Assembly: GCF_000003815.2 (NCBI RefSeq)
Contig: NC_049991.1
Location: forward strand, 4,191,948 to 4,255,947
Source of the DNA: Branchiostoma floridae
Taxonomy: Eukaryota; Chordata; Leptocardii; Amphioxiformes; Branchiostomatidae
Reading direction: 5' to 3'
Length of the DNA stretch: 64,000 bases
In this document: positions 1 through 64,000 of the stretch, piece by piece
Layout of the letters: each line of letters opens with the position of its first letter
Numbering within the stretch: the stretch's first letter is position 1
Program-made: the position numbers and the translations under genes
The notes under the pieces: model-generated
Databases searched by the model: none
Seen by the model: only the letters and a program-made list of their open reading frames with translations
What the model was told of the DNA's origin: nothing

Positions 1-360
1 GTCGTTAAATTTACTGTGGTAGTTGGTAGTTCTTGAATACCATCACTCCATTGACTGATACTTTTTACCTTGTCAATATTTCCTGTGCCTGCAGGATCGT
101 TTGCATTACATGTTGTTGCATTGGTTATCATATCATTTCCTTCATCAATAATTGTTCTTACGTGTACATATATGCCTGTAGTCATGTTTTAACCTTAGTG
201 TTTCTGCAAGTCATATCATTTATTTCTTATGCTGGTATTACCACACAACCTAATAAAAGCCATATTCATCTGTAAATGTTATAATTATTTAGTGATAGAA
301 TTTTAGAACATCTCTAATATCACCACCATCTACTCGTGTTGTTGACTTCCTGTTTTTCAG

Positions 361-764
361 TATGCTACCGTAAAGGTTACACATTGTGGCGAGGAATCTG
401 CTACAAGGCTTTCAACATGTTAAAGTCCTTCAGCGATGCGGCCACGATCTGTAAACGAAGTAAAGACGGCGGCACCCTCGCCATGCCTCGTGACGCTGAG
501 ACCAACGATTTCCTGATCTCCCTGCACAACGCCGTGCACGACGGTTATGCCTTCTGGTTCGGCCTGCACGATCAGCGCGAAGAGGGAAGCTTTGAGTGGG
601 TGGATGGTTCTGCACTTGGAAATTACAGCTCCTGGTATCCGGAAGAACCAGACAACGATGGGGGCGACGAAGATTGCGTTCTTTACTCCGGAGACAAGTG
701 GCGCGATTTCATGTGCACCAAGAGGTTTCACTTCATATGCCAGGCTGTTCCAAGTACTTCCTAA
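361..764 (+). CDS. C-type lectin domain protein, terminal exon (partial gene)
   Basis: The exon follows a polypyrimidine-AG acceptor at 359-360, enters at the second base of a codon and stops at TAA 762-764. It encodes a nearly complete long-form C-type lectin domain with six cysteines at the expected spacing. A WFGL motif stands where WIGL is usual, then EPD at the sugar/calcium-site position, then a WRD motif (usual WND), a cysteine and the final FICQ. EPD differs from the classical EPN (mannose-type) and QPD (galactose-type) motifs, so sugar preference cannot be assigned. The family binds carbohydrates or proteins extracellularly. Upstream exons (signal peptide, other domains) are not visible and probably lie left of the window. 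An AATAAA follows at 892-897. Domain identity is secure; gene architecture is unknown. Confidence 0.88.
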
Positions 765-891
765 AGCCGCGCCACTTCTTAAAAACTTTCTGTCTAGTAA
801 ACAGGGCATTGTTTATCATATATATTCACCATGTCAAGCAAAGGACTACAGACGGTACAATGGTGCCTGACCAACCGCAGTAGAACTAACC

Positions 892-897
892 AATAAA
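892..897 (+). promoter_or_regulatory. Polyadenylation signal of the lectin gene
   Basis: A canonical AATAAA lies 128 bases after the lectin stop codon, which fits a short 3' UTR. No other canonical signal was noticed closer to the stop. Confidence 0.5.
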
Positions 898-907
898 ACG
901 TGAAACC

Positions 908-2224
908 TGACATTATAGCAACAGGTCAAATGATTGTTTCCTAAAAATGTTAACACTTTGCCTAGTAGAAAACCGACAGAAAAAATAGTGAATGGTTACC
1001 AAAGAAAATGATCACTTATTGTACAATAGAAGTAACGTCTCAATTTATATAACGAGTAAATTATATTATCTTTTTTTTTGCATTTGTCAGGAGTTTCTTT
1101 ACGGAAAGAACATTCTAGAAAGGGAAAACTCCTAGTTTGACTGTTCAATTTCTGTTTCTTGGGCGTTTCTTGCACTATGCTGCATACACAGGATAGCCAA
1201 AATGATATCTTTAACTAAGGCATTGAGCCTTAAGGCAATTTTTATAGTAGGCTTATTTCGTTTTGTTGCAGTAAATAGACGGAAAAAGTGCTTGTTACCA
1301 AAACATGTTCAAGACTGTGTCGATGAATGAAAAAACTATTTTTACACAACCATTGCTTTATTCAAACCAACGTTTCGGTGACCATCTGTCACCTTCTTCA
1401 GGGCAATTCTGACTGGCGGTGACAGACGGATACCAAAACGTCGGTGTGAATAAAGCAAAGGTTGTGTAAAAAGAGTCTTTTTATTCAGTGATGTACCAAC
1501 CTGATGAAACTATTCACCGAAGACTTTGTCGAGTAATAAAACGAACAGCTGAAGAAAAAGTGAATGGTCAACAAAGCAAAGAATCAGCTATCGTAGTAGG
1601 CTGACGTAACACAAAAAAAGTGCCAGAACTGACCGCTGGTATGCATTCATTTGTTAGAAGTTCCTTAAAACTTGTGACGAACCCTATGTATAAGAGTGTT
1701 TTGCTGTTCTCCAAAGCTTGTATTGTAGGCTGACTTTGCTTGATGGTAGAAAGCTGCCTTCGTTTCTCTGCGTTGGTAGAATAAATTATAGAAAAAATAG
1801 AGATAGAGAGGGTCATTCTGTGAATAAGGTCGACGGAGTTTGACTGAAAATTTAAAGGGTCAGTTCCTAAAGTTTAATTCAGTGTTGGAACATGGAAGTA
1901 AAGTGTTAGCAATTTTTTTTTCTATACTACCTTCGTTTTGTTGTAGTAAATGGACGAGAAAAAAAAGTGCCAGTACTGGCTGCTGGTATTTAATGATGGA
2001 AGTTCCTTTGTTACAAACCTTAACCATCTTATAGACTCTTGTTTAACGTTTGTATACTGTGCTCATTTGAGCCTGGACCATTGAAGAAGCCACGTTAGTG
2101 AAACCAGTCTCAGACTGAATAATAGTTGTAAACCGGGAATCTGTAACTCCAGCTGTCTTACTTAGGGGTGACTGTGGTTAAAAAAATGTTAGCGTGAGGA
2201 TTAGTACGCTGCCAGCTAAACAAT
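908..2224. other. Non-coding stretch between the lectin gene and the receptor-unit ghost
   Basis: AT-rich sequence without a convincing coding region. The only structure I can support is the foldback element at 1329-1512. No receptor coding remnant is visible just upstream of the receptor-type 3' flank that starts near 2225. Confidence 0.5.
1329..1512. repeat. Foldback relic of a Penelope-like retroelement tail with hammerhead-like core
   Basis: Two arms are imperfect reverse complements: about 1340-1403 and 1412-1470. Read on the minus strand, 1371-1401 gives CTGAAGA, then one extra A, a six-pair stem (GGTGAC with GTCACC) and GAAACG, the order of a hammerhead ribozyme core. Such cores are known in the terminal repeats of Penelope-like elements. 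The segment after the right arm, with ACCAACCTGATGAAACTA, recurs after the similar element at 33.3-33.65 kb and in a relic at 12.2 kb. The extra A before the stem means catalytic activity is uncertain. Confidence 0.55.
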
Positions 2225-2458
2225 GTTATTTTAAATTCATTAACTTGCAGATGGCGATAGATGTTTGTTTACTATTTTGTTCAAACGTCCGTGCTTATGT
2301 AAAATTTGATTGGCGTGTTGCAATGTTAGATTGGTTAGAGATTTTGTTTTCATAGACACAATGTTACATGAAAAGATGTCATCATTTATGAAGAAAATGT
2401 GTGCTAAAGTTCCGCAGTTACTGACAGTTTTCTGGGATGTGAAAAGAAATGTTATTTT
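2225..2458 (+). pseudogene. 3' flank of a lost LRR receptor unit (left piece)
   Basis: This stretch matches the sequence downstream of the frameshifted receptor (about 19690-19880). Both have a GATGGCGA-type start, a TGTTGCARTGTTAG block, an ATCATTTATGAAGA block and a CCGCAGTTACTG block. The homology stops at 2458 and resumes at about 13235, where sequence equivalent to 19890 onwards continues. It is therefore the 3' part of a fourth array unit whose coding region is absent or unrecognisable, split by the inverted-repeat-bounded segment 2459-13230. Confidence 0.65.
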
Positions 2459-2980
2459 AACAGCCTCCAGTTTAATTCTGCTGTTCCAGTTTAATTCCTG
2501 ACAGACCTCCCATATCTCAGCAACTATATACACAGATGGGCTGATATCACGTAGTATAGGTAAAAATGATGTAAGAAATACGTAGCCGCCATTGATGACC
2601 CCCTGGGGATTAGTCCAGTTATGCATAATTATGCATAAATATGCATAATTATGCATAACCATTCTTAGAGTTATGCATAATTATGCATAATTATGCATAA
2701 GGTTTCTTGGGGTTATGCATAATTATGCATAATTCTTCTTAGGTTTATGCATAATTATGCATAATAGTTTTTATTGCATGATAGTAATAAAGCGTACAGC
2801 GTTTCCAATGGTGATTATGCTTCACTATGTTAACCATGATTCATTTACCGGTAGCTTTGCTGTCGTCATGTATGGTCTAGTGTAGAGGTACCGTAGGTTC
2901 TGGAGGACCTTTGTTATAATCTACAAGCAGGTTTTGCGCTGGCATTGATAGTACATGTATCATAAGTTTGGGAAAGAGTT
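2459..2980 (+). repeat. Left long inverted repeat of the 10.8 kb segment
   Basis: It matches 12725-13230 in reverse complement over its whole length. Outermost are about 155 bases of unique sequence, then the ATGCATAA minisatellite (2618-2765), then about 200 bases of unique sequence ending at GGGAAAGAGTT. The two arms differ by point changes and by unit number in the minisatellite. Confidence 0.85.
2618..2765. repeat. Minisatellite of palindromic TTATGCATAA units
   Basis: Eleven copies of ATGCATAA fall in four blocks of 4, 3, 2 and 2 units, separated by 10-14 base spacers rich in TTCTTAG or GGTTTCTTGG. Each unit is itself palindromic, so both strands present the same motif. The counterpart in the other arm has ten copies. 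Confidence 0.85.
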
Positions 2981-3129
2981 ACACTAATGAAAGGAGTGTA
3001 ACTTTTCACCTGCGAAATTATATTTCTTCGTTTACTCCCATTAACATTCAGACAGTTATGTTATGTTTGCTCCTTCAAATGTCTTATCTGCAGCAGCAAC
3101 AGACAACACATTCTTTGACTTTTACTATG

Positions 3130-3306
3130 TACATGTATATTCAACGTCCTATCCTAGGTACTCATTTTCACCTGAGTTAAGTGAGGAAAGTTACTTAAAG
3201 TGCCTTTCCCAATGGCACAAGGTTGGTGACATGGCAAGGTTCGCACTCGCGACGTCTCGGTCTTGAGCCTAACATGCTGCCGCTGCGCCACGTGATCTCA
3301 CTTGTA
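3130..3306 (-). repeat. tRNA-derived SINE, minus strand
   Basis: On the minus strand a tRNA-like head (A-box-like GTGGCGCAGCGG near 3290; B-box-like GAGTGCGAACC) is followed by a body. The body contains a TTGTGCCATTGGGAAAGGC block, an ACTTTCCTCAC block and a GGTGAAAATGAGTACCTA block. The body matches the plus-strand copy at 4503-4800. This is a retroposed repeat, not a functional tRNA gene. Confidence 0.65.
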
Positions 3307-4502
3307 TTTCAGCAATTGTATTCCATCATTGGCTCAAGCACTGTCTTACTAATGCTTGTAATACCAGCAGACCTCTACACCAGTAGCTACTTCACAAGGC
3401 CTCTTGTTTACCTAAGATCATTTTGTAAGTAGCCATGGCAAATTAGTTTGTCTCAAAGTAATCCCATGAGCCCCCTTGCTGTGAGGAAACTAGAACACAT
3501 TCAGGCAGAAGGCCCACATTCCCAGTGAGAATGCCATGAAATTGCCATGTAATCACAGGTCCATGCATGGTCAATCTTTAAGACTCAAGAACCTGTGCAG
3601 TGCCTTTTTTCTTCAAATTATTTCTGCTTAAATGTGTCTACTTGTCTACTTTTGCATGTGCCATACAACAATAAAACAGCCTATGTGTAGCTGCTGAGTA
3701 AAAACACATGGTCATACAATGTATGTCTACTGAATGCAGGCCCTCTTGTAGGGGGTCTTGGGGGAATGCCACTTCTGTCAAGAGATGGTGCATTGATCAT
3801 ACTTTTGTGGCACCTTGGGTGTGTGGGAGAAAGAATCCTGCTCATATTATGTAGCTAAATAGGCAGCACGTCTGAGGGCAGAGGGCATAAGGTAATATAC
3901 ATGAGATTTACCTTGTAAATCAAGCATTTGATATGAAGAAATAATAGTCTTGTAGTGCTTAATTTTGTTTGGGTAAAATTTACCAGTAGGATCACCTCTC
4001 ACTTTTCAGAGTGAAGTTTTATCGTACCAAGCCGATAAACAAAGCCTTTTTGTGACTTGATAATGTGGAAAAGAGAAAAACCCTGGAACACCCACTTTGG
4101 GCTTTGGGTAACACCAGAAGCTGGTATCATCATAGCAGCTGTTCTCTGTTTACTTAAAGGATTACTATTCTGACACAGCATGAGCCATGACAGATGAGCT
4201 TGTTTCAAATGCACTTCATTGACACATATACATATAACCTGGTCAATGACAAGTTTGCCCAAGGCTACTTGCACTACACATTGAGCCCATCAGCTATAGA
4301 TTGAGTCACATTTAGTTGAATGTGACAGGATGTGTCCCTAGCTTCCTGCATTCCAAGAACTTTCCATAAAATTGCAAATTCACAGTGTGTCAGCAAAGAG
4401 TTGTTCTTGTATGAAAGGATGTTCCACATGCCATTTACAATCTTTCATTAAAATAGTTGATAAATTGCAGATGAAGAAGCATTGTACTGTAGGATCACAT
4501 GT

Positions 4503-4800
4503 GTAATCGGCAGCGCTTTGGGCTCAGGCAAAGAGGTCCTGTGTTCGAAACCTGCCATGTCATTTATCTTGTGCCCTTGGGAAAGACACTTAACACAACT
4601 TTCCTCACCTCACTCAGGTGAAAGATGAGTACCTAAGCTTTGGCTAGAACTGTCCCTTGGATAGGACGTTAACTGGAGGTCCCTTGTTTGGGGAGAGCCA
4701 TATCCCAGGCAAGTAAGAGCCTGAACCAACCCCCCACACTTATCAAAAAGAGTAGGGGACCTTCCCAGTGTGAGTGGATCAAACTATTCTGTCTAGATGG
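4503..4800 (+). repeat. tRNA-derived SINE, plus strand
   Basis: The head has a B-box (GTTCGAAACC) near 4545. The body is shared with 3130-3306: a TTGTGCCCTTGGGAAAGAC block, an ACTTTCCTCAC block and a GATAGGACGTTAA block. Its 3' part (cttatcaaaaagagtaggg) resembles the SINE tail at 45.1-45.3 kb. Confidence 0.65.
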
Positions 4801-5334
4801 GGTACTACGGTACCTGGTATTCCCGGAGTAGCCTCGTAGCCCCTGCTTCGCCTATTGAGTCAGTGAGCCGAACTCGCTAAAGCTCTATGTTTCTGACTTT
4901 AGGAGAAGAGATGCTGCTACAGTGAACGTAGTTCGGTGCCTGCAAGTGGTCAATGGACTGAGCAAACTCGTTTAAAAAAATCAGTGATCCATTCCACACT
5001 TCCCTTTGAGAAAACTAGGACATGTTTCAGATTCACTGGGGGTGTATAGTTTACTTTTATACACAAAGTTTCAAATGCAGTGTCTTCTCGTTAGTCCAAT
5101 GTACCCAATTATAACAATATAGTGAACCATTAAAGATCCAAACAACTATTGCAAGAAACCAAAACCTCTATTTATTCTATATGTAGATCTGTGTTATATT
5201 TGTCTTATGTACTGGGCCTTCACGCTGAAACCAAATTAGCAGGAATCAAGCAGAACCAGCTGGAATGAAGTATTTGCAAAATTCGTGCCACATTCGGGGC
5301 CATTCCAAGTAGGAATTCCAAATGGACCTTATAT

Positions 5335-5805
5335 CCCCTTCACATGAGAAGGAATGAGCCAAAATGCCGTCAGAATGAAAAGTTTGTTCTATTCTTGGGA
5401 ATTCGTACTGTATTCGAGAAATTCTTACTGCATTCCGGATATTCTTTTGGCCACATTCGGACAGGATTCAAAATGGCTTGCCATTTCAGTTCTCCATCGA
5501 ATGAGATAAGAATGTTTCGAATAATGTTGGAATGCCGCATAATGCGGTCATACTGCAGTTAGAATAGTTTGAATACACTTAGAAACCACTTTGAATGCCA
5601 TTTGATATTTCTCCACTTCGAATGCACCTTCACGGTTTTTAATATGTCAAAAACTTTCGGGCCAGCCAAAAGAACGGGCACAAATAGCTGGAATGCAGTA
5701 AGGATGTCTGGATCACACTACAAATTGCCAGGAATATGTCAGGAATAGCAAAGAATTTTCATTCCGACGGCATTCCGGCTGATTCTTGCTATCGTGTGAA
5801 GGGGG
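5335..5805. mobile_element. Non-autonomous foldback element with ~48 bp imperfect terminal inverted repeats
   Basis: The left end starts CCCCTTCACATGAGAAGGAATG and the right end is its imperfect reverse complement, ending ATCGTGTGAAGGGGG; the similarity covers about 48 bases. The interior is full of GGAATNC/GNATTCC words and has no credible coding region. The words continue into 5215-5334, so a related, older copy may abut on the left. Superfamily not assigned. Confidence 0.6.
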
Positions 5806-7484
5806 CTCAAAGGAAAACACTTTATTCTGTACTTTTAACATTACACCATCAACATTTTAAAGGGGGCTCACAGAAGTACTAGTATTAAGCAATTTGCCAT
5901 TAAAATATAAATTTGAAAGTAGACTGTTCATTAATCTACATGTGGAGAAGGCACTATGACTTAATCGATTCAAAACAGAGCTTCATAATGGACATATTGA
6001 ATACTATAGGTATTGGTATGCATCAGAATGATACAGCTACCTGGAAGCTTTCCCCAAAGGGAAAACCACTGGGAAGGGGCAGACATGTAAGTCTCAGACA
6101 TGTAAAGCTAGATATTGAAACATTCTTAAGTTTGTAACCTTCAGAAACCCTGTCCTTATTATCGATTCCTGTTAAGTGTTAATTTTGTAAAATCATTTCA
6201 ATCAAAAGTAAAGTTGTTGAAACAGAAATATTTTACAGGGCTAATTACAAAACACATTCAAATGAATGATGTACTTGTGTACAGTTGCTACTCGGGAATC
6301 AAAGTTGCCAATAACTTTTTTCAATTGTATTGAATCAACAACCTTCAGATAACAACTTTTCACCATCTCAATGTACATATCCTAATTTGGTAAGGGGGAT
6401 ACACCCTGCAAGATTGTTTTTGTACCACTCCCTGTGGTGACCCTTGGCCAGCCAAACCATAGATAATTGATCTACCATGCACCCTGCCCAGGTTTTCAGT
6501 TGGCCATCTCAGACCAGAAAGCAGATGCTGAGCTGGAAGACACTGATTTTTATCCTTCAGTGCTGGAAATACGTACTGGGTGCATGTGCACCAAATTTAG
6601 AACTGTGCACCCATTTTTTCGTAGGTTTACGTAATGAAAAGATATCAACATATACTGGTATGCAGCATATTCTTCTAAACTGTTAGAAAGAAAATTAAAT
6701 GTCTGCCATATCAAGAATTTGAACCATTAGGGTTTATCGAAGTTATCAATGCTGCAAGTTAACTCCACCATTGTTTTAGTAATATATCTTAGCATTTTTG
6801 GACAACATGCAGAAATTGTATTATAATTTCAATTTTACAATGATATTACATTGACACTTTTCTGCTTGTTTTTTTTTTTAAATAATAACTTAAGTTGGCT
6901 AAAAAAACATTTTGTGAATTATTCCTTTCCAGTTTTCTTACTAATGTTTTTTATGAACAAATTAAGCACGAGTATAAAAAATTAAATGAACAGAATGAAG
7001 TCTGAGTAGGTTTTTCGGGCATTTTACTATTTATGTGGTGCATCCCAATTCTTTTAGTTTAAAATTTTAGGTTGGGTTCACAAGTGCACCTAATCCCAAA
7101 AATGAATTTCAAGCTGTCATTTCTCCATTTTATGAAAGTTTTTCCCAGTTCCTAAAATGACACTTGAACCTAAAGATCTTCAGAGACCAGTGTTGTCATT
7201 TTCATGAGGTGTTGCAGACTGGGGAGTGGGATCTGTAGATCAGACTGATACATTGTTTGTATGTACTGCATCTTGTACCCTACACTCACACTGAGACCAT
7301 CTGCTCTTGGCTGACATGTGAGGATGGTGATATTTTGTTCTGGGTGGTGTTGTCATGCCATGGTGTAGGGGTGGGGGTTGCTTGTCTCTCTAGTGCTCAG
7401 TGAGCCTCTTTTTAAAAGCCTTTTCTGTCTCACCAGCATACTGCTGGGCATCACAGTCTTGAAAAGTGATATTATAATACATGT

Positions 7485-7712
7485 TTGATGTCTGTTTTTG
7501 CCCCAAATCTCATACCTAGCAGTCCCCTTCAGAGGTCCTCCTACAGAAACAACAGGGCCGGGTCACTGGGGTCAGCTGAAAACCCCAAGAAACCTTGGCT
7601 GCAGCCACCCGTGAAATTTCAACTTAAGAGATGCATTCCTGAGAATGCTCAAATTACAGGGGAGAGAAGGCCAGGGAAAGTGGCCATACCATTCTATCTG
7701 TATCATATTTAA
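7485..7712 (+). other. Short open frame, possible orphan or captured exon
   Basis: An open frame of about 60 residues rich in Pro, Lys and Arg follows a plausible 3' splice site (CATACCTAG at 7510-7518). It ends near an A-rich tract. I recognise no family and see no partner exons, so this is a low-confidence candidate inside the 10.8 kb segment and may be chance. Confidence 0.15.
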
Positions 7713-7816
7713 AAAAAAAAAAAAAAAAACTCAGATTCTATTTTCATAAAGCAATTACTAGTAATTGTCTAAATTTTGTCTGGAAAATACAAGAATCTGA
7801 GTTTTTTTTTTTTTAA
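7711..7816. repeat. Poly-A/poly-T ended hairpin
   Basis: A run of about 19 A and AACTCAGATTCT at the left is matched by AGAATCTGAGTT and a poly-T run at the right. The two form a stem of about 25-30 bases around an AT-rich loop with a TTACTAGTAA palindrome. It looks like a tiny foldback repeat. Confidence 0.6.
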
Positions 7817-8727
7817 TGTAGAGATAGATAATCAAAATTCAACAGAGTCATATGTTTCTGTTCAAATCTCCCCTACCCTCCCTGCCCATGCTGACTGGCA
7901 CTATGTTGAGGGCCAGTTGGTTGAGGGCATTATAGCTTTCTAAAATTGTATGAAAAGGGCATCAGTCTCTATTGCCTTAGTTAAGTTTCCCAGGTAGGTG
8001 CCCTCATGGAAGGGCAAACCCTTCCAATCTTCGAGTAGATGTAAGATCAGACTCAACTCAGTATTTTGACAATCTTTTGAGAAGTATTTTAATTTGCAAC
8101 ATGTAATACTCCTTTCTATAAGATTCTGCACTTCTTAATTTTTCCTACTTAGGAAGAGTTAAACCAGGAATAAATACCATACTTAAAAGATATTGCTTAC
8201 GTGCTTTACTTGTAAAAAAAACTAAAACAATGAAAACAGAGCCACTTACATCTGCTTGGAGATTAATGGATAAGGACCACAGTGTCACCAAGAGATCACC
8301 ACCCTTTTGAGTCCATGTGTTCTAAGGTTAATGAGAAGTTCCTACCAGTGACAGAAAAACTCTACTCTACTCTACACTACTCATTATCAAATCTCTAGGT
8401 AATTATCACAATCATGTAGTATTTATTGACTTGGTAAGGTTTCTAAATTAAACATTTGAAAAAGAAAAGGAAGATTTAATTAATTGTGCAAAATAGGACT
8501 CTGTAGTCTTTAAGTCTCATTGATGTTTCCAATAGGCACAGAAGGAAAGGTGATACTCAGTTGACCCCTTACCCTCTGGCACAGGCTGGAACCCATAGTT
8601 CCCTAGTGGTTTCTGGGCTGCTGGTGTAGCACACAATTGTGGACAGAATGCCTGATTCTGATCCTCTCTAATTAGTCAACTCCAAAATGATTTTTCTAGG
8701 CACCAACAGTTAGATTAAGACACATAA

Positions 8728-9234
8728 GGCCACAGCAAGTAAATTTTATGGATGACATCCGCGCGCTCATTAATTTTCGTCTGATTTCAGAAAAAAAACA
8801 AGAATTTTTTTTCTTCTTCATGGAAGGCCTAATAGATTAAAATGGGTAAAGGTTGTGTTGTAACCTAATCATTGAATGTAGAATTGACACTAGAGACTCT
8901 GTAGCATTGACTGTAGCTGCAAAGGTGCAACTTGATAGATAGTTGTAAACTATGGAAGCTATGAGTGTAGTTGCCAACATGGTTAATGATACCAGTCTAC
9001 CACACTAGTGTCACTTTAACTACACTGGTACACTTCTTAAATACAGGAATGAATGCCTTGTTGGCTGTGATGCCATATTTTGTCACTTCAACTTAGTTCA
9101 AGTCTTGTTACAACGTCTATTTTGAAAATTTGCCATCTTGTTTTTTTTACCCATCTTGTTTTTTTTTTTCGCCCTATCTCATTATTTTTGCAGTCTGCAG
9201 AGGATGTCATCCATAAAATTTACTTGCTATGGCC
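8728..9234. mobile_element. PIF/Harbinger-like MITE (507 bp) with TAA target duplication
   Basis: The terminal inverted repeats are about 34 bp, from the outer GGCCAYAGCAAGTAAATTTT into ATGGATGACATCC. They are flanked by TAA at 8725-8727 and 9235-9237. A TAA/TTA duplication is typical of PIF/Harbinger elements. A relative with the same inner TIR half lies at 15985-16837. There is no transposase in it. Confidence 0.75.
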
Positions 9235-9671
9235 TAAGATGGATTAAATAACTAAGTAGGAAGACAAAGACTGTTCTTGACTTCCTAGTTACATGTACAT
9301 ATATAATATTTTATCCATCTTATGTGTTGCCCTACCAAACTATCAGTTTTCAATGACTTTATATGAGCAATATCATAGGTACCATCATTACTTTCTTTAT
9401 TTTCCAACAACAATTGTAAATAGGAGGGTCTGGTATTGGCTGAACCTTGTTGTGACAAGCCCTAAGTGGGTAACCCCAGTGAGGACCAGTAACCAGGTGG
9501 GTGGAGCCATGACTAATCAATCCTCAAGCCAAGGAGGTTTGACTACTGGGTGGTACTATTGCCCTCTCCAGATCTCAGGCCAGACTTGGTGTTTCTACAG
9601 TTCAGAAACCTTATTTAGACATGTCCTACCAACTACATGTTCCAATTTTGTAACTGAGTAACTTTGATTGC

Positions 9672-11750
9672 ACAGAGCAAGAACATGGGGGATCCACTCC
9701 AACTACTAAACTCAGAGCATTAACTGCAACCCCAATAGTCTGTAGCAATATCAAAAAAAGTTCATTGGTTACTCTGGAAGTATATCTTTGCACCCCATTC
9801 ACAGACATGACATTGCTCCTTCTGGGTGGAGTGTACACATATAACTTAACAAGTATAAAGGCAATAAGAAAAAAGGGATGTGTACAACCAAATCTATCTC
9901 CCAACTGCATAAAAAAACAGCACTTTATTGCTAGAAGCGAATAGAACTTGTATAAGTTGGCACTTTTGTAAGTGTGTTAAATTTCCTCCAGATAAGTTTA
10001 AATTACTTTTATGCTATAAAGTATCAGGACACACTGTAATGTCAGATTCTGCAGACACCTCTGCTTTAGCAGTGGTCGGTAACTTGCACACTTGCAAATG
10101 CAACCACTTTCTTTGCTTGGCGCAGCCTGATTCTGTGACAGAGGTAGCACAGTGCACAGCCTGAAATTTTACAGTTTTACCCAACCTTTGTGCATAAGCC
10201 TTTGTTTTATTTCTTTATAAGATAAAAAATTAAGAAGGTACATGTAACTGGAAGAAAAAATAATGGATATATTAAGTAGCTGATTTGAGGAAAATAAAAA
10301 CTTGGAAGTGGGGCAACCTGAAATGTTGATGGCGCAACCTGGCTTTTGACTCAGGTTGTAGCCTAGGCAACAAGGCTGAAAAAAGGATTTTGAGTACTGG
10401 CTTTAGGCATGTGACACTCCCCTGCTTTAGATTTATACATGTACAATGCACATCATAATTAAGATGATACATTTTTTCATCTAGCTATAGGGCTTATTCA
10501 CGTGACGTCATCACCCCTTCCCTCTGAGCGCGGCCATTTTGGTGTACCATCACTACAGCAGAGTTCCTCGGTATCTGAAGGTCTCTAAATCTGAGAAAAG
10601 TGAAGTTGTTTGCCCGCTGTTTGACTATACAAAGAGCCTCCAACCTCACGTCATATCTTCGCTACAAAAATCGGTTGGAAATTATCCATATTTCATCATT
10701 GAGGGACATTTTGCAGAAATCCAGTGAGTCACTTTACGAGTATGGCAACAGTGACAGTGGAGTCCATTCATCTTGTCTTAGTTTGGAGTATTTGGTTCTG
10801 TGAATGACTTTCTGCACACTCAGTTCAAAGCGTACAGGACTTACAACAACTTGTTGAAAAGTCCTTGTGGCAACTTAGTACCTGGACAAATACAGAGTGT
10901 AGGATGAGATTTTAGTTGATAGAAAGTGCGTTGTCATCTGGAAAGTTCGCCCTGACATTCTAAAGTTGGACTATCACAGTGAGAACCAGTCCTGTGTCAA
11001 GACGGGACCATTTTGAGTGCCGCAGTTTTTGTTTACACACAGTAAGCAATGCTGCATCTTGTACTAGACTACTCTTGTTTTTGTTTCATGGAAATTCATC
11101 AAAGAACTAGGGGACATGCTCTTCCTGTCGTTTATGGACTCTGCTGTTTCAGTGTTTGTCTGTCTTTCTTTTAGGTTCCTGCTTCTAGAGTGGATTGTAG
11201 GTCAGTATCACCGGAAATGGGTACCCGTGGACATTGAAACTAGCCTATCGTTTGCTTGAATGTCCAGATACAAAATGTCTACTACACACGTGAACATTGA
11301 TTATCACAGTCCAACTGGTTAGATCCGCTCTACGTATTGCAGAAATCTAGTTTTGCTTCCGACTGATCACAGTAGTGTTTTGGAATTTCCCTTTGTATGT
11401 TCATTACCGCGCGGTTTTGACGAGAAAATCGCGAAACAAATCTTACTGTTACCCAATTTGTGTGCGCTTTACCAGTGCAGAACCAACATCCCACGGCAGA
11501 AGAAAGCACTCAGTGATTATGAAACTAAATGTTTTGAAGGGAAATTGTACATTGCTTGGGAAATATTTCAAGTTTTACAAGGAGAGTTGCATAGGGCCCC
11601 ATTGCAGGCGGGCGGACTGTGGTATACCAAAATGGCCGACTTCGCTCATTGCTATGGCGTCCGATTAGTTGCTAGGGGGAGGATCACGTGATTGAATAAG
11701 CCCTATAGCATTGTAAGCCTTGGAGTGGATCCCCCATGTTCTTGCTCTGA
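9672..11750. repeat. Inverted pair of a ~30 bp sequence surrounding another TIR element
   Basis: AGAGCAAGAACATGGGGGAT with CCACTCCAA (about 9677-9706) recurs in reverse complement at about 11723-11753, with weaker similarity extending outwards. The pair brackets the element at 10484-11708. It may mark the ends of a larger nested element or an inversion. Confidence 0.45.
10484..11708. mobile_element. TIR-bounded element (~1.2 kb), superfamily unassigned
   Basis: The ends are perfect 17-bp inverted repeats: GCTATAGGGCTTATTCA at the left and its complement at the right. Inner similarity includes a GGCCATTTTGGTRTACC block at both ends. If the TATA at each outer edge is a target duplication, the element proper is 10490-11703. 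Short open frames at 10539-10727 and 11353-11691 match no family I recognise, so it could be a decayed autonomous copy or a MITE. Confidence 0.6.
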
Positions 11751-12195
11751 GTAATTATATAATTTGGTTACAAAGTTACCCCTGCCCCATCGCTACAACA
11801 CACTTTAAAAAAAATTCTGCACAGTCAGTTAAAACGATCCCCAAGCAACAGAGAGAAAAGTTGGCATAAACTTAAATTTTTCTTTTCCGCAAACAGCCCG
11901 GCCGGGCCCCGGGTAGGAAATGTGACGTAGGCCTTACAATTAGTAAGTTACATGGTACTGCTCTCTGCAGTTATCGGGTATGTGAACTGGTACACAGCTA
12001 TTACAGTTAATTGACAGCTGTTGTGTACTAGTATGTGTTACACTCGACTGCATTGTAAAAATGTGCATAAAGCAGTTACTGTAGATACAATGTATGTAAA
12101 TACGTTTGTGACTGCATCTGTAACTGTAAGTAGTGACACCTAGTGCTGTAGTACAAGTGAACCAGTCAGAATTACCCTGATTGTCACAGACGGTC

Positions 12196-12275
12196 ACAGA
12201 AATGTTGGAGTAAATAAAATATTAAGGTTGTGAAGAAAACAAGCCTCTTTCAGTGACTTACCAACCTAATGACCT
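12196..12275. repeat. Relic of the Penelope-like tail seen at 1.3 and 33.3 kb
   Basis: The order AAATGTTGGAGTAAATAAA, AAGGTTGTG, TTCAGTGACTTACCAACCT matches the right part of the element at 1329-1512. The hammerhead-like arm is missing, so this is a fragment. Confidence 0.4.
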
Positions 12276-12724
12276 GAGTGAGTGAGTGTAGGTCTACTCT
12301 CTAATACCATGACAATTAACTGTAGCATAGCATATTATTTCATATTTTGTACTTTGATGGAGAATTCTGCATGTAAGTTGCAGATTTCTACATATGTGTT
12401 GCACAATTGTGCCTGGCTGTAGTCAGACTTCTGTTCGTAATTCTACAGTCAAATGCAGAAATCTGAAGAACTGATTTAGTCCCACGGGGCCTGCGATGTT
12501 AACTAAATATAGATGTAATTGTCATCATGTAGTATATGTTGTATTCTGAAACAAAAAACATCCTTCTTAAACTATACCATTAATAATCATGTTTCTGGGT
12601 TTAGGGTGTTTTCCATATTAAGAGTGTTGCCTGTTAAATGAAAACTTGATAGTTTGACATAGCTTAACAGTTACTGATTAATTGCTAAAGATTTGTTTTA
12701 GAAATAACTTGTAGATAACTGCTA

Positions 12725-13230
12725 AACTCTTTCCCAAACTTATGATACTATCAATGCCAGCGCAAAACCTGCTTGTAGATTATAACAAAGGTCCTCCAGA
12801 ACCTACGGTACCTCTACACTAGACCATACATGACGACAGCAAAGCTACCGGTAAATGAATCATGGTTAACATAGTGAAGCATAATCACCCTTGGAAACTC
12901 TGTACACTTTACTACTATCATGCAATAAAAACTATTATGCATAATTATGCATAAACCTGAGAAGAATTATGCATAATTATGCATAACCCTAAGAAAGCTT
13001 ATGCATAATTATGCATAATTATGCATAACTCTAAGAAGGGTTATGCATAATTATGCATAATTATGCATAACTGGACTAATCCCCAGGGGGTCATCAATGG
13101 CGGCTACGTATTTCTTACATCATTTTTACCTATACTACGTGATATCAGCCCATCTGGGTATATAGTTGCTGAGATATGGGAGGTCTGTCAGGAATTAAAC
13201 TGGAACAGCAGAATTAAACTGGAGGCTGTT
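12725..13230 (-). repeat. Right long inverted repeat of the 10.8 kb segment
   Basis: Reverse complement of 2459-2980, ending GGAGGCTGTT. It has ten ATGCATAA units (2, 2, 3 and 3 per block) at 12936-13072, against eleven in the left arm. Confidence 0.85.
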
Positions 13231-13416
13231 TTTTGTAGTTTGTAGCAAGGTACTTAAAAGACAGATGCCACTTGTAGCACTGTGAAAATGACGTATATAC
13301 TTAATAGAAAATGTGCAATACTAGAGCATGATGCAATGAGTCTGCCATAATCGTTTTGTATTTAAGATGTAGAAATTGGAAAAAAAACAAGAGTGGATTT
13401 AACATCGACTATCATA

Positions 13417-13607
13417 ATTCCACCAGGTGCCCTAATACCACCACCTCAAATATGTTAGTATAGAGCTCTTCCCAAGATTATCTTGAACGCCGAATGTTAA
13501 ATATCCTAAATGTAATACAATTCAGATATTTAGGTGTTGAAGCCAATCTTGATAAGGCCTCGTGACAACGTTTTCTGAGGTGGCGGTATAATGGCACCTG
13601 GTGGAAT
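13417..13607. mobile_element. 191 bp MITE with ~30 bp terminal inverted repeats
   Basis: It starts ATTCCACCAGGTGCC and ends with the complement. Inner similarity continues through a TATACCRCCACCTCA-like block. There is no coding capacity, and the target duplication is not clear. Confidence 0.65.
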
Positions 13608-13804
13608 CATGCAAATGTATGTTATACAATTGTATATGTTTGTGTGTTTTACTTTCTATTTCTTGACCGTCGACATGACCAAGAATCTTACTGCTTTAAG
13701 ACATTTCCAATAAGATGCCGGAGGGGTTTTAAATTATGTACATAGTACCAAAGCGTGTTACTAAACTTCAATTTGTATGAATAATTAGACATCCAACTGG
13801 TCCT

Positions 13805-13990
13805 GCACTACCAAAAATGCCTTTTCTTGTTTATCTTGTTTTGCTTCCTCACAGAAAATTCATCTTCCAGGAAGAAAAAAAATCTTGTATTTCTTAAGAG
13901 TTGAATCTGGTTATAAAAAAAAGAATTTCTAGAATTTTTTCTTGCATTATAAGAAAAAAAAAGAAAATTTTGCTTAAATCTCTCTATTTA
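13805..13990. repeat. Truncated copy of the CACTACCAAAAATG element
   Basis: It begins with GCACTACCAAAAATGCC, the same end as the large element at 48425-51675. It continues with the same AAGAA/TTCTT-dense sequence but lacks the opposite terminal repeat. Confidence 0.5.
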
Positions 13991-14624
13991 ATGAACCTTT
14001 AAGACCTGAGCACATATGAATCGCTAATCGTCATATTGAGTTCCTAAGAGTATGCCGTTTTTGCATGCTTATTTGTATGCGAGTTCCGCTTGGAATATTT
14101 CTTAAAAGAAGTAATTGAAAATGTTACAGCACTTCACGTTGAGATCATTGTAGTTGTCAATAACATTGTGGCTTTTCTAAACCAAAGTGATGTAACATAT
14201 TATACTTGATGTTTGCTTATGTTGATACAATAAAAAGGGGCTATTTTAGAATCAGATGGTGATGTTTCTCTTTATTCTGTAGAAATTTAACAAAAGCAAG
14301 CTTATTTCTTAGTTGGTCAGAAGTCTTTCACGTGTTCCATTATCACAAGACGTCTGACATCGTGATTATAAAATGCTTGTTCCAGCGTTACTTATGCCTT
14401 AGTTGATTAACTGGTATCAAAACCTTCAAAGTTAAAACCAAACCTGTACCAGTGATCAACTCTTACCCTCTTGGCAAATGCTGCCGCTTTTTCGTGTGAT
14501 AATACCCCCACAATGGCATAAACACAACTAACAAAATTATGTACACACAGACCAACATTGTACTTTTACAGATGTGGAATTATTGCGTAGTTTTAGATTA
14601 CGTTAAACATATAGGAGCACGTAG

Positions 14625-15292
14625 AAGTTGGTGTGACTGAAACCAACTAAGAATTGAAAAAAAATGATACTAACGTTAGTAATATTACCAGACATATACA
14701 TAGGGCCACGTGCAAATGGCAATAGGTCTGCCATGATCACCCACGCACTGAATCCTAAAGCCACCAAAATGAAGAAAAAAAGTGTTATTGAGACCTACGC
14801 ATTGATAACTTGAAAATCTGCATAGGGAGCGGCAAGAATTCTTGTTGCTGTAGTAGTATAATAAAGTATACCTTTTTTAAATCTAATGTTTTTGTTTAAC
14901 TTGGCGACTTGAACATGTACTAGGTTCGGCACAAAAAGAGAGAGTTGTGAAACATACAGATTCTCAAGCAGACTAAACTGTATTCAAGAACGTGCTGTTT
15001 GCACTACTCCAATTTTCTAAGAAAAACAACGTTTCATAATAATTAGCATAAAACATCCATGTATACTGATGCCCAAGTATGGTTTAAACACCAGAGCACT
15101 GACAGATTGGTCTGCCTTGATCACCCACGCGCTTGAAAAATGAAAAAAAAAATATTCTTGTGAAAAAAAGTTTGCAACTGACAAGGTAAAGAATAGAAAG
15201 ACGTCAAGACATCGTTGCCAGACGAAGCTTCATTCTTCCTTCTCACTCCGCCGTTAGCAGGTGTTACATGAGACAGTGTCGCAGCAAGTCAC
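14625..15292 (+). promoter_or_regulatory. Receptor 5' module, upstream tandem copy (truncated in its exon)
   Basis: This roughly 670 bp module is repeated in tandem at 15293. It has GATCACCCACGC boxes at 14735-14746 and 15119-15130 (384 bp apart), then an AGACGTCAA CRE-like half, then the start of the non-coding exon (CTCACTCCGCCG). The copy breaks off at 15292 before the splice donor, so the duplication junction lies within the exon. Confidence 0.6.
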
Positions 15293-15984
15293 AGCTAGTT
15301 GGTATGACTGAAATCCAACTACGTACTATAAAAAAGAAAATGACACTAGTGACAGTACCAGACAGAGAATGCATTGGAGCACGTGCAAATCGCAATAGGT
15401 CTGTCATGATCACCCACGCATTAAATCCTGGAGTCACCGAAATGAAAAAAAAAGTTTTATTGAGGCCTACGCATTGATAACTTGAAAATCTGCATAGGGA
15501 GCGGCAAGAATTCTTGTTGCTGCAGTAGTATAGTATAGTATACCTTTTTAAATCTAATGTTTTTGTTTATCTTGGCGACTTGAACATGTACTAGGTTCGG
15601 CACAAAAAAGAGAGAGTTGTGAAACATACAGATTCTCAAGCAGACTAAACTGTATTCAAGAACGTGCTGTTTGCACTACTCCAATTTTCTAAGAAAAACA
15701 ACGTTTCATAATAATTAGCATAAAACATCCATGTATACTGATGCCCAAGTATGGTTTAAACACCAGAGCACTGACATATTGGTCTGCTTTGATCACCCAC
15801 GCGCTTGGAAAATGAAAAAAAAAATATATTCTTGTGAAAAAAAAGTTTGCAACTGACAAGGTAAAGAATAGAAAGACGTCAAGATATCGTTGCAAGACGA
15901 AGCTTCATTCTTCTTTCTCACTCCGCCGTTAGCAGGTGTTACATGAGACAGTGTCGCAGCAAGCTACAGCTATTATCGAGGTAA
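15293..15984 (+). promoter_or_regulatory. Receptor 5' module and non-coding exon 1 of unit 1
   Basis: Second tandem copy, with boxes at 15408-15419 and 15791-15802 (383 bp apart). A GACGTCA half-CRE lies near 15878 and the exon-like block runs from about 15895 to a donor, GAG|GTAAG, at 15981. The same exon and donor recur at 21558/21559 and 30696/30697 ahead of the other two receptors. That recurrence is the main evidence for a transcribed, spliced 5' UTR exon. No TATA box is obvious. Confidence 0.6.
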
Positions 15985-16837
15985 GGCCATGTTGATTTGA
16001 TTATATGGATGACATCCGCGCTCGCACCAATTTTCGGCCATTTCCAAAAAAAAAGTTTTTGACCACACTGTAAATTGTGCAAAGCAGTTGTAAAATGAGC
16101 ACATATATGCCGTAAATTAGAAAAAAAGTATCAGAAAACAGATAAATAATGCCATAGAATGCCAAAATAAATCTAAAGTCAAAGAATAAGATGTGAAAAA
16201 AAATCTATTGTTGGTAGGGGTAGGTACCAGTACAGAAAATTTAGGTACAGGTTCCGTTCAGGTCCAGAGGATCATTTCCAGATCCGGACCTGAACCTGAT
16301 TGTCTGTGGAAACTTGAGAATTTGCTATACTCAAAACAATGATAATTGGTCAACTTTGCTACAAAGGAATCTGTTTGGTGGATTATCTGACTCCCACTGG
16401 CGTTTTAAAATCCCATCTCCAAGTAATCAAGTTTCTGTACCTTTGACTGTAGAAACTTGGTGCAAATGACTATAAACTCTACTCGACTTTGCTCTTGTTG
16501 TCTTAGCCCGGTAAGACCCCAAACGCCTGCCGACATAGTGTGTCCATTTTCTAATTGGCGAAACTGGTTCCACTGATTTTTTTCAGGTCTTTTTTTTCGG
16601 ATCGGTCCAATAAGAAGAAAAAAAAACGTTTTGCACCTGTACGATGTACTGGTCCCTGCACCTTACTGTTGGTATACCATACTATGTGTGTTTAGTCCTA
16701 TGTTCAACCTTCCTGACCACTTAGATTTCATGCTGAAGTCAACTTTTTTTTTTGCCAAACTTTTTTTTTATTCGCTCGCTCGCATCAGTTCTGGAGTTCC
16801 CATAGGATGTCATCCATATAATCAAATCAACATGGCC
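15985..16837. mobile_element. PIF/Harbinger-like element (853 bp) inside a splice donor
   Basis: The terminal inverted repeats are about 36 bp (GGCCATGTTGATTTGATTAT then ATGGATGACATCC). They are flanked by TAA at 15982-15984 and 16838-16840. Its inner TIR half is shared with 8728-9234. The paralogous empty site is intact at 30694-30705 (GAGGTAAGCAAT), so position and duplication are directly readable. There is no transposase. Confidence 0.85.
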
Positions 16838-17633
16838 TAAGCAATATTCGTTGAATCAAGTAGAAACATAGAGTCAAGTGCATCTTATCATAACAAAGCA
16901 ATTAACATGTTCACAAAAAGAACATTGGCCATTTTCTTACCCTGTACCATTGGTGCCAAAATAGAAAATTCGTTGATTGTTATTTCGTAGCGTTATTGTA
17001 GATATTTCTTATTCTGCCTTAATCTTCAGAGTCCATTCCGAGTCACCGAGAGGGATTTTAAAGAAAATTTGCAATACGTTTCAACTATTTTGAGTAAAAG
17101 AATATTTCACTCACTAAAGTTGTAAATTGTTCAAACAACTAAAACTGAAAGTCTGAACATGTTTGAATCTAGCTATATTTGTTTGAAAATTTGGAAAAAT
17201 ATTATCTATTTATTTCTAACAATTTTCAAACATCTATGTCTTTTTGTCATTGTTAAAACATTTTCCAAAAATTTGCGAAAGTTTTGCCTCGACGAAAACT
17301 TTTATTGCCCCCATATGGCCATAAATCAAGCTGCTAAGCTAGGTCTTTTGTTTGGGTCTGGTATTTTTAGATTCACTTTAGTAGACAATGGTGGCTCTTT
17401 TGTGAAACGGTGGCAGACAGACAGATATTTGATGTTAGAAATGTTTCTAAAATGTATGAATACTGTAGAAAATATATACAACATCAAACAGATGTTATAA
17501 ATAGTTCTTAACAGTTACTTATTATCACAGTTAGTTTGTTACAAAGACTTCTAAAAGGTTTGAACAGAAGACAATAATTTCTACCCTATCGGTAATGTGG
17601 AATTGACTCTAAGTATTTTATGTTGATAAATAG

Positions 17634-17790
17634 GAGACCAGATAAAGAACAGACACGTCCGATCCACAAAACAAAGAGGTGACGGAGGGAACTAGGAGCT
17701 GGTCTTCTCGGACCCAAGATCGCCCTCTAGTTGAGGATGGGAAGAACGGCAAGATCCGAAAGTCCTGTGACTAACAGTGGTTAGATGTAG
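17634..17790 (+). other. Probable 5' UTR exon 2 of receptor unit 1
   Basis: A conserved acceptor (ATAG|GAGACC) precedes sequence also found at 30910 onwards and, split by a retrotransposon, at 21789-21816 plus 26114 onwards. Conserved blocks include GACACGTCC, GGTCTTCTC, CCCAAGATCGCC and AAGTCCTG. No downstream donor is evident, so the exon may continue to the start codon. Confidence 0.45.
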
Positions 17791-18203
17791 TACTTTAGAT
17801 TTTTTTAGTATTTCCATTGACTGTTGACAGCATCATCAGTTTTACTGCAACCGTTTGAAACATTTGTGCCACTGGATGTGGTACGAAGTTTAAAGTTTAG
17901 TGCTGATACATGTAATTACGCAAAAAATCGTTTTACTTTCTCCGTGACAAATCCTTTAATTTACAGTCACCTCAAACAATATTTTTCAGTTACAAAACGT
18001 AGATCAAAGATTCGCTAACCGTAAACATAAAAACCTTAATTACATAACGGGATCTAGAATATATCTACACCAACTCCCGTTAACAATATACAATTTTATT
18101 ATAGACAGGATATTACATGATCTACAGGAGATAAATAAATCGTTAGATTTCAAGTAACAAAAATACCCTTCAAAGTTTGTTACTACGAAAAGCAAGCGAC
18201 GCA

Positions 18204-19578
18204 ATGACAATTGTCGTTTGGGTCATTATATTTCTAAATGTACCACACATTTGTGAAGCATCAGCACTTTCAACACTAGTCTCTCAAGGATGTAGTGCGC
18301 AGAATTGGCACAATTATGGTTTACCTTGCCTACAATATTCATGTTTACCTCGACTCTACTGTGACAAGAAAGGTTTAACGAGTGTTCCAAAACGACTGCC
18401 TTTAAACATCTTTGAGCTTAATCTTCCCAACAACGCCTTGACCACATATCCTTGCAAGGCCCTCCGTTATTTGAGCTTTATTGTCTTAAGAAACAATAGC
18501 ATCAGACTTTCCCTGGCAATGTCTTAAGAGCATTCCTTGGCTAGTTCATTTGGATCTGTCATATAATAAGATCTTCTGTGTCAATCTCTACCCAGTTTAC
18601 TCTTTCTTGCACAACTTGAAAAGGCTGGACGTTTCCTACAATAGCATAAGGAGGTTGTCTTTGTGCGACCTTGGTTTGGACATGTTTGCCCCAAATGGAC
18701 GAACGATACAATATGAACCTATTATCATAGGTAACCATTTTCACTGTGATTGTAGCATCATTTGGCTCATTGATTTGGCGATAAAGGCAGAAACGTGCCG
18801 AAATAAAACATCACAAGGATGCGAAGACTTCCTCACGGGAAATGACGTTGCATCAGCCATGTACAGGGACCAGTCTCAGTTCCGCTGTAAAACACCTAGT
18901 ATCTTAAGGAACGCAGAACTCCATACAGTAAATGAACATGTCTTGAAGTGTTATGAAATCTGGGATCCGACAAGCGAAAATAGTACATTCTACATTGATA
19001 AGCCCTGTGATCCTAACAGTTTCTGCCCTATCAAACTTCAGAACATTACTCTCTCTGACGTCACTACCGTAGCGATGACATCAGAGTGGTTGTTGACTGG
19101 ATCAGTAGGTGGTTTGACCGTTTTCCTCTTTGGCGTTGCGTTAGCTGTGTGTTGGAAAATCTACAGAAAGCAGCATGATAACACTATTGCGCAACGTGGT
19201 CACGTTGACAACATGGCGACTGGACAAGTTGTGAACAACAGTTTAGATGACCAAGCTACTGTCAATCACAGCACCCAGGTCGATGATCAGGAAGGCTGTA
19301 GAAATGACCCGGAGACAGAGTTAGATCCTCGTATGTACGAAACCATACCTGACACAGAGGAACCTTACGAAACGTCACCCTATGTTTTTGACTTTCCTCA
19401 ATATCATGTTGTGGAAATTGAAAAGACAGTTAAAAGTAGCCCTGAGAGAAACGAAGGGCCCCACACTTTAACTGGCGAAGGTACACAGGACAGTGAACAG
19501 GCATGCCACAGTCCTGATGACAATGGGACTGATGATGTAAAGCAGTGGTTTGACAAAATGATAACTTCCGGTCTTTGA
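18204..19578 (+). pseudogene. LRR receptor 1, frameshifted
   Basis: This belongs to the same family as the genes at 26629 and 31466. It has a signal peptide, a cysteine-rich N-terminal cap, LRR segments, a C-terminal cap with HCDC, a membrane segment and a cytoplasmic tail ending DDVKQWFDKMITSGL. Compared with its paralogs, the region 18507-18517 has a net loss of two bases, which puts TAA (18525-18527) in frame. The reading frame reopens and continues without a stop from about 18530 to 19578. It also lacks the ~60-residue glycosylated stalk before the membrane segment seen in the other two. The tail keeps four tyrosines, in MYETIP, PYETSPY and PQYHV. Everything after the shift is well preserved, so the lesion is recent, allelic, or a sequence error. 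Confidence 0.8.
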
Positions 19579-20920
19579 GATGTGTTGACGTTCTGACAGT
19601 GTCATTTGTTCAAATTATTTTTTTAGAAATATAGTTGAACACGATAAAAACAAGGCTCCTTTTGAGCCAGTCGTATGTCTTTGGTTAAACTGATGGCGAC
19701 ATATATTTGTTCACGTTTTTGCTCATTCAACATTTGTATGACGTGTTGCAGTGTTAGCTTGGTTATAGAATCAATTAATAGACACAAAGTTACATAAAAA
19801 TGTCATATCATTTATGAAGAGAATGTGTGATGAAAATCAGAAACATTTCCGCAGTTACTGGGATGTCGAAATTAATGAAAGGCAAGGTTATTGTCTAGTA
19901 AGTAGCAGCGTATTTAAAAGACAGGTATACTGCGTAGCACTGCGAAAATGACGTATATACTTAGCAATGTGAAAATGATATGATCATGAAATATGCAATG
20001 ATTTTTGTACTCTTGCCATATTCTTTCTGTATCTATGATGATTATGATGTAGAACAAGAACAAGAAAAGTAGACTGATAAATATGTCTGTATGTGTGTAT
20101 TGCTCTCTATTGCTTGTCTCTCGACTTAGCCATGGAACATGCCAGAGGGCAGTTATATAGACGTAGATTAAAAGAGTGTTATAATTTTTATAGTGTCCCT
20201 CATCAACTGAAATAAACCCGTACAACTAATTTTTGACGTAACACACGTGCTTTCTAAATCATTGCCTTAATCATTTGTTAAATGCATGTTGTATTTGATG
20301 TGAGTTTTGCTTGAAAAAAGTACATATCGCAGCATTTCAGACTGAGCACATTGTACGAGTTGTTGCTTAACAATCGTTGCTTTTTGACACCAAACTGACA
20401 TAACTTATTATACTAGATGTCTGCAAATCGCACTGCATCAACGTGTTTGCTTGTTATGATATAATAAAAATTAAACAGGATCATCATAGAATCAGATGTT
20501 TGTCTTAGTTCTGTGGAAATTTAACCAATTCAAGCTTATTTTATTGTTGTTCCGAAATCCTTCCGATATTCAATTATCTGTAGACCGGCGATGATGAAAA
20601 ATTGCCTCTAGTGGTAGTTATCACCTTGTTGATTAGTACTAGTTTTCATTGACATCTTCTAGGACACAGCAGTCAAACCTGCACAAGTGATCACCTAACC
20701 ACTTGTCCAACGTATTCGCTTTATGGTGATAATTTTCCTTATTGACACTAGCAATTAGAATCCTTTCTATAGTTAACATCTGTACAGTAACCTAGACCAA
20801 CATTTTATTGTTTCCTAGGCGATCTTCTTGCGTAGATTTAACTTTATTTTTTTTATTTATTCGTTCGGCCGTTTACTGACAGCCAGGGCTGCCCAACTAG
20901 CCATAGGCTATTACCAAGCA
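19579..20920 (+). other. 3' flank of receptor unit 1
   Basis: Non-coding sequence collinear with the ghost-unit pieces at 2225-2458 and 13235-14300, and partly with 28.6-29.5 kb. It ends at AATAAA 20463-20468, then has unremarkable AT-rich DNA up to the next 5' module. Confidence 0.5.
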
Positions 20921-21558
20921 GTTGGTATGACTGAAAACCAACTACGTACTATAAAAAAAGAGAATGACACTAGTGACAGTACCAGACAGAGAATGCATTG
21001 AAGCACGTGCAAATCGCAATAGGTCTGTCATGATCACCCACGCATTAAATCCTGGAGTCACCAAAATGAAAAAAAAAGCTTTATTGAGGCCTACGCACTG
21101 ATAACTTGAAAATCTGCATAGGGAGCGTGCAAGAATCCTTGTTGCTGCAGTAGTATAAAATAGTATACCTATTTAACTAAAAAATGGAGAGAGTTGTAAA
21201 ACCAACAGATTCTCAAGCAGATTAAAACATATTCGAGAAGTGCTGATTGCACTACTCCAATGTTATAAGAAAAACAACGTTTCATAATAATTATCATAAA
21301 ACATTCGTGTATACTGAGGCCCATGTGTGGTTTAAACATCAGAGCATTGACAGATTGGTCTGCTTTGATCACCCACGCGCTTCAAATATAAAAAAAAAAT
21401 AAAGTTTGAAATTGACAAGGTAAAGTATAGAATGACGTCACCAGCCATCGCTACCAGACGAATCATCATACTTTCTTCTCATTCTGCCATCGGTGTTACA
21501 GAAAGAGCTGACAGAAAGCAGCGTCTCAGCAAACTGCAGCTTTAAATGTTATCTGAAG
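20921..21558 (+). promoter_or_regulatory. Receptor 5' module and non-coding exon 1 of unit 2
   Basis: The module has boxes at 21032-21043 and 21367-21378 (335 bp apart) and a complete CRE palindrome, TGACGTCA, at about 21433-21440. The exon-like block ends at donor AAG|GTAAAC (21559). It is followed by an intron to the ATATAG acceptor at 21788. Confidence 0.6.
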
Positions 21559-21788
21559 GTAAACAAGCTTTAAACAAGCTTCTTGAAGGAAGTATAGAGA
21601 TAGAGTGAAGTGCATCTCATAAAGTTAGCTAAGCAATTCAAATATTCACAAAGTGATTTTTCTGACTTTTTTCTTAGCCGGTACACTAAAAGTGCATAAA
21701 GAGACACACCGTTGCCTGTTGTTTACTGTTGTTTTGAATAATTGTATTCTGCCTCAATCCTTACTAGTTATTTTATTTTGATATATAG

Positions 21789-21816
21789 GAAACCAGAATA
21801 TGGCCTGACACGTCCT
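21789..21816 (+). other. 5' UTR exon 2 of unit 2, piece before the retrotransposon
   Basis: It starts after the conserved TATATAG acceptor and reads as in the paralogs (GAAACCAGAA...CCTGACACGTCCT) until the retrotransposon begins at 21817. The exon resumes at 26114 with ATCAACAAAGCAAAGG. Confidence 0.55.
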
Positions 21817-22274
21817 TTTAATCTATACATACGAGAGAGACGCGTGACTGGGGGTATAATCATTTTTTAATGGTAAACAATAAAAATGACAGATGAATTT
21901 CTCCACAGGAGAAGTAGTTACATACATTGGTAGTTATACAGTATATACATACAGTGATAGTTTGTTTACGGTGGTTGTTTACAGAGTTCTTGTTTACAGA
22001 GTTCTTGTTACGGTTGAGGGTGGGCGGGGTTTCGCGTCCGCACGCTTTGAAGGGCGGTCCGGGAATGAGCCCCGGATTGTCCCGCCTGCCTGTAGCTAAT
22101 TAAGCTGACCCTGGTGGGTCCGTGTGTGGTCGGGTCAGCAACTTCTTTGATCAAAACACAAATAAACAATCCCTTTATTATAACCTTTAATCTATACATA
22201 CGAGAGAGACGCGTGACTGGGGGTATAATCATTTTTTAATGGTAAACAATAAAAATGACAGATGAATTTCTCCA
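21817..22274 (-). repeat. Retrotransposon 3' end: B1, A2 and B2 split direct repeats
   Basis: In element sense, B1 is 22274-22186, immediately followed by A2 (22185-22028), then 122 bases of unique sequence containing a doubled TTTACAGAGTTCTTG on the plus strand, then B2 (21905-21817). B1 and B2 are both 89 bp and appear identical. Confidence 0.9.
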
Positions 22275-22391
22275 AACCCCCAGTCAGAAGATGAATGAAA
22301 GAAAGATTACATGGAGTTAGCTAGGAGTCGTGACTTAAGGAATTTGGAACAAAGGCCTGCGCTATCTATTAAATTAACAAGTCGTACTACT

Positions 22392-23372
22392 CTAAGTGAG
22401 GGCATTTGCCATGGTGCGAACAGTCCATAGTCTGCCTTTTAGAGTCACTGTGGTGTAGCGCTGGTACGCGTTTGACTTCCAGTCTCCCTGGAGCTGGATC
22501 AGGGTCGCTGGTATACCACAGTCGCTGGCCCACGTCGCACCGCCGCGACGGAGGCTGTGTCCGCTATATTGTGTCTTGTTGTAACCGCATAACTCTAGGA
22601 AGTGCCGTAGCAGAGTCACGAAAGTTGGATGCGTCATGGGTACATTCCGCGGCCCCGTTTCCTGGGGCAGAACAAAGGCTGGTCCGTCTGGGTCTGCCGC
22701 GTGTGTCAGGGAGAACGCTTTCTCCAGCGCTGCTACGGGACACAGGGGGGAGCCATTAACACGGGGAATCGGGATCTGGAGCGTCCTTTCCCGAAACTGA
22801 ATTGTTTTGCTCCAACGAACGGTGATCACTGCGCCCCACGCGAAGAATCGGAAGTCTTTGCGGCAGAGTTGCTTGACAGGGTCGAAGCTGTTCGCTGTTT
22901 TCGGTAGAAGGTTCGACTTGCGGAAGAACGAGAAGAACCCTACCAAACACGTGGCCCAGAAAACCACGTGCTTGGGCTGAGTGAGGTCCAGCCGCGTGTA
23001 GATGGCGCGTAGAATGTCCGGAGTGATGGGGAGCTTCTGTGTGACGCAATCACCATGGATACGGCGAATACCGCGCAGCGTGGTTTGTAGAAGCCAGTTG
23101 TTGTACAGGGGGTTGCCAAACCCTGCCTCCTGGTGCAGTACTCGGACAATGTTTAGGTAGTTGACGATGCTGCTGTACTTGAGTGTTCTCGCTAGAAATA
23201 CCGCGTACCGGCACAGAGTTTTAGTTGTAGCTGGGACAGGTACATACTGATGATACAAACAGAACCGCAGGTACGCCCGCCGCTGGGATTTGTACGTCGC
23301 TTTTGTTGATTCAGCATAGGTCCGTGAACGGTAGAAGCGGATGTCGGCGTCTAGGGATGCTTCGCTATCCAA
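22392..23372 (-). CDS. Tyrosine recombinase of the Ngaro-like element
   Basis: 326 residues. It is expected to integrate the circular DNA copy of the element by strand exchange. Visible catalytic features are Arg151 (FFRKSNL), the HSLRRGG motif with His272 and Arg275, Trp298 (GDWKS) and the likely nucleophile Tyr306 in QRYT. These match the R...HxxR...W/H...Y pattern of phage-integrase-type recombinases. The residues before about 110 correspond to the DNA-binding N-terminal region. The start overlaps the end of the RT frame by 22 bases, so expression may need reinitiation or a separate mechanism. The frame is intact. Confidence 0.92.
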   Translation of the reverse strand: MDSEASLDADIRFYRSRTYAESTKATYKSQRRAYLRFCLYHQYVPVPATTKTLCRYAVFLARTLKYSSIVNYLNIVRVLHQEAGFGNPLYNNWLLQTTLRGIRRIHGDCVTQKLPITPDILRAIYTRLDLTQPKHVVFWATCLVGFFSFFRKSNLLPKTANSFDPVKQLCRKDFRFFAWGAVITVRWSKTIQFRERTLQIPIPRVNGSPLCPVAALEKAFSLTHAADPDGPAFVLPQETGPRNVPMTHPTFVTLLRHFLELCGYNKTQYSGHSLRRGGATWASDCGIPATLIQLQGDWKSNAYQRYTTVTLKGRLWTVRTMANALT

Positions 23373-24985
23373 GATGCCTGTGGAGGCAAAATAGACAGAG
23401 TTTTAGTGGAAACATGTGGCAGGTCACACTCGACTCGTGTTACATCCTTATTCTGGTCATGCCATTGCTGCAGTTCACATTTTGCCCGGGTGGCACACGT
23501 GGGATCGGTTAACCGCGACAGGGCGTCCGCGAGTGTGTTATCTGAGCCTTTCACATGGTGCGCCGTCAAGACGAAGTTGTTGGCCGCTGAGTGCCAGAAC
23601 AGCTCGCGAATGTGGGGCATGAACGCGGGTGATGGGGACGTGCCTTTATTGATAGCACACACTGCACTGTCACTGTCCGCGAACACGTGCACCCGTTTGT
23701 TTGCCCACGTGGGTCCCCAGCGCCGTACCGCGTGAAGAATTGAAAACAGTTCCTTTTCGTTGATGTGACACTCACGCAGGGAGGGGTCGTCTAGAGTCCA
23801 GTTAATGTAAAACCAATCTCCATTGAAGAAGCCCGCTCCCCCGTCGTCACACGCATCTGTGTTGATTTGCCCTGCGCTGATGGGTTCGCTGTCCAGGAAG
23901 TAGGACACGCCATTGAAAGACTTCATGAAGGTTTCCCACCATTCTATGTCCGCTCGCGCTGCGTGTGACAACTTAGCCCTGTGGTTGGGCCTCCGCAATG
24001 TTTTAGATAAATCTATAAGCCGCCGCATAAACGTCCGTCCGCCCCGCACAACTCTCGCCGCCCAATTTAGTTTCCCCAGTAGGCTCAGGAGTTCCCGCTT
24101 CGACACGCTCTTCCGCCCGCAAGTTTCGCGTAGTAGTGTCCGCAAGTCATCTAACTTGTCCGCAGGTAATGACAGAGTCCGCTCTACCGCATTGATTTCC
24201 ACACCCAAGAACGTCAGTATCTGTGTAGGATAGGTGACCTTACGCCAGTTGATCTCAAAGCCCAGACGCACGAGCAGATCGATCAGTGTCTGGAATGCTA
24301 GCAAGCACTCGTCGTATGTCGAGCCGATAATCAGGAAGTCATCAAGATAAACCACGATCGTGTGAAAACCGCGACGTTGCATCATACGTTTGACGGCTTG
24401 TGACAGTCTATCAAATATGGACGGGCTAAGCCTTGCTCCAAAAGGTAGACGTTTATCGAACAGATAAGAGTACTCACTGTCACCGTTGAACCGCCACTTG
24501 AGTCCCGTCGCGCTGTGATTAGATGGGTGAATAGGCACTGATCTGTAGGCGCTCTTTAAGTCTATTTTGGCCATGTAGGAACCTTGTTGTAGCATTTTTA
24601 CTGCGTCGTCTAGTGTCTGGTAGCTGAAGCGCTCCGCCTCGGCGTAGTCGTTCAGGGCGAAGCCTTCAGGTCTGCTGCAGTCATGGATCAGTCTTATATC
24701 GTCAGAACCCTTTTTCGGGATGGCGCCGAGAGCACTGACTATGGCTGGTTTTGTTCGACTCAGTTCATAATTCCCTTTCCGCATCTCTTCCTTAAGTTGC
24801 GCTTCCACTTTACCGCGATGAGCTGGGTCTGTAGCAGATTTGTAGTTGTCGCACTCTACTTGGGTAATGTCGCTGGTTGCCGGTAGAATTTTGAAGCCAT
24901 TTGATAGTCCGTCTAAGAGGAAATCTTGGTCCTTGTCGTTTCGCAGTTCTGTTTCCCATGTTGCCAGGTTTAATGGACTGTCCAT
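23351..24985 (-). CDS. Reverse transcriptase-RNase H of the Ngaro-like element
   Basis: 544 residues. It copies element RNA to DNA and removes the RNA strand. RT motif A is at about 140-147 (KIDLKSAY, Asp142). LPFGARLSPSIF follows at 180-191 and the catalytic YLDD at 213-216. The RNase H domain has Asp377 (NTDA), a Glu near 410-412, Asp437 (ADSDSA) and Asp487 (ADALSR). The start lies 6 bases after the gag-like stop and the end overlaps the recombinase start. There is no methyltransferase or endonuclease domain. The frame is intact and all catalytic residues are present. Confidence 0.95.
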   Translation of the reverse strand: MDSPLNLATWETELRNDKDQDFLLDGLSNGFKILPATSDITQVECDNYKSATDPAHRGKVEAQLKEEMRKGNYELSRTKPAIVSALGAIPKKGSDDIRLIHDCSRPEGFALNDYAEAERFSYQTLDDAVKMLQQGSYMAKIDLKSAYRSVPIHPSNHSATGLKWRFNGDSEYSYLFDKRLPFGARLSPSIFDRLSQAVKRMMQRRGFHTIVVYLDDFLIIGSTYDECLLAFQTLIDLLVRLGFEINWRKVTYPTQILTFLGVEINAVERTLSLPADKLDDLRTLLRETCGRKSVSKRELLSLLGKLNWAARVVRGGRTFMRRLIDLSKTLRRPNHRAKLSHAARADIEWWETFMKSFNGVSYFLDSEPISAGQINTDACDDGGAGFFNGDWFYINWTLDDPSLRECHINEKELFSILHAVRRWGPTWANKRVHVFADSDSAVCAINKGTSPSPAFMPHIRELFWHSAANNFVLTAHHVKGSDNTLADALSRLTDPTCATRAKCELQQWHDQNKDVTRVECDLPHVSTKTLSILPPQASWIAKHP

Positions 24986-24991
24986 GAGTTG

Positions 24992-25936
24992 CTATTTAGT
25001 GGTCTTCCTGGCGTGTTCGCACTGTGGGTGTGGCTCGCCGCAACCCGGTGTAATGCACACGTGGGCATATTGACATGTGCCTGCCGGTCGCCTGCATCCT
25101 CCGGGGTTCTGAAAGTTCAGGCAGATCTCCTGGCCGTCTGAAGTCTTCGCACGGGATGTTGTGGTCTTGCGCTGCTGGGGCCTCGACGTGGGCACCATCC
25201 GGATCCGCAGAAAGCGGGAGTGTAGGTGCTCGGAATCCCTTCCCCAGCGAAAACCGTTACGGTTCTGTAGGATTCTGTACTGGTTGTCGTACAACATGAC
25301 AGACGGTACGTCGTACACTTCGAACAACTCGGACACTTTCACCGTGTATGCGAGGTAGTCCTCGATGTCCTGCTTGTTGGAGATTTTTCCGGCGCGGATA
25401 AGCGCGGCCATGATCTTAGCATTGGCAGCCGACCACGCGGGGATTTTGATCGACTCCAGCTTTGGGCGGGAGCGGCTGGTCCGCAGTATGATGGACGTCT
25501 GACCGTCGCGTGCAATCTCGTGGTCGTTCTCAGGCTGGGTGAAGGAGTCCACGAACTCCGGTATAAGTAGGGGTTTCTCACCTTGCTTTGGGGCGCTGTT
25601 GTGCAGGTAAAAAGACGCCTGGTCGTCACCGGTCTGCTGAGCTGCCGCTGCGCCGTCCGTCAGGAGACCGTCGATTCCTTCCACCTGGGACAGGAGGTCG
25701 GACAGCTCCTTGTCCGCTTTCAGGTCATCCAGGGTGACTGTCGCCTTGGTCTTGGCGGGCTTCGCTGCCCCGTCCGCCGCTTGCAGTTTAGTGGAGAGAT
25801 CCAGTATTTGCAGCATGTCGGTAGTAACGCACAGAAGGGCTTCTTTCTCCGCAAGTTCGGCCTTGGCCAAGGCCTTGACCGTAGCTGGGGTCAGCTTCGC
25901 TGCCTGGGACCATTCTGCAAAATCGAACTCGGCCAT
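24992..25936 (-). CDS. Gag-like nucleic-acid-binding protein of the Ngaro-like element
   Basis: 314 residues. The N-terminal third is Ala/Lys/Glu-rich and helical in character. A basic linker near 255-275 precedes a cysteine/histidine cluster close to the C terminus, with CLNFQNPGGC then CQYAH, a CCCH-like spacing, followed by CITPGC and CEH. This fits an RNA-packaging protein. It is the first frame after the A1 repeat and ends 6 bases before the RT start. Assignment rests on position and the zinc-knuckle-like end rather than on a conserved capsid motif. Confidence 0.8.
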   Translation of the reverse strand: MAEFDFAEWSQAAKLTPATVKALAKAELAEKEALLCVTTDMLQILDLSTKLQAADGAAKPAKTKATVTLDDLKADKELSDLLSQVEGIDGLLTDGAAAAQQTGDDQASFYLHNSAPKQGEKPLLIPEFVDSFTQPENDHEIARDGQTSIILRTSRSRPKLESIKIPAWSAANAKIMAALIRAGKISNKQDIEDYLAYTVKVSELFEVYDVPSVMLYDNQYRILQNRNGFRWGRDSEHLHSRFLRIRMVPTSRPQQRKTTTSRAKTSDGQEICLNFQNPGGCRRPAGTCQYAHVCITPGCGEPHPQCEHARKTTK

Positions 25937-25955
25937 CGCGCATGGAGAGAGAAGA

Positions 25956-26113
25956 GGTTTCGCGTCCGCACGCTTTGAAGGGCGGTCCGGGAATGAGCCC
26001 CGGATTGTCCCGCCTGCCTGTAGCTAATTAAGCTGACCCTGGTGGGTCCGTGTGTGGTCGGGTCAGCAACTTCTTTGATCAAAACACAAATAAACAATCC
26101 CTTTATTATAACC
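25956..26113 (-). repeat. Retrotransposon 5' end: A1 repeat
   Basis: 158 bp, matching A2 at 22028-22185. It abuts the gag-like start codon region (start at 25936), leaving a leader of about 177 bases. Confidence 0.9.
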
Positions 26114-26250
26114 ATCAACAAAGCAAAGGAGTGGCGGAAGAAACTACAAGCCAGTCTTCTGATCCCCAAGATCGCCTTCCAGCCGAAAACGGAATGAACA
26201 GCCTGTCCAGCAAGTCCTGTCACTGATCGTGGTTAGACACAGCACTTTAA
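26114..26250 (+). other. 5' UTR exon 2 of unit 2, piece after the retrotransposon
   Basis: This continues the paralogous exon from ATCAACAAAGC through CCCCAAGATCGCC and AAGTCCTGTCACTG, aligned with 17655-17790 and 30940-31060. Sequence from there to the start codon at 26629 is AT-rich and only partly conserved. Confidence 0.5.
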
Positions 26251-26628
26251 ATATTTTAGTATGCTCATTGATTAATCGTCACCATCAGTGTTCTACCGCA
26301 GTTGTGTTTATTGCTGAATGTGGTCTGAAGTGTTGTGCTAATACATGTAAACTGTAGAAAATATTTTCCCTTACTCCTGTGACAATTGCGTCGACATATT
26401 CATGTTTCAGACCCTAAAACGTTTCATTTTTAATAAAAGATACGCTAATAGTTCACATAAAAAATTAATAACGTAATCGTATCAACATGAGATCCATGGG
26501 TATGGCAAAAAATTAGACGCCACACTCGAATTTACACATACATTATTTAGTAGACTTTAGGCAAGACATGAATTAACAACGAAATTCCTATATATATTAG
26601 CTTTGTGTCTGCGAATGCACACAATACA

Positions 26629-28218
26629 ATGGCAATTGTTGTTCAGGTTTTAGTCCTAATATCCATGAACTTGCCGCATAGTTGCGAGGCATTAGCACTT
26701 TCAAGACTACCCTCTAAAACATGTATTGCTCAGAATTGGAACAACTATGGTTTACCTTGCCAACATTATTCATGTTTACCTCGGCTAAACTGTGACAACA
26801 AGGGTTTAACCATTGCTCCAAAACGGCTGCCCTCAAAGATCTTTGAGCTCTATCTTCCCAACAACGCCTTGACCACATTTCCTTGCAAGGCCCTCCCTTA
26901 TTTGAGCTTTATTGTCTTAAGAAACAATAGCATCAGTTATTTCCCTTGGCAATGCCTGAAGAGCATACCAAGGCTAGTTCATTTGGATCTGTCGCATAAT
27001 CATATTGTCTGTGTCAATCTCTACCCAGTTTACTCTTTCTTGCACAACTTGAAAAGGCTGGACGTTTCATACAATAGCATAAAGACGTTGTCTCCGTGTG
27101 ATCTTGGAATAGACGCGCTTGCACCGAATGGCCCAACCATACAATACAAACCCATCATAACAGGTAACCATTTCCACTGTGACTGTAAGAATATTTGGAT
27201 TATTGATACAGCTATAAGTGTTGAAACGTGCCGAAATAAAACATCACAAGGATGCGAAGACTTCCTCAAAGGAAATGATATTGCATTAGCCATGTACAGA
27301 GACCAGTCTCAGTTCCGCTGTAAAACACCCCGTATGTTAGAGAACGTAGAGCTTCACACCTTAAATGAACATCTCTCTGGGTGTTATACAATCTGGGATC
27401 CGACAGGCGAAAACAGTTCATACTACATATTAAAGAAGCCCTGCGATCCTAACAGTTTCTGTCCCACGGAAAACCAGGGACTTGCTCCCTCTGATGTTAC
27501 TACTTCTTCCTTGTTGCCACTAGCAACTGTTGGTTCAGAACTTCGAAGAGAGACACCAAAACTGAAACAGGGGGAACTATATGGAATTTCTCGAAACGTT
27601 ACTTATATTGTCTCTAATGAAACTAGAACATTCACCCAGGCGACAGATTTAAAAGATGAGTACAGTACTCCCTTTCAAACCGTGACAGAATCATGGTCAG
27701 ATAATCATGGTACATCATCTTCAGTTGTGATAGGATTATCAGTAGGATGGAGTGTTTTCCTCTTTGTTGTAGTGTTATCTATGTATTGGGCAAAGAGTAG
27801 AAAACAGCCTGATAACACAAATGCCCGACCTAGTGACGTAGACAACATGGCGACTGGCCAAGTTGCAAACGCCATTTTCCATGACAATGCTACCATCGGT
27901 CAAAATGTACAGAGAGATGATCAGGAAGGCTATAGCAATGGTCCAGAAACAGAGTCAACTTCTCGCATGTACGAAACCATACCAGACAGAGTGGAACCTT
28001 ATGAATCGTCACCCTATGTATTTGATGTACCTCAATATCATGTTGCAGAATTTGAAAATGCAGATAAAAGCAGTTCTAATACAAAAGAAGGTCTTTGCAC
28101 ATTGACTGAGAAAGGTACACAGGATAGTGAACACACATGCAATGAGGAAGGTACCGATGACAATGAGATTGATGATGTGAAGCAGTGGTTTGACCAAATG
28201 ATAAACTCTGGTCTTTAA
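26629..28218 (+). CDS. LRR receptor 2: intact leucine-rich-repeat membrane protein with tyrosine-rich tail
   Basis: 529 residues in one exon. The ATG at 26629 was chosen because a hydrophobic signal peptide (about 1-23) follows; the longer open frame upstream starts without ATG. Cys32, 44, 49 and 55 form an N-terminal cap. About four LRR segments span 70-155 (LPNN, LRNNSI, LDLSHN, LDVSYN). A C-terminal cap has HCDC at 183-186 and Cys201, 209 and 231. A Thr/Ser-rich stalk with NVT and NET sites precedes a membrane segment at about 365-387. The ~140-residue tail has Tyr448 (YETI), 458, 463 and 470 and ends DDVKQWFDQMINSGL. The tail has no TIR, death or kinase domain. It is probably a cell-surface recognition receptor, and the tyrosines could be phosphorylated. 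No named family is recognised. A retrotransposon splits its inferred 5' UTR exon. Confidence 0.85.
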   Translation: MAIVVQVLVLISMNLPHSCEALALSRLPSKTCIAQNWNNYGLPCQHYSCLPRLNCDNKGLTIAPKRLPSKIFELYLPNNALTTFPCKALPYLSFIVLRNNSISYFPWQCLKSIPRLVHLDLSHNHIVCVNLYPVYSFLHNLKRLDVSYNSIKTLSPCDLGIDALAPNGPTIQYKPIITGNHFHCDCKNIWIIDTAISVETCRNKTSQGCEDFLKGNDIALAMYRDQSQFRCKTPRMLENVELHTLNEHLSGCYTIWDPTGENSSYYILKKPCDPNSFCPTENQGLAPSDVTTSSLLPLATVGSELRRETPKLKQGELYGISRNVTYIVSNETRTFTQATDLKDEYSTPFQTVTESWSDNHGTSSSVVIGLSVGWSVFLFVVVLSMYWAKSRKQPDNTNARPSDVDNMATGQVANAIFHDNATIGQNVQRDDQEGYSNGPETESTSRMYETIPDRVEPYESSPYVFDVPQYHVAEFENADKSSSNTKEGLCTLTEKGTQDSEHTCNEEGTDDNEIDDVKQWFDQMINSGL

Positions 28219-28225
28219 AATATCT

Positions 28226-28553
28226 TGACTTTCTGACTTAGTAAAAGTAAAACAGTAGAATCATCTTAATTTTAAACCAATTTTACTTACTCCAGTTCTT
28301 GATATTTAACAAGGCTAATTTTATGCCACTCATATGTCTTGGATTATGCCAATTACAACTTGCTTATGATGAGAAAATGTGTGTTCATTGACTTTCTGAC
28401 TTAGTAAAAGTAAAACAGTAGAATCATCTTAATTTTAAACCAATTTTACTTACTCCAGTTCTTGGTATATAACAAGGCTAATTTTATGCCACTCATATGT
28501 CTTGGATTATGCCAATTATACAACTTGCTTATGATGAGAAAATGTGTGTTCAT
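28226..28553 (+). repeat. Tandem duplication (163 bp x 2) just after receptor 2
   Basis: TTGACTTTCTGACTTAGTAA begins both copies (about 28226 and 28389). They are nearly identical, differing by small changes such as a gained TA in ATTATACAAC. The repeat lies in the 3' UTR or immediate flank, starting 8 bases past the stop. Confidence 0.9.
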
Positions 28554-30061
28554 TTTTTTCTAGAGAAGTATGCACTTATCTAACATTTGTGTGAAGTGCA
28601 GCAGGTTTACTTGGTTTAAGTTTTTCTCCTCGACTACAAACACATATAGTAACTCTAAATAATGTCAAATCTGAGAGAATGTGTGCTAGAAATCAGACAA
28701 TTTTTAAATAATCTTTTTTTTGGTGATGTCCTATAATGATATGACAAGTTTATTTCAAATTAATGTCATGTATATAAAGGTAATTATAAAACAGATAGTA
28801 CGACATATTTGACACACTGTGGTAAAGACATAAATACTGTCATGCTAGCTCATGATGCAATGATTCTCTGTCATACTCATTTTGTATAAAGATGTAGAAA
28901 ACACAACTACGAAAGTTGAAGTATACGAATGTTAAGTGTAACTCTCTATCTCTTGTCTCTTTTTTATGGTCATGTATTATGCTGGTTTTCCCTGCAATGG
29001 ATTCCCAGTGGGGTACCGATTATTCGTATATGTTACAAGAGAGTCTTTGAATAAAATTTAAAAAAAATGTATTCATTGTCGTTTCTGGTCTCCAATGGTC
29101 ACCTTGTGGATCACAGTTTTAAGCGCAAGAAGCTAGTAGCCTTATGGAATTTACAGACATGTCCTGTTTCATAGAGCACCATGAGAGACCTGAACACAGC
29201 ACATTTGATAACTATCATTGTACTAAGCTCTACGGTGCAAGAGTTCATGCTGTATGAGATGCGAGTTTCACCGGGAAGGGCTCTTGAAATAACGAAATGT
29301 TTTAACCCCTTAGGTGGAGCACATTATAGTTTTCGACTAAGGTAACGTGGTTTTTCATAATAAAACTTATGTAATATATTACAGCTAATAGATGCAAATA
29401 GGTCTTTTCCAAACATGTCTATTGCTGGTTATTCAATAAAAAGCAAGATGATTTCAGAATTTGTCTGAAATTGTCTTCATTAGTAGTTAGAGTATGAAAG
29501 ACCTATTTCTTCAAGATCACTTCAGTGTCACTGACGAAAACTGGTGGATTCCAGTTGAGACGTCTGACCGTTTCCAAAACCATATCCAGTTGCTTGAGTA
29601 ACTACTTTTGGCGTATCTTATTACCTGGATGTCTAACCTACATCGACGGATTTCAGAATCAAAGTTTTCTCTTCACTCTGTGGCAAATTAGCTATTGCAA
29701 GCTTATTTCTATGATGCCCGAATCTTTTCGGGCATTTTATTCTCATTCTCAACTAGCTGGCTATAGTAAAGCTTTTAGGTCAATCTTTACTTAATGCTTA
29801 TTTACATTATATACATTAACACCTTCCTAGATACTGTCAAACCAGGAGAAGCTATCACCTATACATCTGTTTATAAATGATCCCTTCTTGACCAATGAGA
29901 CCGCTTTTTAGATAGCTTTTCCCGGTGCCACAAGCATTAAGAATCCTGTCTATGGTAATGACCTGTTCACATAGACATTTTATTTTTACCAAATTTTTAC
30001 AAAGATCAACATTCTCGAGTAGTTTTTGTAGAACGTTAAACACTGTCACATCACGTACAAA
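28554..30061 (+). other. 3' flank of receptor unit 2
   Basis: Non-coding. It carries blocks shared with the other unit flanks (GAATGTGTGCTAGAAATCAG near 28680, CATGATGCAATGA near 28855) and the conserved AATAAA at 29435-29440. A block at about 29500-29640 is found again at 35330-35480 after unit 3. The open frame at 29525-29794 overlaps this repeated flank and looks non-coding. Confidence 0.5.
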
Positions 30062-30696
30062 TTGGTCTGACTGTTACTACCCACGTTCTACAAACAAATG
30101 TATAAGTAAATGTCACCAGACAGAATATATTAGAACGGGACACGTGAAGACTACAGTACGTCAGTCATGATCACCCACGCATCAAATCTTGAAATCACCA
30201 AACCAAAAAGAATGGCGTCTTCTAATGAACACCTGAATGCCTGAAGTGTTCGTGTCACAAATATTGCTGATACTGCAGTTATAGTCATCTTTGAATTCAA
30301 TAATTCTGTTCAATGTGACGGTATTGGTGGGGACCTGGTAATACTGACATCTTTTTAAGTAGACTAAGACTATGATAAAATGTGATGATTGCACATCAGT
30401 AATAATCAATGTACTGAAACAACAAAGATTCATAATGCTAAACATGGCACATTGTACACAGTCATACAAAGTGTGGTTTTAACATCAATGCATTGGCAAA
30501 TTGGTCTACTTTCATTACCCACGCGCTGAAACGATGAAAAACGTTCTTGTGAAAATAAAGTTTGCAACTGACAAGGTAAAGAATAAATGATGTCACCAGC
30601 CATCGTTGATAGACGAATCATTGTTCTTCCTTCTCACTCCGCCGTCAGCAGGTGTTACAAGAGGCAGCCTGCTAGCAAGCTACAGCTTTTCTGGAG
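30062..30696 (+). promoter_or_regulatory. Receptor 5' module and non-coding exon 1 of unit 3
   Basis: The module has GATCACCCACGC at 30169-30180 and a variant box, CATTACCCACGC, at 30513-30524 (344 bp apart). TGATGTCA stands at the CRE position near 30590. The exon-like block (CTCACTCCGCCGTCAGCAGG) ends at donor GAG|GTAAGC (30697). This is the uninterrupted counterpart of the site hit by the Harbinger-like element in unit 1. Confidence 0.6.
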
Positions 30697-30909
30697 GTAA
30701 GCAATGTTCCCTGAATAAAGTAGAAAATAGAGGTAAGTGCATCTTATAACATGGCAATTAAAATGTTCACAGAATGAACACAGAAACAGAAGGCCGTTTT
30801 TTTACCTAGTACCCTTGGAGCAAAAATAGAAAATTTTTACTATTAAGTAGCGTTGAAAATAAATTCATTCTGCCTTAATCCTTACTAGTTATTTTATTTT
30901 TATATATAG

Positions 30910-31060
30910 GACACCGAAATAAGACCTGACACATCCTATCCAAAGAACAGAGAAGGGGAATAGGAGCCGGTCTTCTCAGCCCCAAGATCGCCTTCCAGTC
31001 GGAAACAGGAAGGTCGGCGTGTCCAGCAAGTTCTGCCACTGACAGTCCTAAGATATAGTA
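30910..31060 (+). other. Probable 5' UTR exon 2 of receptor unit 3
   Basis: It follows the TATATATAG acceptor and carries the conserved CCTGACACATCCTATCC, GGTCTTCTCAGC and CCCCAAGATCGCC blocks. It serves as the empty-site reference for the retrotransposon in unit 2. Confidence 0.5.
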
Positions 31061-31465
31061 CTTTAATTCATTTAGTATTTCCACTGAATGCAAATGTCAC
31101 GATCAGTATTTAACTGCAGCTATTACAAAATGTTTGTTGCAGGAAGTGGTATAAAGTTAAAGTGTTGTGCTGATACATGCAAACTGTGAAAAACAGAAAT
31201 CATATTTTCCTTCACCCATGTATCAATTACGTTGACATATTGGTTTCAAACCCCGAAACTTTTTATCATTTATGATAAAAGATACACTAACGGTGCATAG
31301 AAAACTTAATGACATAACAGGAGATCCATGGGTACGGCAATAAATCAAACGTCACTTTGAAATAAACACATTCAACATAGACTTGAAGCAAGAGATAAAT
31401 AAACCATCGGTCAGCAAACATCGAAATACCTGTCAAGCTTCGTGTCTAGGAATGGACACAATACA

Positions 31466-33193
31466 ATGGCGATTGTTGTTCAGGTTTCAGTCCTAATGTT
31501 CCTGAACGTAGCGCACAATTGCGAAGCATCAGCACTTTCAAGACTACTTTCTCAAAAATGCATTGCTCAGAATTGGCACAACTATGGTTTACCTTGCCAA
31601 CATTATTCATGTTTACCTCGGCTAAACTGTGACAACAAGGGTTTAACCATTGCTCCAAAACGGCTGCCTTTAAAGATCTTTGAGCTTTATCTTCCCAACA
31701 ACGCCTTGACCACATATCCTTGCAAGGCCCTCCCTTATTTGAGCTTTATTGTCTTAAGAAACAATAGCATCAGTTATTTCCCTTGGCAATGCCTGAAGAG
31801 CATACCAAGGCTAGTTCATTTGGATCTGTCACATAATCATATTGTCTGTGTCAATCTCTACCCAGTTTACTCTTTCTTGCACAACTTGAAAAGGGTGGAC
31901 GTTTCATACAATAGCATAAAGACGTTGTCTCCGTGTGATCTTGGAATAGACGCACTTGCACCGAATGGACCAACCATCCAATACGAACCCATCATAACAG
32001 GAAACCATTTCCACTGTGACTGTAAGAATATTTGGATTATTGATACAGCTATAAGTGTTGAAACGTGCCGAAATAAAACATCACAAGGATGCGAAGACTT
32101 CCTCAAAGGAAATGATATTGCATCAGCCATATACAGAGACCAGTCTCAGTTCCGCTGTAAAACACCCTGTATGTTAGAGAACGTAGAGCTCCACACCTTA
32201 AATGAACATCTCTCAGGGTGTTATACAATCTGGGATCCGACAGGCGAAAATAGTATATACTACACAGATAAACCCTGCGATCCTAACAGTTTCTGCCCCA
32301 CGGAAAACCAGGGACTTGCTACCTCTGATGTTACTACTTCTTTCTTGTTTCCACTACCAACTGTCGGTTCAGTACCTAGGACAGAGGAGCAAAATCTGCA
32401 ACAGGCTGAGCTATATGGAATATCTCAAAACGTTACTTATATTGTCTCTAACGAAACTAGAACACTCACCCAGGCGACAGATTTGAAAGAAGAGTACAGT
32501 ACTCCCTTTCAAACCGTGACAGAATCGTCAGATAATCATGAGACATCATCTTCAGTTGTGATCGGATCGGTAATAGGAGCTAGTGTTTTCCTCTTTGGTG
32601 TGGTGTTATCTGTGTATTGGTCAATGGGCAGGAAACAGCCTGATAACACAAATGCCCGACCTAGTGACGTAGACAACATGGCGACTGGCCAAGTTGCAAA
32701 CGCCATTTTCTATGACAAAGATACCATCGGTCAAAACGTACAGGGAAATGACCAGGAAAGCTGTAGCAATGGTCCGGAAAAAGAAGTAGATCCCTGCAGA
32801 AACGAAACTATACCTGATGCCATTGAACCGTATGCTAGGTCGCCTTATGTTTTTCATGTACCCCAATACCATATTGAAGAAGCTAACGAGGCAGGTCAAA
32901 GCACTCCAATGTCAATGATAGAAGAAGGTCCCAAAACTTTAGCCAGTGAAGGTACAGAAGTCTGTGTTTTCGATGACGAAACTTCTGTAAGTCAGATTAC
33001 CCAGGCTGATGATCAGGAAGGCTGTAGCAATGACTTGGAAACAGGGGTCGATCCCTGCAAGAACGAAAATTTACCTGCTTTACTAGAACCTAACGCAATG
33101 TCGAAGTGTTTCGATGTACCTCAATATCATCTTGGTAACGTTGAACTGGCAGGTAATATCAGTCCTGGGAGAACAGAATTCGAAGGTCCCTAA
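31466..33193 (+). CDS. LRR receptor 3: leucine-rich-repeat membrane protein with duplicated tail module
   Basis: 575 residues in one exon; the ATG at 31466 gives the same start as receptor 2. The signal peptide, caps, LRRs, stalk and membrane segment (about 363-385) closely match receptor 2. The tail differs. A module of about 85-90 residues (DDQE...NGPE...PDAIEPYARSPY...PQYH) is followed by a second, degenerate copy (DDQEGCSNDLE...EPNAMSKCFDVPQYH) that has lost most of its tyrosines. The protein then stops at 33191-33193. The paralogous end survives only as stop-ridden sequence to about 33280, so the shared DDVKQWFD C terminus is missing. The first tail tyrosine motif is also changed, from YETIP to NETIP. 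It is intact as a receptor but altered in the part likely to signal. Confidence 0.82.
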   Translation: MAIVVQVSVLMFLNVAHNCEASALSRLLSQKCIAQNWHNYGLPCQHYSCLPRLNCDNKGLTIAPKRLPLKIFELYLPNNALTTYPCKALPYLSFIVLRNNSISYFPWQCLKSIPRLVHLDLSHNHIVCVNLYPVYSFLHNLKRVDVSYNSIKTLSPCDLGIDALAPNGPTIQYEPIITGNHFHCDCKNIWIIDTAISVETCRNKTSQGCEDFLKGNDIASAIYRDQSQFRCKTPCMLENVELHTLNEHLSGCYTIWDPTGENSIYYTDKPCDPNSFCPTENQGLATSDVTTSFLFPLPTVGSVPRTEEQNLQQAELYGISQNVTYIVSNETRTLTQATDLKEEYSTPFQTVTESSDNHETSSSVVIGSVIGASVFLFGVVLSVYWSMGRKQPDNTNARPSDVDNMATGQVANAIFYDKDTIGQNVQGNDQESCSNGPEKEVDPCRNETIPDAIEPYARSPYVFHVPQYHIEEANEAGQSTPMSMIEEGPKTLASEGTEVCVFDDETSVSQITQADDQEGCSNDLETGVDPCKNENLPALLEPNAMSKCFDVPQYHLGNVELAGNISPGRTEFEGP

Positions 33194-33309
33194 ACTTTGA
33201 CCAGGGAAGGCCCATAGGACTGTGTACAGGCATACCAAAACAGTGAAGGTTCCGATAACAATGGAATTCATGAAGCTGTTTAGGTCTTTGAAATTGTTTG
33301 TTGATAGGA

Positions 33310-33650
33310 TATAGGGGAATTCTTTTTACACAACCAGCAGGTACTTACATTGCTTACGTTTCAATGTCTCTCAGACACCTTCGTCAGAGATTCTAACTGG
33401 AGTCCTGCTTCTCACCGCTATATGTAGCCGATGTAGGTGGCGCTTTTGATGTGAGAAAACAATCCCAAACGTGGCTAAGCTTCTATCCCCCCTCGTCCCA
33501 GTTCATCACTGGGGTTGACTTTCTTATCCTGATCGCCTCCTTGATCCACCATGACTCCAGATGCTCTGACGAAGGTGTCTGAGAGACATTGCAACGTAAA
33601 GATTTACCTGCAGGTTGTGAATTCTCCTATATCCTACCAACCTGATAAAA
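33310..33650. repeat. Foldback Penelope-like tail with hammerhead-like arms
   Basis: The arms at about 33331-33392 and 33562-33620 are reverse complements. The minus strand of 33357-33387 reads CTGACGA, a GTGTCT/AGACAT-type stem and GAAACG, as in a hammerhead core. The plus-strand arm (33566-33596) has GCAAC in place of GAAAC, so it should be dead. The trailing ACCAACCTGATAAAACTATT matches the end of the element at 1.3-1.5 kb. Confidence 0.55.
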
Positions 33651-33859
33651 CTATTTTCGTATGTTTTGTTGGTGTTAGTAACTGACTTAGTAAAATAGAA
33701 TTATATCATATCAATTTCAATATTTATTTTCTTCAGTTCATCACATAACGGGGCTTATTACAAGCCATTCACATGTTTTGGGTTATACTGATTTGATTAA
33801 GATGACAAATATGTATTCAATGTATCTTGAAAAGTCCGTACGTAACTATAACACTTGTG

Positions 33860-34284
33860 TTACAATCTATTTTTTTATAAAAGATATGGAGCGATAGGGC
33901 GAAATAAAAATAAAAATTGTAAAATGGTTGGGGTAAAGGTAAGGGTTAATCCAAAACATAAAGAATAAAAAAGCTTGAAAAAAGTACAAAAACACCATTA
34001 CTGTACAGTAACAGCACCTGTTCGTTCAAAATTACAAATTTAAAGTACTGACAGTTTTCATGTTTGTCCCATTCTTCATGAATGAAAAATAGGACTGCAA
34101 TAATAATACCCACATTTTAAGGAGCTTATAATATACAGGCCAATTTGCTACACAAGAAAGTTGGTGAATGGTTTCATTTATAGTGAAAGTTTGCTGAGTG
34201 GTGACTTTTATTCTTAATTTTTTCCCCAAAAAAATAGGAGCGAGCGAATCCATGAACCAAGAAATTAAATTGGTGTGGCCCCAG
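33860..34284. mobile_element. 5'-truncated copy of the GGCCACACC MITE
   Basis: It shares TATGGAGCGATAGGGCGAAA and the right end GGAGCGAGCGAATCC...GTGTGGCC with the complete copy at 58533-58892. The left terminal repeat is absent, and the internal region has extra sequence around 34010-34100. Confidence 0.65.
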
Positions 34285-37200
34285 CGTGGTCCGGGAGTTT
34301 CTCTCCTCTGCCATAGGCACAACGTAACATTAATACCCTATCATTTCCTAGGGAAAATGTGCTGGCAATTTCCTAATATTTTCCAATGATATCTTATTTT
34401 GAAAGGCAAGTTTATTGCTTTATAGTAATGTATAATTATGCCACGATATATGAGTTGGTACCTTATTTATGGGTAAGGCGGATGTTTGAACCGAATAGTT
34501 CTGCAATAGCAATTGAGCTAATAAAAGGTATACTAGACATGAATGGTGTCAATATTTTAATCAGATGGGATATATAAACTACATGGTCTATGTTTGGACT
34601 AGTAATAGTTTGGGTCTGTAAACTACACTATGGACAGTTGATTTTAGTAGTGGTCGGCACACAGGATGATACAGATTGTGTATTTTCAATGTGTGGCTTA
34701 GAAATGCTCTTGACATAGCACTGATGATTTAAGTTTTACTGACTAAGCAGTATTCTGCATTGTATTGTACATTACATTTGTACTGTTGTCTTCATTGTTG
34801 TTAGGTGCTTTGGTCCTGCACAGATGCATAGTCTGACTGACAGAGAATGACCCTGCATCGTTCAAAGACCCTCCCTTAGTTGTACACAATTGAAAAAAGG
34901 CATGGTTTGTTCCTATAACCATCTAGTATACCACGGAGTGAGCGAAGCCAATGACGACAAAGAGCACACGCATTATCATGATCATATTCATTTGTTCAAA
35001 TTCCTTAGAACGAATAGATGTCAAACCGACACGCTTGTGAAATTCCTAGAGGCTTCGACTCAGTTATAAGCAATGTTGTACGAGACGTAAAACTGAATAA
35101 ATCTTTGTGCACGTATGTACAAATGGTTTGTTATAAATCACATGCTTAACAGACACGATCATGATCAAACACGTCAATGAGTGTTTCGCAAAGTCATCCA
35201 TGTTAACATACGCCAAATGGCAATTAATCAAGCAACACCTTTAGTCATTTTTGTCTTACATGTACCTTTGTTTCCAAATGGGCTATCTTAAGTTTGTTTT
35301 CACCTCTTTTACCTATCAATTCATAGTTAGGGCAAAAAACTGCTCTTCATTCAATAGACCCGCTCAGTGTCACTGACCAAAGGTTGTGGATGCTACCTGA
35401 AACCTTTGACCAATTGCAACACCATATAGTTCCTTGAGTTACTGCTGTTTGGCGTATATCATATCTTCCTGCGAAAAGAAGTGCTATGAAAAGTAATAAA
35501 AATGTATTGCTTTTTCAACATTAACACTTTGTCTATGTATATATCTGAGGCTTTCTAGATGATTTTGGCTATTGAAAAAAAAAACTTGGACATTAATCGT
35601 AAGACATTGATGATGTCAATAAGTGTAATCTGTGATCACAACGCGTCCATACACGGCATACAACAATACATTTTCAGAATAAAAACAAACACCTCAAATG
35701 TCTGGCACCATAATTTAATTGATAAACAAGCTGAATAATTATACAGTAGTATATTCGAATATAATTAGTGTAAACAACAGCATTTTACTCAGATAGTGGT
35801 CAAAGAATGGCTTTTGCCTTTTGAGAACAGGTTATGTAAACAATTACAAAAACGGAACAATAATACTGTAATTATATAGGGTATCTAGGCTCTTGGCCTC
35901 TTTGGAAATAATTATACTCAAATTATGAGTAAAGAAATTAATCATAAATAACTAGAAAGCGAAAAAATAAACAAATAAGCAAGTCATGTATCACGTCACG
36001 TGTCTAGCATATGGCTACAGCATTGTAACAATTGGCTCCACCCCTGATGTGTTGCCAAAAAATGTAGCTCTGAAAGTGCAGTAACTATGCAAACAAAATT
36101 TGTATTCTAAGTACATGTCAGAGCAATTAGCACAGCCTAAACTTAAAAGAAATATTGTAAACTGCATGTTTGTTTCAAAGTTTAGCCATAGACCAGCAAT
36201 GGCTTAGAGTGATCATTGATATTTTTTAGTTAGTTATGCACATATGAGACCTCATCCAAAAAGTGGTGTTTGAAAACAGATAGAAACAAAGCAGGCACAT
36301 AATGCCAATGTATAGGCAACTTCGGCAAACCCTCGAAATATGTTAATTTTGTAAGAAGATAGTGGCATATTAATCATATCTGCTGGTCTACCATAGAAAA
36401 GAATTAGATATGTATAAACAAATATGATATATGCAAAAAAATAACAGTACATCTATTGAAATGTACAAGGCACTAAAGTTATATTCGTGGGTTCATTGTC
36501 CTCCCTTTTCAACAGTCAAATTGGATCGGAGGTATACATTGTACATTGGTTCATCTTTGACAGTAATGTTTTCAACCTCTTTTAAACATAGAAATGATAT
36601 TGCAAATGGTACCCGGTAAAATGGCTGATTATAAACGATATGTAAATAACTATGATACATAAAAGCTGGTGAAATTCTTTCACATATCGTGGCAAAAAAA
36701 TCTTTTCTGCTTCCGATCCTCTTGGTTTTGTACTCACCAAGGCAAGTATAGACACTGGGTCAGGCACCAAAAATACACCGCATAGGGCCACCTTTCAACT
36801 ATGACCTTCACTTCACTTTTCCAGCAAAGCCAATACTTTTTACCATCACTAGCCTTAACATAAGGCTACACAACTCTTGGGATATACACTGTCCACCAAA
36901 ATTTAGGCACGAAAAATTCAGGCATCCATTGCAATAGACATATCCTATACAGAACATAACCATAGAAAAGCAAACATTTGATGACCATGCAGTCATCTGT
37001 CATTGGTCAAACTGTTCATTGCCCAGCTACCATTGGTTGAACTGCTAATTTTAAGGACAGTGAGGATCAGTCTACGGGGGGATCATCTTCCATCAGAAGA
37101 CAAAGGAAAGGTAACAAATTTACACACAATATTTCTTTCCGAACAGTATAAAACTTCAAGGGAGGATTTGTTTTTTTCATCATCCCTATCTTTACAATGA

Positions 37201-37858
37201 AATAGTCCAAGATATGCGAAACCATAGAGATCCCCTCCAGTAACTGTTTCAAACTTTTCAAATATGCCTTTCACAAATCTTCCTGTTTTACGGACACAAA
37301 CAAAAAAAATCTCTCAACATACAGGTCTTGTTTACATTTGCATAATGAAATATCTGTGTATGAATAACGCAAATTAAATTTCTCCTGAATATGTTTATCA
37401 TTGGTAGTCCCTGCAAAGGGTAATAAAGTCTGAGTTTCATCCCCGAATAATTATGATACAATTTTACAAAGAAGAGAGATATGAATTTATGATATATTCA
37501 TCAACCTGTTATATTAATGACATTGTCATGGATATGATAGTCCATTTCTTCTGTAACACAAGGACTGATATGAACTAAAACTATCTAAAACTGTGTATCA
37601 TAAGTAGTGTAACAACTACACTATTCTTTGAACAGTGGAAGCTCTTTTCGTCCTCTCTCTCCTTTCCTTTCTTCTTTTGTCTCTTTCCATCACTCGTTCT
37701 GCTTGTCTTTCTCTCCATCTCTCTCTCTCTTTCTCAGATTATGGGCGCAGATCTGTCATTTGTAACTGTCTTTTTCAACCTCACATTTGCAAATGGGTTC
37801 CTGGAAAGAGGACAACATTATGGAATTGTGACGATGCATATTCTTTCAGAGAACTAAG
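34285..37858. other. Intergenic, no gene recognised
   Basis: AT-rich DNA. The block at about 35330-35480 is homologous to 29500-29640 and so marks the end of the receptor array. A pyrimidine tract (37640-37738) ends TTTCTCAG like a splice acceptor, but no convincing exon follows. Confidence 0.45.
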
Positions 37859-38174
37859 CCCCTGTCACACATAACTGATCATACATGTAGCTTCTACTCT
37901 AGACCTTCTCCAGTCTATGTTAAGGAGTTAGCCATGAGAAAGCTAGGCCATCTGTGGTAATTGAAGTTGGTGGGATAAAGATGCATAATAAAATTCATTT
38001 CTGCAAGCCAGTTTTGAGAAATCATATTTGGAAAAGTCACATTTAATTTATGCATGTATGCAATCAGAGGAATAGTAACTAACAGCTAAGAATTCCAGGC
38101 TACTCCCAACCCAGCACCAACCTTGGTTAGGGTGTGGTCAAGAGCATGCAAATGTCTTTAATGTGTGACAGGGG
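37859..38174. mobile_element. 316 bp MITE with 14 bp TIRs (CCCCTGTCACACAT)
   Basis: CCCCTGTCACACAT at the left end and its exact complement at the right. No coding region and no clear target duplication. The superfamily is unassigned. Confidence 0.5.
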
Positions 38175-40004
38175 ATTTAAAATTAGAATCTTTATAATAT
38201 ACCTGATGCAACTATTTGACAGGTAACATGTACTCTTTGTTATGTGTCTATCAATAAGTAAAAACCACAATCAAGAGGAAAATTGCAATTTTGAACACAT
38301 TATTGCAATAAAATTTTGTCCCTTCTGAACTGTAAAAATGTAGCATTCCATACAACCAAGTATGAATGCTACACTTCATAAATCCATGCAGCATATGTAA
38401 CGATTGACACAACTTGAACCCATGCAAGAGGTACTGTTGCTTTTGATAAGTTAGTCTTTTGATTTTGAAGTTTGTAACATGTATAGATTTCTTTGCAAAA
38501 TAAAACCTACAATAATAGATTATCCTACAAACTATCTGGACAAATGAAGGTAATGATGTTAATATATATAAATTAGTAACATTCATTAACTGATCAACTG
38601 ATCATAAGCTAGTTCAAGCTTTCAAGTGCACATGTGCAGTGAAATGCATTGTGGGTAATGTCAAAGTTGAAGACCCCAAATAAAGATTGTCTATGGGGTC
38701 TTCAACTTTGACCTGTAATTTGTAACCCATAATGCATCACACCAAACAATTTAAATATGTTATTGACAAACATAATGCACGATCAGTGAGTCTATCAACA
38801 AAATATAACATATTAAAATGGTTTTTTAAGTATTAGAATGCAGTCACCACACCAAGCACTATTAGTCTTGACACAGAGATTACATGACAGCGAGAAAAAG
38901 AAGTGCAGAAATTAGGAGAATAAGATTAAAAAGCATGTGATGAAAATTTGCAGTGTGATTTTTTTTAGGACAAATAATCTAAATTTGTTAGGACAAAAAA
39001 GGTGTCAAGGTATTTCAATGCAGGTGATGATGCAATTATTTGACAGTTAAATGTGCAATTATTGAATTGGGAGGGAAGAGGGAAATAACATGAATCAGAT
39101 GGGTTCACAATGAATGATGACATATTTGATTATCATGGCTCCACCCCTGAGGCTTTGCCAAAAACATTCAGACAGCATGCAACCGATGGAATCATAATTT
39201 TCCCAGGAGGACAGGAGGTTCTGTACGTTTGGATGCAATCCTTCAGTGAGAGCATTTTTAGGTAAAGATTGTCAACAACATCGTGTACAAAGGCAATGAA
39301 ATCTTTTTAAAAATTTTCACTGATTTTTGGGGATGGGTTGGGATCGAAGGATATTCCGGGAAATTTCACGAAAATTTAAACATTTAGGGATAATGTTTGG
39401 AATGTACTGGACAAAAAAGTGGGCAAAATAAGGGCTAAAACATGGCTTGAACTGGAAAGAAGGATGAAAAAGTACACCCAGAGGGGTAGGAAACTATACC
39501 AAACAGGTCTGCACAAAGGCCCAAGTAACCCAGAGTATGACAACAAACACTCTTGCATTGTGTTGTTCACCTGTGTTGTTCACCTGTATGGTCATGCAAA
39601 TCCTACTCCCACTGGCGACTGTAGGTTACACCTCCTTTCTACATTTCTGTACTTGAGACTATAACTACTGAGCAACAAAAGATTGAAGAAAAAAATGAAA
39701 GTGATATCTATCCAGTTTAGCCTACTAAAGAGCTATTCTTCCACTGGTTGTGACAGAGAAGACAGACGCTATCTACAGTATTTACAGGTTCATTGTACCA
39801 GGGGAAATTCTCATAACTATAGCACTTTTCAGCAAGCATAATGAACAGTGGACTATGACTTGTCCTGTCCTCAGGACTGCAACCCCTTCTGGAAGCATGT
39901 GTATTGGTGAACAGCTGGAAATGAACTCACCAATTTTGGTTCCAGGGGTTAACTAGTAGACTATGGATGCTACCATCACAAGTTTAAAACAATTAATGAG
40001 ACTA
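38175..40004. other. Intergenic, no gene recognised
   Basis: Only short open frames without domains. A short repeat, GGCTCCACCCCTGA...TTGCCAAAAA, occurs at 39138 and at 36031. Confidence 0.4.
38644..38740. repeat. Near-perfect hairpin repeat
   Basis: TGTCAAAGTTGAAGACCCCA and its complement flank a 15-20 base loop. The outer arms (TGCATTGTGGGTAA / GTAACCCATAATGCA) are slightly diverged. Related words occur at 56.69-56.77 kb (TTTGACATATTACCCACAATGC). Confidence 0.7.
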
Positions 40005-40619
40005 CCGTATATTCTCGAATAAAGTACGCACCCCAATTAAAGTACGCACTCCTGATTTTGGACAAGTCTTAGACAGATCTTTGGGACTGAAAGGTAAAAT
40101 GGAAAAACTCAAATAAAGTACGCACCCCTTCTCCACCAATTTTGAACAGACCTTTAACTGGATAAATTCAAATTTATGATGTTTTCCCCAGGTTATTTTG
40201 CATGAAATAACCTGCATTTACACTGTTATTGTCTCTATAAACTTGTGAATTGCCTACTGCAAATTATGAAAATCACTGAGAACTGGTAGAAGAAATCAGG
40301 GAAAACCAGTTGTACAAGTCAAAGTCACTAACTCAAAAGGATTGTATGCAAATACCAATCTTATGTAAATCATGTTTAGACAATTTCTTTGTTTCATGTT
40401 TAGACAACTACAAGACAACAACAATGTGCATGTTTTGAAACATTACTAGAAGTGTATATATGTGTAGCTCCCTCCACCTTGCTTTATTTTAGGCTTTTTT
40501 ACCATTTCTCTGTGCAGTGACCTCAAATAAAGTACGCACCCCAACTTTGGCAACAACTTGTAGCACCTTTTCAATTTTGAAAAGTTAAAAAAGTGCGTAC
40601 TTTATTCGAGAATATACGG
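40005..40619. mobile_element. Tc1/mariner-type MITE (615 bp) with TA target duplication
   Basis: The ends are CCGTATATTCTCGAATAAAG and its complement, with TA on both outer sides (40003-40004 and 40620-40621). The inner motif AATAAAGTACGCACC occurs twice more inside (near 40115 and 40527). There is no transposase. The end sequence resembles pogo/Tigger-like termini. Confidence 0.8.
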
Positions 40620-40956
40620 TACATTTTGTAATAAGACTGCCAGTGGGTACCTAAAGGTGCAGTCACATTTACCGTCATAAGACTTCATACGATATCAATT
40701 TTGTACAATTTTAGAGCAGCTGGGATGGAACTTACAGTCGGCAAAGATGTAAACTAGAATTTTTGGTGAAAAGACAGCTAAATCTTGTGAGACACATGCA
40801 TGACTACCCCAACAATTCCTTCAGTTTGCGATCATACGACAATCGATGTGACCAGGCCCTGACAAACACAACCGAGGGAACAACACATTCTCATACAAGA
40901 GTGCTGAAGTCCTGTCCTGGGTAGAGGAGAGCAGAGGGTACAGGGCTACTTCGGGG

Positions 40957-43915
40957 CTACACCGAGTCGTTGGACACGTCATGACACACGCACCTCGCGG
41001 GGTTCTCCTCCTGGGGGGTGGCAGGCTGGGTGGAGGGAGGGGGGTGCCCCCCTTCCCCGAACCCGTTCTGCCGGTCATTTGACACACTACTCCTGCCATT
41101 GACCGGCTGTGCATACTCGGTCTGACCTGAGCGGTAGTCCGGTTCCCCGCCGTAGCTGACCCCCCGTGGTCGGTGGTCCGCTGGCTGGCTGTACTCCGAC
41201 GACACGCTCTGTCGGTAGCTCGACTCAGACTGACGAGGAATGTACCTTTCGCGGGAAAGAGAGATGTTAGATTTTCTTCAACTGAGACCTTTGCAGAATG
41301 CTTAAAAATATGCTTTAAAACATTAAAACAATTCTTTTACAACAGAGTTGGCCATTCAGGGTAAAGATGACTACATGTGTAGTTCGACTCAGACTGACGA
41401 GGAATGTACCTTTTGCAAGAAACAAGACAGATGTTAGATTTTCTTCAACTGAAACCTATGCAGAATGCTTTGAAATATGCTTTAAAACATTAAAAGAATT
41501 CTTTTACAACAGAGTTGGCCATTCAGGGTAAAGATGACCAGTTCGACTCAGGTTGACGAGGAATGTACCTTTCGCGGAAAGAGAGATGTTAGACTTTCTT
41601 CAAGTGAAACCTATGCAGAATGCTTTCAAATATGCTTTCAAACACTTGTAAAACAATTCTTCTACAACAGAGTTGGCCATTCACGGTAAAGATGACTAGT
41701 TCGACTCAGACTGACGAGGAATGTACCTTTCGCGGAAAGAGAGATGTTAGACTTTCTTCAAGTGAAACCTATGCAGAATGCTTTCAAATATGCTTTAAAC
41801 CCTTGTAAAACTTGAAACAATCCTTTCACAACAGAGTTGGCCATAGGTTAAAGATGACAGATTGTTTGTGAAAATAAAATTAGCCAGCTGAGAGTGTTAT
41901 GCCAAGGGACAGTAAGGCTCAACCAGGACACTTTGTACTTGTGCTCATTCGAGCCAAAAGCACTGAACAAGGCACATGGCAAAACATAAACAGGAATATG
42001 CGGCTCCAGCATCTTTTCTGAAGATGTGGCCTAATTTAGTGTGTGAGGTTGACTTGAGATTGTCCTTTCCCACGTAGTCCACAGTGAGGTTCATTGACAC
42101 AAAAATGTACATACAGTTAAAGTGTACAGCCCCTCTCTTTCCATCTGAAATATTGTATGGCTAATTTAATATAATAGCAGAAATAACATGAGAAATACAG
42201 CACAGCTAGTCTAAAATACTGTGTCTTGCCCAAACACCTAGCCTTACCAATCTTACAGTAAGCTATCATACCTTGCATCTACTGGGTCCCTGTAACCGTC
42301 GTTACGATCCCGGTACTCCTGGGGAGGAGGGGGCTGCCTCATTGGCTGTTGGTAGTCGGAGCGCGGCGGGGGCTGGCGGTAGTCTCCCGGCTGCGGTTGT
42401 TGGTAGTCAGAGCGAGGCGGCGGCTGGCGGTAGGGGTCAACGCCCTGCGACTGTTGATAATCTCCATTGGGATGTCTGAAATCATCGCTCTGGAAGGAAA
42501 CAGTAAGTTTCTTCAAAATGTGGGATATATACATACATGTAGGTAAAGGTAGTCCCATAGCCTTTTCATGTTGCAATTTGTAGGGCCACAGTAGGTTGTT
42601 AATTATTGCATATATTTGAGAGCATAATTTGGAAAACGGAGCCCATTCCTCTATTTTCCCCGCCTGTTACCTTAGCACCCATTTTTACACCTGTATGGTG
42701 TGAGCAAAGTCATGTAATTAAGTGCCATTTGTACAATGTAAGAATCTACCTTAGGCCGTTACCTCTTGTGACAGTCCGTAAAAACTAGATTGGAAATACT
42801 TCAAATAGTTCTTTCTTTAAAATATGACAACTACACAGTTTGTACGTCAACAACAATCAACAAGAATCAACAACAAAAAATATAATGTACAAAAGAGTTA
42901 ACATTACATGTACTACAGTGTTTTGTATAATCCACGTAGATGAAAATAGAGGCGTTACATATATTTATACACGTACAAAACTAATAGTCTGTGGTAGGGA
43001 TTAGTAAACATGTAACTCGGGTGACTAAAATGGAGGTGCAACAAGTAACACAACTGTCTAAAAGATACACCAAGCATAACATGACTATTTACAAAGGAAT
43101 GAAATGAAGTTCAACAACTGTATAAAACATAGATCAAGCATAACGTGACTATTCACAAATGAACGGAATGAAGTTCAACGTAAACACAGGGCCACAAGGG
43201 TGGATGGAGGAGGGTATTGTTAGATGAAAACAAAGGCTGAAACAATTCAACCACAATGACAACATGAATGTAAGTTCATCTGTGACGGAAGTCAACATTA
43301 TGTTACAATTTTAAGAACCATATATCCGTACACATTCATATAGAATCGCAGGGACACTCTGTGGATTTCAACAAGGAGATTATATTTGATTCCGAACAGG
43401 ATTACTTTCTCAGGGGAGTGAAAGAGGCTATATACATCAGAGCCCACCAACCTTCCCTCAACCGAGACGGGGGCCGATACCGACTGCCCAGCACCTTTGA
43501 CCCTTTGCTGACATCACACTTCTTGTCTGGATGTGTGACTAAGGCTTTGGGTCATTTCAACTTAAGGAGGATCGGACTGATCAAAAGCTTGTGGGTAAGC
43601 GTACGGATATATGGTTCCTAAAATTGTAACATAATCACAATGACATCATTCTAAGTTGTGCATTTATGGTACAGCTTTCAACTATGACCTCTGAACCATG
43701 ACCACCCCGTGACTACCTGTTCAGCTACCGTGAGAAGCGAATCTCCCGCCACGCTGCGCGGCCTGGCCTCCCGTCGCATCGGGGACTGCTGGACGGCCTG
43801 CGTGTCCTGGTAGTCAGGGGAGGGGAGGCGGCTGGGCTCCCGGTACGCAGAGTTGTTTAGAAGGTTCCCCATGCTGACGCTCGGGCGCAGGGGGGCTGCC
43901 ATGGGCTGTGCTGCC
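40957..43915 (-). CDS. BAIAP2: BAIAP2-like: C-terminal tail exons
   Basis: Three exons (199, 218 and 289 bases). The first contains SVSMGNLLNN and PSPDYQ, echoing vertebrate BAIAP2 after the SH3. The second holds a tandem repeat (YRQPPPRSDYQQP twice) rich in Pro, Gln and Tyr, possible SH3 and kinase targets. The third starts YIPRQSESSYRQ and ends VSNDSV, followed by TAG at 40957-40959. The last residues (DSV) would fit a class III-type PDZ ligand, whereas the vertebrate protein is known for a class I type. The acceptor of this last exon is copied three more times upstream. Confidence 0.88.
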
Positions 43916-46900
43916 CTGGATGGGGAAAATAAGAAATACATTCCTATAACTTTTATACGCTTTACATGCGTTGACATTTTTGTGATTTTAGTTCGCAAAT
44001 TTTGCTGCAGCCTCTTCACCACAAACTTGAAGAGTATACCACAAAAACTGCAAACTAAAATCTCCCACACAAATATCACCATGTTAACAAACTGCTGGTG
44101 GCTTGCTGCAAAATGTTGTATTTTTCTCCTGCCTGCCTACAACTTTGTTTAATATGCACAGAGAACACTCTATCCCCCTGCAAAGACAAATCCCTGAGAA
44201 ATTAAATGCAATGATGATAGTAATGTGGGCTCCTGAATTACTAACTAAAGACTGTTGTAGCATCATTACCTTCGCCTGGTTTCGGCGTTCCATAAAGCCT
44301 ACGTGGCAGTGTGGTCTTTATTTAATCAAAAGATACGTCTTTCATACTTTCAACAGGCAATATGCACATCACTCTATATATACTTTGTACCATATACGTA
44401 GAACCAAAACATTGTAAATGAAATAATGTAAACTCACTGTACAGGAGGTGGGGGTGCATCACTAGTGGCCGGCTGGGTGTAGGAGTATGGGAACCATCCT
44501 CTCCTAGGAGGAAAGTACAAAATTTAATGTATTCAGAGAAATAGGCAGAACATACAAATGTAGTTATCAGTTACATTGGAAGTTGAGACCAGGACCAAGT
44601 CTGATGCCCTAGAAGTACCTTTTAGTCTTGTCATTCTCTCCAAAGTGCCAGCCGTCCCTTGGATGGTCGATCAGCAGTGAAATTGTGTCTCCCTGAAACA
44701 CACAATTAGAAAGTCTGCTTGGTACAGTTAACCGATAATTTTAAAAAACAGAAATTTTGAGTTAAGAAATACAATAGAATACCAAGTATTATTGCAACAG
44801 AAAGTGTTAATGGGAGGAAAGATTACCTCATTGAAAGACAACTGGTTGGTGCTGTCACCAGCCTTGTGTGGGAATAAGGCACGCACTTTCCTCCTGCAAG
44901 AATAAGATAGACAATGATTGTATACTCCAGCAATATGACATTACCTCAAGTCACCTACTTTTAAGCACTTTTATATGACAAAAGTTCAAAAGACAGAGGA
45001 AATTTCATAATGAAGATTTATTTATTGCACACACATGCACTGACAGCGGCCAATATCTACATGTATGGAGGTAAAAGCTGAGAGTTGGATTCAGGCTGTG
45101 TCGCTCACCCGACATATATGCTACCGGAAAGGGTTCTAGTCCTTAGGATGGGACGTTAAGCTCTGTGTGGTCTACTGTTTATTGTGCTTGTCGAAAAGAG
45201 CTAGGGGAATCTCCCTGGTATAATGAAGCTGTATATTCTGTACATAGCACCTGTCCTCTTTATCACAACCACTAGTGGAAGACTAGATCTTCAGTGGGGG
45301 CTAAAACTGGATTGAGATCACTCTCACCAACGCAAACAGACAGGCCTAAAGCAACCTTTGTGATTAAAGAAAATATCAAAATTTAGGAATAACCACCTGC
45401 TTGCTGGAACAGCAGACACCGAGCGTGCCATCTGTCCGCTCTGCTGCTGTGGTGGCTCAAACACGGAGGCGGACTGGGACGGGCGCGGCTGGCGCTGGTT
45501 TTGACCGCGCCGAGGGTTGGGCAGCGTGTTGGAGTACGTGTCCACCATCAGGGGCTCGTGGAAGTCTCGCCGTGGCTCGCGTACAGACATGGCATTCGGC
45601 GGGGGCGAATGGTAGCGATCATCCTAATTGAACACATTGATGTACATCTAACAAGTGTTTCTAATAACTGATACATATATGTACATTGCACCCTCGATAA
45701 TTTTCGAAAATTGCAACCCCTGTAAGTGTTGTGGTAAACAAAGCAATGGTCCTGAAAGAAAGTAAAAGGTAAACTCTTCTACCAAGGAATATAAAAAAGT
45801 AGAAAATAAGCTTAAGCTTTGAGAAACTAACAACCTATATGATGACAGAAAATTAAGCTGATACATGTAATATACTTGGAGACAGACCCAAAAGAGATTG
45901 GAATTAATGAAAATTTTGGAGAAAGAAATTGAACTTGAAACAAGCCTGCATCTGGAAAAGAAGTTGGTCTGTGAAAGATGAAGAAAGAAATGAAAATGTT
46001 TTATGTATGTGAACATAGCAAGTCCTATTATTTCAGTAATGCTATTGTACATGTAATGCAAAAATGAGCCCCCCTCCCCACCTCTCTATCACACCACTAG
46101 CACTATCATCATAAACAATTTCCCAGCATGCAACACGTTTGTCCACCATCTTGTTGTTCCACGACCTTCTCCCCAAACGACCTTCATCCCAACCCATGAC
46201 TTGCCTGGAAGGTCGACTGGGACCTACGCGGAGGCCCCCGCATGGTACCATATATGGTCGTTTGCTGCTGTTGTCTGGGCGCTTGGTAATAGTCCAGCTA
46301 AAAGTCGGACACACACACGAAAACTTACTAGAAAACTATACATATCACTTAAACCTCTACTACTTCACCATACACCAGTTTAATCCTGTTTAAAAGAAAG
46401 TAAGGAAGAATCAAGGAAAAGATTTGAAAGAAACAAAGTTCAAATGACCTTGTAACACCAGCAACATGCAAAAACCTATAGAAGAAAGTCAAAGTCAAAG
46501 AAAAGGTGTTGACCAAACCACCAGCTGAAACATTTCCTCAAGAAAAGTACAAGTCATCTTCAGCAATAAGAAAAATACCTGCTAAGGAAGAAAAGAAAAC
46601 TGAGACATGAAAAGAATGATAAAGAAAGAAACCCTCTCATAAGAACCTGCCGGCATGCAAAGAATGGTTTGCAGGATGACATTTTTCCACAAAACTTGCC
46701 TTCGGCCCCACCCACGAACTGGAAGACATGGATCGACCCTGTGGGGTCATAGGTCGGCCTTGTGGGGCAAGGCGACCTTGAGGGGCGGGGCGACCTTGCG
46801 GGGCAGGTCGTCGCATTGTGCCGTAAATGGAAACATCGTGCTGGGCAGGACCGGGTACAGGAGGCGGGGCATCTCGGAACAGCTCCTATTGGATGGTGGT

Positions 46901-49900
46901 TAGTAGGAGATTAATCTAATTAGTAATACTAATTACCTAACAATACGTTAATTGTTTTTCTCACCAATGAGAGACAGCTGTGCAGCAAAGTCATTAATAA
47001 TAATAGCTCACACAAAGTTTCACAAAACTGTTATAAAATTCCCTTTTTTGTGACGTCTGGAACGAAGGAATATTGCAACATTCTGCATACATCATGTCCC
47101 ATGGAATGATAATGGCATTTGACTTTTTTTTACTGAAGTGCATTACACTTGTAGGTCTCTAGGTGGCATCACTGATCAGATACAGGTACTTACTTTTTCA
47201 TTGATACTCACTTTACCATGGCTAGCTAGTAAAGGAACATTTTCTGTTAGTAGGGATACTATAACAACACAACCACTTCAAAACACATACTACAGGGATT
47301 ACAAATCATTGGAAAAAAAGCTAACATTGGAAATTCACATGACTGGTACCAAATACAGTTGTTAATTCTCATCATAATACACTGGGGTTGGGCAGCTTTG
47401 GCTGTATCTCTTTTTATACAGCCTACTAAATGTAAATCATATCAACCTCTTGGGTGCAGATTGCATGTCTACCACTAGGGGGCATTGCTGTAACAAATGA
47501 GAGTCACTTTATCAAAGTACATTCAACCTTTACATACTGTTTGAATGACTTTGTGCGATATTTCAGTTGTCTGTGGAAATGTATGTGGAAATATACTGCA
47601 CTGCATTTAGCTAAGTTATGAAATATGCTTTTTCGTGTTTGATAAAAGCATAACTTGACGAATGTGATTTTAAATCATTGTATCATTCAATATGAATACT
47701 AAGCATAAATGCTATGCATAATCACTATAAAAGGATGTTAATTGCTGCATTACCTGTATTGGTGCATGTTGGGAAACTGGGCTGACTGGTCGGCGTAGCG
47801 GACTGCCCTGACGTCTCTCCGGCATCGTGGCGAACCCATCCCTGCTGTACCCTTCCCCGCGGTATCTGTCGTCCCTCAGGTACGGGTCTCCCCGCCCTCC
47901 GTTCATGTCCGCAAAATCGCTGTCCAGCATGATCTGGCTGCCACGCCGCGGCATGGTCATCATGTCAGAGGATGGGCCCTAAGATGTGGAGGGGGGGGGG
48001 GGAGTGAGGGTTGGTTTGGCATAGAAACTAGCGCCATATTTCCATTAAATCACATGTCAAAGGTGACTAGGGCAGTTTGTCCATAAAAGGCTGAAGCAAC
48101 GTTTAAATGTATGGTAGGTGTGCAAAGTCTTGGAAACTTGTCTAAACATTATAAATTTCATAAATGTATCTTTTAATATAATCTAAAAATTCATTTACCT
48201 TTGTGGGGACTAGATTTCGTGATAGAAGGGACAAGGCAATCAACTTGACGATTAGGTCTCACTGTCTATTCATTGCCCCAGGTCCTGAGTTGATTTTAAC
48301 CACGAGTTTAAAAAAATCTCGGGACCCGGTAATGGACAAAAATAGCAAGGTTGATCACACCAAAAAGTGAAAAAAAAAGCCCATAAACTGGATAAGTACC
48401 CAGCGGGACTCTTTTTCCAATTGTGCACTACCAAAAATGCCATTCTTATTCATCTTTGTGGAAGAAAAGTTATCTTCCACAAAGAAAATTATTCTCTGTG
48501 TGAGAAAATAAGAAAATAAGAAAATGTCAGTTAGAAGGTTAAAGTTTTCTTAGAATATTTTTCTCAGGCCAAGCTGTTCTTTCTTAAAGTTTTGGGACTA
48601 AAAACTTAAGATAAATCTTCTTGTGGCAAGAATGATTCTGTGGTACAGAATTTATATCTAATCATAGTTTTAAACCTATAAATGTTCTCTAAACTAAGAA
48701 AAATCATCTTATTCTAGAACAAAGATTAAATAACTTATAGCAGGAAAACCTAGTAGATTATGTTTCTTGAAAGGTTCTTGTAGCAAGAAAATCTTTCTGT
48801 CCTTAATAATCGATTTCTTGTTGCTTCTTGCACTAACCATATTATGCATCTTGTATGAAGATTTAGATTCTTTCAACAAGAATAACCTTCTGTCCTTAAG
48901 AATAGATGTCTTAAACCAAATAGATGTTTATCTTGTACAAAGATTAAGATTCTGGTAGCAGGTCAAACCTAGAATCAGTTTCTTGAAAGTTATTTGGAAG
49001 CAAGGAAACCTTTCTGTCCTAAAGAACTAAGTTACCAGTTAACAGAATATGCGTCTTGTGCTAAGATTCAGGATCTTGCTCAAGAATTCCTTTCTAATCT
49101 TAAGACTGATACTCTTACTCTTAGACAGTGATTCTCTGTACAAGTCTGGAAATCTTGCACCAGGAATATTTTACTTGCACCAAGAATCAGCTTCTGGTTC
49201 AAGAATTTCTTCCTTCCTAAAGACACACCAAGAAAATGTCTCTCGCATTGAGATTCACTTTCTTGAACAATCATTCCTGCTGTCAAATACTTAAAAACAG
49301 AATATCACTAAATAGTTAATAGCAACTACAAAAATGTTAGCGGAAGAAATCTCAACAAATTATGAGTATAGTATAGGAACGTTTATTACCACATTCTTAC
49401 ATAAGACTTATGAAGTATGATCACAATAGTAACAGTCTTTGAATGGAAATACTTTTACGATGACAGTACCAGACAAACATCAATAATTCCTTTACATTCA
49501 AATTGCCAATTATTTATCTTGATATACGTACAAGAAGAAGAGTCTCAAATTCATTACCCTTCTCAAAGAAGCATTTACAGCAATATTACTGCATTACTTA
49601 AATGGCAGTGTAGTTGTTTTGTAGCGGAATATGCTAAAGCCATAATTTATAAACTTAGATATAACTATTCCATATGCGTGGTTACAGAGTATCACATTCC
49701 AAAATAGAGCAAACCCTTGCTGTGAACTTTTCATTCTTGACATTTGGTATCGTCAAAACCTCCAGACACCTAGAGAAAAAGTGAAAGACCTTTGTTACTT
49801 CGTAGTCTTACAAAAAACAACAAAAAAGGTATCAAGTAAACAATTTTGAATGATATATATTAATTTCAGTAATGCACTGTACTATATACCTATTCTTTAA

Positions 49901-52900
49901 CCCACTGGTGACACCTATAGATATGTATGTTTACTTGATACCGTTAATGAAATTTGTTTTTGAACCGAAATACAGCAGACTAACCCTGTGATATGAAATG
50001 GAATCTCCCAACGATTATTTTGGTTAGACATACAATGTGCACATAGAATTTGGCAGCCAAAAGGTGGATAAAGCTATGGAAACAACTCTTGCCTCTCCAT
50101 ATCTACTGCTTTGTCAAGATTCTGTGCCTTGTTGCTTTTGAACCCTATACTCTAAAGGCTATGCATGGACTTCTTTTATCTTGTATTTCAAGGTGGGGGA
50201 GGGGGGCACACTTACCTTATCCTTCATATCTGGTTCCCAGCTGTTTCTGCTGCATAGATTTTTAGCAAATTGAACCCAGTCACCAGTGCCTCACATGATC
50301 ATGGTCCCTTTTACCTTACTTTTGACTGTAAAACTGGCATGAGTCATCAACTGATACAAAGAGTAGTGAACTGAGCTGCTGCAACTGTCACTCTGTTCAA
50401 AATGGAGATGGGGTAGCCCAACTGTACTCTGGGATACAGATCAACCAATCAGGGGTTCAGAAAAAGTCACATGACCAGAGAGGCTAGAAAAACAAGAAAT
50501 GTTAAGAAATATTTTCTTATAACTGTTCAAAATAGAGATGGACCACCTGGGGTAGCCCAACAGTACTCTGAGATACAAATAAACCAATCAGGAGTTCAGA
50601 AAAAGTCACATGACAAGATAGGCTAGAAAATCAAGAAACGTTTTCTTGTTACCAAGACTAATTCTTAACAAAGACACCAAATGGGTTTTGATTTGAGGAA
50701 AGCAAAGTTTAAAATAACTTTGAACTAAACATAGCTTAATATTATAGCTTGGTCGCCAACAGAAATTTCAAAAGAAAGGTTACCATACTATTCAACTAAA
50801 TGTTATATCTTGCAACTACCTCTAGGTGCCATGAACCCAAAAAAGATATCTTGTTTTTCTTAATCAAGAAAGTTAAGAAATATATTCTTAGACTAGTTAG
50901 TATATCTTAAACATTACCAAGAAAAACAAGAAGCATCTTTCTTAAGCTTTTTGAATAAGGAAAACATAACATTAAAGAATTTTATGCTAGTTGTAACTTT
51001 TTATTTCGATTTCTTGATTTTATAATTTTTCAAACCTATATTTGATCAAGTAAGTGAAGAAAAGAATTCTTGTATCTTCTTAAACATAACCAAGAAAATC
51101 AAGAATTATCTTTCTTAAACTTTCTGGATAAAGAAAATAAGAATATTTGTGAATTTTACGCTTGTCATATCTTGTTTTAGAGTTTCTTTTTTTCTTCTTT
51201 TTCTTAACATTATTTGGTCAAGAAAGTGAAGAAATAAGTTCTTGTATCTTCTTAATTGTCAGAAAGAAAAACAAGAATCATCTTTCTCAAACTCCCTGGA
51301 TAAGAAAATCAAGAAAAGTCAAGAATGTTCTTCTAGCAAACCAAGATTTTATGTAGAAATTGAAAAATGACAAGATTAAAGATCTTACGGTTAGAATCTA
51401 TGGAATGCTCTGTTTGATCTTAGAGAAAATGAATCTTATGGGAAGATTAAAAAATAAAGTTTTTCTTAAATTTCTAGAAAATTCGTGTTGGCAAGTATCT
51501 TAATAGAAATACTTTCTTCACTTAAGAAAAATTAGAGAAAAACTCTTTCTCCAAGAAGTAACATACAGAGATTTTGCAGAGGGTTTCTTACTTTTCTTGA
51601 ATTTTCTTTACCGAAGAAAATCTTTCTCTCCATAAGAAAACAAGAAAAATAAGAAAAACCATTTTTGGTAGTGTGACCACAGCTTTATTACGATTAGTAT
51701 TGTCGTAAGTGTAAGGCCACACCTGCAGAGCCCTGTCTAAGACGTCCTGTGCCCTCTTGGTGAGAATGTTTGGGTTGTCACATGCCTCCACCCAACTGTC
51801 AAGCTTCTGCCTCAAGAGGTTCTGAGCCTAAAAAAAGGAGTAAAAACAGATTTCAAAATTCCACTCAAGAACTGTATACGCAATCCTTTGTTCACATATT
51901 CCATAAGTCCCATTCAAATCTTCCAGTTCCACTTTTTAAAACTACGTGAACTTCAAAATCATGTTAAGAAATTAGGACTATCAATCTAAGGACAGCTTTG
52001 CTGAAATGCGAGATGTAACCAATTCAGCACAAGCCCAGAAATACTCTAGGTTGGACAAGTGGATACAATACAATGTGGCTTAGCTGAATAATGGAAAGTG
52101 TACAGTCAAAATGCTGCAAAAGCTTGTAAACAATGCTGCTATAAATACAGTACTCAGATAGAGATATCGGCTAACAAATATTACAGTGATCAACCCCTTG
52201 CACATTAAGTACAATCCTTCTCACAAAAATTACGTCAAAGGCCTAAAGGTAGCAATTTAGTGTTAAAGAAAATGACCATAACACACAACAGTTATACACA
52301 CAGGGAATTTAAAGTTCAAGAAGGAAACTTAGAACAGAAAAGCGACAAACCTTTAACCTGAGTACAGTCAACGCCTACTTGAGAATCAAGTAAGAAGAAC
52401 GTATAAGGAACGTGTAGATAGAGAGAGAAGCAACAAAGGATAACAGAAAACAGCTTAAGACAAGACTGCAAGGAAAGTTGAAGACAAATTCAAAGGAAGG
52501 TCTTTGAAGGAGTCAAGAGCAAGGAAGTACAGTGCACTACATACTACAGAACAGAGGGAAAAAACATTTAAAATGCCTCCGACCCTGAAGTGTTGTCAAA
52601 AACAGGTTGCTACCATACAAATGTATGTTTATGCAAATTAATACAAGTCTTACGTACCTTACTGTGGTATACCATGTAGTGTTTCACTATCGCGCAGTGA
52701 CGGTCCACGACAAAGCAGTAACGTTTCCTCTCTTCTACCAGGGCCTGGGGGTTGAAATATAACAGACTGAATCAAAAGATTAACATTTGCTAGCAAATGC
52801 AGGATGTTTTCCAGTTGCTTTCCTTTTCAGATTGAAGCACAGTGTTTTGAATACAATTTTCTAAAAGAAATGATAAAGAATCAACGTTTAAAAAGTCCAA

Positions 52901-55900
52901 GACTTACCTTAGTCAGCCCATGTGCTCTGCAGTCATCCAGCTTACTCTGTGTCTCGGTGGCAGCTCTGATCAACTGGAATAAATTTAAAGAATTATGAAA
53001 TTTCATTCAATATCTATTATATGTTAGGCATCAATGTGTAAGTAGGTGATCCTTGTTCTTTCTATGTAATGTCACGTAAATTTAATTCCATTCTGAAGCA
53101 TGAAGCGTCAGAAATAATAAACAAAGGAAGTCTTTAAAGTGCAAAAAAACTGAGAACACAGTTCATTTCGGCATTGACGTAGAATGGACTAGAACTATAT
53201 ATATATCCTTGAAACATTATGAAAGTCCTTGAGTTAAAAATTATTAGTAAAGATATATTTCCGACCTGTGACTCCTTGGCTTCGTACTTGTGAGGATCCT
53301 TCCTGTTACTCTTCTTCCTGTGCTTCTTCAGTTCACTCTTGGCTTTCTCAAAGGTCTAGAACAAGATGGAGGAGGGTACATGTAAGTCAAAGAGATTTCA
53401 CAGACATTGCATTGTGTAAGAACCAATCTACACTTTGTACATTTGTATTAAACACTCTTCAGTTTACATTTGCCACAGACACTGTCTAGCAAAATCTAAA
53501 AATTTACAGAGGCAGACAATAGCTATTAGGGATTATTTTAACTTTATGGGGCAATAATCTGAATCTTCCATTTCAAAAATGTTGCAAATTTCTAATTATA
53601 TTTCGTAAATGATAACATTGATGTTTTAAAACTATCTTAAAGGGAGGTTTCTTTTATGGTCCCTTGCAAAATGTTTTAAAACTATCTGAAGGAATAGATT
53701 CAAAACAAAATTTTTTTATTCATTTCCTTTATAAGTTTTGAGCTATTGTGGCTTAGATAATATTCTTTTATTGATTGAAACCAGATATCTTTCAAAAACC
53801 CTCTTGTTGACTTGGAATAGACTCGTATATACGTAAGACTGCATATCTTAATTATACCCCTCCTAATATATATCCGGCGATATTATCCGCAAGTACGTCG
53901 TCATTACTTGAATGTTCCATAAACCTACATATCGCTACATCACCAAATTACTGACAAACTAGAGACATTTCGCATGCATGTTTAAGACCTTCAGGCATTT
54001 TGAAACAAGTCTAGCCTATAGATAGAATTCATAAAAAAAGATGACACTGACAGTACTGACTTTAGCAGTCTTGTCCATGTATATCACAATCATAGAATGT
54101 CCGAAAATTTTTAGTATAATAAATTAGCATTATAGCACATGTACTGCAAGCTACATTGTATATGAACAAGGGAATTCTGTACATGGTATTGGACAGAAAT
54201 AGACATGACATGATAAAGAATGGACTGTTGACAACATATTGCGAGCTCTATCATCTGTCACACATATCACGCATAGCTGACTTAAGGTCTCGGAATGTTT
54301 ACCTTTAGTTTAACTACGGTCTGCCTTGGAATATCTTAGAGTCGGGGCAAACCATTAAATGTCAAGAGACCAGAAAGGAACAAAATTTTAAGTTAATAAC
54401 TTCAAATTTCAAACTTTGTTCATAGATTCATGATAATATAACACTGATACCTGTCTAGTATGTGTCATCAAGTTTTTCTTCGGCAAATTTCTTTTTTCTA
54501 GAATTTTTTACACCCCTGCACGTTGTAAAAGATGGTTTGTCCCTACATTGTACATTGAGGAAGGGTGCCCGAAGGCTTGCCAAAGCCTTAAACTAACACA
54601 CCCTTTACAAAATAGAGTCACCCATGTGTTATTATAGAGTCCTGCCCTCTCCCAACACTAAGTCTAGGAATGTTTACTTTAGTTGTCAAACCCCACCCTA
54701 CAGTACTGTCATTTCATAGTCACATGTCAAAACAGTCAGCGCTACACTGCACCATTCAAATCAGAGAATCATAGTAATATGCAAAGAAAAATATCTGGAA
54801 TATTATATCATAAGGAGAAGGAAATACTGGTACCGTACCTCTGCTTTTGCCTTGTATTCTTGCGTGTATGTTTTGTGCAGGATCTGAAAAAAAGTGATAA
54901 CAGGGGGATAAGCAAAGATCACTATAATCAAAATTATCAACTTAAAATAAAAAAAATATGCATAAATTCTAAATACTGTATCTTTTATGTTAATGGTACC
55001 TTGATTCTAGCAACTTTGATGGTCACTACTCAACTGCCAAAATTTTATCATCAAAACATTTTTATCACTATGCTGAATTCAGCTAAGCCTTAAGTTAAAC
55101 ATTGTTCCCATTGCTAAGATTAAATGCTGTTAGCCATTTCCCTTCCCCAAAATGGTTAGTACTGACCACGATATGAAATCCTCAAGGACTTTACAAATCA
55201 CATCTGCTATTAGGATTCTGTTAACGCTTATTTAGAAAGACTCTTTAGGCAAATTTGCATCTTCTTTAGACAGTAGCTAAGGTCCTATATTGAGGCCTAG
55301 GGAAATAAATTGTCATGTTAACGATCACAGTTTTGACAGAATTTAAGGGTTGGCAGCTTGGGATTCTTTTTTTCCCCTTAGTCTTTGATCAAAGTAATCC
55401 AAGTATCGTTTCACAATGTAAAATAAAAATGAATCAGGTAAAATATTTTTCAACAATGACATATTAATTTTTTTATGCATATACTACACTTGATATACAA
55501 TTTCTACAAGGCTTTCTATTGAAACAAAAATGAAGAGAATAATTAAGAAAACAATGCTACAAAATGTAATTTTCCATCACTCAGATATTATTATGAATAT
55601 TAAATCTTGTGCCTATTACCAGCTGTAACGACCATACAAAAGGTTAGGGTTGGAAGGTTGTTCCAGAGTATGTTGGTTAACCAAAAACGCAACATATTTT
55701 CCCTCTGCCTTAGGCCTATTCTGGCCATGTGGTGTTTTATAGAGCATGGATAAGCTGTAAATGGAATGGTCAAGCTCTACGCTCGAAGGGCGGCTTAACA
55801 AAAGCACATGTTAATTCTGGGTCAGTAGTCATTTTACCAAATGCCGTCTACTGACCTCCTACTCTTACTTAAAAACATTTCAATATGCAAATCACCTTAA

Positions 55901-57469
55901 ACTTAAAGGTCATGGAATGGAATATGTTCTAGACATCGTTTATGCAGTAAGTATAGACACATACATTTTTTTTCAGTCATGTAAATTTTCTCTTAAGTCA
56001 TTGGACAGACTAAAAACATTTAAGCCATATATTTTTTTTTTCTAATCTTAACTCTAGACACCCAAGAAAGGAACATTTTAGTTGGAAATGAAACTGTCAA
56101 TATCAATCTTATGAACACGAAGCAAAAAAGTTAGGCTGAATGGATATTAAAATGGACAGATGGATACAAAGATGGATCAAAATGTACAGAAATAAGTGGA
56201 CGGGTGGATAGAATAATGAATGGTGGGTTGAGTAAGGATGAATGGATAACAAATGGATGGATGGTGAGAATAAGAGATGGATGGATAAAGGAATGTAAGG
56301 AATGGAAAAGAATAAGTACCTTAATGCCTCTTACCTTGGGTGTTCTTAACCACTTCTTAAACACACAAGACATAGGAACAAAGAGGCACACATGACTTAT
56401 TAAAAGCAAAATTTGTCACCAAGTCCCTAATATACAGAGAACCTTAGTGACATATTTTGCAAAAGAGAGGGGAAAAACAATCAAACAATGTACAAGTCTG
56501 ATGACACAGTTACACAACATAATAAGCTTGTTCACAGAATGCGCTGTGCATGTACAAGGTCAAAAGTGAGGGCCCCTAACTTGTAAACAGTTTTTGTCCA
56601 GACCGTGCTTGATACAAATTGTCCAGATGGGTTGGTTATGTCTTAGGGGCTTTCACCTTTTGTCAGTTTTTGTCCCATTACTATGCTTGATACATGATGT
56701 GTTGTAACAGTTATATAATTTATGGGGCCTTCACCTTTGACATATTACCCACAATGCATCTCACTGTGCATGCGCATTTCAAACTATGCATTGGCTTACA
56801 TGTACTATATGACAGACATGTATAAAATGTAAAATGTATACAACACAATTTCATCATTATAAGGCCTAGGAAAAAAAATGAAACCAGACTTTTTTGGGGG
56901 GTGGGCATTGGAGTCACAAAGCTTCCAGTTAGATTTTTTATTCAGCCTACTTCCTATTGAGGTAAAAAAAATTGTCCTATCTAATGAAAGATAATTGTAC
57001 AAATTTAGAATGTATCTATTATGCACAAAATTGAAGTTTGACATTGAAAATCAAAGACTAGTGTCCTCATGCATTTCAGCTTACTATGTTCAACTGTACG
57101 CAATGTGTCACTAGAGTTGTGGCCAGCAAAAAAAAAAAAAATTACAAAAAAAAAGAAGATAATCCCTACCTACAGACCCTATTTTTTTCAGGACCGAAAC
57201 AGGAAACATAACAATTTTTTCTTACTAATCTTAGGCCTAAAGAATCAAAGCGAACTTTCTGAACTAAAAGTTTGTAAAGCTGAAATGTAAGTTGACAACA
57301 AAACCCGAAATTCGATATTTGGCGTGCTGTCATACCGGCATGCTGCGGGTGTCCTGTTCGACCTTCTGCTCCAGCGGGACGATGAGCTCCTTGTGGAAGG
57401 ACTGGACCGTCTCCTCGTGCTGCATTTGGATGTTGCGGAAAATCTCAGCTATCTGAATCAGGCATCCTC
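40957..57469 (-). CDS. BAIAP2: BAIAP2/IRSp53-like I-BAR and SH3 scaffold protein (16 exons, 5' end missing)
   Basis: The protein bends membranes with an I-BAR (IMD) domain and recruits actin regulators through SH3 and proline-rich parts. The exons, in transcript order, are 57469-57336, 54883-54839, 53355-53266, 52973-52908, 52744-52658, 51827-51723, 47978-47754, 46885-46700, 46297-46205, 45623-45397, 44893-44827, 44692-44619, 44503-44438, 43915-43717, 42489-42272 and 41245-40957. Joined, they read 722 codons plus TAG without a break, and phases match at every junction. Vertebrate-like landmarks are SFHKELI...LEQKVE in the IMD, YSNTLP in the linker, DGWHFGE...GWFPYSY in the SH3 and SVSMGNLL after it. 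About 70 N-terminal IMD residues are not found and must lie upstream. No CRIB-like motif is evident. It could be any BAIAP2-subfamily member, but the linker landmarks favour BAIAP2 itself. Confidence 0.93.
41222..41860. repeat. Fourfold ~160 bp tandem repeat copying the last BAIAP2 splice acceptor
   Basis: The repeat marker CGACTCAG begins at 41221, 41385, 41544 and 41702 (periods 164, 159 and 158). Each copy contains the acceptor AAAG|G and the first ~25 coding bases of the terminal exon (exon starts 41245, 41409, 41568 and 41726). Copies 2-4 run into early in-frame stops. Confidence 0.9.
43297..43635. mobile_element. 339 bp inverted-repeat element enclosing a GIY-YIG-type coding fragment
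   Basis: The arms 43297-43331 and 43601-43635 are reverse complements at 34 of 35 positions. Between them an open frame (plus strand, 43361-43621) includes RGVKEAIYIRAHQPSLNRDG and then RYRLP...FDPLL. This resembles the C-terminal end of GIY-YIG endonuclease regions of Penelope-like and related retroelement proteins. It lies in a BAIAP2 intron and is a relic, not a working gene. Confidence 0.55.
44438..44893 (-). CDS. BAIAP2: BAIAP2-like: SH3 exons
   Basis: Three small exons (67, 74 and 66 bases) encode one SH3 domain: KVRALFPHKAGDS, LSFNEGDTISLLIDHPRDGW, HFGENDKTKRRGWFPYSYTQP. The ALF, LSF-GD, DGWHFGE and GWFPYSY motifs make the ligand groove, which in BAIAP2 binds proline-rich actin regulators such as Mena/WAVE/Eps8-type partners. 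Junction phases are 2, 0 and 2, and each matches its neighbour. Confidence 0.95.
45061..45330 (+). repeat. SINE-like tail fragment in a BAIAP2 intron
   Basis: TTAGGATGGGACGTTAAG and the block GTGCTTGTCGAAAAGAGCTA resemble the 3' portion of the SINE at 4503-4800. The tRNA-like head is not evident, so it is a truncated copy. Confidence 0.45.
45397..47978 (-). CDS. BAIAP2: BAIAP2-like: linker exons between IMD and SH3
   Basis: Four exons (225, 186, 93 and 227 bases) encode a low-complexity linker. The first is Arg/Asp/Gly-rich with RDDRYRGEGYSRDG. The second has APPPVPGP and a run of APQGR repeats. The third has a QQQQ run. The second and third share an IYGTMR motif followed by proline-rich sequence. 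The fourth carries TYSNTLP, conserved in vertebrate BAIAP2. The second and third exons both end at GC donors (AAG|GCAAGT at 46700/46699 and CAG|GCAAGT at 46205/46204). Both are multiples of three, so they could be skipped without a frameshift. Confidence 0.85.
47755..51722. other. Large BAIAP2 intron, no exon recognised
   Basis: The intron proper is 51722-47979 in transcript order. It begins 40-50 bases before the foldback element and ends with a G-rich run (47986-48001). No alternative exon is evident. Confidence 0.5.
48425..51675. mobile_element. 3.25 kb foldback element rich in AAGAA/TTCTT words, in a BAIAP2 intron
   Basis: The ends are inverted: CACTACCAAAAATGCC near 48425 and CCATTTTTGGTAGTG ending near 51675. 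Nearly the whole interior is made of short AAGAAA, CAAGAA, TTCTTG and TTTCTT words on both strands, with no credible gene. An internal ~130 bp direct repeat (about 50389-50520 and 50524-50640) contains a GGGGTAGCCCAAC block and an AAAAAGTCACATGAC block. A truncated relative is at 13805-13990. Superfamily unknown. Confidence 0.6.
51723..57469 (-). CDS. BAIAP2: BAIAP2-like: IMD (I-BAR) exons
   Basis: Six exons (134, 45, 90, 66, 87 and 105 bases) encode about 175 residues of the helical membrane-binding domain. Recognisable pieces in order are QIAEIFRNIQ, SFHKELIVPLEQKVEQD, HKTYTQEYKAKAE, the basic ELKKHRKKSNRKDPHKYEAK, TETQSKLDDC, EERKRYCFVVDRHCAIVKH and LRQKLDSWVEACDNP. The lysine/arginine-rich third exon corresponds to the positively charged lipid-binding face known in this family. 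The first exon enters with two bases of a split codon, which shows that at least one exon is missing upstream. All donors are GT. Confidence 0.92.
53356..57335. other. BAIAP2 introns in the IMD part
   Basis: Apart from the 45-base exon at 54839-54883, this region is AT-rich intron. It contains a degenerate (GGAT)n/(ATGG)n tract at 56140-56300 and a repeat-like pair of TTTGACATATTACCCACAAT and GTACAAGGTCAAAAGTGAGG sequences at 56550-56770. No other exon is seen. Confidence 0.5.
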
Positions 57470-57679
57470 CTGGTAAAAGGAAAAACAATATTAGAATACA
57501 CTTTCATCATTTCTAGGAAAATACATGTATTGCAAGCAGGCTCTTAGCTAGGCTTTTATAATAGGGAGTCCAAACTTATTGGTGAGTCGCGATAAGTGAC
57601 TATCGTAGGCGGATCTGGGGGCACCCACCTTGCATGGTGCAGAGTTTTTTATGATTTTCAGTTAAAACAGAGTGCATTC

Positions 57680-58500
57680 TAAGGTATCCCAAGAGGCAAA
57701 ATACTGTTACAAATGTCACAGTAGAAGACTGTGACCACAGATGACCTGGTAGCATCCCTGGTCAATCAGAATTTCATGCTTGTCAGAGGATTTTCTCCCC
57801 AGTATAGGGCGTCCAGGGGCATCAAATTTCTTGTTATTCTAAGAAAAGTGCGTCCAAATGAGGGGTTGACGCATGCCTGGCTAAAAGCCTGATAGCAAGG
57901 GAGGGAGTGCTCAGCTCTGCGAAACCTTTAGTACATTTCTAGCAAGGACACAACCACAAATTTGATTCTTTGTATGTTTGAACTTTTATTTATTCATGAG
58001 AAGCTCAAATCGGCCTGCAGGCCGCATTTCATTGAGGTTCACATGCAAACTAGCCAATTAAAAAAACACTCATTTATGCAAGCCAATTACCACTCATTAC
58101 ACTACACAAGGTGCAGGGAGGAATATTTTACACCCATTGTAAATGTCTGTCATTTGCTGCTTGTTGGATATATTGTATATGCAATACTTTACAGAGGCAA
58201 TTGAATTTTCACCAAGCTTGCTTTCAACAGTAGAACAAAAAATGTATTTTGATAATTTGCAGTAAAGCCATTTTTTAACATTGCAATAAAGCGTGTAGTG
58301 ACCAAGAAGGGAAGGGGGTTTCCTTAACTGAGGAGTTAAGATAAGTTTTCGTTACACTAAGGTATTCTAAGGCACCCCAAAGGGCAAAATTACTGTCAGA
58401 CAGGTCACAACTAAAGACCATGGCCATGTGTGACCTAGTACTGAGTGGTAGCATCCCTGGCCAATCAAAATTTGATGCTAGTTACAGGATTTCCTCATAA
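57680..58500. repeat. Pair of diverged ~125 bp direct repeats
   Basis: The blocks at about 57678-57803 and 58365-58498 share the order TAAGG..CCCAA..GGCAAAAT, GTCACA...AAGAC, TGACCT and GGTAGCATCCCTGG. They continue with CAATCA and GGATTT. It is an old duplication or two copies of one repeat. Confidence 0.55.
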
Positions 58501-58532
58501 GGGTGAGGGCATAGAGGAAAGTTGTTCCATTA

Positions 58533-58892
58533 GGCCACACCAATTTAATTTCTTGGTTCACGGATTTTTTCATAAAAAATATGGAGCGATAGGGCGAAAT
58601 AAAAATAAAAATTGTAAAATGGTTGCGGTAAAGGTAACGGCTAATCCAAAACATAAAGAAAAAAGTTTTCATGTTGAAAAAAGTACAAAAACACTATTAT
58701 TGTACAGTAACAGCACCTGTACCCACACTTTAAGGAGCTTATAATATAAAGGCCAATTTGCTACACCAGAAAGTTGGTGAATGGTTTCATTAATGGTGAA
58801 AATTTGCTGAGTGGTAATTTTTGTTTTTATTTTTTTTCCCAAAAAATAGGAGCGAGCGAATCCGTGAACCAAGAAATTAAATCGGTGTGGCC
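58533..58892. mobile_element. Complete MITE (360 bp), GGCCACACC ends, TTA duplication
   Basis: The inverted repeats are about 34 bp (GGCCACACCAATTTAATTTC then TTGGTTCACGGAT). TTA lies at 58530-58532 and 58893-58895, which fits PIF/Harbinger. The truncated relative is at 33860-34284. Confidence 0.85.
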
Positions 58893-61800
58893 TTATAGTA
58901 TTTATACATTACAATCACGACCTTGGCTAGATTTTTGATTACTTTCAAGGTCAGCTTCTTATTGCCTTAACCTCAATCCTCTTACAATAATACATGTAAA
59001 AGCTTTATGGGACTTTTGATAGTGCTCTTTCCCTATTTTACTATAGGGTACATTGTACATATTGTAGCTGTCTGTGTGGCACTAGTGCTGGTGACCCTAA
59101 CATGTGGATGTACTTAGGGAAAGGTCATAGAAAGTTAGGAATGTTGAAAAACATTTTCTTCAAGACAGATTCCCCTTAAGTGTCACCCCCAACTCTCCAG
59201 ATTTGGACAGAGTCCAAGCAGACGTAGGAAGTACAAAATTTCCAAAAAAATCTCCATATTTTCCAATAATAATAGTTTTGCTGAGCACAAAAACTGCTAC
59301 ATGTCATTGAAACATCATTAACATGCTACTTACAAGTTAGTAAAAACTGTCACATAGTATGATAGACAAGAATTTAAAAACATTATGTATTTTTCCCTAG
59401 GCCTTGCTAGACTATATTGATTGGTAAAAGGTCTGTGTTTTTTTACCCGGAATTGCACACTCCAAAGTTCATGTACAATGTTCACAAAGTGCTATTATGT
59501 GCTGTTTTGACTGGATATATTTACTTTGGCTCTTCAATATAAAAGGCAAACTCAATCTAAGTAATCTACATGTATAGTCGTCTGGAAAAAGTTAATAATA
59601 CCACAAACAAAGCTGCACTTGAAAAGTTACCAAAAGAAATTTACCGTCAAAAACTAGCACAGAAATAAATACAATTCTTTAGTTCTGGTGACCAGAAAAA
59701 ACTATTACAAACTCAAGCAATATACACAAGCAAATCATCACATTTGCATGACAATTCTAAGAGCAAGAGCTTACAAAGACACAACAATGGGCTATTGTTT
59801 ACTGTGATTTCCCTTAGCTTTGTGTACTAACACCTAATGACTCCACACACAATAGATAACAGTTTGGGGAGGGACACTAATCTGGCATAATGGGTTAATT
59901 TGAACACATTAGGGGATTAAAGAGGATAAATAGGCTCCAGATAGGGACACCAGATGTAAGGTTTCCCTGGCAAGAGCTAATCTCCAAGCAGATCCTACGG
60001 TAGCATAAGATAGTATCAAAAGCTGCAAGAGGAGTGAAGCCGGCTTAGGAGTGTCTTTTGCTACGAGCAAATGTACACCTGTTGGCTGACTACACTCCTT
60101 GGTCAGTTTAGTACTATCTTATGCCATCATAGGATCTGCTAGGAGATTAGGCAAGGGCATCTACTTTCCAATGTTCCTTTTGTATAGACATAAAAAGAAA
60201 AATGCCCTACTGTATGTGAGTCCACAATCTTATTTGCGATGAATTAGTATTTTACTGAATCTTAGCATTAAACATTGCCAGATACTTTTGGAAGACAAAG
60301 AAAAATGTCTTATGCCATAAATCAGTATTTTGCTGATCAATGAATCTTTTATTATTAGTGTTGTCACGTGATTGAAATTTAACTTAATTTTTACAGCAAA
60401 ATAGACAAATAAATGATTTCCAGTCCCATTAAAAAATATGCATTATAGAAATGTCTCATTTGAGTTTTGGGCCAGTGAAACATAAGTCCAGACAAGAAGA
60501 TATGATAACTCATGAATATGATATGATAACATGTACTAGCCCAATAGGGCCAGTGAATTTTTGAAAACTTTTCCAACCATGGTCTGTACTGATACATGTA
60601 CTGACAGACAGACCAGCATTATTCCAGTAAGACGAATTATAGTCTCACATGTGACCTGTGTGTCCTCACCTCTGACCTTGTCCAACTATGTGTTAAATAC
60701 AAGCTGTCAATTGTACAGCCACACTTTTCAAGGTGACCCAAGACTATACAGCAGCCACTGGTTTTTCAGGATCAGCAACTTTTCAACAATGTGGCTTTCA
60801 GGAAAAGTAGACTGCACAGCTTTTTGAAATACTCTAAATTCTTTTAGTCTACCTGCAATACTGCAAGTAATATAAAAAAAAAACAATTTGATGATTTGAA
60901 GAAACATTCTGCAAACGCACTTTCTTAAAATTCACTTCTGGAAACATGTGCACAAAAACATTTTGGGTGTATACGGTGGTAAGAAAAAGCAAAACCTATT
61001 CAAAATTCTTACGCTAACCTAAAAATTTCAGACAAGCAAGAAATGTATTTACTTAAAAAAAAAAGCTTTTGTTGTTTTTCTGACACTTAAGTTAAATTTC
61101 AAGAATATGCTAAAACTATATGATACAAAAAGTACTTAATGTTACCATACACAAATCTCTGTGTCCATTGTACTAATAATAAAAAATTTGGTGCACAATT
61201 TTGGGTGCACAAAAAACACTTGCAATATGCACCCATCTTGATCTACATTCAAATGAAAAATCAGGTGTGCAGCTCCAATTTTGGCTGCACAAAAGTGCAT
61301 ATAATTTATGCATCCAGCATTTTACGCTTCAGTACAAAGTTCAAAGTGCCTATAGTATCCTGCTTACTGTTTATCAAACACAGCTCTTTGTTGACACTGT
61401 CCCTTGCCTTTACCTGACCTGCAAAAGAGGTTCTCTCCTTGTGACCTTTGTGTTGTTTAACTTCTCAGAAACACCGACATCAAAAATCTTGCAGCCATAT
61501 CTTTGTCAAAGTTTATGAATAAGTTACTGAATGAGCACATGACATCATTCAAATGTTATGAGAGGGTGTCTATGTAGTATTCTGAATCAGAGGTAAACAA
61601 AGTGGTGTTCTTAATTATCTTACCTTAGCTTTATTCATGTGTTGCCACACCCCTAGAGTAGCCCCCCAGGGTTGAAATTCAATTAGAAAGTTTTTTTTTG
61701 AATGAACGCCATGAAACCAGTTACTGTAAATTTATCTATTTTTGCAGGGATGCTTTTTCACATTAGAGGGTAAAGGAGGTTTTTCTACAGTTTTTATAAG

Positions 61801-62399
61801 AGTGCACGGTTGAACAATTTTCAACACACTATTATTCGCAACATGTTGTAAATTTGCAACAAGGGGTCACTGTGATTGGGAACATTTCATGATTTACAGT
61901 ACGTACATGTAGTTGTCTGGTGGTATTTTATGTACATGTACCTCTCCCATGACCAATAGTTGAACCTTAGGACATGGCTGAGTTAATATGTGTCTGTCAA
62001 CAGTGCCACCCTGTACATGTCACAACACAAGGCTGGGTGCCAAACACACTTTCCTTCAACACAACATGCCTAAAGCAAGGACATTGCATTCAGATCATTC
62101 AGTACAATGTCCTTGCTTAGAGTGCCAAAGCCAAGTGTGAAATTCTTTTTTCATTACAGGATGTGTCATTTTTTTACTTTGACAAAAACTGATCATGAAA
62201 AGATTCAACCCAAAATTTGACAGAATTACCTGAAAATAAAAGGAGAGAAATACTTATTTGTACCGTAATAAGCGCCTTTAAGTTTGCACTAATTCAATTT
62301 TGTGGTAGGGAGAACATAGAGTGGTTGCAGCAGTTTTGAGTTTGCGATAGCGCTATAACTATAGTTATACTGTACGGAAACATGGTCACTACAGGGTTG

Positions 62400-62710
62400 A
62401 ACAAGTTTTCTAAAATCCACTTGTCCTATCGGGCAAGCACATAAAAAATGTACTTGCCCGAACCAATTTTTCACTTGCCCAAAATTCAAATGTCACTGTT
62501 ACTAGTATTATGCATTTTCACTTCCAGCATTGGAATTCTCTGTAGACAATTGCTTGATGTCATGACTGTAAAAAGTAACAAGTATATCAAAATTGCACTA
62601 AAATCAATGGAAAATCTTACTTGCCCAATCGGACAAGTGGGGTAGGACATGCACTTGCCCGAACAGCACTTTCACTTGCCCTGGACAATACGGCTAGTGG
62701 ACTTGTTTAT
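62400..62710. repeat. Repeat built on CACTTGCCCGA and its complement
   Basis: Self-complementary words such as CTTGTCCTATCGGGCAAG and CTTGCCCAATCGGACAAG stand near each end. ACTTGCCCGA and ACTTGCCC recur several times inside. It may be a small foldback repeat. Confidence 0.45.
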
Positions 62711-63329
62711 CCCTGCACTACTACTGTAGCAACTCAGCTACATGTAGGGTACTATACACAGACAGAACAGTTGCCTTTGACACATCGCAATACTGTACAA
62801 TGTATAGTACAATCATGTATATACTACATTCATGTAGCAACTATACATGCAAAAGACACTCACAAAACATTTTTGCAACTTTTGAGCTTCTTCAAACTAA
62901 GAAGCTCAACATAAAACCATTACTTAAACCGGGTACAATTCTTAACTCTAAATTCATTTTCATTTGCATAAACTAGAGTTATCTTTGAAGCATTCTGGGG
63001 AAAGATATTTAGTTATGTTTCCCGAAGGGAGAACATATAGTATCCTTACAGGTATTTGCATATAACAAAAAAGTCAGGAGAAATGGAAGTTGTACATCTT
63101 TTTGATTGGCTGACATTCTTACTATCTTGCTCAGACGTCAGGGCTAAACCTATCAACGCAAAGGTCACAAAATGGCAGTCCCCACAGAGCAGCTTTTTGA
63201 TTGGGCAGAAGTCTAGCTTGATACGTCAGGGGTAAACCTATCAACGCACAGACCAGCTTTTGGATTGGGCAGAAGTCTAGCTTTGTCATGGATACGTCAA
63301 ATGTGAACCAATGAGCTGCTAGGTCACTG

Positions 63330-63510
63330 CACTGTAGCAGTCACGCGCGCGTCTACGAGGTGGTGTTTTGGTTTGTCGGCTCGCGCGTACGAGGTGTGTT
63401 TTGTCGGCTCCACAGCTCCACCAGCTGCACTCGGCTCGGTGTTTTGTCGGCTCGCGCGTACGAGGTGTGTTTTGTCGGCTCCACAGCTCCACCACGCACT
63501 GCAAAGCAGG
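63330..63510 (+). promoter_or_regulatory. CpG-rich, internally repeated tract with a splice donor (candidate first exon)
   Basis: A GC- and CpG-rich block in otherwise AT-rich DNA. TTTGTCGGCTCGCGCGTACG and the following GTGTGTTTTGTCGGCTCCAC appear twice, about 65-70 bases apart. The block ends in GCAAAGCAG|GTAAGC at 63509/63510, a good plus-strand donor. It could be a non-coding first exon of a gene continuing to the right. Promoter activity is inferred. Confidence 0.4.
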
Positions 63511-63553
63511 TAAGCAACGGTACATTTCCATGGCCTTAGCGGGACAAAATTTA

Positions 63554-63625
63554 CGCTGCACGAATCTCATATTTTCCCCTTGATCCACGCTGCACGAATC
63601 TCATATTTTCCCCTTGATCCACGTT
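63554..63625 (+). repeat. 34 bp tandem duplication
   Basis: CGCTGCACGAATCTCATATT followed by TTCCCCTTGATCCA is present twice back to back, just after the candidate donor. Confidence 0.85.
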
Positions 63626-64000
63626 GTGCTCCCATCCCCGAAAAACTAACGTTAGATCCACAGAAATATAGGCCGTTCATGTTCAAGATGTTTACTAAGT
63701 TTCCGTGCTTTACAAGCCTTTTAAGTCCCTTTGTTGACAAAATTTACGCAAGCGGTAAAGGCCGCACGTAGCAATGGCCGGGGATGGCATAATTTTTTCT
63801 CATACCGTGGCCCTTGTGACAACAAATATTCTATAACTGAGGTATCATGCGGCTGCACGCCGGCACATCCACGAACATTCTACCCAGAAAATAATCGCTA
63901 TGATCCGAAAATGTTGCAGGCTTCTTCTTTGCGGGAGTTTTGTTTTTGTGTCACCAGAAAAATGCGACATCATTTATTTTCGGTGAATAACCCACGCTAA

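Follow-up and report, generated by a model that had tools for sequence, protein, structure and literature searches.

The window, a stretch of 64,000 nucleotides of Branchiostoma floridae DNA, contains a large segment bounded by long inverted repeats at positions 2459-13230. Its left terminal inverted repeat (2459-2980, forward strand) is 522 bp long and starts with AACAGCCTCCAG, and the right one (12725-13230, reverse strand) is 506 bp long; aligned with gaps, the two arms are 95% identical, and ungapped blocks of 190 and 325 bp reach 99% and 97%, respectively. A preliminary description of this DNA had given the same coordinates with inverted arms of approximately 0.5 kb, and these turned out to be exact. 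The first 160 positions of the arm form a terminal core (2459-2618, forward strand), which is followed by an array of 11 palindromic decamers TTATGCATAA, ten of them exact, at spacings of 10 or 22 bp (2619-2764, forward strand); the right arm carries ten such decamers at the same spacings (12935-13070, reverse strand). The interior (2981-12724) is collinear in other copies of the same family, which we call family A, and no coding constraint was detected in it. A nested 0.5-kb inverted-repeat element with a TAA duplication lies at 8728-9235, its ends being 97% complementary over 34 bp. Its site is empty in C16 and C4, and no match to it was found in the ten other element loci fetched first.

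The four letters adjoining both arms on the outside are TTTT (2455-2458 and 13231-13234), a perfect target-site duplication. When the host flanks were joined by a script with one TTTT, they aligned to positions 19706-19963 of the window (forward strand) over 267 columns, with 74% identity and 24 gap columns. At this empty site, which is paralogous and not allelic, the alignment runs from 2276-2458 straight into 13235-13303 with no gap at the junction itself, where the paralogue has TTGT in place of TTTT, so the earlier claim that the left and right flanks together match an uninterrupted paralogous flank is borne out. A perfect 4-bp duplication was present in 15 of the 16 elements checked (11 giant and 5 short), and five of the six other family A copies with both arms have their own; the chance of a 4-bp match per site is 0.005 at window composition and 0.028 at 10% G+C. 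G or C makes up 6 of the 60 letters in the 15 duplications, a departure from window composition with P = 6e-7. The sole miss, C158b (GATC/ATCT), sits in a tandem repeat, and this locus may be rearranged. By its inverted repeats, 4-bp duplication and paralogous empty site, the segment at 2459-13230 has the features of a cut-and-paste DNA transposon of the terminal inverted repeat type.

Two further giant families, B and C (14-18 kb), have ends in common with family A, and in each of the three giant families (10-18 kb) two or more copies retain both arms. Families B and C, like the short elements of the B type, resemble family A in the terminal core (approximately 74-78% alike), and related ends are also found on many short elements of 0.2-1.4 kb. 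Termini are AACA...TGTT, reading AACAG in family A and AACAC in the B, C and D ends. The list of ends was compiled by hand from several genome searches and holds at least 136 ends, 48 of them unpaired; its counts are lower bounds, and some short lengths are approximate, as some ends come from partial matches. At least 44 elements could be paired, with at least 29 under 1.5 kb and at least 15 over 9.7 kb, and no mid-sized element of about 1.4-9.7 kb was found among these pairs. One 40-kb pair may represent two broken elements, and one family C element that was fetched contains 884 N. Besides the 11 giants read, giant pairs lie at C6:21533351-21547794, C8:18355584-18370344, C10:3838762-3853985 and C14:21588705-21629117, and a divergent end resembling that of family A lies at C16:17909149. 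A search of viral contigs with the end motif returned no exact matches.

Palindromic decamers, with one mismatch allowed, occur 10-21 times per arm in all 22 giant arms read, and 9-19 per arm match exactly the type of the family concerned, which is TTATGCATAA for A and B and CAGAATTCTG for C. Of 248 spacings between decamers in the 22 arms, 246 measure 10, 20-22 or 32 bp, which corresponds to helical-turn spacing. None of the 11 giants has an exact decamer of its own type more than 700 bp from the ends. The rows of decamers at the ends look like places where an enzyme produced elsewhere would dock.

The preliminary description had reported no recognisable transposase, and this holds as far as tested, since none of the 17 open reading frames (ORFs) of the window gave a Pfam match above cut-off; the same was true of 20 family A ORFs. 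The one match above cut-off among 30 ORF translations in all was a Mos1-type HTH in C3, which looks like a relic of a nested mariner element. Matches below cut-off to SIBA-E_N, DUF4559 and zf-CCCH_4 (window ORFs) and to Clr5, Peptidase_C39 and 7tm_2 (family C and B ORFs) were taken as chance. No transposase or autonomous partner with matching ends was found among the 11 giants read.

The best surviving alternative, although an improbable one, is that family A (or B, or C) is autonomous in disguise, with a transposase encoded in many small exons or belonging to a class outside Pfam, and that the copies have decayed. The presence of three giant families without mid-sized forms among the pairs found suggests that their size is not maintained by accident. 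Family A also has interior modules in common with family C (two, both short) and with family B (two, one of them with C17 only), always in the same order, and in family B pN/pS is low (0.20 and 0.25) in the two open runs that could be scored. These two values, however, rest on seven changes each, and family A itself points the other way. Each of its 20 interior ORFs (those of at least 70 aa) is frameshifted by indels in at least one other copy, 9 of the 20 acquire a stop codon, and just 88 of 401 small indels have a length divisible by three. Median pN/pS is 0.90 for C13 against C323 (20 runs) and 0.81 for C3 against C13b (17 runs), and the two runs of C13 against C13b gave 0.53 and 0.68. The lowest runs of C3 against C13b (0.18-0.42) are based on 6 to 10 changes apiece and are located partly inside arms. 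Codon-position tests detected no coding constraint in family A, nor in C3 against C13b. A spliced gene inside the element is unlikely, and the absence of detected transposase coding points to a non-autonomous element.

Family A copies were counted by their arms. There are seven copies with both arms, window included, and two stretches with one arm (C18 and C158a). The preliminary description had proposed a search for full-length copies with the same interior, and the six other two-armed copies have it; aligned positions are 97.4-98.8% identical in five of them and 92.5% identical in C323, an old copy. Together with the 4-bp duplications, the lack of detectable coding and the paralogous empty site, the common interior and arms favor the first of its two readings, one large non-autonomous element. 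Its second reading was a composite, in which two independent small elements in opposite orientation trap and move an unrelated interior. Short elements with related ends are indeed common (29 of 44 paired, both numbers being lower bounds), which touches on the refuting observation named in the preliminary description, arms occurring widely as independent short insertions, but the five short elements read fully are all complete and two-ended, each with its own 4-bp duplication. Where the end sequence was printed, no short pair has the A-type AACAG. Further evidence against a composite comes from the interior common to family A copies, from the lack of inner termini or other terminus-like sequence in all 11 giants, and from a tree of arms, in which the 3' arms of the seven copies cluster (support 0.90), with C323 off the pattern. 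Arm identities overlap, averaging 97.6% for the same side and 96.5% for opposite sides with only 2 side-specific columns; these means exclude C323 on account of an interruption in one arm. We therefore regard a composite origin as very improbable. That segmental duplication or assembly error produced the inverted arms and repeated interiors is hardly credible: C158a and C158b have the same tandem repeat and the same insertion point in their inspected flanks, so this pair may be duplicated or rearranged, but the remaining copies are spread over different contigs, differ in their flanking letters and have 4-bp duplications of their own; had host DNA been duplicated, the flanks would have been copied as well, and the 4-bp duplications and the empty site contradict such an origin.

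The segment is thus very probably a giant non-autonomous cut-and-paste DNA transposon from a group without an assigned superfamily. A transposase from another element would bind the arms at their terminal core and decamer arrays and would then pair the two; cuts would fall adjoining AACA...TGTT, and the whole 10-kb unit would be inserted at staggered 4-bp cuts. An element without a detected gene has moved as one 10.8-kb unit within the genome, and we infer its movement in trans and the recognition of its ends, the 11 giants read having yielded neither a transposase nor an autonomous partner. If nothing but the ends is recognised, this would account for one end type being found with miniature cargo of 0.2-1.4 kb as well as with giant cargo of 10-18 kb.

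A bolder reading, which we put forward tentatively and consider doubtful, is that these ends define a new superfamily, whose transposase or partner would read the helically phased decamer arrays, and whose families would switch specificity by exchange of the decamer (TTATGCATAA versus CAGAATTCTG) in a conserved arm. If this were true, recognition confined to the arms would propagate gene-free elements of either 0.2-1.4 or 10-18 kb, with intermediate sizes missing, and selection would favor large size as such. The usual picture of non-autonomous DNA transposons is one of short elements, and three related families of 10-18 kb without detected genes raise the question of what keeps such elements long. 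The decamer arrays offer a directly testable model for end recognition and for changes in family specificity. For the host genome, a 10-kb block can enter as a single unit, and the empty sites of the elements are clean markers for local duplication history.

Among known transposons, Polinton/Maverick elements are large and have long inverted repeats, piggyBac duplicates TTAA, and non-autonomous copies occur in Galileo and Foldback of Drosophila. Our comparison with superfamilies rests on published descriptions of ends and duplications. The window element resembles Polinton in large size and long inverted repeats; the described Polinton duplication is 6 bp, versus 4 bp here, and the window ORFs lack Pfam matches above cut-off, as noted above. 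The CC...GG termini described for piggyBac are not those of the lancelet elements, and TTAA is absent from all 15 duplications. Likewise, the TG..CA termini described for IS481EU differ from AACA...TGTT. Ginger1 and Ginger2, both reported from lancelet, also make 4-bp duplications, but their described termini are TGTNR, and the lancelet duplications do not fit the targets given for Ginger1 (CCGG/CCGT) or Ginger2 (RTATAY). Chapaev (CMC) has 3- to 4-bp duplications, as here, and the B, C and D ends hold CAC...GTG two bases inward, whereas the Chapaev description places an invariable CAC...GTG at the very termini, which read AACA...TGTT (AACAG or AACAC) here. Galileo (P superfamily) is described with similarly long inverted arms, up to 1.2 kb, but the copies described have perfect 7-bp duplications, against 4 bp here, and a middle segment of approximately 350 bp, compared with approximately 9-17 kb in the lancelet giants. 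A limited literature search (including LanceleTn, "amphioxus MITE" and passages of an amphioxus recombination paper, PMC12500494) returned nothing describing these elements. According to the Repbase rule, members of a superfamily have the same duplication length and at most one mismatch in positions 1-11; at these positions A and D, and D and B/C, differ at one, and A and B/C at two, D being compared by termini only. The ends or duplications are unlike those of Ginger, Polinton, piggyBac and Chapaev, and Sola2 and AcademX are candidates. AcademX, compared by duplication length alone, has the 3- or 4-bp duplication seen here. Sola2 has 4-bp AT-rich duplications like those of the lancelet elements; the Sola2 elements described have inverted repeats of 12 to 21 bp and a transposase gene, whereas the lancelet giants have arms of 350-520 bp, decamer arrays and no detected gene.

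The segment at window positions 2459-13230 is genuine and has clear boundaries: it is a giant non-autonomous DNA transposon of one of three giant families with common ends (A, B and C; the window element is an A). Its arms, 2459-2980 and 12725-13230, are inverted repeats of each other with TTTT immediately outside both, just where the preliminary description had placed them. When the host flanks are joined with one TTTT kept, they align over the junction to window 19706-19963 (267 columns, 74% identity, 24 gap columns), gap-free at the junction itself, where the paralogue has TTGT for the TTTT of the window. This stretch is a paralogous site without the insert, so that the earlier argument from paralogous flanks was right. 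Just right of the element lies a hairpin-like inverted repeat (13400-13624; 95-bp arms, 72%), followed by a direct repeat in near-tandem arrangement (about 672 bp, 14696-15972; 85-98% in aligned blocks) with relatives at 20917-21500 and 30418-30687. An ORF of 342 amino acids at 18550-19578, with no Pfam match at E 0.001, is probably the receptor unit that was then described.

A search of the genome (513 Mb in 431 contigs, the window lying on contig C13) with the left arm found inverted arm pairs, 92-100% identical, at six further places. Identities to the window element are given here for aligned positions only, gaps excluded, followed by the number of its 10,772 positions left unaligned. The copy on contig C16 (10,394 bp, duplication AAAT) is 98.8% identical (506 unaligned), that on C2 (9,754 bp, TATA) 97.4% (2,463), that on C165 (13,580 bp, AGAA) 97.7% (638) and that on C4 (12,105 bp, ATTA) 97.5% (568). 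The copy on C323 (10,425 bp, TAAT) has one arm interrupted and is 92.5% identical (3,901 unaligned), and one of two copies on C158 (C158b; 10,075 bp, 98.7%, 912 unaligned) has GATC and ATCT at its sides, with no perfect duplication. The interiors are collinear with that of the window element, as expected for one element. Single arms were present within the stretches fetched for C18 and for the other C158 copy (C158a). In the two C158 copies (L011 and L022), the sequence to the left of C158b and that to the right of C158a consist of one and the same tandem repeat (about 0.9 kb), entered at an identical point (GATC). The pair therefore looks rearranged or co-amplified, as though a transposon had become trapped in a tandem array that was expanding or rearranging. 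Nested within the window copy, at 8728-9235, is a 0.5-kb element whose inverted ends agree at 97% over 34 bp; its TAA duplication suggests a Harbinger-like origin. Its site is empty in the C16 and C4 copies, the alignment closes over it in C158b, C2, C165 and C18, and it had no match in the ten other element loci examined.

The terminal motif, with up to two mismatches, occurs at 134 places in the genome vs none for a reversed control pattern; searches with B arms, C arms and the motif of a further end type, D, added more ends. At least 44 elements could be paired from 88 of the 136 collected ends: at least 29 measure 197-1,382 bp and at least 15 measure 9,754 bp or more, with none of 1.5-9 kb among the 44. 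One of the long pairs spans 40 kb and is perhaps two broken elements. The same end type, together with a perfect 4-bp duplication, is present in each of five short elements (373-1,382 bp) whose complete sequence was read. Family B, with arms about 75% like those of A, includes giants on C7 (14,347 bp, ATAT) and C17 (15,584 bp, TAAA); family C, with a terminal core about 77% like that of A, includes giants at 14.26 Mb of C13 (C13b; 17,871 bp, CTTT) and on C3 (14,520 bp, GTCT). The element inserts as a whole, duplicating 4 bp of AT-rich target: 15 duplications hold 6 G+C in 60 letters (P = 6e-7). Two short interior modules are common to A and C in the same order, and two others to A and B, also in the same order, one of these in C17 only and not in C7. 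Since host DNA flanking the C4 copy also contains a 69% match to one module, that module may be an ordinary dispersed repeat; that all three giant families go back to a single giant ancestor is thus no more than a suggestion.

The alternative that two small inverted elements act as a composite, raised in the preliminary description, fares poorly, since no terminus-like sequence was found inside any of the 11 giants read (elements of at least 9.7 kb) and the 3' arms group together. A tree of the family A arms separates a cluster holding the 3' arms of seven copies (support 0.90) from the 5' arms. Such a split would follow if the copies came, as whole elements, from an ancestor with two already distinct arms; in C323, by contrast, the left and right arms cluster with each other. 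With C323 left out, mean identity is 97.6% between same-side arms of different copies (42 pairs), 96.5% between opposite-side arms (43 pairs) and 97.0% within one copy (6 copies). Because these ranges overlap and only two columns are fixed by side, the tree is support rather than proof of whole-element descent.

The first 160 bp or so of each arm form a terminal core common to A, B and C, followed by an array of a palindromic decamer, TTATGCATAA in A and B and CAGAATTCTG in C. If one mismatch is accepted, an A arm carries 10-11 decamers, a B arm 17-21 (including, in two arms, a stray decamer 193 bp further in) and a C arm 11-12; the mean number of exact decamers in a shuffled arm is 0.002. Neighbouring decamers lie 10, 20-22 or 32 bp apart, corresponding to one, two or three DNA turns, in 246 of 248 cases (22 arms). 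In all 11 giants, exact decamers of the family's own type are confined to the outermost 700 bp at each end, and the interiors of six of the nine A and B giants contain one or two copies of CAGAATTCTG, the decamer of the other family. C-type arrays (pairs of CAGAATTCTG) stand without the core at 24 of 40 scored places (query positions 157-353), and the arrays may therefore have come from minisatellites or been passed on to them.

No coding was detected in the window element, and together with unit insertion and the 4-bp duplication this bears out one of the two initial readings, that of a large non-autonomous element. Twenty interior ORFs of family A, of at least 70 amino acids, have 156, 164 and 179 variable columns at codon positions 1, 2 and 3 (overlapping ORFs counted separately); all 20 carry frameshifting indels in another copy and nine carry stops, and 88 of 401 small indels are divisible by three. 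Median pN/pS is 0.90 for the window element vs C323 (20 runs open in both) and 0.81 for C3 vs C13b (17 runs); the window element vs C13b gave two open runs only (0.53 and 0.68), and the two runs of the family B pair (0.20 and 0.25, seven changes each) are too little to judge. Nothing in Pfam exceeded the cut-off in 17 window ORFs and three ORFs of the C165 insert. Ten further ORFs, from families B and C, gave a single match above it, a Mos1-type HTH fragment in C3 (HTH_48; L061:1193-1531, minus strand, E 1.4e-9) that seems to be the remnant of a nested mariner. A transposase was not found among the 11 giants read. In the right half of the 17.9-kb family C element (L060), several ORFs on both strands repeat one protein-like unit of about 40 residues, in a minisatellite-like manner.

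A transposase or accessory protein for the giants would most likely be supplied from elsewhere. Such a protein, probably a dimer, would bind the decamer arrays cooperatively along one helix face, bring the two arms together, and excise and insert the unit regardless of the content between them.

The kind of element is already known; new are the size class, the missing transposase among the giants read, the two-peaked lengths and the phased decamer arrays. The families may already carry names in Repbase, where 265 Branchiostoma floridae families were listed in 2015 (PMC4455052). The same source gives a rule for non-autonomous elements that compares the eleven outermost positions and allows one mismatch. 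The D ends differ from those of A, and from those of B/C, at one position, and the A ends from those of B/C at two, so that judged by their ends a single superfamily for A, B, C and D is likely, although the difference between A and B/C formally exceeds the limit of the rule. Among the known superfamilies whose ends could be compared, AACA...TGTT speaks against Ginger1 and Ginger2 (TGTNR ends, CCGG/CCGT or RTATAY targets; PMC2836005), Chapaev (invariable CAC...GTG end, 3-4-bp duplications; PMC4079192) and IS481EU (TG..CA ends; PMC10045372). Polinton has 6-bp duplications (PMC10045372) and Galileo copies, which resemble the present elements in their long arms, have 7-bp ones (PMC2775673), in contrast to 4 bp here. 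The 4-bp AT-rich duplications of Sola2 (PMC3627910) and the 3- or 4-bp duplications of AcademX (PMC10045372) agree with those found here, and both are candidate superfamilies.
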